Source: a virus
Length of the DNA stretch: 40,173 nt
Virus record (IMG/VR): IMGVR_UViG_3300045454_000125
Coordinates: 1-40,173 of that record
Strand: one strand, 5' to 3'
Within the stretch, counting starts at the first letter, position 1, and every line of letters begins with the position of its first letter. The notes beneath the pieces are model-generated. The model was not told where the DNA came from and searched no databases. It was given only the letters and a program-made list of their open reading frames with translations. Of the stretch, positions 1 to 40,173 are shown piece after piece. A program made the position numbers and the translations under genes.

Positions 1-210
1 ATGCGAGTTGTTCACTTCGTCGGGTTCAAGGATGACCGCTATTGGAGCGCCGTGAAGGCGTTTGGGCCTCCGCACTACATTCATCGCGGCTGGGATTTGC
101 GCGCTCGTCGTGAGCTTGACGACGGGGATCTTGTCGTGTTCGCAGATGGGCCGCATGATCAGGAGCCGAGAGTGAAGAGCTACAATGATCTGACGGAACC
201 TAGTGCCTAA
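1..210 (+). CDS. small hypothetical phage protein (69 aa)
   Basis: Unrecognised soluble protein, rich in charged and aromatic residues, with no membrane segment. It opens exactly at base 1, so its ribosome binding site cannot be seen and the true start could lie further upstream. It is the first of four small + strand genes that end against the leftward late operon. The TAA is followed by 36 bases before the next gene, whose own GGAG sits upstream. It resembles the small accessory genes at the other end of the window. Confidence 0.65.
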   Translation: MRVVHFVGFKDDRYWSAVKAFGPPHYIHRGWDLRARRELDDGDLVVFADGPHDQEPRVKSYNDLTEPSA

Positions 211-246
211 CCCCTTCCAACGTTCCCGCCATAACGGAGAGAGATG

Positions 247-504
247 ATGAGTGAGATAACACATGAGGAAGCGCTGGAAATCGCCATTGAATACGGCGCT
301 GGATCGGCGCGTGATCTTGAACACATGATGCGGGAATATATGAAGGCTCGCGGGCTGGTGATGATGCCACGGACTGCACCGTTTAAAATGCTGAACACAG
401 TCTATGAACGCGCACAAAACCGCGAGTTTGAGGCGGGAGACTGGTCGGAGACGTACGAAGCGTTTGTCGCCGCCGCTCCTGACCCGTTCGCCCCATCCCC
501 CTAA
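247..504 (+). CDS. small hypothetical phage protein (85 aa)
   Basis: Unrecognised, mostly helical and acidic; no membrane segment. Two adjacent ATGs occur at 244 and 247. The GGAG at 236-239 is four bases from the first and seven from the second, so 247 is preferred. It ends 16 bases before the next start and probably shares a transcript with its neighbours. Confidence 0.7.
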   Translation: MSEITHEEALEIAIEYGAGSARDLEHMMREYMKARGLVMMPRTAPFKMLNTVYERAQNREFEAGDWSETYEAFVAAAPDPFAPSP

Positions 505-520
505 CGCATGGAGAGAGAGA

Positions 521-871
521 ATGAGCGATACAGTAGAGGCAGTGGCGAAGGCGATAGAAACAGCGCTCGTGAGCGGGAGTGCATCTGTAGGGGATGAGCG
601 CATGAGAGAGATCGCCCGCGCCGCTATTGATGCGTATGAGGCCGCGAAGAAGAAGGCCGAAGAGCCTTACGTGACGCGCGTTGAGAAAGGCGTGACGTAC
701 TGGTCAAACGGCCTATGCTCACAGGATAGGCCTAAGGAAATCAACTACAGCCCGGATTGGGTGGGGGAGACAAGCATCCACACTGCCCTTGATGGCACGC
801 GGTATAAAGCAACGTGGCTCGATTTTGACAAGGCAGGCGGTCCAAAGCTCAAGATTGAGAAGCTGCCATGA
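521..871 (+). CDS. small hypothetical phage protein (116 aa)
   Basis: Unrecognised. Residues 1-45 are helical (TVEAVAKAIETAL ... MREIARAAIDAYEAAKK), a pattern common at the start of small phage accessory proteins; the rest looks like a small beta-rich domain with several Trp and Tyr. The open frame extends back to 404, but GGAGAGAGAGA directly before 521 fixes this start. Its stop overlaps the next gene as ATGA. Confidence 0.75.
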   Translation: MSDTVEAVAKAIETALVSGSASVGDERMREIARAAIDAYEAAKKKAEEPYVTRVEKGVTYWSNGLCSQDRPKEINYSPDWVGETSIHTALDGTRYKATWLDFDKAGGPKLKIEKLP

Positions 872-978
872 ACACCCTCACAGCTCGTCTCGCCACTCTA
901 TCGGCTATAGCTATGGTGATTGGTGTGTTGGCTTGGGAGGGGGTAAAGTGGGCATCTAGTCTGATGCCCTCCTGGTAG
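868..978 (+). CDS. 36-aa single-pass membrane peptide
   Basis: A very short frame coupled by ATGA to the upstream gene. It reads as a short polar start, a hydrophobic stretch (ARLATLSAIAMVIGVLAW) and a short tail ending in Trp. One membrane helix is likely. The last 23 bases overlap tail to tail with the minus-strand gene at 956-1273. Function unknown; a lysis-related or superinfection-related role is only a guess. Confidence 0.5.
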   Translation: MNTLTARLATLSAIAMVIGVLAWEGVKWASSLMPSW

Positions 979-1273
979 GCCGTGGCTTGCTGTGCGCCTC
1001 GTGCATCGTATCAATGCGGGTGGCTAAGTGCCTTACGTCGTCTCTGATGCCTGAAACCGCTCCAAGGATCTCGTCCTTGATCTCCTTCATCCCTGACTTC
1101 GTGGAGTAAGTCTCGGAGACGTGCAGCTTGTAGGCGGCAAGATCCCGTTCTACGCTGTCGCCCTTGTTTCTGGCGTCGTTTATCTTGCCTTCGACCTTCC
1201 ACCATATACCAAGGATGAAGGTCAGTAAACCGACGATTGGCGCAATGTAGGTTACCCAGTTCTCGCTGTTCAT
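956..1273 (-). CDS. small membrane protein with coiled-coil tail
   Basis: A 105-aa protein with one N-terminal membrane helix at about residues 7-25 (TYIAPIVGLLTFILGIWW), then a charged helical region and a basic tail. The shape recalls XhlA-like or other lysis-accessory proteins, but the family is not certain. The start at 1273 is chosen because it overlaps the upstream stop as ATGA and has GAGGT just before it; the frame could extend to 1291. It is the last gene of the leftward late transcript and closes the lysis end of the genome. Confidence 0.7.
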   Translation of the reverse strand: MNSENWVTYIAPIVGLLTFILGIWWKVEGKINDARNKGDSVERDLAAYKLHVSETYSTKSGMKEIKDEILGAVSGIRDDVRHLATRIDTMHEAHSKPRPTRRASD

Positions 1274-2295
1274 GCCAGACCTCGCTTCCATGCGAGGTAA
1301 GCCGCGCCTTCTTCAATATCGGCAAAGCACATTGGAACGACGCGCTGGGCATCCTTTGCGGGATCTACCACAAGCAGAACAGACGAACCCTGCTGATGTT
1401 CCGCAAAGTTGTTGTAAAGAGCATAGCTGTCGAAAAATTTGTAGCCGCGAAGCTGGACGAGCCAAGTAGAGTGGCGGCGCTCGGCAATCTCCAGATCCTC
1501 AAGACCGTAGTTATGAGTGTGGCCCGTCAGGTAGGCGTCGGCCAATTCGCCAAGCTTTGCAGCCTTGAGAGTGGCGTGGAGGTTATTCCACATGGATGAG
1601 CCTTTACGCCCATGCGATGCGTCAATCCTGCATGTCGTGCCGCTCGGATGCACAAGCTCAAACTGCGCTTTCCAGTCGATGACCGGGATGCTGCGCTCGG
1701 CAAGGCGCTTGTGGAAGTCCGCCCCTTCATTCCATACGTCATGGTTCCCTAGTACCCAGCAAAGCCACCGGACGCCGCTGTCCCACATGAACCATTCGAC
1801 CAGCCTGCGGCCTGTGTTCCGGCTTGTCTCCTGATTGGCGTAAAGCCGCTCAAGACGCCCGACCCAGTTGTTCGAAGTGTCTCCGATGTTGACGCCGTAG
1901 ATCCCCGGCTGCGCGGCAATCTTCAGGTGCTTGCGAAGGAGGGGAATGTTTGCGCCGTCATCGTCCAGATGCGCGTCACCGAACGCCAGGATGCCATAGG
2001 GCTTGGTTTCATTGACCTTGATCTTGAACCAGTCGCGGGCGGCGTGGGCCTTGGCCTTGCGTTCGAAGTGCTTGGCCTTGCGTGCCAAAAGATCTTCGAT
2101 AGACTCCTCTTCGTCGCCATCTATCACAAACGACGGCATCTCAAGAGCCGGCGTCTTTTCGGCCCTCATGAGACGGCCCTGGAGCGTTGTTCTTGCAATG
2201 CCGGTGGCTCTGGCTGCGGCTGAGATGCTGCCGTATTGCTCGACAAGGCGGGCGGCTTCTTCGATCACGTCTTGGGAAAGCTGCGGCTGGGCCAT
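1270..2295 (-). CDS. metallophosphoesterase with N-terminal helix-turn-helix
   Basis: A calcineurin-like phosphoesterase of 341 aa. Metal-binding motifs are in order: GDAHLD at 106-111, GDTSNN at 138-143, GNHD at 183-186, a His in ASHGR near 228, and GHTH at 258-261. Residues about 5-45 form a helix-turn-helix with the pattern SISAAARATGIARTTLQGRL, as in DNA-binding proteins. The family hydrolyses phosphodiesters or phosphomonoesters (nucleic acid, cyclic nucleotide or protein phosphate); the substrate here is unknown. The HTH suggests action on DNA. It lies between the DUF3310 gene (stop directly adjacent) and the last membrane protein (ATGA overlap), so it is expressed late. Confidence 0.85.
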   Translation of the reverse strand: MAQPQLSQDVIEEAARLVEQYGSISAAARATGIARTTLQGRLMRAEKTPALEMPSFVIDGDEEESIEDLLARKAKHFERKAKAHAARDWFKIKVNETKPYGILAFGDAHLDDDGANIPLLRKHLKIAAQPGIYGVNIGDTSNNWVGRLERLYANQETSRNTGRRLVEWFMWDSGVRWLCWVLGNHDVWNEGADFHKRLAERSIPVIDWKAQFELVHPSGTTCRIDASHGRKGSSMWNNLHATLKAAKLGELADAYLTGHTHNYGLEDLEIAERRHSTWLVQLRGYKFFDSYALYNNFAEHQQGSSVLLVVDPAKDAQRVVPMCFADIEEGAAYLAWKRGLA

Positions 2296-2514
2296 TCACG
2301 TCTCCAGTTCGGCGAGGAGGCGGTTCTGATACCAAACAGCCTTATTGAGATCTTGGGCAGTGTTGCCCTTGTTGCGGCAGCGCCACAGGTACTTGGCAGC
2401 GTTGCCGCGAAGGTATCCAAGATACTCCTCACGGCTCAACATGGCCTTGATTGCGTCTATGCACTCGATACCGTTTCCGGCGTAGTGCGGCGGTGAGTTG
2501 ACGTAATCCGTCAT
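2296..2514 (-). CDS. DUF3310 family protein
   Basis: A 72-aa protein matching DUF3310: NSPPHYAGNGIECIDAI at the start and GNAAKYLWRCRNKGN in the middle are the family's typical blocks. DUF3310 proteins are widespread in phages and sometimes annotated as nucleotide kinases, but their activity is not well established. The TGA is directly followed by the ATG of the HTH-phosphoesterase, so the two are translationally linked. Being placed among lysis genes is somewhat unusual, as DUF3310 is often near replication genes. Confidence 0.85.
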   Translation of the reverse strand: MTDYVNSPPHYAGNGIECIDAIKAMLSREEYLGYLRGNAAKYLWRCRNKGNTAQDLNKAVWYQNRLLAELET

Positions 2515-2537
2515 GCTGGCCTCACAGAGTTCAGGGC

Positions 2538-2726
2538 TTAGGGCTTTACGCCGCAGAGCGCGGCAAGCTTTTCGTTCTCGGCAAGGATCTGCCGCCGGGT
2601 TTCCGTCGTGAGGTTATCCTCAACACTCGGGCGGATGGCGCGGGCTACCTCGCAGTAGCTACCGCTTGTCGCGCAACCACTTAGAAAGGCGCTGGTCAAT
2701 GTCAGGATCGCTGCTTTTGCGTACAT
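2538..2726 (-). CDS. o-spanin (Rz1-like outer-membrane lipoprotein)
   Basis: A 62-aa lipoprotein. The N-terminus MYAKAAILTLTSAF is followed by LSGC, a lipobox with the lipidated Cys at residue 18; the mature part is about 45 aa. Its first 68 bases overlap the i-spanin gene in another frame, the classic Rz/Rz1 overlapping arrangement. In that family the outer-membrane lipoprotein pairs with an inner-membrane spanin to disrupt the outer membrane at the last step of lysis. The frame is open back to 2852, but the ATG at 2726 with AAGG upstream gives the signal peptide. Low Pro content is atypical for Rz1. Confidence 0.8.
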   Translation of the reverse strand: MYAKAAILTLTSAFLSGCATSGSYCEVARAIRPSVEDNLTTETRRQILAENEKLAALCGVKP

Positions 2727-2898
2727 CGTCTTCGACCTTCCTTGCGGTTTTCGCGGCTTTGGCGTCTGCCTCGGCTTGTTTCTGCTTGGCGGCTTGTGAG
2801 CCTTCACGACGGCCATAGAGGAAGGCCCCGGCAACAATGGCGATGAGCGCACCAGCGGCAGAGAGCCAGCCGGAGAACTTGCTTAAGAGCCACGTCAT
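2659..2898 (-). CDS. i-spanin (Rz-like inner-membrane protein)
   Basis: A 79-aa protein with one N-terminal membrane helix (about 10-28, WLSAAGALIAIVAGAFLYG) and a long charged helix rich in Ala, Lys and Glu, likely a periplasmic coiled coil. This is the Rz topology. It starts by ATGA overlap with the holin-like gene, and the o-spanin begins inside its 3' part. It completes the cassette endolysin, holin, i-spanin, o-spanin. Confidence 0.8.
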   Translation of the reverse strand: MTWLLSKFSGWLSAAGALIAIVAGAFLYGRREGSQAAKQKQAEADAKAAKTARKVEDDVRKSSDPDIDQRLSKWLRDKR

Positions 2899-3086
2899 GT
2901 TTTGCCGCCTTTTGCCTTGGCAATCCCGTAAGCGGCTTCCGTGAGAAGGCCGATCACGGTTCCTAGCGCCATGATCAAGTCAGGGTCAGTGCCGATCTGG
3001 TCGGCAAGCTCAGGAGAGAGATAGCCAGCCGTGACAATAGCGGCGGCGATATAGCGGAGCAGGATGCGTGCGATGACCATGCTCAT
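2895..3086 (-). CDS. holin-like membrane protein
   Basis: A 63-aa protein with two hydrophobic helices (about 5-22, and 38-56 MALGTVIGLLTEAAYGIAK) separated by a polar turn, and a basic C-terminus. Size, topology and position between endolysin and spanin argue for a holin that forms the inner-membrane lesion. No family signature is recognised. Both ends overlap neighbours as ATGA. Confidence 0.7.
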   Translation of the reverse strand: MSMVIARILLRYIAAAIVTAGYLSPELADQIGTDPDLIMALGTVIGLLTEAAYGIAKAKGGKT

Positions 3087-3712
3087 TTGCGGCCTCCAAA
3101 GAGCTTTACGATGATGTTGAGTAGGGCGACGATCCAGCCGCCAGAAGGCACCGCCTGCTTAGGGCCGGGATCATCAACCACAATGGCTTTGACGGGGGCT
3201 TGGGACGCCATGGCGAGAGCTTCCTTGCGGACGCCAGCAACGCGGCTCGACCAGCCTTTGCCGAAGGTCTTCCACGTGGGGAGCTTCTTCAGGAACGCCA
3301 GCCTGTCATCACAGAGAGAGTTGATCACCTGAGCGGGGTTTGCGGCAGCGATGGCCTTGAGAGTGGCGGGGCCGATCTTGCCGTCCTGAGACGCACCTAC
3401 GACCGCTTGAACGTATTTGGCAGCGCGGGACGGCCCAGAGTTCACGGCGAAGTCGAACACAGCATAATCAACGCCATCTGGCAGATCGTCGCCCTTCACA
3501 ACGTCCCAGTAGTGGCGTCGGTAGACCTCGGCCAATTGGGCGTCAGTAATCTTGCGGAGATCTTCCTTGGTCCCTTTCGGGTTCACGTACTGGCGATAAG
3601 TGCCAATGGTAACGCCTTTCATGGTAGCGCCACCCGGATCTTTCGGATGGTCGGCCCATCCGCCTTCATGCTGCAAGACGAGCTTAAGCGCCCGCGAGAA
3701 ATTGCGGTCCAT
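3083..3712 (-). CDS. endolysin, glycosyl hydrolase family 108 type
   Basis: A 209-aa N-acetylmuramidase-type endolysin. The GH108 catalytic motif is seen as LQHEGGWADHPKDPGGATMKG, with the presumed catalytic Glu at residue 16. The middle part (DYAVFDFAVNSGPSRAAKYVQAVVGASQDG) fits the peptidoglycan-binding second half of this family. An extra hydrophobic C-terminus (GGWIVALLNIIVKLFGG) could associate with the membrane, which is unusual. No signal peptide, so release depends on the holin. The start has AAGGAC seven bases upstream. Confidence 0.9.
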   Translation of the reverse strand: MDRNFSRALKLVLQHEGGWADHPKDPGGATMKGVTIGTYRQYVNPKGTKEDLRKITDAQLAEVYRRHYWDVVKGDDLPDGVDYAVFDFAVNSGPSRAAKYVQAVVGASQDGKIGPATLKAIAAANPAQVINSLCDDRLAFLKKLPTWKTFGKGWSSRVAGVRKEALAMASQAPVKAIVVDDPGPKQAVPSGGWIVALLNIIVKLFGGRK

Positions 3713-3740
3713 TGGTGATGTCCTTGATGTTGGGGAGAGT

Positions 3741-3760
3741 GGCGGCTATGCCTCGCCGCC
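3741..3760 (-). terminator. hairpin between fibre-like gene and lysis cassette
   Basis: Six-base stem GGCGGC/GCCGCC with an eight-base loop, lying in the 58-base gap between the fibre-like gene and the endolysin. There is no T-run behind it on either strand, so termination would be partial at most. It may instead be an RNA processing or stability element. Confidence 0.3.
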
Positions 3761-3770
3761 TAAGGGGCTG

Positions 3771-4931
3771 TTACCAGCTAGACAGAGCTGCACGCTTCCA
3801 AGTGTTGGCAGCAACGCAGACATATGTGTAGTTCTCATCCCACGCCTGTTCGCCAGCGGAACAGGTCGAAGTCGAGGAAGCTGGAGGGTTCTTTGACAGG
3901 ACAAGGTTGCCACGTGCATTGAAGCGAGCGCTTTCGACAAGAGCCTGTCCTGATGCAGACGCAGTGGGCAGCCGAGAGAAAACAATGCCTCCGGCAAGAT
4001 CCCCGCTGATCACAGAGCCGGACTTGCCACGAGTGGTGAAGGTGTTCCCAGTCGGGTCTGCTTCGGCACTGAAAGCCAAGAACGGCGTGCCGCTGGAATA
4101 GGTCGCGCCGATGGTGCTGCCGTATCCGTTGGTGTCAAAATGGCCAAACTCGAAAGAGTTGCCCGCCATACGGGAAGACATCGCTGTCAGGCTTTGGCTT
4201 AGATTGCGCCCAAACAGCGACTTATCGCCGTTATAGAAACGACCCGCTGCCCCATAGAACGACCAATTGGAATTGACCCCTCCGGATGCACGAGCGTAAA
4301 CCGCGATATTGTCGGTGATAGTGCTTTGTAGAGGGGCTGATACAAATTCGCCTGCCCTCGCGTCGAGGATAGTCGCGCCGGGGCTATCCCCTAGAATAAT
4401 GCCTTTCACGCCAACCGACTTATTAACCTTCGCGGTTGGGGGCGAGAAGAAAGCCCCGTCACCTTGGAAACCTGCCACACCCTTCAAACCATTCTGCTCG
4501 CCCAGGGTGCCGGCGTGAGTAAGCCCGTGAGCATTGACTGATGTCGCCCATCCGATGACACCGACACGGCTGCCGTTGTCCACAGACCCAGCCGGAATGG
4601 AATGGTATGCGTTCGCCGCTGAAACCGCCCAAGAGTGATTGTCAGTCGTACCAGCCGTTGACGTGTTGCGGGCCTCGAACAGGCCGCAGTCATTGTTATT
4701 GTACGGGGCGACGGGAGTGCCGGTCCAGTAGCAAACGGCTCGAAGGCCAAACTGAAAATCGGTGTTGAGGATCTGTAGGAATGTCCGATCATGCGGAAAC
4801 ATCACGTTGCCGCTGGCAATCCTGATCGGCTTCTGTTCGGCGATGATATCGACGGAGCCATTGACGTTAGTGTCTGCTGCATTCACGGGCCAAGCAACAA
4901 GTGCGGCCAATAGCAGGAGAATTTTTTTCAT
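3771..4931 (-). CDS. secreted fibre-like protein with signal peptide
   Basis: A 386-aa protein. Residues 1-18 (MKKILLLLAALVAWPVNA) are a clear Sec signal peptide with an AxA-like cleavage site. The rest is Gly, Ser, Thr and Asn rich and beta-like. The C-terminus, with STCSAGEQAWDENYTYVCV then a Trp-Lys-Arg block, is a type often seen at the end of phage tail fibre or virion proteins. AAGGATC before the ATG at 4931 supports this start over the longer frame to 5048. It follows the tail fibre gene by 16 bases. A virion fibre with a signal peptide is odd; it could be an exported lysogenic or lysis-stage surface protein. Confidence 0.75.
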   Translation of the reverse strand: MKKILLLLAALVAWPVNAADTNVNGSVDIIAEQKPIRIASGNVMFPHDRTFLQILNTDFQFGLRAVCYWTGTPVAPYNNNDCGLFEARNTSTAGTTDNHSWAVSAANAYHSIPAGSVDNGSRVGVIGWATSVNAHGLTHAGTLGEQNGLKGVAGFQGDGAFFSPPTAKVNKSVGVKGIILGDSPGATILDARAGEFVSAPLQSTITDNIAVYARASGGVNSNWSFYGAAGRFYNGDKSLFGRNLSQSLTAMSSRMAGNSFEFGHFDTNGYGSTIGATYSSGTPFLAFSAEADPTGNTFTTRGKSGSVISGDLAGGIVFSRLPTASASGQALVESARFNARGNLVLSKNPPASSTSTCSAGEQAWDENYTYVCVAANTWKRAALSSW

Positions 4932-4947
4932 GTAAGATCCTTTTGAG

Positions 4948-6015
4948 TTAGTACCATCTGCCAACTGCTGTGACTGCAATAGTGCGCGCTGCCGCCGAGG
5001 TGAAACAATAGCCCTTAACGAGTATGCTAGTTGAGCTATAAGACCCACAGCTAACCCAGACCGCCGTCCCTACGCTATCCGAACCATAGGCCGACAACGC
5101 CTGCCCTGAAGCAAAAGCGACGGGGAATGTCCATGTCGTGTCAGCGGTTGCGAAGATCGCACCAGCCGCCACGTTCAGTGCTCCTGTAGTTATCGTGTGC
5201 TGGCAGATTTGCAGACCGTTGGGGAAGCGTATCCAGCTTCCGTTCGCATTGCTACCATACTGCACAAGTGCATATTCATAATTCACACATCGCCAGTTGC
5301 CGGAACCTTCGGAGATAAATTCCGCGACATCGCCGGCTACGGTCGTAATGTTGGCAGCACCCGGAAGGATGAGCGACGTAGCATTGTAGGTGAGCGTCAA
5401 CGCGCCGGCAAAGCGAACCCTGCGGAACGTACCAGCGGCGACAGTGCCGAGGCCGGTGATAGTCGTGGTGCCGGTAACGCGGACGTTCTGCGATGCAGCA
5501 GCACCGATGTCCGTTGTCGTGGCAGACGCGATGTCAACCCAATTCTCAGAAGCGCGAGTGTAGTTCGTGCAGCGCCAGTCACCTGTTGCGTACTCAACAA
5601 ACTCGGCCTCATCACCGGCAGCCGTCACGATATTTGCACCGCCTGGGAGTATTAGATCCGTGGCATGATGCGTGAGTGTCAGGCTTGCATCGAAATGCAG
5701 CTTGACGACCGTGCCAGCGCCCTTCGTGGCAATCGCAGTAATCGTGGTCGTGCCGGTGATGTCGAAGTAATTGCCGTCATCGCCAAGCGTGAGCGTGGAG
5801 GCACTAGCAACGTCTGCACCCTTGGCCCATTTCTGGATTTTAGTGTAGGTGTTGACCGTCGATAGGACAGGAACGCCAGACTTTACCTGAGCCATGACCT
5901 CGCGAATGGCGTTATTGATGTTGCCAGCAGGACAATTTTCGTTGATGTCCAAGCCGCCAACGTCGGTGTTATTCGCTGCCGTGGTGTCCCAATCGGCTAC
6001 AGAGTTTTTTGCCAT
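4948..6015 (-). CDS. tail fibre protein with two internal repeats
   Basis: A 355-aa fibre-type protein. Residues about 71-152 and 164-246 are diverged copies of one unit: both contain TGTTTIT, an LTLT block, a (D/S)LILPG(G/A)ANI block, an AGD(E/V)AEF block and a final WRC-NY. This repeat is common in phage tail proteins. The region after 250 (NGSWIRFPNGLQICQH) resembles fibre-tip domains that meet the host receptor. The N-terminus (residues 1-60, ending in TYTKIQKW) is the usual attachment part. Expected role: host recognition at the tail. Confidence 0.85.
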   Translation of the reverse strand: MAKNSVADWDTTAANNTDVGGLDINENCPAGNINNAIREVMAQVKSGVPVLSTVNTYTKIQKWAKGADVASASTLTLGDDGNYFDITGTTTITAIATKGAGTVVKLHFDASLTLTHHATDLILPGGANIVTAAGDEAEFVEYATGDWRCTNYTRASENWVDIASATTTDIGAAASQNVRVTGTTTITGLGTVAAGTFRRVRFAGALTLTYNATSLILPGAANITTVAGDVAEFISEGSGNWRCVNYEYALVQYGSNANGSWIRFPNGLQICQHTITTGALNVAAGAIFATADTTWTFPVAFASGQALSAYGSDSVGTAVWVSCGSYSSTSILVKGYCFTSAAARTIAVTAVGRWY

Positions 6016-6024
6016 GATGGTTCC

Positions 6025-7521
6025 TTACCAAAGACCGCCCTTGCCGGACGAAACTGCCTTGTCAAACTGCTTGGATCTGCCTGCTGCGTCGCGGCCTTCG
6101 CTGCTGAGGCTGTCGCGCCCGTAACCCTTGTTTTCGGAGTTGTTGGATTTCTTCGGAGCGTCGGGGAAGTAAGATTTCGCCCCTAGGTTCCTACCGAAAT
6201 AACCGCCAGCCAAAGCGCCAACAGGGCCGAGAACGGCACCGCCAAGCAGCCCACCAAGAACGCCACCGCCAAGCGTGCGCATTTGAAGGCTCCGCTTCAT
6301 CCTGTCGGCATCTTCGATGGTCATGGATGGCCCAAAGCCTCCGGTCATCGGGCCGTCTGCTGACAGAAGACCGCCACCCATGGCAGGCGAAGCGACAGCC
6401 GGAGACGCACGAGCAGGGGCCGCTGTCGTTACCATCGGGTCCACATAGGCAGGCTGGACGGCTGGCTGGTTGACCGGAGGCAGGCCCATCTTTGCCCGCT
6501 GATCCATGACGTCGAGCTGAAGATTTGCCGCGTCCATGGCGGGCTGCATTCCGGGCATTACAGGGCCTTGGAATGATGCTGGGCCGGCTGCTGCAAGCCT
6601 GTTGGTCTTGGCTGCTGCCTGGACGGACGGCTGCGCGGCTGCGGCTGTGTTGAGGATGCCTTGCGGAGCGGCAAGCTGGGCATTGGAGGCAAGTAGGCCC
6701 TCACGCAGTCCATCAATACCCTGCGGCTGTGTGGTGGCCGTGCCGAAGCGCCCGCTGTCGAACTGCGCAACCTGTGGAGCCTGTGCAGGCTGCGGACGAG
6801 TGGCGCGATTGGCGTCGACCAAATTCTGGTAGTTCATATTGGTCTGGCGACCAAAGCGGCCTTCATCGAAAGCCTGGACTGGTTCAGCACGAGGCCCAAA
6901 CCGCCCCATGTCGAACGATGCAGCTTGAGCGGGCGCAGGATCGCCAAAGCGGCCCATGTCAAAGCTCGCCGCCTCTACCGGAGCGTCAAGCAAGCCCCCG
7001 CGCTGCACGGCTGCCTGTGTGGCAGGAAAGGACGGCTCGCCAAGGAGGCCGCGAGGAGCGGCAGACGGAACGGGAACGTTGTTCTCGTTGATGCCAGCAT
7101 ATTGAGCCGCCGCAACCGGATCTGGACGCCGATAGCCCACTGCGGTCCCGATGGCGCGGTTTTTGGGGTCGGAGAAATAGACATGCCCGCCTGTCCGCGT
7201 TTCCTCGACCAAACCTTTCGGCAGATTGCCCTTGGCCGCTGGCGTTGCGTAGAATGTCGCATTGTGAACCGGGCCGTTTGTGATGACCTCGTTCAAAGCC
7301 TGCTCGGCAAGTCCGCGATAGGCGTTTACACCAGACGGTAGACGCTTGTTGTAGGCGTTGAATTCCCGCTGGTTTTGCACGACCGTTTCGAGCGGAACGC
7401 CAAGCGAACGAGCGCGGTTGACCATCACCGAGGCTATGGCTTTCATGTCCTCGTATCGCTTTTCTGGCGAACCAGAGACGGCTTCCCCTAGAATTACGTC
7501 TGTTACCGACTTTGCGCGCAT
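6025..7521 (-). CDS. virion cell-wall hydrolase / ejection-type protein with FDxGRFG repeats
   Basis: A 498-aa protein. Residues about 1-120 match SleB-type cell wall hydrolases: a Glu near residue 13 in ILGEAV, ASVMVNRARS, and a later GGHVYFSDP. This would locally cut peptidoglycan during DNA entry. Residues 185-262 carry four copies of a short motif: FDMGRFG at 187 and 203, FDEGRFG at 218, FDSGRFG at 254. A disordered Pro/Ala/Gln stretch follows, then a glycine-zipper segment (about 417-441, GGGVLGGLLGGAVLGPVGAL) that could insert in a membrane. The tail ends in GKGGLW. Position among P22-type ejection genes supports delivery with the genome. Confidence 0.75.
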   Translation of the reverse strand: MRAKSVTDVILGEAVSGSPEKRYEDMKAIASVMVNRARSLGVPLETVVQNQREFNAYNKRLPSGVNAYRGLAEQALNEVITNGPVHNATFYATPAAKGNLPKGLVEETRTGGHVYFSDPKNRAIGTAVGYRRPDPVAAAQYAGINENNVPVPSAAPRGLLGEPSFPATQAAVQRGGLLDAPVEAASFDMGRFGDPAPAQAASFDMGRFGPRAEPVQAFDEGRFGRQTNMNYQNLVDANRATRPQPAQAPQVAQFDSGRFGTATTQPQGIDGLREGLLASNAQLAAPQGILNTAAAAQPSVQAAAKTNRLAAAGPASFQGPVMPGMQPAMDAANLQLDVMDQRAKMGLPPVNQPAVQPAYVDPMVTTAAPARASPAVASPAMGGGLLSADGPMTGGFGPSMTIEDADRMKRSLQMRTLGGGVLGGLLGGAVLGPVGALAGGYFGRNLGAKSYFPDAPKKSNNSENKGYGRDSLSSEGRDAAGRSKQFDKAVSSGKGGLW

Positions 7522-7604
7522 TTATTCCCTCGCGGAAATGAGGTATCGTGTCGGTTTCGCAACCAACGGGGATTTCTGAGCGTGGAAGGGTTATTTTGAC
7601 CCGA

Positions 7605-9416
7605 TTAGATCCAAGGCCGATTGTCAGGCTGCTGAGCTACACGGCCCTGCTTGTTTTCCTGAGCCCGTTGATTTTCGTCCCCTTGATCTGCTGGCACTTG
7701 ACCGACACGAGACAGCACAGGGAGGAATTGGATCGACTGCGCGCCGGTTTCCGCAGCAAGTTCCGTCGCAAGAACCTTGGCCCGCGCCTCTAATAGCGCA
7801 GAGGTTTTGACGGAAGGCTGGACGGCCGCTGCCTCATAAGCTTTTGCCCACTCTGCGAGCTTCTTTGCCGACACAGGCTTTGCAAGAACCTTTGCCAGAA
7901 TGCGAGACCCAAAAACCGCACTGATGGCAGTGGTAGGCTCGACCACGAGACCAGCGCCGAGGCCACCTGTGATGACCGTCTGGCCCGTCCCAGAGGGGTT
8001 GGCGTACTGGTTCAACTGCTTGAAGCGCGACGAGACCATGGCCAGATCGTCAAGCGACTGGGCAAGCTCTTTCTTGCCTGTGGACTTGAACAGCATCGCT
8101 TTCCCTGTCTCGGAGAGCTTCCCGTAGGCTGTCACAAACCGATCAGGTGAGAAATTGCCATCTGGGCCGCGACCAAGATTTGAGATGACAGCAGAACTGA
8201 TTTCATCCCACGTTTCCTTGGATACGGCACGACGTACGCGCATGAGGCCGTTCTGGTCGGCACGAGAGGTCGAACCTGCCATTGCCGTGATCTTGGAAAA
8301 AATGCCTTCATCAGAAGTCTGCCGGCCAAGCACGCTTTGCAGTGCCTTGCGCTCCTGCGCTGCCTTTGCCGCGAACGTGTTGGCTTCTTCCCACTTTGCG
8401 AGAGCGCCATCGCCACCGGCCCGCTTGACCGCATTGCGCAGGTCATCAGTCAGTGACGCATAGATGCGCTTCAGTTCGCCCTCAGATGTCCCCTTTGGGG
8501 CAAGGCTCATGTCATCCATCATCTCGCCAACAGAGGTGCGGAGATCCTTGAGGCCCTGATAGTTCAAGCCCTCTTTCTGGCCTAGAGCCTTGCGGACGAG
8601 GCGAACAGCCTGGCTATCTCCTGCGACTTGCGCATTCTGACGCCGGGCAAGGATGTCAGTCGCCGTCTTGGCCGTCTCCGACAGAGGGGTAGTGACATTC
8701 TGCGTGACCAGATTATCGACCGCATCATAACGAGCCTTGACAGCCCCTTTGAGCGTGTTTGTCGCATAATCCGTTATGCTGTCACGAGCCATTGAACCAG
8801 CTTGGGCGACACTGCCAGAGCCATATCCCTGCTGCACCGTCCGAGCCGCATCGTCCATCTGGCTGATAGCCGTCTGGGAAGCCTGACGAAGAGGAGTGCC
8901 GCCAATGGGTACGTTTGCCACGGTCTTGCCGGCCTGCTGTACTGCGATTTGGTCAGACACAGCCGCACGGGGCAGATCAACGCCAATACGCTGACCAGCT
9001 TCAGCCACCTGCAAGCCTTCAGGCTTTGGGCGAGCCATTTTGGGCGCTGCCATCTTGAGGCCAGAAGCAGGAGATGCAGGAGACATGAGTGCTGCCGTCT
9101 CAAAGCTCCGTCCGATCACATCTTGCGAAATGTTGCCGCTTTGGTCGTAAAGCGGGACTTCGCCCTTCATGACCTGGCCGGGAAGCATGACAGCGCGCTT
9201 AATCGTGCCGAGAATGCCAGCGTTGCTGTCGAAGCTCACATTCCCTTCGGCATCGCGGCTGAATGGAAGGATAGAGCCGGAATAAGGCTCCTGCTGCGGC
9301 TTCGGCTGCGGGACAGCCTCCGGGTATTTGCTCGCGATCAGATCGCGGATGCGCTCTTTTGGCATGTCGTCAGGAAATGAGACTTGCGCGCCATCTGGCA
9401 TACGGACTACTGGCAT
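7605..9416 (-). CDS. large internal virion / DNA-ejection-type protein
   Basis: A 603-aa protein. Residues 1-33 (PVVRMPDGAQVSFPDDMPKE and following) form a short N-terminal module seen at the start of many phage internal virion proteins. The remainder is mostly alpha-helical with long Ala/Gln/Lys rich segments, as expected for P22 gp16/gp20-like ejected proteins. A hydrophobic stretch near residues 485-515 (AGLVVEPTTAISAVFGSRIL) could touch the membrane. No enzymatic motif is seen. The start abuts the stop of the upstream gene. Confidence 0.7.
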   Translation of the reverse strand: MPVVRMPDGAQVSFPDDMPKERIRDLIASKYPEAVPQPKPQQEPYSGSILPFSRDAEGNVSFDSNAGILGTIKRAVMLPGQVMKGEVPLYDQSGNISQDVIGRSFETAALMSPASPASGLKMAAPKMARPKPEGLQVAEAGQRIGVDLPRAAVSDQIAVQQAGKTVANVPIGGTPLRQASQTAISQMDDAARTVQQGYGSGSVAQAGSMARDSITDYATNTLKGAVKARYDAVDNLVTQNVTTPLSETAKTATDILARRQNAQVAGDSQAVRLVRKALGQKEGLNYQGLKDLRTSVGEMMDDMSLAPKGTSEGELKRIYASLTDDLRNAVKRAGGDGALAKWEEANTFAAKAAQERKALQSVLGRQTSDEGIFSKITAMAGSTSRADQNGLMRVRRAVSKETWDEISSAVISNLGRGPDGNFSPDRFVTAYGKLSETGKAMLFKSTGKKELAQSLDDLAMVSSRFKQLNQYANPSGTGQTVITGGLGAGLVVEPTTAISAVFGSRILAKVLAKPVSAKKLAEWAKAYEAAAVQPSVKTSALLEARAKVLATELAAETGAQSIQFLPVLSRVGQVPADQGDENQRAQENKQGRVAQQPDNRPWI

Positions 9417-10370
9417 TTACTGCCCTCCGAAGAAGTCTCGATAATCAATCACGCCACTTGGCTGTTGAGCCGCAGCGGCTCCCGGGCCAGAGCGGATCTC
9501 AAATCCACGAATGGCGTTTTCGCGGTTCTGCCGCTTTTGCTCGATAACCTGCGGGCTGTCTCCGGGCTGCGGGAAATACTGCTGTTCGGCGTTTGCAAAC
9601 TCTTCAGGGCTGATGACCGCGCCACTTTCTTGGCGAAGAACAGCGTTGATGAAGTCACGTTTTGCCTGATCAAACTTTTGTGCATCAGCGCCAACGATGT
9701 AATTCCCAGCTCCTGCCGGAAGGTTTCGAGCCATCTTGTTATATGCGCTCGTGCCTTCCTCTTCGGTGCTGGTGATTACCTTGTGCGCGTCTTGCGCCCT
9801 GAGCAGGAAGCCAGTGTTTTTCCCCTGCTCAACGTTGAGCGGCGGCAATCCTTCAACACCCGCCCCCTGCACCATACGGAAACCGCCCTGCCCATCGCTT
9901 TCAATGGACATCCCTTTCGGCTTGTTGGCGTTGAAAATTGCTTGGCTCCACTCAGGGGTTCCTGGCTGGATGCCGGCAGACTGCAACTCGATCATCAAGC
10001 TTGTCGGCTTCGGCCCTTCCGGCTTGTTGCTGAAGTCAGCCAACACCTGATACGTCTCGGGATCGACCAGCTTGCCATTGATCTCCAGCGGTGCCTTTTT
10101 CGTGCGGCTTTCCAAAACCATCTTGTACGCATCAGCCGGCGACATGACACCAGCCTGTACAGCCTGCGCAAGCTCTGGCGGGGCGTTCTGCGCGATCCAT
10201 TGGGCTGTCTTGTTCTCCTGACGGCCTTGAGCGAAGCCCTGAAGGCCCATTGCGGCCTGCTCATTGGCCGTGCGACCTGAGAGCAAGCCAATGCCGGCAT
10301 TGAGCAGCGCGTTGCTGTTATTGGAGACCATCGGCATGAAGCCGCCGAAGGGCTTGGGAGCCATAGCCAT
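9417..10370 (-). CDS. podoviral DNA transfer/ejection-type protein
   Basis: A 317-aa protein. The C-terminal third holds a block I associate with ejection proteins of P22-like prophages: QESGAVISPEEFANAEQQYF followed by PQPGDSP and a basic helix. The N-terminus is Gly/Ala rich with a helix; the middle is Pro-rich. It overlaps the upstream gene by one base (TGATG) and abuts the downstream one. Probably carried in the virion and released with the DNA; the exact role is inferred. Confidence 0.7.
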   Translation of the reverse strand: MAMAPKPFGGFMPMVSNNSNALLNAGIGLLSGRTANEQAAMGLQGFAQGRQENKTAQWIAQNAPPELAQAVQAGVMSPADAYKMVLESRTKKAPLEINGKLVDPETYQVLADFSNKPEGPKPTSLMIELQSAGIQPGTPEWSQAIFNANKPKGMSIESDGQGGFRMVQGAGVEGLPPLNVEQGKNTGFLLRAQDAHKVITSTEEEGTSAYNKMARNLPAGAGNYIVGADAQKFDQAKRDFINAVLRQESGAVISPEEFANAEQQYFPQPGDSPQVIEQKRQNRENAIRGFEIRSGPGAAAAQQPSGVIDYRDFFGGQ

Positions 10371-11212
10371 CAGAAGAACCCTCCACCACCAAGCAAGCCG
10401 AGACCACCTGCCGCATATCCGAGACCCGTCAAGAGCGGAGATTGCCCCGGCTGTGTTGAGCGATTGGTCGAGGAGCCGCCGAGCGAGCCTGCGCCTGAAG
10501 CAATCGCGTTAAGGCGCGAGAGATTTTCCCACGGCCTGTTCTGCCGCTCGTCAAAGGCATCCATATTGGCGTTGATGAGCTGCTGTGCGCGGGCTTCATT
10601 CTGCCGGCCAACGTTCAGCATTGTCTCAGACGGGGCCTGCAACCCCGTATACGCCGCGCCAAGCTGGCCAAAGCCGGTGTTGCCCATATTGAACAGGCTG
10701 CTGTTGGCGGCATCGCGACGGCTCAGGAAGTTCTGGTATTGCCGAGCGCCTGCGTCTGCGAGGTTCGATGCAAGAAGCGTCTGGTTGGTGCCGGAACCCG
10801 TGCGCCCCATGCCAGATGCGCCAAGGTTTACGCCCTCAATGGTCGCGTCTCTAACTTGCGCCCAGCCGGGATCGCTGTTGAGATCAAACTGCGAATTGGC
10901 AACGTTGCGCGTGTTGTTCAGCGCATCCATCTGGGCAGAGTTATAACCGCCCGAATTGATGACGTTCTGATACTGGCCAGACAACCCCTGACCTCTGGAA
11001 TTATAGTCCCCGATGTTGGCAAGTGATGCCAGACCACTTTGCGTCAGCGAGGACTGGTCGGTCACGCGAGGCCCTGAATAGACCTGCGACCCGACGCCGG
11101 CATTATAAAGGTTCTGAGCGCCTGAAAGTGCCGTGTTCAGCGCAGGCTGTGCGCCCTTCCATGGCTCATTATTACTAACCGTGGTCGTGGTGTTTTTGCT
11201 TCCGCCAGCCAT
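10370..11212 (-). CDS. ejection/internal virion-type protein with Gly-rich tail
   Basis: A 280-aa Asn, Gln, Gly and Ser rich protein. It opens with AGGSKNTTTTVSNNEPWKG, a start seen in podoviral internal or tail-associated proteins, and ends in a hydrophobic glycine-rich segment (LLTGLGYAAGGLGLLGGGGFF-like). The middle is helical with many RQ and NA repeats. Together with the next two genes it forms a three-protein set similar in position to P22 gp7, gp20 and gp16, though I see no direct sequence match to those. It starts one base away from overlapping the GNAT-like gene. Confidence 0.65.
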   Translation of the reverse strand: MAGGSKNTTTTVSNNEPWKGAQPALNTALSGAQNLYNAGVGSQVYSGPRVTDQSSLTQSGLASLANIGDYNSRGQGLSGQYQNVINSGGYNSAQMDALNNTRNVANSQFDLNSDPGWAQVRDATIEGVNLGASGMGRTGSGTNQTLLASNLADAGARQYQNFLSRRDAANSSLFNMGNTGFGQLGAAYTGLQAPSETMLNVGRQNEARAQQLINANMDAFDERQNRPWENLSRLNAIASGAGSLGGSSTNRSTQPGQSPLLTGLGYAAGGLGLLGGGGFF

Positions 11213-11619
11213 CAGATAATCCTCATTTCGTAGGTAGAACGAAGCTTTCGAGGCTCGTTAAAAATCCGCGTCCATCCATCGCGGCCTTCAGCCACGATCC
11301 GGCCAGCGCCGTTTGCTTTACCCATGCCGTTCAGGAATTCCTTGACCTCTTCGGCCCACTCACCAATCTGATCCCCGACCAGAGACAAAACACGCAGCAC
11401 AGAACCGTTATTCCAACGCTCAAACCGAACGACCGCAGCCATGAGAATTGTTTTCTCTTCGTAGGCCACAATCAGGAATGCGTTTCCAGACCTGCACATC
11501 TGCCAAAGTTCGCCTGCTGTCAGGTCATCGCCGCATTTGCTTGATGCGACACAGAACTTCGGGCCGACGAGGGGCCAAACCCCGTCAACGTCTTGGACGC
11601 CAGCGATTTCAATTTTCAT
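11212..11619 (-). CDS. GNAT-fold-like phage protein, gp13-type
   Basis: A 135-aa protein whose layout (AYEEKTILMAAVVRFERWN, then LRVLSLVGDQIGEWAEEVKE, then a short tail) resembles the GNAT-like fold of T7 gp13-type proteins found beside virion genes. The acyl-CoA loop is not convincing, so acetyltransferase activity should not be assumed. It overlaps the upstream gene by four bases and sits between the tail hub block and the ejection genes. Confidence 0.55.
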   Translation of the reverse strand: MKIEIAGVQDVDGVWPLVGPKFCVASSKCGDDLTAGELWQMCRSGNAFLIVAYEEKTILMAAVVRFERWNNGSVLRVLSLVGDQIGEWAEEVKEFLNGMGKANGAGRIVAEGRDGWTRIFNEPRKLRSTYEMRII

Positions 11620-11966
11620 CCGGTCTGCGTCTCTAGCTGCGAGATCAGGTTGAGCTTCAGCGTGACGCCAGTGTCACCGACTGCGCGGATCTCATCACCC
11701 GGACGCAGTCTTACCGGCGTATCCGTGACGATCTCGGTTGAATGGTTGGTGATGTTGCCAATCCAGACCAGCCAAGCGGTTGTGCCGTCGTAGTGATAAA
11801 GCTCACACTGCTCCGAACTGCCGCCGCTGTTGGCAAAGCTGAACGATGCGAGTGTCAGGCTCTTGTTTGATGCCGGGACCGTGTAGACAGTTGACGCAAC
11901 GCCCGACAAGGACGCGCTATAGACTGGCTTCTGAACCGAGCCGATGTAATTGGCAACGACGCTCAT
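11616..11966 (-). CDS. small beta-rich virion protein (116 aa)
   Basis: A 116-aa Ser, Thr and Val rich protein with alternating hydrophobic residues (SLTLASFSFANSGG, TAWLVWIGNITN, VRLRPGDEIRAVGDTGVT), which indicates a beta sandwich. Coupled by four-base overlaps to the tail hub gene and the gp13-like gene. It may decorate the tail or head; no family is recognised. Confidence 0.65.
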   Translation of the reverse strand: MSVVANYIGSVQKPVYSASLSGVASTVYTVPASNKSLTLASFSFANSGGSSEQCELYHYDGTTAWLVWIGNITNHSTEIVTDTPVRLRPGDEIRAVGDTGVTLKLNLISQLETQTG

Positions 11967-13417
11967 GAAACACCCGTGCGCTTGAAATCAGCCTCGAGAG
12001 ACGTGGCAACCGTCCATGTCGTGCCTTCCGGGATTGTCACGCGGAACTTGTGCAGCCGCCCGTCGCCTCGGTGTGGAACGTAACCAGCCCTGTTAATCGA
12101 AGCTGCTGTTGCATAAGTGATCGCCTGCCCGTGATAAGGCGCGGTTCCGTGAGCAACGGTAAAGCTTGCCGCGTCTGTCTGAAGCCTGGAGCCTTTGCAG
12201 AAGGTGCGCATGATCGGATCAGGTTCAACCTGTGCCGTTTCAAGCGTGGCCTCAAGGTTTGGCCCGGAGAAGTAAGCAAGCTTGTTGTCGCTGTCGAAGC
12301 AGGAAAACGTCGGACGGCCACCTGTGAAGATGCGGCTGTCCAATGACACCGGAATAGCGTCCAGATTGCCGTAGATGGCGTCCAGAGCGTCAATCGATGT
12401 TGCGGGCGTGGCAAGTGCCGCCATTTCCCCGGCATCGACGTCAGAGGCACACCAGCGGTCAACCTGCCAGTCATAACCAAGCAGCCTGTAAGACCCGTCA
12501 GCACGGCGATAACGCCACCATACGATTTTTTCCAGCGGATCGGCTACGCCTTGCACGTCCTGAAGGAATACGCGGTCGATGTCATCAAGCAGATACCCGT
12601 CAACACGCTCTGCGCCAATCGGACGACGCTCTGCACCAGCAAAGAAGCCATCTTCCGAGAGGAAGAAAAACAGGCCGGGACCGACAGGCACAACAGAACG
12701 CGGCGAGATCGTGCCGTAGTTGGCATTGATGACCGTGCGCGTGAACGTGTAGCCAGAAGCGGGCGCGAACTGGAAGAACTGCATGGCGCGGCGCTGCATG
12801 ACGATAAAGCCGCCCTGAGCTGTAAAGCCGGCCATGACCTCATCACCTTCAGGGAGATCCTGAAAATCTGCGCCGTTCTCGCCCAGCGTCCAGCCGCCGA
12901 TATCGTTGATTTCAGACCAGCGGATGCGAGCCTGACCGCCCGTTTCGTTCAGGTAGCCCAAAACGAGAAAGTCACCGGACACCCACGAATATTTTGCCTG
13001 CGGAGGCGTGCCGCCCAGATCCGTTACAGCGGCGTCAAGCTCTATGTCGTAGACCTGTATCGGGTCATTGTAGTTATGGATCACCAGATACTTGCCAAAC
13101 CGCGTCAGCGTCCAGCTTTCCTGCTCGCCGGGGCCGGAATACGGCGAGGACGTGCCGCCGATGTCATCCCAGGTAAAGTCGGTCGTGTTGAGGCGGTAAA
13201 TCCCGGTCTGTGTGCAGGCGATACAGCGGTTAATGCCGGCTGCCGTGCGGACGTAGATATAGCCACGGCATTCACTTGGAAGAGCCGCCGAAATCGCGCT
13301 CGGCCCCGGCATTGGCTTCCACCCGGAGGCAGACGGAAGCGCGTTCAGGGCAAGCGCAGAGACGGACGTGTCATACTTTGACTTGTCCGGTTCAAATGGC
13401 GGGAGCGGGAGGCGCAT
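11963..13417 (-). CDS. P22 gp10-like tail hub / packaged-DNA stabilisation protein
   Basis: A 484-aa protein with repeating beta blades (YIYVRTAAGINRCIAC, KYLVIHNYNDPIQVYDIE, LGYDWQVDRWCASDV), as expected for the P22 gp10 family. It follows the gp4-like adaptor by one-base overlap, which is also the P22 arrangement. In that family the protein plugs the portal channel after packaging and joins the adaptor to the tail needle. The N-terminus MRLPLPPFEPDKSKYDTS is typical of the type. Confidence 0.8.
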   Translation of the reverse strand: MRLPLPPFEPDKSKYDTSVSALALNALPSASGWKPMPGPSAISAALPSECRGYIYVRTAAGINRCIACTQTGIYRLNTTDFTWDDIGGTSSPYSGPGEQESWTLTRFGKYLVIHNYNDPIQVYDIELDAAVTDLGGTPPQAKYSWVSGDFLVLGYLNETGGQARIRWSEINDIGGWTLGENGADFQDLPEGDEVMAGFTAQGGFIVMQRRAMQFFQFAPASGYTFTRTVINANYGTISPRSVVPVGPGLFFFLSEDGFFAGAERRPIGAERVDGYLLDDIDRVFLQDVQGVADPLEKIVWWRYRRADGSYRLLGYDWQVDRWCASDVDAGEMAALATPATSIDALDAIYGNLDAIPVSLDSRIFTGGRPTFSCFDSDNKLAYFSGPNLEATLETAQVEPDPIMRTFCKGSRLQTDAASFTVAHGTAPYHGQAITYATAASINRAGYVPHRGDGRLHKFRVTIPEGTTWTVATSLEADFKRTGVS

Positions 13418-14055
13418 CAGATATTGGTCCAGTCGTAGCCGTAGCCAACCGGCAGCAGTTCGGCCACTTCAGTGACCAGATTGCCGCGCCGTTTACGGCT
13501 TTCGATATTGGCAACTTCGCTCAATGCCCGGTCTGCGATGCCTTCCCACTTGGCAGCCTTGCCATCGTCCTCGATATACAGGCCACCCCATGCGATGCAG
13601 GCGGCGAGATAGAGGTCGGGATGCTGGGTAAGCAGCCAGTTTGTCGGCGCAGCGTCTGAGAGGGCCAAGCGCGCCTGATAGGTGAGCCGCATCGAGTACG
13701 GCTGGTCCAAAAGCGTGTTGAAATCGATGTAATTGCCCTCAAAAGCCGCGAAATTTGGCTGAGAGACTTCATCGAGATAGGGGAAAGATCCGTCAGGACG
13801 CAGCGTTACCTCTTCTTCATCGCCATACACGACCAGATGAAGCGAAATAGGCTGCACGATGGAGAGGGCCGACACATCGACGCGGCGGGAATTGACCGTG
13901 CCTGTCAACGTTGCGTCTGTATTGATCGGGCCGAGCTTACGGTTGATCCGGGCCTCGGCAAGCGTGACGAAATCACCCGTGGAGGAAGTGACGTCATTGC
14001 GCACCATCCAGTCTGTGACAGCCGTTTTCAGCTCGGAATAGGTCGAAATTGCCAT
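13417..14055 (-). CDS. phage head-tail adaptor, P22 gp4-like
   Basis: A 212-aa adaptor. It begins with TYSELKTAVTDWMVRNDVTS and continues with LAEARINRKL, then LTYQARLALSD and DLYLAACIAWGGLYIEDD, blocks common to podoviral adaptor proteins that form a ring under the portal. P22 gp4 also has murein hydrolase activity; whether this one does cannot be told. It is separated from the coat gene by a strong hairpin at 14080-14095. Confidence 0.8.
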   Translation of the reverse strand: MAISTYSELKTAVTDWMVRNDVTSSTGDFVTLAEARINRKLGPINTDATLTGTVNSRRVDVSALSIVQPISLHLVVYGDEEEVTLRPDGSFPYLDEVSQPNFAAFEGNYIDFNTLLDQPYSMRLTYQARLALSDAAPTNWLLTQHPDLYLAACIAWGGLYIEDDGKAAKWEGIADRALSEVANIESRKRRGNLVTEVAELLPVGYGYDWTNI

Positions 14056-14079
14056 GTCAGCCCCTCAGATGGTGAGGAA

Positions 14080-14095
14080 GGGGGCCGAAGCCCCC
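14080..14095 (-). terminator. UUCG hairpin after the coat gene
   Basis: On the minus-strand transcript this reads GGGGGC-UUCG-GCCCCC: a perfect six-base G/C stem closed by a C(UUCG)G tetraloop. It begins nine bases after the coat stop codon and 25 bases before the adaptor start. Only TTCCTC follows rather than a T-run, so it is more likely a leaky terminator or a 3'-end stabiliser that lets coat mRNA exceed downstream messages. Confidence 0.7.
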
Positions 14096-14103
14096 AACCG
14101 TGA

Positions 14104-15345
14104 TTAGGCCGTGCCGGAGAGGCGCACAGCGAGGCGAGGATCGATTGCCTTGACCCCATAGAGGACATCGAGACGCCACTTGCTGATGTCGTTTGCGCCG
14201 TCGTAGTACGGGACCAGGCGAACGTTGATGCCCTTGTAGGACTGGCGGGACACGTTGACCGCGCCCTGCGGGGCTTCCATCGGAACCGTGACCAGAGCGA
14301 AAGCGTTCTTGTGGAACACCATGTTCTGACGATAGCCAGTGCCGCCCGTGCCGAGGACTGTGATTGCTGCGTTGTCTGCCGGAGCAGCCGAGCATGTCTT
14401 CTGCGCGCCCGAGGTGATGATCGGGGGCGAGATCGTCAGGGTTGCTGGGCCAGTCGTTGCGCCGGAGTCGGCATCTGCAAGCACTGTGAACTGACGCAGG
14501 AACGGCAGGGTTGCCTTGGTCACCGGGTCGACGGCGAAGACGCCGGCAATGGTGAACACGTCGCCCGCTTTGACGATGCCGGTGGTGGAGTTGGTCCAGC
14601 CATCGGTGATGAGGGACTGCGAATAGGTGTCCTTCGATGCCGCCCAGGTGACGTTCTGCGACGCGCCGTTAACGAGCGGCGTACCGGTTGCCACGCCGAC
14701 GGTGTGCGTCGGAGTGACCTGAGACATGTAGGTATCGACGCCGCCAATCATGCCGAGCGAGGCGTTGCGATATGCGCCCTTGGCTACGTCCTGCATGTAA
14801 AGAGCAGTCTGCGAGCCAAGCAGGCCCCAGTGGTCAGCCGGCGACAGGATGGCCTTGCGCTCGTCTACCGGCACAGACAGTTCGTCCAAGCGTTCCGGCC
14901 CCTTGGCGAAGTCGGCATAGGAATTGATGGTCTGGCCCGGAGTGCCTGCCCAGTTCGGTACGCGGTAGTACTCCGACAGGATGTCGCGGTCGATCTGCGT
15001 TGCGAGCTGGATCATCGCCGGCTTGATGACGCGGTCGGAAAGCTCGTTCATGTCGAGCGACAGTTCGGTGGAGGTGAACTGGAAATCGATGCCCTTCTGC
15101 TTGTTGACCACGATGGTGGTCGAACCTTCTTCGACGTCCTGAATGGAGGCAGTTGCACCATCTCGGACGGTGAAGTCGGTCGGCTTGCGGATCGTGATCG
15201 TGTTGCCGATCTTGTAGCCGTTCGGGTTCTTGCTGTACTCGTCAGCGTGACCGCGATGGACGAGCTTTGCCATGACGAGGTTATTCTCAAGAATGAGATT
15301 AGCCTCCTTGGCGATCATAGAGACTGTTTTGACTGAGTTTGCCAT
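14104..15345 (-). CDS. major capsid (coat) protein, P22 gp5 family
   Basis: A 413-aa coat protein. Recognised by MANSVKTVSMIAKEANLILE, then LVHRGHADEYSK, GNTITIRKP and QFTSTELSLDMNELSDRVI, blocks typical for P22-type coat proteins. Length is near that of P22 gp5 (430 aa). A middle insertion (about 205-330, Thr/Ala/Gly rich) may be the surface I-domain. It follows the scaffold gene by 12 bases, and a UUCG hairpin follows it. Confidence 0.9.
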   Translation of the reverse strand: MANSVKTVSMIAKEANLILENNLVMAKLVHRGHADEYSKNPNGYKIGNTITIRKPTDFTVRDGATASIQDVEEGSTTIVVNKQKGIDFQFTSTELSLDMNELSDRVIKPAMIQLATQIDRDILSEYYRVPNWAGTPGQTINSYADFAKGPERLDELSVPVDERKAILSPADHWGLLGSQTALYMQDVAKGAYRNASLGMIGGVDTYMSQVTPTHTVGVATGTPLVNGASQNVTWAASKDTYSQSLITDGWTNSTTGIVKAGDVFTIAGVFAVDPVTKATLPFLRQFTVLADADSGATTGPATLTISPPIITSGAQKTCSAAPADNAAITVLGTGGTGYRQNMVFHKNAFALVTVPMEAPQGAVNVSRQSYKGINVRLVPYYDGANDISKWRLDVLYGVKAIDPRLAVRLSGTA

Positions 15346-15357
15346 ATTCGTGCTTCC

Positions 15358-16299
15358 TTAGAAGTTTCGCTTTTGCGAGTTTCGGAAGGCCGCGTATTCC
15401 TCCATGGTCATGCTTTCCGGGTCTTTCGAGACAGCCGGGGACGCCTTGGCGCTAACCGTCTTCAATGGCTGCGTAGGAGCTGCGGGCCTGGGTGGGGTTT
15501 GCTGCTTTGCGAGGGACTGGCTGCCGAGATAGGCAAGGTGCATCAACTGGTAGACCTTGGGATTGATCGCCTGCACGATTTGATCGCGAGGGATGCCCAG
15601 ATCTTCCACGAAGGTGACAATCTTGGCGTCCATCTCCGGGGTCCAGCCGGGGATTTTCGTTTTGGCAAACTCCGCCGTTTCCCGAAGACGGTTGGCGGTC
15701 TCCCGCTCCATCTGCTCGGCACGTTGGGCCTGCTGCGTGTTGAGAAACTGGTCAACCTGATGGGCCTGCTGCTGAAGCTGTTGGAACTGACGCCAGTGAC
15801 GAGCCAGTTCCACCTCTGCGATTGGGTCGTTTGGATCGCTGGCGTTCCAATCGATGCCTTCGTATTGCTTCAGCGCCTTCTCGAGGTTGATCTTGTATGC
15901 GCGAGCCTCAAGGACTTCCTGCGAAACGTTGAAGACTGCCTCTGCCTCTGCCTTGAGGTTTTCAGCAACCTTGCGCTGCTCCGCGACTTCCTGAGTTTTG
16001 CGCGTGTAGTCTGCCTGCCTGAGATAGCCATCCTTGAGTTCAGCAGGAACCTGATAAGGTTTCCCGTCGATCTCAATCTCCACAAATCCCGGCTCTTCGG
16101 GCGGTTGCTCGCCTTCGCCTTCGGTTGTGGTTGGCTCTTCTCCCTCCTGCGTGGAACCTTCAACGCCTTCGGTTGGTTCTGGCGTTTCAGGTGCGTCAAG
16201 GTCGATAGGCTCATCCTTGATCACGGGTGTTTCTGTCTGTGCCTCGATTGTCGGCTCTACAGCCGGTTCGGGGGCAGCAGTCGTCATTCCCTCTAGCAT
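15358..16299 (-). CDS. capsid scaffolding protein
   Basis: A 313-aa protein between portal and coat, as in P22. The first 70 residues are highly acidic (Glu, Pro, Thr) and probably disordered; residues about 75-220 are helical with a strong coiled coil rich in Gln (around QFQQLQQQAHQVDQFLNTQQ). The C-terminus is basic (FRNSQKRNF), like the coat-binding tail of P22 gp8. It guides procapsid assembly and is then lost. AAGGAG lies nine bases before the ATG. Confidence 0.85.
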   Translation of the reverse strand: MLEGMTTAAPEPAVEPTIEAQTETPVIKDEPIDLDAPETPEPTEGVEGSTQEGEEPTTTEGEGEQPPEEPGFVEIEIDGKPYQVPAELKDGYLRQADYTRKTQEVAEQRKVAENLKAEAEAVFNVSQEVLEARAYKINLEKALKQYEGIDWNASDPNDPIAEVELARHWRQFQQLQQQAHQVDQFLNTQQAQRAEQMERETANRLRETAEFAKTKIPGWTPEMDAKIVTFVEDLGIPRDQIVQAINPKVYQLMHLAYLGSQSLAKQQTPPRPAAPTQPLKTVSAKASPAVSKDPESMTMEEYAAFRNSQKRNF

Positions 16300-16352
16300 A
16301 GAGGCTCACTCCTTGCGGTTGGTGAAAGGTGGCGCGCTTCTGACCCTCAGCG

Positions 16353-18380
16353 CTAGGGATTGAGTTGTTCGGCGTCCATGAGAGCGGGGGCCGCTGGGAT
16401 GCTTCCGCCTTGGCGGATAAGCTCAACTTCCCGGTCGATGGCGATCTGTCGCAGTTTGGCCTGATAATCGAGGTCCTGCTTGCGCAGCGTGGCTTTGTAG
16501 TTGTTCTCGATCTTGAGGATTTCCGCGCTCACATCCGTCTTGAGCTGCTGGTTTTCCTCTTCCAACTGCTTGAGACGTTCAGCGCCCTGCTGGATCTGCT
16601 CTTGAACCTGCGGCGGGATGCTTGCACCGTCCTGAAGCGCCGGGTTGATCTTCTTCAGGCGCTCGGCAATCTCATCAGCGCCGGGCCAATCAAGGCTTTT
16701 TGCCAAGAGATCCCCAATGACCGGAGCAGCAGCCGGGTAGGCACGGACAAACTCTGTCATCTGGACCGCTGTTTCTTCGCGCTGTGTCGTGTAGCTCGGG
16801 CCAGTCGTCACCGTCAGGTCGTACTTGCCGGCTGTCAGATCGTGCAGAGCCATGATGGCCTGGCCCATCTCGTCAACTTCAGGCTTTCCGTCGGCACCCG
16901 TGACAGGCTGCGGCTGTTGAGCGTTCACCTTGACGTTCGCCGGTGTCCCATCTTCACCCAGAACGCGGATAATGCGCTCACCGCTGTAGACCTTCGGAAT
17001 GAGGTCAATCAGGATGCGGCCCGTGTGACGAATGGCGCGAGAGATGTTGTCGATGAAGTGGAAGGTCGCAGTATCGCCTTCCTTCTGACGCGCCAGGATG
17101 GCCCGACCACTCGTTTCGTTCGACCGGGCCCCTAGCGAAGCGTCATAAATGCCGATGATGGCCTTCATGTCGTCCGCTGCGTTCAAGGCTTCCTGAAGCG
17201 CACCACCAGCAACGCCACTGTCGAGCGGCTGACGCTGCGGAGGCTGCTTGCCAGACTTGTACTCAAGATACGAGTGGTTCTCGCTGTTCGCGGTGTTCCA
17301 CTTGTCGTCAACGTCGAACGCGCCCTCCTCGCCAATGAACGGCACACGAGGGGCCAGCGCTACAAGCTCGGTCGAGGTCGAGCGCCAATAGTTGACCATG
17401 CGCTGCGCGTCTTTGGCGTTGTGGATCAGGCCACGGAAATGTCGCTTGCCCTCAACAATGATCTCATCGCCGTAGACAGGCACAATTGGGATATAGCACC
17501 CAGGCCAGTCGCGGACCTCCAGCACATCAGCGCCGGTCATGAAGGTCTGCGTTACCTTGTGCGTCGTTCCCTTGCGCTTCTTGACGACAGTGAGAGTGCC
17601 GGCCTGGATGCCAAGCTGCACGTCAGGGTCTTCGAACTGCTCTTCCGAATACGTGTGGCCATTCGACAGCAGGTAGAACGTGGTTCCGACTTCCTCGCGA
17701 TGCCACCATTCGGCAATCATCACGCCGTCGTCGTTGATCCAGTCGCCGTAAGTCTGCCCGCTGTCCCAATCGACCGTGACAGCATCGCCGTCTACGTTCT
17801 TCGCGTTCTTGTATTTGCGCTTGAACTTGTCTTTCGGCATCCGATCAACAACGAAAGCGTCGTCCCAATCGGAACTGTCTGCCGCCGTGCTGTTCGGGTC
17901 GCCGTAAACCGAGAATTGGTTAGAGATACGTTCAATGGTGAGGTCCATGTCGAACGCATCAGCATAGGCGTAGTCAAGACCAATGCGCCAATAGCCGAAA
18001 CCACCAACGATTGCCGCCTCGCCTGCCGTGTCGTAAGCGACATCAGCGTTGGAGGTGTATTCAATGTTGCGGATCAGGCCGTTGATGATCTCTGCCGTCT
18101 TCGGGTCTGCCTTGTCATCGACAGGGTGAACCTTGATCGATGGCTTATTCTGGCGAGCGTCGTTGACAACCTGGCGGATAAACGCCGGCATCTTGTTGAG
18201 CGTGAGAACAGGACGCTGGGCCAGTTCGCGCTTCTTCTTTACCTCGGTTGGCCACTGTTCACCCAAGCGAGCGAACTTGATGTCCTCAAGCGCAATCTGG
18301 CGGTTATCCCGCTCATGGTCGTTGGCGCGCTCAAAGGTCTTTTTGCCAGTGGCGAGCAGGTCGTTATCTTTATCGTCCAT
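16353..18380 (-). CDS. portal protein, P22 gp1-like
   Basis: A 675-aa portal protein. The N-terminal block (KFARLGEQWPTEVKKKRE then RPVLTLNKMPAFIRQVVND) and AGEAAIVGGFGYWRIGLDY are typical of P22-type portals. The C-terminal 60 residues include a helical stretch (EQIQQGAERLKQLEEENQQL), perhaps a short barrel-like extension. It forms the dodecameric DNA channel, binds the terminase and later the adaptor. One-base overlap with the upstream 58-aa gene. Confidence 0.92.
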   Translation of the reverse strand: MDDKDNDLLATGKKTFERANDHERDNRQIALEDIKFARLGEQWPTEVKKKRELAQRPVLTLNKMPAFIRQVVNDARQNKPSIKVHPVDDKADPKTAEIINGLIRNIEYTSNADVAYDTAGEAAIVGGFGYWRIGLDYAYADAFDMDLTIERISNQFSVYGDPNSTAADSSDWDDAFVVDRMPKDKFKRKYKNAKNVDGDAVTVDWDSGQTYGDWINDDGVMIAEWWHREEVGTTFYLLSNGHTYSEEQFEDPDVQLGIQAGTLTVVKKRKGTTHKVTQTFMTGADVLEVRDWPGCYIPIVPVYGDEIIVEGKRHFRGLIHNAKDAQRMVNYWRSTSTELVALAPRVPFIGEEGAFDVDDKWNTANSENHSYLEYKSGKQPPQRQPLDSGVAGGALQEALNAADDMKAIIGIYDASLGARSNETSGRAILARQKEGDTATFHFIDNISRAIRHTGRILIDLIPKVYSGERIIRVLGEDGTPANVKVNAQQPQPVTGADGKPEVDEMGQAIMALHDLTAGKYDLTVTTGPSYTTQREETAVQMTEFVRAYPAAAPVIGDLLAKSLDWPGADEIAERLKKINPALQDGASIPPQVQEQIQQGAERLKQLEEENQQLKTDVSAEILKIENNYKATLRKQDLDYQAKLRQIAIDREVELIRQGGSIPAAPALMDAEQLNP

Positions 18381-18556
18381 CAGCGGCTAATCCAATCAAT
18401 GGCGTAAAGGTCGCCCTTCTCGGTGATGACCTCAGCGAACTTGTCGCCGCCGCGCTTTGCCCATTCGGCCTTCAAGGTTTTGCGTGCTGCTTCAGCGGTC
18501 GCCGCGTCGAACGGCTTCTGGATGTCAACGCCTAGGTGCAATTTGCTCTGTGTCAT
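18380..18556 (-). CDS. 58-aa protein between terminase and portal
   Basis: A small basic protein (SKLHLGVDIQKPF then helices with KTLKAEWAKRGGDKF). It overlaps by one base the terminase stop and the portal start (TGATG), so translation is coupled on both sides. The start at 18556 is preferred over the in-frame ATG at 18568, which lies inside the terminase gene. Function not recognised; the position suggests a packaging accessory. Confidence 0.7.
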   Translation of the reverse strand: MTQSKLHLGVDIQKPFDAATAEAARKTLKAEWAKRGGDKFAEVITEKGDLYAIDWISR

Positions 18557-19878
18557 CAGCCCATCCATCCACCAGCACCAGCGAACTGGTTGCCGTTAGC
18601 CTTCTTCTTCGCTCTTGGTTCTTCGTAGACGACACACATCAGGCCAAACGCATCGGCGCTGTGAGATGCCCAATCATGATCAGGACCAAGGCCAATCCCG
18701 CGAGCTTCGTCTTTCTTCTCGTGATACCAGCCGAGAGCATCCCGGCCCGCTTCCGTTGTCTCTGCGTTGAACCACATGGACGGGAAGAGACGCCTCGCCT
18801 CTTCGATACGAGCAGAAGCAGCACCTTTGCCCTGATTGGGGACAACCGTGACCGAATAGCCTGCCTGTCTCAGCGCGCTTTCGTATGAGACGTCGAACAC
18901 CTTGTCTTGAGTGCTGCCGTCGTGAGGAAGCCAGAACTGCGCCCGGTCTGGCGTATAGCCTTTCGACCGGCACCAGTTGAGATGCGAAGCCAGCGGCTGG
19001 CCTTGTGCCTCGTAATGATCAAGGACGCGGATCTCTTTCCCGATGAACTGAGCAACCCAAATGACGAAGCTGTCAGCCTTTGCGCCAGTGCCGCCAATGT
19101 CCACGAACAGGCGAAGCGTCATCAGCGGGTCAGCGGAGACACGACCGATGCGGCCCTCTGCCTTGGCTGCCGTGAGATGGCTTGCGAAGTATGCGCCGCT
19201 CGCTACCGTCACGTATCCACCTTCCCAGACATGCTCGTAATCGTCTGGCGTCATGCGGAGACAGTCTAGACGTTCCTGCTCAAGCTCTGGGCCGAACCAA
19301 GGATTGTCTTTCCAGTTGGCATTAACGACAATAGCGCCCGTTGGCTTCTCTGGGCCTCTGAGCATCACGTCAACCGGGTCCGTCTTGCGGCGAGCGTTCC
19401 AGCTCCACCACATCTGAGCGCCAGTCGAGCGCATTGTCGGGCGAAGCATGCGAATGGAAGTCATCGAAGCAGACTGCGCTTCTTCCCACCATGCACGCTT
19501 GAAGCCTTCCAGCGATTTAATGCTTTCGGCTGTGTAGTCCTGCATGCCCTTGAAGATGATCAAGCCATCCCGAGGCGTTGTGATGCAGTCCCGAAAGACC
19601 TTGAAGCCGTCAGCCTCGGTTAGCTCGAAATCTCTGAGCTTTGCCTCAATGAGCGCTTTAGACGATTGGGCAAGATCCTTCTGCACTTCACGGATGCAGA
19701 CTGCCCTTAGACCTTCTCCGCTTGTCCCTGGTTCTGCGAGGCTGTCCTCAAGCAGAAGGCCGGCGAAGAAATGAGACTTACCTGAACCACGACCTCCCCA
19801 AGCGCCTTTGTCTCTTGCTGGCTCTAGAAGCGGGAGGAATACCTCAGCCGTTGGTATCTGGAGTGTTCGACCTGACAA
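18556..19878 (-). CDS. terL: terminase large subunit
   Basis: A 440-aa packaging motor. Walker A is GGRGSGKS at 28-35; the Walker B plus catalytic Glu is FKRAWWEEAQS around 126-136. The nuclease domain shows LFVDIGGTGAKADSF with Asp 260, and a C-terminal DHDWASHSADAF. It cuts concatemers and drives DNA into the procapsid. It overlaps the small subunit gene by 35 bases and the following gene by one. The length fits P22-type headful terminases. Confidence 0.92.
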   Translation of the reverse strand: MSGRTLQIPTAEVFLPLLEPARDKGAWGGRGSGKSHFFAGLLLEDSLAEPGTSGEGLRAVCIREVQKDLAQSSKALIEAKLRDFELTEADGFKVFRDCITTPRDGLIIFKGMQDYTAESIKSLEGFKRAWWEEAQSASMTSIRMLRPTMRSTGAQMWWSWNARRKTDPVDVMLRGPEKPTGAIVVNANWKDNPWFGPELEQERLDCLRMTPDDYEHVWEGGYVTVASGAYFASHLTAAKAEGRIGRVSADPLMTLRLFVDIGGTGAKADSFVIWVAQFIGKEIRVLDHYEAQGQPLASHLNWCRSKGYTPDRAQFWLPHDGSTQDKVFDVSYESALRQAGYSVTVVPNQGKGAASARIEEARRLFPSMWFNAETTEAGRDALGWYHEKKDEARGIGLGPDHDWASHSADAFGLMCVVYEEPRAKKKANGNQFAGAGGWMG

Positions 19879-20125
19879 TGTGACGCTCGATCCTGTGAAC
19901 CATGGTCAACGGGTTTTCGTCGTCGCCGGAAATGCCTTGAGGAACCTTGCCATCGAGACGATCAGCTACTTCCTTGATCGCCTGCACATCGCCGTTCATT
20001 GCCTTGTCAACAAGTGCATCAGCAACAGCGCGGAGCTTTGTCTTGTCCGTGCCTTCAACCGCCTCTTTGATGGCGATATTGAGCATGTTGGCGAAGGATT
20101 TTTCCTTTGGAGGACGCCCAGCCAT
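19844..20125 (-). CDS. terS: terminase small subunit (DNA recognition)
   Basis: A 93-aa protein (AGRPPKEKSFANMLNIAIKE then RAVADALVDKAMNGDVQAIKE and LDGKVPQ), a type usually annotated as terminase small subunit in alphaproteobacterial prophages. It lies directly upstream of, and overlaps, the large subunit. The AGGTGA six bases before the ATG at 20125 decides the start; a GTG at 20134 lies within that AGGTGA element and is unlikely. A pac site may lie in or near this gene. Confidence 0.8.
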   Translation of the reverse strand: MAGRPPKEKSFANMLNIAIKEAVEGTDKTKLRAVADALVDKAMNGDVQAIKEVADRLDGKVPQGISGDDENPLTMVHRIERHIVRSNTPDTNG

Positions 20126-20378
20126 TAAATTCACCTAAGTCTATGGAATTGTTTTTGGCCGCACCAACGAGCCGCGCATTGATACTGGCGATGCTGGGAA
20201 CTCTAGACCGCCTATCTCTTTCACGCTGGACGAGATATCGGATGTACTCGCGCTTTGGTGTTACCTTGCCTATGCGTGAGTGCCACTTCGGGGCCATGAA
20301 ATAGTCGTAGCTGTGCATACGGGTTAGCTCAGACCAGCCGAGCAGATGGCCGATCACGTCGCTTGGCTTTACTGGCAT
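20055..20378 (-). CDS. hypothetical protein overlapping terS (107 aa)
   Basis: Basic, helical protein with a WSELTRMHSYDYFMAPKWHS region and RLVGAAKNNSIDLGEF near the C-terminus. Its last 71 bases overlap the start of terS in another frame, a long overlap for this compact genome. GAGG stands five bases before the ATG at 20378. Unrecognised; first-in-operon position beside terminase suggests a packaging or late regulatory role. Confidence 0.65.
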   Translation of the reverse strand: MPVKPSDVIGHLLGWSELTRMHSYDYFMAPKWHSRIGKVTPKREYIRYLVQRERDRRSRVPSIASINARLVGAAKNNSIDLGEFNGWASSKGKILRQHAQYRHQRGG

Positions 20379-20385
20379 CACAACC

Positions 20386-20565
20386 TCAATTCAGCGTAGG
20401 CAGATCAATAACCATCACGCCGTCTGCGTCCATTTCCATCTCTATGCCGTTCTGTTCTGTACGGTCTTCAATGATGGTGGAGAGCATGACGATTAAAGCC
20501 GGGGCACCGTGTTCTGCTTCGAAGTCGAGACAGTAGGCAAGCAGGTCTTCCGGCTGGATGGGCAT
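20386..20565 (-). CDS. 59-aa acidic protein, first gene of late operon
   Basis: Starts MPIQPEDLLAYCLDFEAEHG and ends in ADGVMVIDLPTLN; strongly acidic, no membrane segment. Unrecognised. A GGAATAG precedes the ATG. It ends seven bases before the next gene's ATG, whose GAGG sits at its stop, so the two form the head of the leftward late operon. Confidence 0.7.
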   Translation of the reverse strand: MPIQPEDLLAYCLDFEAEHGAPALIVMLSTIIEDRTEQNGIEMEMDADGVMVIDLPTLN

Positions 20566-20600
20566 CTATTCCACGTCCTGCGTTATCGCTGCACAAGAAA

Positions 20601-20629
20601 CATGTATGCCAGCGCGCTTTTTTGTCCAA
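20601..20629 (-). promoter_or_regulatory. weak candidate leftward late promoter
   Basis: On the minus strand, TTGGAC and TACATG are 17 bases apart, which would start RNA about 30 bases before the 59-aa gene. Both hexamers match the consensus only at about half of the positions. A second possibility is that late genes are reached mostly by read-through from the leftward early operon. Confidence 0.25.
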
Positions 20630-20646
20630 ATATCTGTGATTTTCCG

Positions 20647-20674
20647 TTGACAATGTACAAGCATCTTGTATACT
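20647..20674 (+). promoter_or_regulatory. strong promoter with palindromic operator in the spacer
   Basis: TTGACA at 20647-20652 and TATACT at 20669-20674 with a 16-base spacer, ahead of the + strand island at 20703. The spacer holds the perfect palindrome TACAAG-CAT-CTTGTA at 20656-20670. A dimeric repressor bound there would block RNA polymerase. The HTH protein at 21119 is one candidate for the regulator; this is inference. Confidence 0.75.
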
Positions 20675-20702
20675 TGGGCCATCAACCAGACAGGAGGCCA
20701 CA

Positions 20703-20891
20703 ATGACCGAGAGCATGAAGAAGTACCTTGAAGCCGCAACTGCACCGAGAGGCACCGCAATGCGCAAGTTCGAAGACCACCGAGCAGCCGAGAAGAATGG
20801 ATGGATCAAACTCTGGGGCTACCCTCAGAATTCAACCACTCCCCGTTTTGTCATCACAGAAGAAGGTCGGGCCGCTCTTGCAGCGGCCTGA
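20703..20891 (+). CDS. small hypothetical protein (62 aa)
   Basis: Basic, helical protein (ESMKKYLEAATAPRGTAMRK then FVITEEGRAALAA). The C-terminal part looks like the end of a winged-helix type domain (RFVITEEGRAAL). Good AGGAGG ribosome site seven bases upstream and a near-consensus promoter make it a real gene. It leads a three-gene island that runs against the flanking leftward operons. Confidence 0.7.
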   Translation: MTESMKKYLEAATAPRGTAMRKFEDHRAAEKNGWIKLWGYPQNSTTPRFVITEEGRAALAAA

Positions 20892-20906
20892 AAGGGGCTA
20901 GTGCAG

Positions 20907-21110
20907 ATGAAAATACTCAAACCGTGGGAGCCACCACCACATATGAAATATGTTATCAAATGCCATAATTGCCAAACTGCTGCCATTGCAGAGCGCAAAG
21001 AGGGTCGGCTTGTCGAGGACCAACGGGACGGTGACGCTATCGTCTTCCCCTGCCCTGTGTGCGGTAAAGATTGCTGGGTGCGTTACGATCAGCACCGTGG
21101 CGGATGGTGA
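20907..21110 (+). CDS. small zinc-ribbon protein (67 aa)
   Basis: Two Cys pairs, CHNC and CPVC, about 35 residues apart, followed by another Cys; this is a zinc-ribbon layout. Such small ribbons in phages often bind nucleic acid or RNA polymerase, but no partner can be named. AAGGGG nine bases before the ATG at 20907 favours this start over GTG at 20901. Confidence 0.7.
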   Translation: MKILKPWEPPPHMKYVIKCHNCQTAAIAERKEGRLVEDQRDGDAIVFPCPVCGKDCWVRYDQHRGGW

Positions 21111-21118
21111 GGGGCAAA

Positions 21119-21316
21119 ATGAACGCTGAACAATTCACCCGATGGCTTGCTGACATGAAGTCGGCGGGCCTTGCTCGTTCGGATGCCAAATGCGCCGAGC
21201 TGCTTGGCCTGTCCAAGAACTCAATCGTTGATATGAAGCGCCGAGGGGCTGATAAGCGAACCGCCCTTGCCTGCCGTGCGCTGCTTCATCGTCTTGAGCC
21301 GTATGGCTCTCCATAA
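21119..21316 (+). CDS. small helix-turn-helix DNA-binding protein (65 aa)
   Basis: The region ARSDAKCAELLGLSKNSIVDMKRRGADK has the form of a Cro/CI-like helix-turn-helix with recognition helix around SKNSIVDMKRR. GAGGGGC lies just upstream of the ATG at 21119. Third gene of the island; could bind the TACAAG-N3-CTTGTA palindrome before the first gene as an autorepressor. That link is inference. Confidence 0.75.
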   Translation: MNAEQFTRWLADMKSAGLARSDAKCAELLGLSKNSIVDMKRRGADKRTALACRALLHRLEPYGSP

Positions 21317-21680
21317 ACGTATATACCCGCCATGCAGCGCAGAGGGCGGGGAGGATGAGGGTCGGGAAGGAGGAAAGCGCGTAAACCCCGCCAGTCACAC
21401 CCGTCAGGGCCGCATCAGACGCTACATGTGCGCTTACGACTGGTCGATTGCCTTCCCGATTACGTTGCCCAATCGGGCAAATGGCTTTGGAAGAGAAGCT
21501 TGTGGAAACGCCTTTAGCCACTTGCGGATCCGGTTCACCCTAGGGCGGTGGCTGCCTGTCGGGCTATCTCTTCCAAACTCTAGAAAATTGGCGGTCTTTC
21601 CCCTGCCGCTGGATCATGTCCAGCAAGCCAGGGCCGGCGAATAACGCTAACAGAACGCCCCAAATCAGTTGCGATCTATA
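21317..21680. other. convergent intergenic region with hairpins
   Basis: 364 bases between the + strand island and the 3' end of the NusG-like gene. No frame here has both a ribosome site and a convincing protein; the longest + frame (from 21303) has an implausible composition. Two mutually exclusive stems occur: CCCGATT (21455-21461) with AATCGGG (21471-21477), and TTGCCC-AATC-GGGCAA at 21465-21480. There is no T-run. It may hold terminators that leftward RNA must pass to reach the late genes. Confidence 0.5.
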
Positions 21681-22274
21681 CTACGCGACCTTGCTCACCA
21701 TAGCAAGAGGCAACTCAGCCGTTACCATCCCATTTAAAGTCTCGACCAGCGCCCGGATTGTATCGCGGCCTGTCGCTTCCTTCACAACGGCGTTTCTACC
21801 ACCGAGAAGCATGTGAGCCTCGTTGATCTTGACCGTGGAACCTGCCGGATAAAGCACCCTAGCTTTGCGCTGTGGAATATGTTTCTCCCTCATTTCCTCT
21901 TCCAACCTGCGCTTTGCTTTCTGGGCCTCGTAGCGTTGGAAAATTTCACTCTCGGCAATCCTGATGTTTTCGATGTCCGTGTTGTGGAGCCTGAGAGGCG
22001 TTCCAGCGACACCGAGGACACCAGCAACGTAGTCAACGCGGTGCAGCTCATACCAGTCTTCCACGTCGCAAACGAAGGCATAGCCCGGGATTAGCGGGAA
22101 CGTCTTGTCGAGCGGCTTCTTGGTGCGGTGGTGAATGATCTCCTTGCGGTCAAGCGGCATGTAATGCTCGATGCCGGCGCTACCCAACGCAAACTCAATA
22201 TTCGTGTATCGTGGGTCATGCTTGGACGGTCGTGCTGCCATGGGCTTTAGGCGGATGGCGTACCATGATGTCAT
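21681..22274 (-). CDS. NusG-like transcription antitermination factor
   Basis: A 197-aa NusG/RfaH-type protein. The N-terminal domain starts SWYAIRLKPMAARPSKHD and contains FPLIPGYAFVCDVEDWYELH and VAGVLGVAGTPLRL, the pattern of an NGN domain that binds RNA polymerase. A charged helical linker (QRYEAQKAKRRLEEEMREK) leads to a KOW-like C-terminal domain (AGSTVKINEAHMLLGGRNAV ... LVETLNGMVTAELP). The start at 22274 overlaps the DnaA-like gene as ATGA. As last gene of the leftward early operon, directly before the late operon, it is well placed to let polymerase read through into late genes. Confidence 0.8.
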   Translation of the reverse strand: MTSWYAIRLKPMAARPSKHDPRYTNIEFALGSAGIEHYMPLDRKEIIHHRTKKPLDKTFPLIPGYAFVCDVEDWYELHRVDYVAGVLGVAGTPLRLHNTDIENIRIAESEIFQRYEAQKAKRRLEEEMREKHIPQRKARVLYPAGSTVKINEAHMLLGGRNAVVKEATGRDTIRALVETLNGMVTAELPLAMVSKVA

Positions 22275-22936
22275 TCCGTGTCCCTCGCGTTGAAATACCA
22301 ATTGAGCGCGCCTTCTCCACGCAGCCGCTTGATCTTAGCGTGTGCGTGCAGTGCTGTTGTGTGATCTCTTCCGCCCAGGTATTGCCCGATCTTGTGCCAT
22401 GAGGCTTCCGGGCGCTGCTCCTTGATCTCGTAAGCGACGAGCTGGCGCGGCAGAACAAGCGGGCGTGTCCGCGATTTGCTCTTGAGCATGTGGATGTTCA
22501 CGTTCTCGAAGCGTTGCAGGACTTCCGAGGCGATGTCGTCGTATGACTTGACGTTTGTCTCTTCCAGTTCCCGGCCTTCCTCCATGGCCAGCATGTGCCG
22601 GCGATAGGTGACAACGTGGTCATTGAAGTAAATCAGGCCGGACATCCAAAGCGGCTTTGCCTCAAGCGCAAATGTCACCTTTGGCTTCGCACCCTTTTCT
22701 CTGGTCTTGGCGATCCCGTAATAGCGGCGGACATGGTCATCAAAGCGGATGTCCTGAAGGCACCACAACGGGCGCTTGCCTCTGTTGCGTGGGTCAATCA
22801 ACATAGGCCCTTCAACCCTCTGTACGGCCTTGTAAATCGGTTTTACCGGCACTGCGTAAATCTTCCGGCGCAATGCGGCATAGCTTGCCAGCAACTCGGC
22901 ACCACTCGTGAACTCTTTGTGACCAACCATACCCAT
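22271..22936 (-). CDS. DnaA domain IV-like DNA-binding protein
   Basis: A 221-aa protein. The C-terminal segment from about 160 (LVLPRQLVAYEIKEQRPEAS then WHKIGQYLGGRDHTTALHAH) matches DnaA domain IV, including the signature GGRDHTTALHA at 188-198, which reads DnaA boxes. No AAA+ ATPase part exists; residues 1-155 are unrecognised. It may be the phage origin-binding protein, or compete with host DnaA. AAGGA is eight bases before the ATG. It is ATGA-coupled to the NusG-like gene. Confidence 0.8.
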   Translation of the reverse strand: MGMVGHKEFTSGAELLASYAALRRKIYAVPVKPIYKAVQRVEGPMLIDPRNRGKRPLWCLQDIRFDDHVRRYYGIAKTREKGAKPKVTFALEAKPLWMSGLIYFNDHVVTYRRHMLAMEEGRELEETNVKSYDDIASEVLQRFENVNIHMLKSKSRTRPLVLPRQLVAYEIKEQRPEASWHKIGQYLGGRDHTTALHAHAKIKRLRGEGALNWYFNARDTE

Positions 22937-22940
22937 ATTT

Positions 22941-23132
22941 TCAGTCCTTACCCGGTGGGACCAGCAGCGTTTGGCTGGTCCAGTGATACTTTGTGCCGAC
23001 TGGCCATTTCCCGCGATTGGCTGGGATAGATGCCGCCCCTGTCTGCTCGACGTTTGGAACTGGCTTCCAGCCTAGACGGATTAGCTCTTTGGCTTCGGCT
23101 TTCTGCTGTTGAATTCGGGCTTCCCAGTTCAT
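22941..23132 (-). CDS. small hypothetical protein (63 aa)
   Basis: Helical start (NWEARIQQQKAEAKELIRLG) followed by a Pro/Gly/Trp rich part. Unrecognised. Four-base overlap with the DUF551 gene upstream and four bases to the next start, so it is an operon member. Confidence 0.65.
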   Translation of the reverse strand: MNWEARIQQQKAEAKELIRLGWKPVPNVEQTGAASIPANRGKWPVGTKYHWTSQTLLVPPGKD

Positions 23133-23347
23133 GCGTCCTCCGGAGGGCTTGGGAGGGGCATCCAGTGAGTTGGACTTGCCATCTCCATGTCCTCCGGGTC
23201 GCCTTCAGTGAAATGCCAGCCGTAGAGGGGAACATGAGGGGTCTTGCACCACACACAGGGGCCAACCATCCACCCTTCACCGTCCCATTGCGCGGCAAGG
23301 ATGCGGGTGTCCTTCGGAGCCGTCTCGATTGGTTGCCATTTGCTCAC
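23129..23347 (-). CDS. DUF551 family protein (72 aa)
   Basis: Matches the DUF551 pattern: WQPIETAPKDTRILAAQWDG at the start, central GPCVWC, and ASPTHWMPLPSPP at the end. DUF551 proteins are common small phage proteins of unknown role. The window holds a second DUF551-type domain at the C-terminus of the protein at 36273-37064. Coupled on both sides by four-base overlaps. Confidence 0.8.
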   Translation of the reverse strand: MSKWQPIETAPKDTRILAAQWDGEGWMVGPCVWCKTPHVPLYGWHFTEGDPEDMEMASPTHWMPLPSPPEDA

Positions 23348-23742
23348 TGCATCGTCCTCCCGATAATGCCCTCTTCCCTCATGCGCTTGACCATTGCAGC
23401 GCGGCGGGCTTGTTCTTCCAGTGATATTGGCTTTGGAGGGGTGACGACCTCGGCTGGGCCATAGTTAGCCGCTGGCCTTGGTGTCGGGTTGTGCTGGTCG
23501 GTAAAGCGTGATGCTTGCTTGATCCAATCGGCCTTAAACCCCTGCCAGCCCCGGTTCAGATGCTCTTCAGCAGCCGCGACAGCGTTGCCGGTTGCCTCAT
23601 ACTCCCGCAGCAGGGAACGCGCTCCACGGGGCGTTAGCGGGCATTTCTTGCCGTTGCGATGTGCGATGATGTCAGCGGCCAGCTCTTCGCCCAGAACAGG
23701 CGTAAATATGGCCATGATGGCGGCGCGGTCTTCCTTGGTCAT
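23344..23742 (-). CDS. hypothetical replication-region protein (132 aa)
   Basis: Helical protein. Residues 60-75 contain EHLNRGWQGFKADWIKQA, a motif type often found at the C-terminal part of phage replisome-organiser or DnaT-like proteins. The end is basic and helical. No helicase-loader ATPase is present. ATGA overlap with the methyltransferase gene upstream. Family not certain. Confidence 0.6.
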   Translation of the reverse strand: MTKEDRAAIMAIFTPVLGEELAADIIAHRNGKKCPLTPRGARSLLREYEATGNAVAAAEEHLNRGWQGFKADWIKQASRFTDQHNPTPRPAANYGPAEVVTPPKPISLEEQARRAAMVKRMREEGIIGRTMQ

Positions 23743-24254
23743 GCTGCTTTCTCCGAAACAAAAGCGCCAACTGGCTTGCGCTCAAAGCACGAACCAAGGC
23801 CGTTATCCTGCGCAAATCTAAGTGCGGTAGTGGCCCTCTCGCCCATTGCGATAAGCGTTGTGCCGACGCTCGGAGATTTACCAAGCGATCCATCTGGACG
23901 GATGAACTTGACCTTGTGACCCACAAACAAGATGTGGTCGGACCAGTCGGCCATATCCTGCCACCACGGCGCGGATGTGCGGTCAGGGACTAAGGCAATG
24001 CCGTTGCCGTGATCGGCAAATTTGTTGAGCCATGGAACAAGACCGTTGCGGCCACCGAACGGCGGGTTCATCCACACGAAGCCATGCCACGGCGTTTCTA
24101 GACTCTTTTCGTATAGCCATGCCTTGCACGGGACATGCAGAGGCCCTTCTTTCGGAGCGGCTACATCAAGATCAAACTCAACGCCTAGAGCGTCGAAAAT
24201 GTACTTTGGCGTATACCAGTGATCTGTTTCGCCTTGAGCTTCCCAGTGGCTCAT
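23739..24254 (-). CDS. phage DNA N6-adenine methyltransferase (Dam type)
   Basis: A 171-aa enzyme of the phage Dam family: TDHWYTPKYIFDALG and EFDLDVAAPKEGPLH form the SAM-binding start, and WMNPPFGGRNGLVPWLNKF carries the catalytic NPPF (63-66). It transfers a methyl group to adenine in DNA, which can protect from host restriction or time packaging and repair; the target site cannot be read from sequence. The start at 24254 is set by ATGA overlap with rusA; the frame extends to 24341 without support. Confidence 0.88.
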   Translation of the reverse strand: MSHWEAQGETDHWYTPKYIFDALGVEFDLDVAAPKEGPLHVPCKAWLYEKSLETPWHGFVWMNPPFGGRNGLVPWLNKFADHGNGIALVPDRTSAPWWQDMADWSDHILFVGHKVKFIRPDGSLGKSPSVGTTLIAMGERATTALRFAQDNGLGSCFERKPVGAFVSEKAA

Positions 24255-24604
24255 GATGCCATTGCCTCCTGATGTTCGGTGATGATGACGACACACGGCG
24301 CGGGAAGGTTTGCGTCCCAGCACATCGTCAATCTCTCGCAAAGGCTGTCGTTCTTCACGACGCCATAATGCTGCATGGTGTCCAAGATCGCCTTGGCGCG
24401 GTTGTCGATATCAACGCGGGTGTTCTGCCTCATGAGCGCAATGGCTATGGAGAACGGTACGTCTAGCGGCTTCTCAGGGGCCTTGATGAAGTAACCGGCG
24501 TCACGCTGCCATTTCTTGTACGAGCGCGAGAGACGACGGGTCTTGCCCCATCCTTCGTATAGCTCCCATACGCTGGGAGGCATTGGGAGTTGGAAGCGCA
24601 TCAT
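24251..24604 (-). CDS. rusA: RusA-type Holliday junction resolvase
   Basis: A 117-aa nuclease. The metal site residues fit RusA spacing exactly: Asp65, Asp67 and Lys71 in TRVDIDNRAKAILDTMQ, and Asp86 in VVKNDSLCE. RusA dimers cut four-way junctions made during recombination and late replication, preparing DNA for packaging. AGGAGG five bases before the ATG at 24604. Partners in recombination (Rad52-like, SSB) lie on the rightward operon. Confidence 0.88.
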   Translation of the reverse strand: MMRFQLPMPPSVWELYEGWGKTRRLSRSYKKWQRDAGYFIKAPEKPLDVPFSIAIALMRQNTRVDIDNRAKAILDTMQHYGVVKNDSLCERLTMCWDANLPAPCVVIITEHQEAMAS

Positions 24605-24614
24605 GCACCCCTCC

Positions 24615-24896
24615 TCAAAAGCTCTGCGGCGGCGCGTACAGGCACAGCATCAAACCGTCGTCTGTCCCGCCTATCGTGCAGAGGTGGAATTGATCGTCTT
24701 GGCTCTGCTTTAGCTTCGGAGAGGTGTAGGACATCGTGCGACCGTTGATCGTCACGTAATAGCCTTCCTTCGTGGCCTTGACGGCGCTGGAGGGGATAGG
24801 CCGGCAGTCCTTGTCATTGCAGCACTCATAGGCGTACCACTCGTGAGCGAATGCCGGGACAGCAGCTAGGAGGAAGGCGAGAGCGTACTTGATCAT
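24615..24896 (-). CDS. secreted Cys-rich small protein (93 aa)
   Basis: Signal peptide MIKYALAFLLAAVPAFA, then HEWYAYECCNDKDCRPIPSS with three Cys, and two more Cys near the C-terminus; probably disulphide-bonded in the periplasm. I associate this type with rhizobial prophages, function unknown. The start at 24896 has GAGG eight bases upstream and puts the signal peptide at the N-terminus. Its position at the head of the rusA-nusG block, back to back with a + strand pair, suggests its own promoter. Possible roles: exclusion or envelope modification. Confidence 0.7.
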   Translation of the reverse strand: MIKYALAFLLAAVPAFAHEWYAYECCNDKDCRPIPSSAVKATKEGYYVTINGRTMSYTSPKLKQSQDDQFHLCTIGGTDDGLMLCLYAPPQSF

Positions 24897-24908
24897 GCAA
24901 AATACCTC

Positions 24909-24937
24909 TTGCATTCTAGGGCCAATGGTCCTATATT
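24909..24937 (+). promoter_or_regulatory. promoter with inverted repeat in the spacer
   Basis: TTGCAT at 24909-24914 and TATATT at 24932-24937 with 17 bases between. The spacer holds TAGGGCC-AAT-GGTCCTA (24917-24933), an inverted repeat with one mismatch. Same design as the promoter at 20647 but with a different operator word. It precedes the two-gene + strand island at 24965. Confidence 0.6.
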
Positions 24938-24964
24938 GATTTCACCAACCAAGGAGATCAAGTC

Positions 24965-25183
24965 ATGAACCCCGAGATCGCTGCACTCATCGCCCGCAAG
25001 AAAGCCGAACGCGTTGCCAAGGGCTTCGGTATGCGCATCATCCACGAGGAAGGCCCCGACTTCACCGGCTACTACGCCGACAAGGCCACTTTTGATGAGC
25101 AGTACGCAATCGCCGTTTCGCTGATCGGCAAGAGGCACCGCAGCGGCGTTATCATCAAAGCCGTTGAGCAGATCACCGCATGA
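24965..25183 (+). CDS. small hypothetical protein (72 aa)
   Basis: Basic N-terminal helix (PEIAALIARKKAERVAKGFG) and a small mixed alpha/beta remainder. Unrecognised. AAGGAGAT upstream of the ATG and a promoter at 24909 support it; ATGA overlap with the HTH gene downstream. The opposite frame at 24893-25369 is a shadow. Confidence 0.75.
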   Translation: MNPEIAALIARKKAERVAKGFGMRIIHEEGPDFTGYYADKATFDEQYAIAVSLIGKRHRSGVIIKAVEQITA

Positions 25184-25365
25184 CACCTCAAGACCTTCAG
25201 CAACGCGCTTCGGCGCTGTATGGCGACGACTGGCAATCACCTCTTGCCCGTCGTGTTTGCGTTGATGCTCGTACCGTTCGCCGCTGGAAGGCTGGAGAGC
25301 GTGAGATACCGTCATGGCTTGAATGGGCCATTGGCATTCTTGAGAGGCATGAGAACGAGCGTTGA
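25180..25365 (+). CDS. small helix-turn-helix protein (61 aa)
   Basis: Short DNA-binding protein: helix-turn-helix with recognition helix in VCVDARTVRRWKAGEREIPS, a Cro/YdaS-like pattern. Translationally coupled to the upstream gene. It may regulate the promoter at 24909, whose spacer holds an inverted repeat (inference). Ends back to back with the minus gene at 25366. Confidence 0.75.
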   Translation: MTPQDLQQRASALYGDDWQSPLARRVCVDARTVRRWKAGEREIPSWLEWAIGILERHENER

Positions 25366-26019
25366 TCATGCTGCAAGCTCCTTTGCCGGCTTTGCCATCC
25401 GGGCGATTGAGATCAGTAGTTCTCGGAATTCCTTGGGCGTACCTATGCGCGGGCTGCTGTCCGTGCCGCCGCCTCGTGCGCCAACTTCGCCAAGCCTCTT
25501 GGCCCGCTTCAGACCCATGCGCTCGACCACGGCAGGGTCAAATGTCGGGTCGGCATAGCCCCACCGAAGAGACGGCAGATCTTTAGCCTCGATGCCGTAC
25601 ACGACCAGAAGCGTCGGTTTGCGGGCGTAGTGGCCATAGCGGCCCTGCTCTACGCAGCAAGTCCAGCCACCCTCAAAGTCCGCCATGATCCAGCCACCGG
25701 CACGGTCTGGCGTCGTGAGGCCATGATGGGGCCAAGCAAGTGAACCCCACGGATGTTCAATAACGCCGCCCCACTTGCGAGCCGCTGCAAGTGCATGGGA
25801 GAAGCAACCGCCGTCGTCTCCAAGCTTCTTGCGTGCGCCGGTCTTCTTGACAGTGAGAGGCTGGCCAAACCACATTTTGCCCCAGCGCTGGCATGGAGGA
25901 TGAGCAACCACCGGCCACGGGCCTTCGTACAGCCTGGCGTCACGGTCTTGGTCCCACGGGTCCACGCCGGCCAATCCGTAATAGCTGCCATTGGTTTCGA
26001 CGTAGAGAGCGGCGATCAT
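25366..26019 (-). CDS. degenerate C5-methyltransferase-like phage protein
   Basis: A 217-aa protein. AALYVETNGSYYGLAGVDPW recalls a Rossmann glycine region, VVAHPPCQRWGKMW contains PPCQ like motif IV of cytosine-C5 methyltransferases, and GVIEHPWGS is where the ENV motif would be. The normal motif I and target-recognition regions are not seen, so DNA methylation is not assured. I regard it as a known but uncharacterised phage family. Start overlaps a possible 24-aa frame upstream as ATGA. Convergent with the HTH gene without any gap. Confidence 0.6.
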   Translation of the reverse strand: MIAALYVETNGSYYGLAGVDPWDQDRDARLYEGPWPVVAHPPCQRWGKMWFGQPLTVKKTGARKKLGDDGGCFSHALAAARKWGGVIEHPWGSLAWPHHGLTTPDRAGGWIMADFEGGWTCCVEQGRYGHYARKPTLLVVYGIEAKDLPSLRWGYADPTFDPAVVERMGLKRAKRLGEVGARGGGTDSSPRIGTPKEFRELLISIARMAKPAKELAA

Positions 26020-26090
26020 TTCCCATCATCCTTCAGCTCTGGCGCGATCCACTCGGCAACGCTTGCCAGCCCGTTAGCTCTGGCCAGCAT
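26016..26090 (-). CDS. possible 24-aa coupled peptide
   Basis: A minus-strand frame from ATG at 26090 (MLARANGLASVAEWIAPELK then DDGK) whose TGA overlaps the next ATG as ATGA. Composition is protein-like, but there is no good ribosome site and the frame is open further into the upstream gene. It would fill the 54-base gap between two operon genes. Confidence 0.3.
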   Translation of the reverse strand: MLARANGLASVAEWIAPELKDDGK

Positions 26091-26400
26091 CCAGCGGGCT
26101 ATCCGTGCCCGTACCGAGAGAGGCAATTTTGCGATCCAAGATTTCGAGACGCGCCCTTGTTTCTGTATATTCACGCTTCAATTCCTCAATTCGCGCCGCC
26201 CGCAGCGCATCCATTTCTTCGCTGTCGATCCGCCGTGCCGTTCCCTCGTAGATCGAGCGGGCGCGGCGAACCGTGAATTCCTTGTGCACACGCGGAGAAA
26301 TGAACCGCACTGCCTGATAGAAAACGTTGTCCAGCTTGCCATATCGGCGCGGCGGAAACGCCTGGATGAAAATGTCTCTTGCCTCGAAAACGGTACTCAT
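26074..26400 (-). CDS. hypothetical coiled-coil protein (108 aa)
   Basis: Begins STVFEARDIFIQAFPPRRYG; the middle is basic and helical (RVHKEFTVRRARSIYEGTAR), the end a coiled coil (ELKREYTETRARLEILDRKI). The basic middle could bind DNA. The start at 26400 has AGGAAG six bases upstream. It is divergent from the + strand gene at 26513. Confidence 0.7.
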   Translation of the reverse strand: MSTVFEARDIFIQAFPPRRYGKLDNVFYQAVRFISPRVHKEFTVRRARSIYEGTARRIDSEEMDALRAARIEELKREYTETRARLEILDRKIASLGTGTDSPLDAGQS

Positions 26401-26445
26401 TACGGTCTTCCTAGCTTTGGTCCGCTTGGGGGAACTCCCCTGTTG

Positions 26446-26474
26446 CTTGTCGTGACTTCCCAACACCTTGTCGT
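26446..26474 (+). repeat. direct repeat CTTGTCGT, 21 bp apart
   Basis: CTTGTCGT occurs at 26446-26453 and 26467-26474, two helical turns apart, in the intergenic region between divergent genes. Such spacing is common for paired protein-binding sites, but two 8-base copies can be chance. No clear promoter hexamers were found here. Confidence 0.3.
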
Positions 26475-26512
26475 TCTCCTGTGAGAGGTTCGAAGCGTTA
26501 GGAGACGAACCG

Positions 26513-26701
26513 ATGCATTCACTTGAAAACGAACTCGATACATTCCGCCCAATCGGGGAAACCTTTGTTCTGGTCGTTGGCGCGATCTGTCCAAAGGCTC
26601 TAGAATTTGTGCTGGCGACAGCGGGAGGAGACTGCCGCCAGCTAGTTACGCGCCGGGAGGAGGAGGAGCGCGTAACCGGTAACTTTAAGCGTCGCGATTA
26701 A
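26513..26701 (+). CDS. small hypothetical protein (62 aa)
   Basis: Starts HSLENELDTFRPIGETFVLV; short hydrophobic middle, charged end (RREEEERVTGNFKRRD). Unrecognised. AGGAGA seven bases before the ATG at 26513. A single-gene + strand island; its last 17 bases overlap the 3' end of a minus-strand membrane-protein gene. Confidence 0.6.
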   Translation: MHSLENELDTFRPIGETFVLVVGAICPKALEFVLATAGGDCRQLVTRREEEERVTGNFKRRD

Positions 26702-26891
26702 GGTCGCGGACAAAACCCTCTAGCTCGCATTGGAGCTTCACAACGTCCACTTCCGGCTCACGATGCCGCGCCCATATCCAGATGATCAGGGATAGGAACA
26801 GGGCAATGCCAAGAGCGCCGACGTATACGAAGTCAACGAATGGGCTGAGCAGAGCCAGGACGAATGCGGATAGGCCGAGAGCTTTGGTCAT
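26685..26891 (-). CDS. small two-helix membrane protein (68 aa)
   Basis: Two hydrophobic stretches (about 5-20 and 22-41, ending LFLSLIIWIWARH) then an acidic, helical cytoplasmic-type tail (KLQCELEGFVRDLNRDA). The start at 26891 is set by ATGA overlap with the upstream gene. Last of a run of four coupled short genes (27337 to 26685), three of them membrane proteins. Function unknown. Confidence 0.65.
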   Translation of the reverse strand: MTKALGLSAFVLALLSPFVDFVYVGALGIALFLSLIIWIWARHREPEVDVVKLQCELEGFVRDLNRDA

Positions 26892-27061
26892 TTCCGGTCC
26901 CCTCTGCGCTTGGCGTACTGCTCTACGAAGTCTTCGTCGTATGCGAGGTCGTTTTCTTCCGGCAAAATCCAGGTGATGAGAGCGGCTGAAGCAAGGCAAC
27001 CGAAGACAATGGCAGAGGCCAGAACAAAACCGGCAATGATGGCTTGCGCGATTAGGCTCAT
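26888..27061 (-). CDS. small membrane protein (57 aa)
   Basis: One long or two short membrane helices at residues about 5-33 (LIAQAIIAGFVLASAIVFGC and on), followed by an acidic then basic tail (YDEDFVEQYAKRRGDRK). ATGA overlaps on both sides. Unrecognised; the tight coupling suggests a complex with its neighbours. Confidence 0.65.
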   Translation of the reverse strand: MSLIAQAIIAGFVLASAIVFGCLASAALITWILPEENDLAYDEDFVEQYAKRRGDRK

Positions 27062-27231
27062 GGCGACACCTTCACGCAGGAGTTTTCGATCCATGACTTG
27101 CCAGCGGTGATGCAAGCAAGACGAGCCTGCTGCTCATTGCCCGTCTCGACGTAGATCAGGAAACCCATGCCGAAGAAGATGCCGGCCACCAGAGCCAAGA
27201 ACCCAAACAAGACGAAGTCTTCCGAGTACAT
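27058..27231 (-). CDS. small membrane protein with two Cys (57 aa)
   Basis: One membrane helix at about 7-28 (VLFGFLALVAGIFFGMGFLI) and a C-terminal part containing two Cys (ARLACITAGKSWIENSCVKV). Starts one base after the 34-aa gene and overlaps the following gene by four. If the C-terminus is periplasmic the Cys could pair. Unrecognised. Confidence 0.65.
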   Translation of the reverse strand: MYSEDFVLFGFLALVAGIFFGMGFLIYVETGNEQQARLACITAGKSWIENSCVKVSP

Positions 27232-27232
27232 G

Positions 27233-27337
27233 TCAGTTTCCCTTCCCTTGCCGCGCCACATTCGGGCGCTCGTTGCGGACCACGCCCTCGATCTCTCGCT
27301 GGGCGCATTTGTCGATGCCGGTGGTGATGGTGATCAT
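27233..27337 (-). CDS. 34-aa soluble peptide gene
   Basis: Reads MITITTGIDKCAQREIEGVV and then a basic, Asn-rich end. Ends one base before the 57-aa membrane gene. The opening resembles MITTNHTINGQ of the protein at 27702-28040. It lies at the 3' end of a long open frame, the upper part of which is only antisense to the + gene. Weak ribosome site (GAGAGG). Confidence 0.5.
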   Translation of the reverse strand: MITITTGIDKCAQREIEGVVRNERPNVARQGKGN

Positions 27338-27430
27338 GCTGCGGCCCTCTCGGCTGGACGCCCCTTGGCATGCCGTGCGAAGGTGCAGTTGCCAAAAGAC
27401 CAACGCACAACCGCCAAGGAGCGAACTGAA

Positions 27431-27766
27431 ATGCAGAAGCCCATGCGCATCGAATTGAAGTCGATGGAGCACAACGAGCCGTCCAGGTCGTGGACCGTCA
27501 ACTTCCTCGCAAAAGCCCCGTTCGTCGGGGTGATCCTGTTTTCCGTCAACGTCGAAGACAGCGATCCAGACCCGCAGGGAGAACCGGTAAAGAGGTCGCC
27601 CGAAGACGTGCTCGGGCGAGCGAGACGAAGGGCCGCAATCGGCTTGGGCGCAATCGCTGCCGTTGCGATGGATGGCGTAGACGAGGGCTTCAAAAGTGCC
27701 GTCACAGCGGAAGTCCTCGCTCTGACATCTGTGCCAAGCGCACCTGACGCCGAACATGCTGGTTAA
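27431..27766 (+). CDS. hypothetical protein (111 aa)
   Basis: Starts with a beta-rich part (RIELKSMEHNEPSRSWTVNF, then APFVGVILFSVNVED), followed by a helical, Ala-rich part. Unrecognised. AAGGAG nine bases before the ATG at 27431 rather than the earlier open frame decides the start. A single-gene + strand island; its 3' end overlaps the minus gene at 27702 by 65 bases. Confidence 0.65.
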   Translation: MQKPMRIELKSMEHNEPSRSWTVNFLAKAPFVGVILFSVNVEDSDPDPQGEPVKRSPEDVLGRARRRAAIGLGAIAAVAMDGVDEGFKSAVTAEVLALTSVPSAPDAEHAG

Positions 27767-28040
27767 TGACCATCGATCGGACCATTTCAGCGAACTCGGG
27801 GCCTGTCGGAGTTTTCCGGCGGGCTTCTTCGCCTGTGCCAACATCAACGCCGACCAGAGCACAGCAAAGGTCGCGGAAGTCGGCTTCACCAATGAGATCG
27901 GGAAGGCATTCGAGTGCATACTTCATGTTTCCTGCCTTCATTTTCTCAATGATCTTGTTTTCGTTTTCGATCAGCTCTTTGAGCTGCTGCTCAAGGTCGA
28001 GATAGGACTGTCCGTTGATGGTGTGATTGGTCGTGATCAT
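27702..28040 (-). CDS. hypothetical protein (112 aa)
   Basis: Helical; LDLEQQLKELIENENKIIEK suggests a coiled coil, followed by LPDLIGEADFRDLCCALVGV. Unrecognised. Fourth gene behind the Cro-like gene, with ATGA overlap upstream. The convergent 65-base overlap with the + gene at 27431 suggests that the latter was inserted. Confidence 0.7.
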   Translation of the reverse strand: MITTNHTINGQSYLDLEQQLKELIENENKIIEKMKAGNMKYALECLPDLIGEADFRDLCCALVGVDVGTGEEARRKTPTGPEFAEMVRSMVINQHVRRQVRLAQMSERGLPL

Positions 28041-28474
28041 GCTGCCTGAACCCCTCGCCCTTCAGCTTCGAGCGCATCAGCATGTTCCTGACGAGAGCGA
28101 GCGGCTTTGCGAAGCTGTTCAACATTCCATGCTCGCTCTTCCTCGGTCAGCTCGGAACGCTTCTTGTAAAGCGGCTCTTCGCCAGCCTTGCGGGGCAGAG
28201 GGTATCGGTCCTGAAGCTTTCCCGAGAACAGAACACCCTGAGCGCCATAGACTTCGTTATCTTCGGCATCCGGGTCAGCGTTCTTCGCAAGGAAGCGACG
28301 AGCCATATTCATCAGGTGTTCGAGGCTGGCGTACTGCAAATGCGGCTCGACTTCGCCGCTCTCGAAGTGCTTATAGACCTTGTAAGCTAGGGTCTTGGGG
28401 CCTACGACAATCGCATCACCCAGCTTTTCATACTGGCGCTGCATTTCAGTCATTATCTGCTTGTGCTGGCTCAT
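28037..28474 (-). CDS. hypothetical early protein (145 aa)
   Basis: Helical and charged; central region LEHLMNMARRFLAKNADPDA and C-terminal ERAWNVEQLRKAARSRQEHA. No recognised domain. ATGA-coupled on both sides in the leftward early operon, so made soon after induction. Confidence 0.7.
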   Translation of the reverse strand: MSQHKQIMTEMQRQYEKLGDAIVVGPKTLAYKVYKHFESGEVEPHLQYASLEHLMNMARRFLAKNADPDAEDNEVYGAQGVLFSGKLQDRYPLPRKAGEEPLYKKRSELTEEERAWNVEQLRKAARSRQEHADALEAEGRGVQAA

Positions 28475-29175
28475 ACGGCTGTTTCCAATTGTTCGAGGAA
28501 AAAACGGACCATCGGAGCAAGACGCTTCACGTCTTCACGCATCGGGTCGGACATTTCAGAGATGAGAAAAGAGGGTTCCTTGGACAGGATGCCGTCACGC
28601 TCGAAGTCTTTGAGGCGTCCCCAAAGCCACAGCGCGGACTGGTCCATGACCTTCTGCGGCTCTGCCTTTGGCTTCGATATAACCTCGCGGTGAACCTTCG
28701 CCTTCGTGGGCTCTTCGCCTCTGGATATGATCTCCTCGACTACCCGTTCAGTGATGCCCGGACTTGCGACTTCGGCGTCACGGATCTGACGTGCTTCGTG
28801 GATCTCTTTGTGGGTAAGGCCGATGTCTTTGACACTTGGCGCTTCCAAAGCGGAAGTGCTACGGCCTTGGTTCGGAGCCCGAACCTCCCCCCTGTCCTGC
28901 GCAGCATCATACTCCTCAGCCAACCTCATCTTGGCGCGAGCCTCGATAATCAACGCATCTGCTTGAGCGCGGTAGACTTCGGCCAGAACCGTGTCGTGGG
29001 CCTGCTTTGCCTTAGCAAGACGGCCTGCGCTCTTTGCGGCATCGTAGGCAACCCGAGCCATGTCACGGGCTTCAAGCACCTCAGCGCTGGATTTTGCAGA
29101 CACGAGCGCGGCTGCAGCCCGATCGAGAAGAGCCGGAAGCGTGGCGCCAGTATCAATCGTCGCAAGCATATTCAT
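28471..29175 (-). CDS. helical protein with HTH-like segment (234 aa)
   Basis: Residues 30-95 are a long Ala-rich helical region; around 115-140 the segment SVKDIGLTHKEIHEARQIRD looks like a helix-turn-helix. This architecture is familiar from phages and plasmids of Hyphomicrobiales, where it is usually left as hypothetical or loosely linked to ParB-like proteins. Role unknown: DNA binding is likely. The ATG at 29175 overlaps the Cro-like stop as ATGA. Confidence 0.7.
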   Translation of the reverse strand: MNMLATIDTGATLPALLDRAAAALVSAKSSAEVLEARDMARVAYDAAKSAGRLAKAKQAHDTVLAEVYRAQADALIIEARAKMRLAEEYDAAQDRGEVRAPNQGRSTSALEAPSVKDIGLTHKEIHEARQIRDAEVASPGITERVVEEIISRGEEPTKAKVHREVISKPKAEPQKVMDQSALWLWGRLKDFERDGILSKEPSFLISEMSDPMREDVKRLAPMVRFFLEQLETAV

Positions 29176-29375
29176 TCCGCTGCCTCCGAAGTGTGTTCAG
29201 AAACGAGCCTATCGATCAGCTTCATCACTGGACCTGACGGGTTTGCCTTGCCGTTGATCCACTTGGACACCGTGCCCTGGTCAACACCGAGTTCATCGGC
29301 AAAGCGTGGCTGGTTCATGCCGAGAGTTTCCATCGCGGCTTTGACGATCTGGGAGTGTGTGAGTTCGTTCTGCAT
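29172..29375 (-). CDS. Cro-like helix-turn-helix regulator (67 aa)
   Basis: HTH_3-type protein: HSQIVKAAMETLGMNQPRFA then DELGVDQGTVSKWINGKANP, with the recognition helix in GTVSKWINGK. It is divergent from the CI-like gene and first in the leftward early operon, the position of cro. The start at 29375 is preferred over ATG at 29390 because the promoter's -10 (29382-29387) lies between them; RNA would begin at or very near the ATG, so the message may be leaderless. Confidence 0.85.
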   Translation of the reverse strand: MQNELTHSQIVKAAMETLGMNQPRFADELGVDQGTVSKWINGKANPSGPVMKLIDRLVSEHTSEAAE

Positions 29376-29381
29376 GACGCC

Positions 29382-29410
29382 AAGATGCATAACGCATTCT
29401 TTGTTGTCAA
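29382..29410 (-). promoter_or_regulatory. leftward early promoter (PL-like)
   Basis: On the minus strand, TTGACA (29410-29405), 17 bases, then CATCTT (29387-29382). The -10 is weak, but the whole 29-base unit matches the rightward early promoter at 30967-30995 in 21 positions, including the operator word AGAATGC-NN-N-ATGCAT inside the spacer. Transcription would start close to 29375. Confidence 0.6.
29384..29398. promoter_or_regulatory. operator O1: GATGC-N5-GCATT
   Basis: GATGCATAACGCATT, a palindrome with half-site ATGC and five-base centre. It covers the -10 end of the leftward promoter, so binding would shut off the Cro-like operon. Same word as at 29409, 30945 and 30979. Confidence 0.75.
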
Positions 29411-29423
29411 TGCCTATCGCATT
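29409..29423. promoter_or_regulatory. operator O2: AATGC-N5-GCATT
   Basis: AATGCCTATCGCATT, a perfect 5-5-5 palindrome with centre 25 bp from O1. It touches the -35 of the leftward promoter and lies upstream of cI, so it could both repress the leftward promoter and influence cI transcription. Confidence 0.75.
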
Positions 29424-29439
29424 TTTCTTTTCGCTAGAG

Positions 29440-29454
29440 AATGCATATGGCAGA
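29440..29454. promoter_or_regulatory. degenerate operator O3 over the cI start
   Basis: AATGCATATGGCAGA keeps the left half-site AATGC and GCA of the right one. It covers both possible cI start codons (29441 and 29447). A weak site here would give negative autoregulation at high repressor level, by analogy with lambda OR3. Confidence 0.45.
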
Positions 29455-30139
29455 TGACATCGAAATTGGCCGTCGCTTGAAGGCGGCGCGAGAAGCTTCG
29501 GGATACGGCACCGCAAAGGCGGCGGCTGAAGCCTTGGGCATCCCATATGCGACCTATGTCCAGCACGAGAACGGGCGGCGGGGCATAGTCCGCGAAGCCG
29601 ATCTCTATGCGCGGCGGTTCAAGATTTCGCTCGACTGGCTGATGCGCGGGAGAGGCGAAGCGCCGGGCCCAACGGATCGGCTTGTCGAAGTGGCCGCGCC
29701 GATTGGCGGGGTCAAGATCAAGGGCAAGGTGGCGGCGAATACCTGGATGAGCGTTGACGACATGGATTTTGGCTATGACGATGAGGAGTTTGTTCCAGTC
29801 GTCGGAGGCTATCCAGTCGATATGCAGTTTGCCCTCAGAGTTGACGGCAACTGCCTGAATAAGGTCGCAGCACACGGCGATCTGCTTGTCTGCCTAGACA
29901 TCATCAAAGCACTGGTAGACATCAAGCCTGACGATCTCGTGATTGTGGAGCGCAGCCGTTTCGATGGGCAGATGGTCGAAAGAACCGCCAAGAGAGTTCG
30001 CCGGTCGGTATCTGGCTTTGAGCTATGGCCAGAAAGCACCGATCCGGCGCATCAAGATCCAATCATCCTTGAAGAGAAGCGCGAAGCGGAAGAGGTTCGA
30101 GTGATCGGCAAAGTGCTGTGGATCATGAGGAAACCATGA
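29447..30139 (+). CDS. CI-like phage repressor with altered S24 protease site
   Basis: A 230-aa repressor. Residues about 5-62 are an HTH domain (LKAAREASGYGTAKAAAEAL then YATYVQHENGRR). The C-terminal half has the LexA/CI (S24) layout. Lambda's VEGNSM, with the catalytic Ser, is here VDGNCL, so Cys136 replaces Ser. The Lys is kept (Lys182 in TAKRVRR). The cleavage site, Ala-Gly in lambda (VQAG), is here VAAN (95-98). Dimer contacts may persist without efficient self-cleavage. Starts at 29441 or 29447; ribosome site poor. ATGA-coupled to the next gene. Confidence 0.85.
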   Translation: MADDIEIGRRLKAAREASGYGTAKAAAEALGIPYATYVQHENGRRGIVREADLYARRFKISLDWLMRGRGEAPGPTDRLVEVAAPIGGVKIKGKVAANTWMSVDDMDFGYDDEEFVPVVGGYPVDMQFALRVDGNCLNKVAAHGDLLVCLDIIKALVDIKPDDLVIVERSRFDGQMVERTAKRVRRSVSGFELWPESTDPAHQDPIILEEKREAEEVRVIGKVLWIMRKP

Positions 30140-30474
30140 ACGACCAAGACATCGAGGAGCTGACTGAGAGCATTCAAAGCTGCTTGGCAGTTTGCAAGGA
30201 GATGTCCGAAAAGTTGATTGAACATCGCGGCCACATGGCGGCTATCGAGCTTTCGATTTTCGCGATGGCTGAGCAACTGGCGGCGTCGGGCAGCATCAAC
30301 GGGAAACAGGCATCAAATCGGATGCTTGAGCTTTCGAAGGCGATAGAGCCGCCTGCATTCCTCGAAAAGATCGGGAAGCACATAGACGCTCGTGCGCTGC
30401 GGTTGCGGCAGCTTCAAGGGCCAGAAGGCCCTCGGCCTCCTCGCGGGTCACGACCGAAGCTTGTTCAGGATTGA
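30136..30474 (+). CDS. hypothetical protein co-transcribed with cI (112 aa)
   Basis: Helical acidic N-terminal half (NDQDIEELTESIQSCLAVCK then EMSEKLIEHRGHMAAIELSI), basic Pro-rich C-terminus (GPRPPRGSRPKLVQD). Overlaps the cI stop as ATGA, so it should be made in the lysogen. Candidates are a repressor partner or a superinfection-exclusion factor in the manner of rex, but no family is recognised. Confidence 0.7.
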   Translation: MNDQDIEELTESIQSCLAVCKEMSEKLIEHRGHMAAIELSIFAMAEQLAASGSINGKQASNRMLELSKAIEPPAFLEKIGKHIDARALRLRQLQGPEGPRPPRGSRPKLVQD

Positions 30475-30632
30475 CCGGCATTTTTCTTCACTCCGTTTTT
30501 GATGAGATCGGCCTTCCAGCCTTTCTTCGGAGGTCATGAGACGCCCCATTGCGCGAGCGTGTCTTTGGTCCATCCACCATTCTCCGTTTTCTGAGCTTCA
30601 ATCTCTTCCAACGTAATTCTCAACGTATCCAT
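30465..30632 (-). pseudogene. small protein gene with in-frame TGA
   Basis: Minus-strand frame from ATG at 30632. The first 32 codons end in GGWTKDTLAQWGVS, then TGA at 30534-30536, then 22 further sense codons in the same frame (PPKKGWKADLIKNGVKKNAG and QS) to a second TGA at 30465. I recall small rhizobial phage proteins of this type with Trp-Pro-Pro-Pro-Lys-Gly-Trp after the Gly-Val; Trp (TGG) is expected where TGA stands. So it is either a nonsense mutation, a sequencing error, or opal read-through (the next base is C). The last 10 bases overlap the + gene. Confidence 0.55.
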
Positions 30633-30706
30633 CTTCTGTATTCAACCTTCTGATGTTTATGAGGTTTTGAAGGATGGAGAGGGAGGGTTCCGGCCATAGC
30701 TTCCCC

Positions 30707-30907
30707 CTACCCCATGGAACCAAATCCATGAGGCGGGGAAACCATGGCCAAGTCCTGAAGGCCGGAGCCGGGATGGGACACGTGCCAGGCGTGGGCGTTA
30801 CCGCACGACCGTCCTGATTTTCTGGCAGCGCACTTAAGGACTTTCGCTTCCCGCGCTTCGGGCTTCACCAGCTCGGGAGTTGCACCCGGTCGCCCGTCGA
30901 TTTGCAA
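30707..30907 (-). CDS. possible small protein with TTG start (66 aa)
   Basis: A TTG at 30907 is preceded by AGGAG with a seven-base gap. The product is basic with Cys and His (LVKPEAREAKVLKCAARKSG then CGNAHAWHVSH). It would share a leftward transcript with the 30632 gene and be divergent from the rightward early operon. Unusual start and no recognised family keep this uncertain; the region could instead encode an RNA. Confidence 0.4.
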   Translation of the reverse strand: MQIDGRPGATPELVKPEAREAKVLKCAARKSGRSCGNAHAWHVSHPGSGLQDLAMVSPPHGFGSMG

Positions 30908-30931
30908 CAGCTACTCCTCCCCCCGCCCCTT

Positions 30932-30972
30932 CGTCAACAAAAAAGATGCGAAGTGCATTTTCCCTGTTGACG
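30932..30972. promoter_or_regulatory. 41-bp extended dyad centred on an operator
   Basis: Outer arms CGTCAACA (30932-30939) and TGTTGACG (30965-30972) form a perfect inverted repeat with the centre at 30952. The same point is the centre of GATGC-N5-GCATT (30945-30959), flanked by AA/TT pairs. The right arm contains the -35 of the rightward early promoter; the left arm is its mirror image on the other strand. Confidence 0.7.
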
Positions 30973-30995
30973 GATGAGAATGCATAATGCATTTT
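30967..30995 (+). promoter_or_regulatory. rightward early promoter (PR-like)
   Basis: TTGACG, 17 bases, CATTTT. Weak -10, yet 21 of 29 positions equal the leftward promoter at 29382-29410. RNA would start near 31002 and give an 86-base leader before the first gene at 31088. Operators at 30945 and 30979 flank or cover it. Confidence 0.6.
30979..30993. promoter_or_regulatory. operator AATGC-N5-GCATT at rightward promoter
   Basis: AATGCATAATGCATT, perfect 5-5-5 palindrome, 34 bp centre to centre from the site at 30945-30959. It overlaps the spacer and -10 of the rightward promoter, so a bound dimer would block it. Confidence 0.75.
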
Positions 30996-31003
30996 CTCCT
31001 TAT

Positions 31004-31064
31004 CAGCAGCACGAAGAAGCCACGGCCGATCTGCTGCACCGGGGATGAGTTCGCAGTTCCCCGG
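31004..31064 (+). promoter_or_regulatory. structured leader of the rightward operon
   Basis: Two possible stems in the leader: CAGCAG (31004-31009) with CTGCTG (31031-31036), and CCGGGGA (31039-31045) with TCCCCGG (31058-31064). The second has no T-run. Could be an attenuator or nut-like element, or simply a 5' stabiliser. Confidence 0.35.
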
Positions 31065-31087
31065 CAACCACAACCGAGGACGGGCAG

Positions 31088-31294
31088 ATGGAAAGCGACA
31101 AGAACACCAACGAAATCCTGCTGTGCAAGATCCATGAACTTCATTGCTCTGCGGGCGCCGTTAGTAGCCTTAAAATTTCGGAGAGAGACAAAGGTCTCAT
31201 TCTGCTTGGGCAGATTACTGACCTGTTTTTTTCCTCTCAGGCGATAGCAAGCGCACGTTCGGATGTAACGCAGGGCGCCGGTCATGAGCAATGA
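31088..31294 (+). CDS. first protein of the rightward operon (68 aa)
   Basis: Begins ESDKNTNEILLCKIHELHCS; helical with a hydrophobic middle (LILLGQITDLFFSS). Unrecognised. GAGGACGGGCAG precedes the ATG. In lambda this place would hold an early regulator such as N, but the protein is not Arg-rich. Confidence 0.7.
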   Translation: MESDKNTNEILLCKIHELHCSAGAVSSLKISERDKGLILLGQITDLFFSSQAIASARSDVTQGAGHEQ

Positions 31295-31559
31295 TAAGCA
31301 CACGCCTCTGCCGTGGGTCGCGAATGGCCGCTACATCGGCACCCCGAACCACCTGAGCTATGTCGGTGAAGTTCGCGACGAGAACGGGAATTGGAGCGAC
31401 ACGGCGAAGTCTCGCGGAGACGCCGCTTTCATCGTCCGCGCCTGCAACAGCCATTACGATTTGCTGGACTGCCTGAAAGAGGCTCGCGGGCACATCGATG
31501 GTGCAGATATCGACCTTGGATACATCGATGAGGTCATCGCCAATGCCTCCGCCGCCTAA
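31284..31559 (+). CDS. hypothetical phage protein (91 aa)
   Basis: Typical small phage protein: it opens SNDKHTPLPWVANGRYIG and continues with SRGDAAFIVRACNSHYDLLD. The family is frequent in phages of Gram-negative bacteria and has no known function. Overlaps the preceding gene by 11 bases. Confidence 0.8.
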   Translation: MSNDKHTPLPWVANGRYIGTPNHLSYVGEVRDENGNWSDTAKSRGDAAFIVRACNSHYDLLDCLKEARGHIDGADIDLGYIDEVIANASAA

Positions 31560-31595
31560 CCCACCTTCCCAAGCCCAAACCATAGGGGATTGAAC

Positions 31596-31835
31596 ATGCC
31601 AATGGTGAAGCGAGTGAAAATTGAGCACCCGACCCGCGCCTTGTGGTGGTCGTGCAGCCTCAACGAATGGACTTCCGACGACAGCGAAATCTCAGACTGG
31701 CCGATCATCGATGAAGACGAGGCTTATGCCATCGCTGATGACGTGGGCGGCATTGTCGAAGAATTCACGCGGCATTCCATCCTCCCAGACACTTACGCAC
31801 GTCCTGTCATGCACGTGCGCCACGCAGCGGAGTGA
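31596..31835 (+). CDS. hypothetical acidic protein (79 aa)
   Basis: Acidic, Trp-rich protein (TRALWWSCSLNEWTSDDSEI). Unrecognised. AGGGGA lies six bases before the ATG at 31596; a TTG six bases earlier is less likely. Short gap to the next gene. Confidence 0.7.
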   Translation: MPMVKRVKIEHPTRALWWSCSLNEWTSDDSEISDWPIIDEDEAYAIADDVGGIVEEFTRHSILPDTYARPVMHVRHAAE

Positions 31836-31838
31836 GCC

Positions 31839-32147
31839 ATGACCAAGAATTTGCATCTGCGAGCAACAGCGCACTCGCGCCAGTATGTAGTCGAAGGCCG
31901 GACGGGCGAAGGTTCGTTTGACGAACACTACGTCAATTTCTCTGGCTATTTCGGCAACGCCAACCCCTGCGTTTTCGCCTCGGCAATCGAGCTTTACGAA
32001 GCGGCTAAGGGCATTGCTGCGGTCGGCATCATCAACCCCACGGGTTCGGAGAAGGTCGAGCAGGCCAGTCAAGCGCTGTTCGCTGCAATCCGCCTTGCAG
32101 AGCGCGACATTCCGCAGCCTGTAGAAGCACAGGAGGCTGCAGAATGA
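31839..32147 (+). CDS. hypothetical protein (102 aa)
   Basis: Mixed alpha/beta protein (YVVEGRTGEGSFDEHYVNFS then SAIELYEAAKGIAAVGIINP). Unrecognised. ATGA overlap with the next gene, which is one of a chain of coupled genes from here to 34412. Confidence 0.7.
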   Translation: MTKNLHLRATAHSRQYVVEGRTGEGSFDEHYVNFSGYFGNANPCVFASAIELYEAAKGIAAVGIINPTGSEKVEQASQALFAAIRLAERDIPQPVEAQEAAE

Positions 32148-32320
32148 TTGCCAAGATCAACGAAAACGAAGGCGTTTGCTTGAGCGGTCGCTGGCAGGGC
32201 TGGCTCTTCCGTCACGGCGCTGATGGCCAGTGGGTTTCCGTACGCAAGCTGGACGTGGTTGATCCGATGCAAGGCAACCCGCTCGCCGCGCTCTTCGCAG
32301 CCCGTGAGGTGGCGAAATGA
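32144..32320 (+). CDS. 58-aa hypothetical protein
   Basis: Reads MIAKINENEGVCLSGRWQGW and on to a helical end (ALFAAREVAK). Compact beta-type start with Trp and His. Unrecognised. Coupled by ATGA on both sides, which is good support for so short a gene. Confidence 0.7.
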   Translation: MIAKINENEGVCLSGRWQGWLFRHGADGQWVSVRKLDVVDPMQGNPLAALFAAREVAK

Positions 32321-32514
32321 CCCCCGAACAGTTCAAGGCGAAATGTGACGCCTACGAGATCAACAGCGAGATTTACCGCACCCGCATAAGGGCATTCATC
32401 GGCCTTGTTCTCTCCATCGGGGTACTCGGCCTGATCCTATGGACGGCAACCGTAGCAGAGAAGCACTACGCGCATCAGGCGCTCGTCAACCAGGAACAGG
32501 TGGCATGGAAATGA
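32317..32514 (+). CDS. single-pass membrane protein (65 aa)
   Basis: Polar N-terminal helix, one membrane helix at about 26-47 (AFIGLVLSIGVLGLILWTAT), short polar tail. Unrecognised; ATGA overlap upstream. An early-expressed membrane protein could act in exclusion of other phages, but nothing in sequence proves that. Confidence 0.7.
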   Translation: MTPEQFKAKCDAYEINSEIYRTRIRAFIGLVLSIGVLGLILWTATVAEKHYAHQALVNQEQVAWK

Positions 32515-32696
32515 CCGAAGAACGACGCGAAATCACACTGCTTAAAGCAGTTCTGGAAATACTCGAAAAGGCAGACCGTGGCCCGTATGTCGAGGACGTT
32601 TTCAGCCTGACAGCAGCCTATGACGGGACAGACTGTGACGGTCGCTGCCTCATGGAAGATATTCAACACTTCCTAAAATATGAGGCTGATCTGTGA
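32511..32696 (+). CDS. hypothetical acidic helical protein (61 aa)
   Basis: Acidic and helical (EITLLKAVLEILEKADRGPY, then LMEDIQHFLKYEADL). Start taken at 32511 by ATGA overlap; an ATG at 32505 with AGGTGG nearby is an alternative. Unrecognised. Confidence 0.65.
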   Translation: MTEERREITLLKAVLEILEKADRGPYVEDVFSLTAAYDGTDCDGRCLMEDIQHFLKYEADL

Positions 32697-32971
32697 CCCA
32701 CACATTCGAAACAGCCGCAGACAGCGCATCCTCTCTTTCCTCAGCCTATCTCATTGATGCAGCCAAGTGCGCAAGAGAAGCAGAGGAAGCCAGAGCTAAC
32801 GGCGATCACGTCATGGCCGAACGCTACGAGGCCCAGGCCGCACTGTATCACGACGAGGCCGACAAATGCGAGAGCCGCGCCCGCTGGTATCGCGCCCATG
32901 CTGCCCTCGCTGCGGTTCCCCTCACCTATCCGAAGATTGAAACGCAACCTTGCCTGGAGGCAGCAGAATGA
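32693..32971 (+). CDS. hypothetical helical protein (92 aa), GTG start
   Basis: Ala/Glu-rich helices (SAYLIDAAKCAREAEEARAN then AERYEAQAALYHDEADKCES), probably a helical hairpin. The start is GTG, overlapping the upstream stop as GTGA. Unrecognised. ATGA overlap with the next gene. Confidence 0.7.
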   Translation: MTHTFETAADSASSLSSAYLIDAAKCAREAEEARANGDHVMAERYEAQAALYHDEADKCESRARWYRAHAALAAVPLTYPKIETQPCLEAAE

Positions 32972-33678
32972 CCGCAGTCGCAGCAATTGGACACAACCGC
33001 TCGCCATTCGAACTCTGCAAGGAAGCGATTGACGATCTGTACGAAGAGGCAAAGCAGTGGCTTGACGGCGAACCCGTCACAACGCAGCAGCAAGCCGACG
33101 CTCTCAACACCTTGCAGACACGCATTCGCGATGCAGCCAAGGAAGCTGAGAGGAACCGTAAGGCCGAGGCCAAGCCGTTCGATGATGGCAAAGCCGAAGT
33201 GCAGGCCCGTTACAAGCCGGTGCTGGCTAAAGCAGAAGATGCAGACGGCGCGGTCAAGTCCGCTCTTAAGCCCTACCTCCTCGCCCTAGCCAAGATCCAA
33301 GAGGAAGCCGCCCGAGCCGCCCGCGAAGAGGCAGAGCGCAAGCAGCGTGAAGCTATGGAAGCCATGCGCCAGCGAGACGCCGCAAACCTCGCAGAGCGTG
33401 AAGAAGCCGAACGGCTGGTGAAGGAAGCGAAAGCCGCCGAGGAAGCAGCCCGCAAGGCCGAAAACGCCAAGGCCCACGCGAAGGGCGAAGGACGCGCAAC
33501 TGGCCTGCGTACCGTCTACCGCGCCGAAATGGCCGACGCAAAGGAAGCGGCGGCATGGGTTTGGGTCGAGCGCCGGGACGAACTGATGAGCTTTGTTCAG
33601 GATCTTGCCGACAAGGCCGTTCGCAGCGGTGCGCGTCAGATCCGCGGTTTCAACGTCATTGAAGAAAAGGTGCTGTGA
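32968..33678 (+). CDS. coiled-coil protein of the recombination block (236 aa)
   Basis: Long charged coiled coil from about 40 to 190, very rich in Ala, Glu, Lys and Arg (EEAARAAREEAERKQREAME). Starts TAVAAIGHNRSPFELCKEAI, a beginning shared by phage proteins that lie just before annealing proteins. Stop overlaps the Rad52-like start as TGATG. Perhaps a partner of the annealing protein; this is inferred from position. Confidence 0.75.
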   Translation: MTAVAAIGHNRSPFELCKEAIDDLYEEAKQWLDGEPVTTQQQADALNTLQTRIRDAAKEAERNRKAEAKPFDDGKAEVQARYKPVLAKAEDADGAVKSALKPYLLALAKIQEEAARAAREEAERKQREAMEAMRQRDAANLAEREEAERLVKEAKAAEEAARKAENAKAHAKGEGRATGLRTVYRAEMADAKEAAAWVWVERRDELMSFVQDLADKAVRSGARQIRGFNVIEEKVL

Positions 33679-34412
33679 TGCTGAGTGAAGCGCAGAAGAA
33701 GCTTTTGAGCGACAAGCTCGACGCCTCGCACGTCAAACCGCCATCCGCCAATGGCCCGAAGGGCGACTATCTGGAGGGGTGGCATGTAATTGCCGAGGCT
33801 AACAGGATCTTTGGCTTCGACGGCTGGTCCTATGACATCTACACCCTGACGCAGTGCCATGAAGCGTTTAAGAACGAAAAAGGCAATTGGGTGGTGTCGT
33901 ACATCGCCCGCGTCAAGGTCAACGCGCTGGAAGTCACACGCGAAGACGTTGGTTATGGATCTGGCTACGCTCGCAACCCCGGCGATGCTCACGAAAGTGC
34001 GGTCAAGGAAGCCGTCACAGATGCCCTAAAGCGGGCGCTGCGCACGTTCGGCAATCCGTTCGGCCTGGCACTCTACGACAAGACCCGCGCCAATGTGGAG
34101 GTCGTTGTGCCGGAAGCAAAGCCGGAACCGAAGCCAGACGCCTACGATGCGATGGTTGCTGACCTCAAGAAGTGCCGCCACCCCGACGACGTTGCGCGCT
34201 GGTGGGACGATCCGGAGGTCATCGCATACTGCGGCAAGATCACCCAGGAATGGGCCATGAAGCTCAAGGCTGAAGTGGTCGCATACCGCAAACACCTCAT
34301 GAGCAAAGACACCGTTGCAGCCATCAAGGATCAGTTCCCGGGCTCAACCGTGAAGGACGAGCGCATCACCAATGTAGAGGGTCGCGAACTGCACCCAGTG
34401 GAAGGAATGTAA
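33678..34412 (+). CDS. Rad52-like single-strand annealing protein
   Basis: A 244-aa protein matching the phage Rad52/22 group: [20 protein letters not shown] at 29-48, then [20 protein letters not shown] and [20 protein letters not shown]. These proteins form rings that anneal complementary strands, usually with SSB, during phage recombination and concatemer formation. The C-terminal 100 residues are variable. Directly followed by ssb. Confidence 0.88.
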
Positions 34413-34413
34413 A

Positions 34414-34875
34414 ATGGCAGGCAGCGTCAACAAAGTCATCATCATCGGTAACCTCGGGGCAGATCCCGAAATCCGCCGCACTCAGGACGGGCGACCGATT
34501 GCAAATCTCCGCATCGCGACTTCCGAAACTTGGCGCGACAAGAACAGCGGCGAGCGCAAGGAAAAGACCGAATGGCACACGGTCGTCATTTTCAACGAGG
34601 GGCTTTGCAAGGTTGCTGAGAGCTACCTCAAGAAAGGCTCAACCGTCTACGTCGAGGGCAAGCTCCAGACCCGCAAATGGCAGGACCAGAGCGGGAATGA
34701 CAAGTACTCGACTGAGATTGTCCTGAACGGCTTCGACGCCAACCTGACGATGCTCGGCGGAGCGGCAGATAAGCCAGCCAGAGAGCACATTGCTTCCGGT
34801 GCGCCGGCAGGAACGGCAGGCTTCTCACGCGATCTGGACGATGACATTCCCTTCGCTCCTGAATGGCGCGGCTGA
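34414..34875 (+). CDS. ssb: single-stranded DNA-binding protein
   Basis: A 153-aa SSB. The OB-fold starts [20 protein letters not shown], with [20 protein letters not shown], then [20 protein letters not shown]. The C-terminal tip ([14 protein letters not shown]) keeps the acidic DDDIPF motif that binds partner proteins, although a short APEWRG tail follows it, which is unusual. Shorter linker than bacterial SSB. Co-transcribed with the Rad52-like protein. Confidence 0.93.
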
Positions 34876-34877
34876 TC

Positions 34878-35327
34878 ATGGCCAAGGACGAAGCACCCAC
34901 GATCTACATGGTACGGCGCGGCGATAGTCTCCAGCCAGAAATGGCCATGGACGCCGATCTGGTGCGCCGCATCGCTCCGGGTGTGCGCGTCAAGGTCAAG
35001 ATCAGCGAAGGCCGCTCACAGGACCGCCTGAGGCTCTATTGGGCATACCTGGGGCGCGTGGTGAAGGCCACCGGCTGCGCTCCTACCTCCGAAGCCCTCC
35101 ATGCCGCCGTAAAGATCGGCGTGGGCCTTGTAACGCCGGTCATGCTGAAGGGCTGGCAAGTCAACGTTCCTCGCTCCGTCGCTTTCGACAAGATGAGCGA
35201 GACAGAGTTTTCCGAGTTTTTACAGAGCGCCGAGGAATGGGTGATCCAGAATTTCGGGATCTCGATTTCGGACGCTTTCACCGAAACAGCCGGGGCGGAC
35301 CACGAGGCAAACCGGCAGCGGGCGTAG
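34878..35327 (+). CDS. NinB/DUF1367-like recombination accessory protein
   Basis: A 149-aa protein. The pattern ISEGRSQDRLRLYWAYLGRV and the later VPRSVAFDKMSETEFSEFLQ fit the NinB/DUF1367 type, single-strand DNA-associated proteins of phage recombination. ATG at 34878 follows the ssb stop by two bases; another ATG at 34863 overlaps ssb, and neither has a strong ribosome site. The neighbourhood (annealing protein, SSB) supports the call. Confidence 0.65.
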   Translation: MAKDEAPTIYMVRRGDSLQPEMAMDADLVRRIAPGVRVKVKISEGRSQDRLRLYWAYLGRVVKATGCAPTSEALHAAVKIGVGLVTPVMLKGWQVNVPRSVAFDKMSETEFSEFLQSAEEWVIQNFGISISDAFTETAGADHEANRQRA

Positions 35328-35366
35328 GGAGATCCTACGTCCGCACTAATCACAAGGGGCAAGGAT

Positions 35367-35699
35367 ATGAGCGAAGTCGTAAGCATCTGCCTATCGCAAT
35401 TCCACGATGACAGTACCGCATTCGAAATGCTGCTTGGATATGCGGATGGCAAAGAGATCGGCCATCTCATCACCCGACCAAACGCAATCCGTATCGCAGA
35501 CGAGTTTATGTGGGAGTTTGGGTCGTCTCGGGTAATGGCTTTGGAGGCGGAAATTGAGAAGCTGACAGACGCCTTGCGTTCGTGCGCCGCCGTTCTCCCA
35601 AAGTACGCGATGAAGGGCGATACAGCTAGCGACGATGAAGCTTTGCACTCAGTTATTGAGCAGGTTCACGAGGCTCTGACGGGAGAGGTGCGCCAATGA
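35367..35699 (+). CDS. hypothetical protein (110 aa)
   Basis: Acidic; N-terminal beta part (SICLSQFHDDSTAFEMLLGY), C-terminal helices with possible coiled coil (MALEAEIEKLTDALRSCAAV). Unrecognised. CAAGGAT before the ATG. ATGA overlap downstream. Confidence 0.7.
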   Translation: MSEVVSICLSQFHDDSTAFEMLLGYADGKEIGHLITRPNAIRIADEFMWEFGSSRVMALEAEIEKLTDALRSCAAVLPKYAMKGDTASDDEALHSVIEQVHEALTGEVRQ

Positions 35700-35881
35700 C
35701 CTTTTCTCAAGAGCAGATCGAAGCCCTCAAGGCAGAGGCCCGTCTACACCCGCACATGCGTCTAGGATCATTCGTCCAGAAGCTTGAGCGCAGAAAGCGC
35801 CGGGAAGAACGAGAGCAGGCCAAGGAAGCCGATAAGCCGCTGTGGTCGGCATTCCTGCACCTCATGGGGAGGGAATTCTGA
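35696..35881 (+). CDS. small basic helical protein (61 aa)
   Basis: Highly charged helix (SFVQKLERRKRREEREQAKE) between short hydrophobic ends. Possibly nucleic-acid binding. Coupled by ATGA upstream and TGATG downstream. Unrecognised. Confidence 0.65.
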   Translation: MTFSQEQIEALKAEARLHPHMRLGSFVQKLERRKRREEREQAKEADKPLWSAFLHLMGREF

Positions 35882-36276
35882 TGGCATTCGAGATCAGAAA
35901 ATCCGCCCCTATCGCCTTCCCCAAGCGCAAGCCAGCGAAGAGCAAGGATTACCTGTCCTTCCTCCACAAATTGCCGTCATGCGTGGGGCCGTCGTATCCG
36001 GTCGAAGCCGCTCACGTGTCCTTTGCCGCCCCGCAGTATGGGCATTACGGACGGGGCAAGGGAACTAAGGTTGCCGACCGCTGGGCATTGCCATTGCACC
36101 CCGACGAACATAGGCGCCAGCATAATGGCAGCGAGCGGGAGTATTGGGCCTCGGTCGGCATCAACCCACACATTCTAGCCCTGACACTCTGGGGCCTATT
36201 CACAGACATGGGCGATGATGCGGAACCCTTCGCCATCGCTGTTATCAACCAATATCGCCAGGAGGCGGGACGATGA
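35881..36276 (+). CDS. DUF968-like putative HNH-type nuclease
   Basis: A 131-aa protein. It has KSKDYLSFLHKLPSCVGPSY, then VEAAHVSFAAPQYGHYGRGK and ADRWALPLHPDEHRRQHNGS: conserved His residues (AAH, LPLHPDEH, QHNG) arranged like the DUF968/Ref group of His-metal nucleases in phages. The two Cys of classic zinc HNH enzymes are not complete (one Cys seen). Likely a recombination-linked nuclease. One-base overlap with the gene before. Confidence 0.7.
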   Translation: MAFEIRKSAPIAFPKRKPAKSKDYLSFLHKLPSCVGPSYPVEAAHVSFAAPQYGHYGRGKGTKVADRWALPLHPDEHRRQHNGSEREYWASVGINPHILALTLWGLFTDMGDDAEPFAIAVINQYRQEAGR

Positions 36277-37064
36277 AGATCACTGATGAAATGATTGAAG
36301 CGGCTGCGTTGTCTGACGCCGAGTTTGATGGTCGCAATTTCGTTTGCATGGGGCGCGTTGACCGTGATCGCTACATGCTTCGCGCCAAGGCATCTCTCAC
36401 CGCCGCCCTCTCAGCCTCACCGGCTGGCGTGAAGGTGAAGGAACTGGAATGGGGAGAGCGGGTTCATGGAACTTGGCATGCTTTCGCGGCTGTAGCCTAT
36501 TCAGCTTTCCAAGACATGGGAAACGGCAAGTATTTCGTGAGGTTAGCGTTCCCCGCTGAAGATTTCCTAGGGCCTTTCGATACCCTTGAAGCCGCCAAGT
36601 CCGCCGCCCAAGCCGACTACTCCACCCGTATCATGTCAGCCATCGAACCGGCTGGCGTGAAGACAGTCAAGCAACAGGACATCGAAGACCTTCACAAGCT
36701 TGCCGAAATGGTAGGCGCGACGTTCAAGCCTCACGAACCGGCTGGCGTGGGGGTGGAGACCCCACCGCCCTCAACACATGTGGCGGGGTGTCAGGACATC
36801 AGCACGGCCCCGGCAAACACAGATGTTTTGGTCTGGTGGCCCACCGTGAAGCTGGACGATGACGGCGATCCTACCGAAGAGGTCGTTGGCGGTTGCTGGC
36901 TCATCAGTGAAAAACAGGGCGGCTACTGGATCGAGCCAGACTGCATGAACGCGATCGGCGATCACATGGGCGACGACCACACCTATGCGGACAAGCCGTC
37001 TCATTGGATGCCATTGCCAGCTGCCCTTTTCACCGCCACCACGGAGGGCTCGACCGATGTTTGA
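36273..37064 (+). CDS. modular protein with C-terminal DUF551-type domain (263 aa)
   Basis: Three unrelated segments joined by (S/E)PAGV linkers at residues 49-53, 125-129 and 155-159: a helical start (TDEMIEAAALSDAEFDG), a middle with LEWGERVHGTWHAFAAVAYS, and a DUF551-type end (ISTAPANTDVLVWWPTVKLD ... PSHWMPLP). The linker DNA repeats as ACCGGCTGGCGTGAAG at 36419-36434 and 36647-36662, and its first 13 bases at 36737-36749. This suggests domain shuffling through short repeats. Function unknown. Confidence 0.75.
   Translation: MKITDEMIEAAALSDAEFDGRNFVCMGRVDRDRYMLRAKASLTAALSASPAGVKVKELEWGERVHGTWHAFAAVAYSAFQDMGNGKYFVRLAFPAEDFLGPFDTLEAAKSAAQADYSTRIMSAIEPAGVKTVKQQDIEDLHKLAEMVGATFKPHEPAGVGVETPPPSTHVAGCQDISTAPANTDVLVWWPTVKLDDDGDPTEEVVGGCWLISEKQGGYWIEPDCMNAIGDHMGDDHTYADKPSHWMPLPAALFTATTEGSTDV
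36419..36749 (+). repeat. three intragenic repeats ACCGGCTGGCGTGAAG
   Basis: Copies at 36419-36434 and 36647-36662 are identical over 16 bases; the third at 36737-36749 keeps 13. Each encodes the linker Pro-Ala-Gly-Val at a domain boundary of one gene. Confidence 0.75.
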
Positions 37065-37305
37065 GCGCGTCTTTATTCGTGTCTATCGCCTGCCGGCCAA
37101 GCTAACCGATGGCTTCTGTTTTGGTGCGGGCGTGCCGATCACGTTCCAGAATGTTGATTGGTTCGAGGCGCCGCAGGACGGCTCCCGCGACGAACTCATC
37201 AGCTTCATCAAGGGCAAACGCTACTACAGCGCCGAGGCCGAATTCCTCGTCCTCGGTGATCATCCCGATTTCACATTCAAGATCGCAAAGGAAGGGCAGT
37301 TATGA
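37057..37305 (+). CDS. hypothetical protein (82 aa)
   Basis: Mixed beta/alpha protein (ERVFIRVYRLPAKLTDGFCF, then SRDELISFIKGKRYYSAEAE). Unrecognised. ATG at 37057 lies eight bases inside the previous gene; GGAGGG is a little upstream. ATGA overlap downstream. Confidence 0.7.
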   Translation: MFERVFIRVYRLPAKLTDGFCFGAGVPITFQNVDWFEAPQDGSRDELISFIKGKRYYSAEAEFLVLGDHPDFTFKIAKEGQL

Positions 37306-37754
37306 GCCGCATCTATCTGGCGTCGTCATGGCGCAACAAGTATCAGCCCGAAGCCGTCACTATGCTCCGCGCGGCAGGGCACGAGGTCTACGACTTCCGC
37401 AACCCGCCGAACGGCGTCAAGGGCTTCGCCTGGTCCGAGATTGATCCCGACTGGATGGGCTGGAAGGCCGCGCAGTATCGGGATCTGCTGACGACGCACC
37501 CGATCGCCTCTCGCGGATATCTCAACGACTTCCGGGGCATGGAATGGGCTGACACTTGCGTCCTCCTACTGCCCTGCGGTCGCTCTGCCCATCTGGAAGG
37601 CGGCTGGTTCGCCGGACGCGGCAAGCGCCTGATCATTTGGACCCACGACGGTGAAGAGCCGGAGCTTATGGCCCTGATGGCAAACCACATCGTCACCAGC
37701 GGCGAGGAGCTTCTTGCCGCGCTGGAGCCCGAAGGGCAGCGGAGGGCGGGATGA
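37302..37754 (+). CDS. nucleoside 2-deoxyribosyltransferase-like protein
   Basis: A 150-aa protein with the flavodoxin-like pattern of the NDT group: MSRIYLASSWRNKYQPEAVT at the start, GHEVYDFRNPPNG, EWADTCVLLLPCGRSAHLEG with a later LEGGWFAGRGKRLIIW. The family exchanges or hydrolyses the base of nucleosides or nucleotides. A conserved Glu of the active site may be in SAHLEGG. Substrate unknown: base salvage, DNA precursor change, or anti-defence activity are all possible. Confidence 0.75.
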   Translation: MSRIYLASSWRNKYQPEAVTMLRAAGHEVYDFRNPPNGVKGFAWSEIDPDWMGWKAAQYRDLLTTHPIASRGYLNDFRGMEWADTCVLLLPCGRSAHLEGGWFAGRGKRLIIWTHDGEEPELMALMANHIVTSGEELLAALEPEGQRRAG

Positions 37755-37915
37755 AGCGCGAATACGATTTCAAAGTCTGGCGCGGATGGGTGAAATTCTT
37801 CGCCTACACCCCTCTGCGCGGCATCATGATCGAAGACGGCACGGCATACGGCTACGATCGAGCGACCCTCTACGACTGCGAGTGCTTGACGCTCGGAATG
37901 GACGGCGTGGCATGA
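37751..37915 (+). CDS. 54-aa hypothetical protein
   Basis: Reads MKREYDFKVWRGWVKFFAYT and on with GTAYGYDRATLYDCE. Aromatic, small beta-type. Coupled by ATGA on both sides, which supports it although it is short. Unrecognised. Confidence 0.65.
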   Translation: MKREYDFKVWRGWVKFFAYTPLRGIMIEDGTAYGYDRATLYDCECLTLGMDGVA

Positions 37916-38202
37916 CCGAGATCACACAGGAAAACCGGTTCATCGATATCCCCGACCTCAATCGGTTTCAGATCGGTGACCATGTCATCGTTGACGCAAG
38001 TTCTGAGAATGACCGCTTTGAAGGCGTCGTTATCGGGATCGAGCTTCAACGCTTGCATGGGTCGAAGTACCTCGTGCCCAGCATCACGCTTCTGCACGAT
38101 GGATGCACCACCGATGGCTTCAAGCCGATTGACTGCCGCAAGGTGCAGCCCCCACCGCCTCAAACGAGGGCGTCCCTCACCAAGGATGCCACCCATGACT
38201 GA
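37912..38202 (+). CDS. hypothetical SH3-like small protein (96 aa)
   Basis: The core NRFQIGDHVIVDASSENDRF then EGVVIGIELQRLHGSKYLVP has the look of an SH3-like barrel; the end is Pro-rich and polar. Unrecognised. Start by ATGA overlap; the frame upstream to 37714 is not supported. Confidence 0.65.
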   Translation: MTEITQENRFIDIPDLNRFQIGDHVIVDASSENDRFEGVVIGIELQRLHGSKYLVPSITLLHDGCTTDGFKPIDCRKVQPPPPQTRASLTKDATHD

Positions 38203-38632
38203 ACTGGAGCCGGTAGCGTGGATGGACGACGGCACGACGCGCAATGGATCGGAAACCACCAGCTTCCGCGTAGTTCATGCCGACACGAAAGCGACGATGC
38301 CACGCGCATCATCCGAGAACTTCACTGTGGCCCTTGTCCGTCTCTCCGACGCAGAAGAGCTTGAGGCGCGCTTGACGTCGGTCTCGGTCATGAAAGACGC
38401 GTTCCAGGCTGCATTTTGTCGCGTCACGCGCGAGCTTGAAGCCGCAGAGGCGCTGCTGAAGGAGGCGGGGGAAGCACTGAAGCCGTTTGCAGAGGCTCTA
38501 GATAGCAGCAACGGAGATGAGCGCGACGGCTCTCCGATATGGGAAACATCGTGTGCAATGGCCATTGACTTCAGGCACCTCCGCGCCGCCCGTTCCCTCA
38601 TGTCCAAGATCGGAGAACGCAATGGTGAGTGA
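38195..38632 (+). CDS. hypothetical phage protein (145 aa)
   Basis: Opens TELEPVAWMDDGTTRNGSET, a start (EPVAW) common to many phage accessory proteins; then a helical, Glu-rich region (TRELEAAEALLKEAGEALKP) and a domain end (HLRAARSLMSKIGE). AAGGAT upstream of the ATG at 38195, which overlaps the previous gene by eight bases. Function unknown. Confidence 0.7.
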   Translation: MTELEPVAWMDDGTTRNGSETTSFRVVHADTKATMPRASSENFTVALVRLSDAEELEARLTSVSVMKDAFQAAFCRVTRELEAAEALLKEAGEALKPFAEALDSSNGDERDGSPIWETSCAMAIDFRHLRAARSLMSKIGERNGE

Positions 38633-38978
38633 TCTAAACCTGATCCAGCGCTTAGAAGAAATGCGCGTGAATGGCCGCGATATATACGAGGTCGCCAACC
38701 AGCTTGGCGGGTACGTTGGCCCCGACACCGAAAGGCGTTTGGCAGATTTCCTCATCCGTGAGGCAAAGGCGGCATCTGATCTTGCCGACGAGATTGTCAG
38801 GCTCACCGCCGCACTGGCAGAGGCGAGAGACAAGGCGCTGGAAGAGGCCGCTTTCGTGTTGGAGTGCAAAGCAGCCTATTTCTCCGCCCTACCGTGGCAA
38901 TCTGGACGGCATAAGGAGGTCCAGCAGCGTTACCGCGATGATGCCGCCGCCATCCGCGCCCTGAAGGAGAAGCCATGA
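38622..38978 (+). CDS. hypothetical helical protein (118 aa)
   Basis: Starts MVSDLNLIQRLEEMRVNGRD; long helices follow (DLADEIVRLTAALAEARDKA, then VQQRYRDDAAAIRALKEKP). One of the Ala/Glu-rich helical accessory proteins of phages. Overlaps the previous gene by 11 bases and the next by four. Confidence 0.7.
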   Translation: MVSDLNLIQRLEEMRVNGRDIYEVANQLGGYVGPDTERRLADFLIREAKAASDLADEIVRLTAALAEARDKALEEAAFVLECKAAYFSALPWQSGRHKEVQQRYRDDAAAIRALKEKP

Positions 38979-39262
38979 CGCTCCCGACTGTTTTTACCCC
39001 TGAGCAGGTGGCCGCTCACTACGGATGGTCGCCGCGTAAAGTGCGCGAGATTGCGCGAAACATTGGAGCGTGTTCTGTTATCGGCGGCAAGATGGCCCTC
39101 ACAGAAAATCACGTCAATCAGATCCTGGAGGCTAACGTATGGCGCTCAAGCTCTCCCTCCGTGGTGACTACTGGCAGATCACGGGCACCCTCGAAGGGGT
39201 CAGACACCGCGAAAGCACTGGCTTTGCTAAACGAGATAAAGCAGCAGCAGAGCGCTTCCTAG
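38975..39262 (+). CDS. excisionase-like HTH protein (95 aa)
   Basis: Residues 5-52 form a winged-helix/MerR-like excisionase-type HTH: TVFTPEQVAAHYGWSPRKVR then IGGKMALTENHVNQILEA. Directly before the integrase, as expected for a directionality factor that bends att DNA. The last 124 bases lie inside the integrase gene in another frame, so the C-terminal 40 residues (Ser-rich, basic) are dual-coded. Confidence 0.7.
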   Translation: MTLPTVFTPEQVAAHYGWSPRKVREIARNIGACSVIGGKMALTENHVNQILEANVWRSSSPSVVTTGRSRAPSKGSDTAKALALLNEIKQQQSAS

Positions 39263-40173
39263 CGGAGAGTATGCCGCGACTGCTACAGAAGTCGCTTGCA
39301 ATCAAGGCTGGGAAAGAAGCGCCGCGAGATCTGACATTCGCAAAGGCTGCCATGCTCTATATCAAAGCCGGGAAGCCGACACGGTTCGTTGCCGAGATGA
39401 TCACGCATTGGGGCGATACTCCGGTCAAGGAAATCACCAGCGGGAAGGTTCGGGCTGCGGCTCTTGAGCTATTCCCGAAGGCGACAGGCAGCACCAGAAA
39501 CAGGCACGTCATTGTCCCTACGCAGGCAATCATCAACCACGCCGCAGAGCTGGAGCTGGCCACGTTCCTCAAGGTCAAGCGCTACAAGGTCGAGACAACC
39601 ATCAAGACGCCGGCAACGTGGCAATGGGTGCAAGCCTTCATGGCCGTAGCAAATCCGAACCTGGGGGCCCTGTGCGCTTTTATGTTCATGACCGGAGCGC
39701 GGGTGTCCGAGGCCATAGACCTGCGCTGGGCTGACGTTGACCTAGACGCGGCGAAGGCCGTCATTCGGCAGACCAAGGTAGGCAAGGAGCGGATTGCACA
39801 CATGCCGCCTGAACTCGTCAAGGCCATTGATGCAATTCCAGGGGAAAGATTGCCGGAAGGTCGAGTGTTCAAATACTCGTCACGGCACACAGCAAACGTC
39901 CAGTGGCGCAAGTGGATTGCGAAAGCCGGTATCGAACCGCTCTCGTTCCATTCCTGCCGCCACGGGTTTGCGACGACGCTTCTGCATCGTGGTGTTGATC
40001 CGGTCACAGTGGCGAAGCTGGGCGGCTGGGCGGATGCGCAGTTGGTGTTTCGCACCTACGGCCACGCGATGAACGACCCGACCATTCCGGACCTTTTGAC
40101 ACAAGAACCTGGCACAAAGATCAGGCACAATCCAAAAACCAATGCACGATCAAGGATAAAGGTGATAAAGTAG
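39139..40173 (+). CDS. int: tyrosine-recombinase integrase
   Basis: A 344-aa integrase. N-terminal arm-type and core-binding part, then the catalytic domain with Arg188 (MTGARVSEAIDLRWADVD), a Lys near 213 (TKVGKERI), His271 and Arg274 (FHSCRHGFATTLLHRG), Trp297 (LGGWADAQL) and nucleophile Tyr307 (FRTYGHA). It inserts and, with the HTH protein, excises the phage. GGAGG seven bases before the ATG. Last gene of the rightward operon; the window ends at its TAG, so the att site is outside or unseen. Confidence 0.93.
   Translation: MALKLSLRGDYWQITGTLEGVRHRESTGFAKRDKAAAERFLAESMPRLLQKSLAIKAGKEAPRDLTFAKAAMLYIKAGKPTRFVAEMITHWGDTPVKEITSGKVRAAALELFPKATGSTRNRHVIVPTQAIINHAAELELATFLKVKRYKVETTIKTPATWQWVQAFMAVANPNLGALCAFMFMTGARVSEAIDLRWADVDLDAAKAVIRQTKVGKERIAHMPPELVKAIDAIPGERLPEGRVFKYSSRHTANVQWRKWIAKAGIEPLSFHSCRHGFATTLLHRGVDPVTVAKLGGWADAQLVFRTYGHAMNDPTIPDLLTQEPGTKIRHNPKTNARSRIKVIK

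Follow-up and report, generated by a model that had tools for sequence, protein, structure and literature searches.

The stretch of DNA analysed here (the window) is a 40,173-bp viral record of a temperate phage, which encodes an integrase (39139-40173, + strand) and a CI-like repressor (29441-30139, +). Its early genes run leftward from a Cro-like first gene (29172-29546, − strand), whose start is uncertain and which as listed overlaps the repressor ORF, and include RusA, Dam, an O-like protein and a DnaA C-terminal domain protein (22271-22936, −). The DnaA-domain gene directly precedes a NusG-like gene (21681-22274, −; ATG at 22274, TAG at 21683-21681), after which come the leftward genes for the terminase large subunit (TerL; 18556-19878, −), the portal protein (16353-18380, −) and the major head protein (14104-15345, −). 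This context agrees with the first-pass annotation, which took the NusG-like gene for the last leftward early gene, standing in place of lambda Q: it lies at the end of the early operon and before the late genes, as expected of lambda Q-type late antitermination.

The 197-aa product had been described as an NGN plus KOW protein, and ORF, Pfam, AlphaFold2 and Foldseek all agree with this description. It matches Pfam NusG at E=9e-8, exceeding the curated cut-off, and two PHROG antiterminator families, with the ‘transcription antiterminator’ match at 1e-21. A check of the predicted structure against NusG/RfaH had been proposed, and the NGN/KOW fold was obtained: an AlphaFold2 model built from 21 family sequences (mean pLDDT 89.1) consists of an NGN domain, a 33-residue helix (98-130) and a KOW domain modelled as a beta barrel (147-195). 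The protein thus has both domains of the NusG/Spt5 family, the NGN domain by Pfam, AlphaFold2 and Foldseek and the KOW domain by its barrel. The best PDB matches of the model in Foldseek are E. coli NusG (7.7e-10) and ops-recruited RfaH (3.2e-8), and NusG C-terminal domains were aligned to its KOW part. A phmmer search of the PDB with the single window sequence had returned chance matches only and no NusG; the relationship was resolved by AlphaFold2 plus Foldseek. The protein belongs to the NusG family and is a NusG paralogue.

Related genes were found at 80 loci in a scan of viral contigs and at ten Rhizobiaceae loci in a genome scan, the nearest being that of Rhizobium ecuadorense (48% identity). 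Annotated phages with the gene are Sinorhizobium phiLM21, Rhizobium RHph_TM3_3_3 and Rhizobium RHph_N28_2; each of the three has it ahead of the terminase genes, separated from them by small genes and, in two cases, also by a tRNA. The phiLM21 literature places the gene at the end of the early region and calls it an antiterminator (PMC12429752); the gene is annotated there, with no leader or target described. TerL was detectable in 37 relatives, and in every one of them the NusG-like gene lies on the same strand as TerL and 1.4-4.0 kb upstream of it (median 2.3 kb); 12 of the 50 records searched had no TerL match and were not scored for distance.

The opposing three-gene island that had been noted in the gap behind the NusG-like gene is present. 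Its genes, all on the + strand, encode proteins of 62 aa (20703-20891), 67 aa (20907-21110; phrog_2834, function unknown) and 65 aa (21119-21316; HTH-like by eye, without a family match), and they follow a near-consensus promoter (TTGACA-16-TATACT, 20647-20674, +). This promoter holds a perfect palindrome, TACAAG-CAT-CTTGTA (20656-20670), which is likely an operator; the promoter block recurs in the related locus L017, and parts of the island recur in L017 and L021. The first-pass annotation had the late operon begin at 20565, a position that could not be upheld: the first leftward ORF of the late region (20386-20565, −; 59 aa) has no family match, and late transcription, which is inferred, likely starts at about 21669, right behind the NusG-like gene. 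On this inference, the gap would probably be transcribed as a long late leader, antisense to the island. A search of the gap for an ops-like pause site had also been suggested. None was found between 20380 and 21680, and matches across the whole window are at chance level; the loading signal is more likely a conserved leader behind the NusG-like gene than an ops-like site.

This leader follows a promoter-like site that lies partly within the gene itself. A −35-like hexamer, TTGCTA (21701-21706, −), is inside the 3’ end of the gene, at the 17-bp spacing common to most relatives from a −10-like hexamer, TAGTAT (21678-21683, −), which overlaps the TAG stop. Across the family, a sigma-70-like promoter precedes the leader by 6-9 bp, with the spacing mostly 17 bp; the window promoter is weaker than in most relatives. 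The leader itself (21587-21669, −; about 83 nt) starts with ACTGATTTG at the presumed transcription start. In order of transcription, it comprises arm 1, GGGGC (21657-21661, −); a small hairpin P2, GCG-TTATT-CGC (21637-21647, −); arm 2, GCCCT (21630-21634, −); hairpin P3, GCTGGA-CATGA-TCCAGC (21608-21624, −); and arm 3, AGACCGCC (21590-21597, −). Arm 1 can pair either with arm 2, the 3’ side of helix S1, or, in an overlapping register, with arm 3, the 3’ side of a competing helix S2. A TGATTTG box stands at the leader start in most members and occurs only once in the window, at the leader. It is missing from type D, a subgroup of 15, and is kept in five type B members, in which the fold is different.

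Several lines of sequence comparison suggest that the leader is a structured RNA. Helix S1 has 97.4% paired cells across 34 sequences, compared with 67% in shuffles, and no slid register comes close; its covariation score is 0.658 against 0.202 in shuffles (reached by 0/500), and the outcome is the same with the window’s clade alone. For hairpin P3, the own partner pairs better than swapped partners (0/20,000 permutations); P2 had no separate covariation test. The competing helix S2 is 79% paired against 71.6%, with a score of 0.333 against 0.222, and is moderately supported on these comparative grounds. Energy-swap tests of S1 (P about 0.10) and S2 (P about 0.055) were weak because most members share G-rich and C-rich arms, and pair counting is the better test for both. 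It should be noted that kinship among the sequences inflates the shuffle tests of pairing and covariation, that the largest arm change, from GGGC-type to GAGACG-type, may be a single event (the slid controls still favour S1), and that S2 and P3 were picked out by hand in the folds of subgroups before being tested, which means that choice and test drew on the same sequences. RNAalifold recovered no structure from the phiLM21-type alignment and only S1 from the whole set. The folding energy of the leader is not exceptional (z=-0.87 in the window), and z-scores were of no help. A pairing of the 5’ GTGA with UCAC of the P3 loop, common in relatives, is absent in the window and shows no covariation. 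No Rfam family matched the window, not even when E values up to 1 were allowed for 20300-22300, and in six relatives the only matches were tRNAs.

These data also bear on whether the conserved element might be read as DNA. Its sequence blocks are more strictly conserved than its stems, and RfaH reads a short hairpin in the non-template strand (PMC7819879), so that RfaH-like recruitment through the non-template DNA strand, by the conserved first part of the element (AGTGATTTG, TTCTG.AGCGG) and with the RNA fold secondary, has to be considered. We regard this as possible but doubtful, as the covariation of S1 and P3 indicates RNA and no ops match was found.

The leader is closely tied to the NusG-like gene. 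Its first nucleotide is no more than 30 nt from the stop codon in 63 of 81 sequences and no more than 650 nt away in all 81. In the window’s own clade, to which this comparison was confined, a shared match falls over the leader block in 61 of 136 gap pairs and elsewhere in the first 1.25 kb in 21 of 136; the corresponding block behind the gene in other subfamilies was recognised after its discovery in the window clade. A packaging site (cos/pac), or some other DNA element that merely happens to be near the terminase genes, would explain why the block is always upstream of terminase. This seems scarcely credible to us, given that the distance to terminase varies from 1.4 to 4.0 kb while the block stays with the NusG-like gene, and that promoter hexamers at fixed spacing and covarying stems would be unexpected in a packaging site.

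Sequence models find the leader in the window and in 60 of the 80 related viral contigs; in the remaining 20, of types B and D, it was recognised by position and alignment only. Two models, R1 and R2, together match all 61 type A and C sequences. R1, trained on the window clade including the window itself, gave 48 matches over 1.41 Mb, of which 42 are in the expected place behind a NusG-like gene, type C members outside the training set among them; one lies on the opposite strand and is a stray at chance level (E=5.4), and five (in L031, L032, L046, L077 and L078) represent an additional leader-like copy, 1-2 kb behind the gene. Such second copies, 0.6-1.8 kb behind the first, are seen in some phages (L031:7935-8013, L077:9029-9109, L104:205-280 (−)). 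R3, a model built without the window, matches the window leader at 21624-21667 (E=2.1e-5) as well as the leaders of R. ecuadorense and other genomes. A common set of 148 Rhizobium genomes was scanned with both R3 and the protein profile A7; together with the ten seed genomes it gave 11 strong leader matches, eight of them with a NusG-like gene directly upstream, and one distant NusG-like paralogue (in genome G198) was recognised only through its leader. Of 20 further NusG-like genes on chromosomes, 12 are accompanied by a leader match at E up to 0.1. The leader models are incomplete, since type B and several divergent copies go unmatched. Among 297 genomes of the order, seven match protein profile A6, and the single R1 match at E up to 1e-5 (E=1e-19) lies beside the R. 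ecuadorense NusG-like gene.

Three of the 11 strong matches, two of them near-identical, have no NusG-like gene nearby (L101:2450-2535 (−), L102:2666-2751 (−) and L103:2457-2526 (+), in Rhizobium chromosomes). These orphan leaders could be taken to mean that the leader is a put-like RNA acting alone on RNA polymerase, with the NusG paralogue doing something separate, such as shielding against host NusG-Rho silencing. HK022 putL provides a precedent, being about 70 nt long with two stem-loops just downstream of the promoter and needing no phage protein (PMC9378689), and S1 plus P3 resembles its layout. We nonetheless consider it unlikely: leader and gene are almost always directly adjacent, even for the distant paralogue that was found via its leader only, and the gene-less copies resemble, and probably are, prophage remnants.

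Terminators directly behind the leader are found in a subset of the family. In a simple scan, 33 of 70 loci have a terminator-like hairpin no further than about 330 nt from the leader start, compared with 22% of shuffles. In several separate lineages (the phiLM21 group, L008, L010, L023, L026, L042 and L085) a terminator occupies +94 to +126, immediately after the leader. For the window, the search found an intrinsic terminator neither behind the leader nor elsewhere in the gap. In L037, a second conserved block, TTGCCCGGTAGTGCTGCTGGAAAATGCAGATAGACCCCGACTGGGCAAG, follows the terminator about 140-190 nt past the leader start and looks structured; it is also present in L027, L045 and L062. A sense-strand tRNA gene (Met, Asn, Gln, Arg, Ser) is frequently present between leader and late genes (L011, L013, L014, L025, L026, L027, L029, L037, L041, L082). 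The conserved block was itself considered as a tRNA and rejected as such; tRNAs follow it in some loci, and there is none in the window. The terminators would also fit a negative factor, one that promotes pausing or termination and so restrains late transcription; housekeeping NusG promotes Rho-dependent termination (PMC7819879) and B. subtilis NusG promotes pausing and intrinsic termination (PMC8060035). That the paralogue acts in this way is, in our view, very unlikely, because its gene is placed last among the early genes, to be made just before late genes are needed, and because RfaH and LoaP, the specialised paralogues of NusG known to use leader signals, are both antiterminators (PMC7819879, PMC12691694).

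The closest parallels come from several different systems. LoaP of Bacillus velezensis is likewise a NusG paralogue with an RNA hairpin (dfn) in the 5’ leader of its target operon and an intrinsic terminator behind the hairpin, the latter found in only some relatives of the phage family (PMC12691694). However, LoaP is a host gene for antibiotic operons in a Gram-positive organism and has a UNCG-type hairpin, whereas the phage element would serve a late operon, is larger and two-stemmed, has no UNCG-type loop in the window (TTATT in P2, CATGA in P3) and is preceded by promoter hexamers inside the factor’s own gene. RfaH shares the NGN plus KOW fold and the role of a specialised paralogue for long operons (PMC7819879); the phage system differs in lacking an ops site, in having a target that adjoins its own gene and in a KOW domain modelled as a beta barrel, with the caveat that AlphaFold2 shows one state only and that the autoinhibited KOW of RfaH is alpha-helical and refolds. 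In lambda (PMC7171158), Q is the last early gene, with a promoter, loading site and terminator (pR’-qut-tR’) directly behind it driving the late genes; Q is no NusG relative and loads via a DNA element and a sigma-dependent pause, in contrast to the leader described here, which looks like structured RNA. The window protein, being NusG-like, does not belong to the Q family; of the late promoter and promoter-proximal terminator of the Q system, the former has a promoter-like counterpart family-wide and the latter one in several relatives, not in the window. HK022 put is likewise structured RNA with which a phage transcript begins, and its two adjacent stem-loops near the 5’ end have counterparts in S1/P2 and P3; put serves early genes, while here a NusG paralogue accompanies the element and late genes would be served (PMC9378689). 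GafZ, from a Caulobacter gene transfer agent, also brings about antitermination of a phage-like late cluster in an alphaproteobacterium, but GafZ binds the promoter, acts together with host NusA, NusG and NusE, and is not a NusG paralogue (PMC11150451). The absence of an ops site and of a Q protein makes identity with RfaH or Q less likely; it does not make a similar way of working less likely.

Phage antitermination is known through the N and Q proteins and the RNA-only put sites. We think it probable that the NusG paralogue and its cognate leader form another such system, a Q/qut- or LoaP/dfn-like module for processive antitermination of late genes in temperate Rhizobiaceae phages. The NusG paralogue would be made last from the early operon. 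Starting at the promoter inside the 3’ end of its gene, host RNA polymerase would transcribe the leader of about 85-115 nt, which, probably as nascent RNA, would load the paralogue onto the elongating polymerase in the place of host NusG. The modified polymerase would then resist pausing and termination, leading to late gene expression; in several relatives it would pass the intrinsic terminators directly behind the leader, and in the window it may overcome Rho-dependent termination in about 1 kb of DNA crossed by opposing genes.

The first-pass annotation had likewise suggested a processive late antiterminator. Computed support for the module consists of the NusG fold, the position (37/37), the promoter-like sequence, the partly covarying leader and its place specificity, and the terminators in a subset; the ops signal did not materialise. 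Transcription from the promoter, binding of the protein to the leader and antitermination itself remain inferences, as there are no transcription or binding data. Counting against the module are the lack of a terminator and the weaker promoter in the window, the ordinary folding energy, the moderate support for S2, the three gene-less leaders, and the type B and D leaders that the models do not match.

The KOW domain is altogether absent from most phage relatives. The phiLM21 gene (KJ743987; PMC12429752) has a homologous NGN domain, the same place and a leader of the same type family, and differs in an all-alpha C-terminal part instead of KOW. Such phiLM21-type relatives keep NGN and leader and have a C-terminal region that is predicted to be all-alpha, with no convincing PDB match (for example L041:9980-10657 (+) and further members). 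If both C-terminal types are functional, the determinants of leader recognition are probably NGN and the leader itself. A more tentative proposal, which we hold to be conceivable rather than likely, is that the leader acts as a co-transcriptional switch: pairing of arms 1 and 2 (S1) would show a conserved loop to the NusG paralogue, while in the absence of the protein pairing of arms 1 and 3 (S2) would lead to termination just behind, and recognition would rest on NGN plus RNA, as NGN and leader are kept where KOW has been replaced.

In the literature, searched mostly without subscription journals, we found no account in which a phage-encoded NusG paralogue acts on late genes, and none of this leader; the NusG reviews consulted, PMC7819879 among them, do not treat phage-encoded paralogues apart from rfaH-like genes noted in prophages. 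If the antitermination module is real, these viruses of root-nodule bacteria have another solution for late gene expression, a phage-owned paralogue of the universal transcription factor NusG with a dedicated, compact promoter and leader lying partly in the tail of its own gene. It would provide a small, portable protein-RNA pair for studying how NusG paralogues choose their targets, and the family offers a natural case of KOW loss. Furthermore, it would give a rule for locating late promoters in rhizobial prophages, and for genes that so far carry only the label ‘transcription antiterminator’ it would supply a target as well as a mechanism that can be tested.
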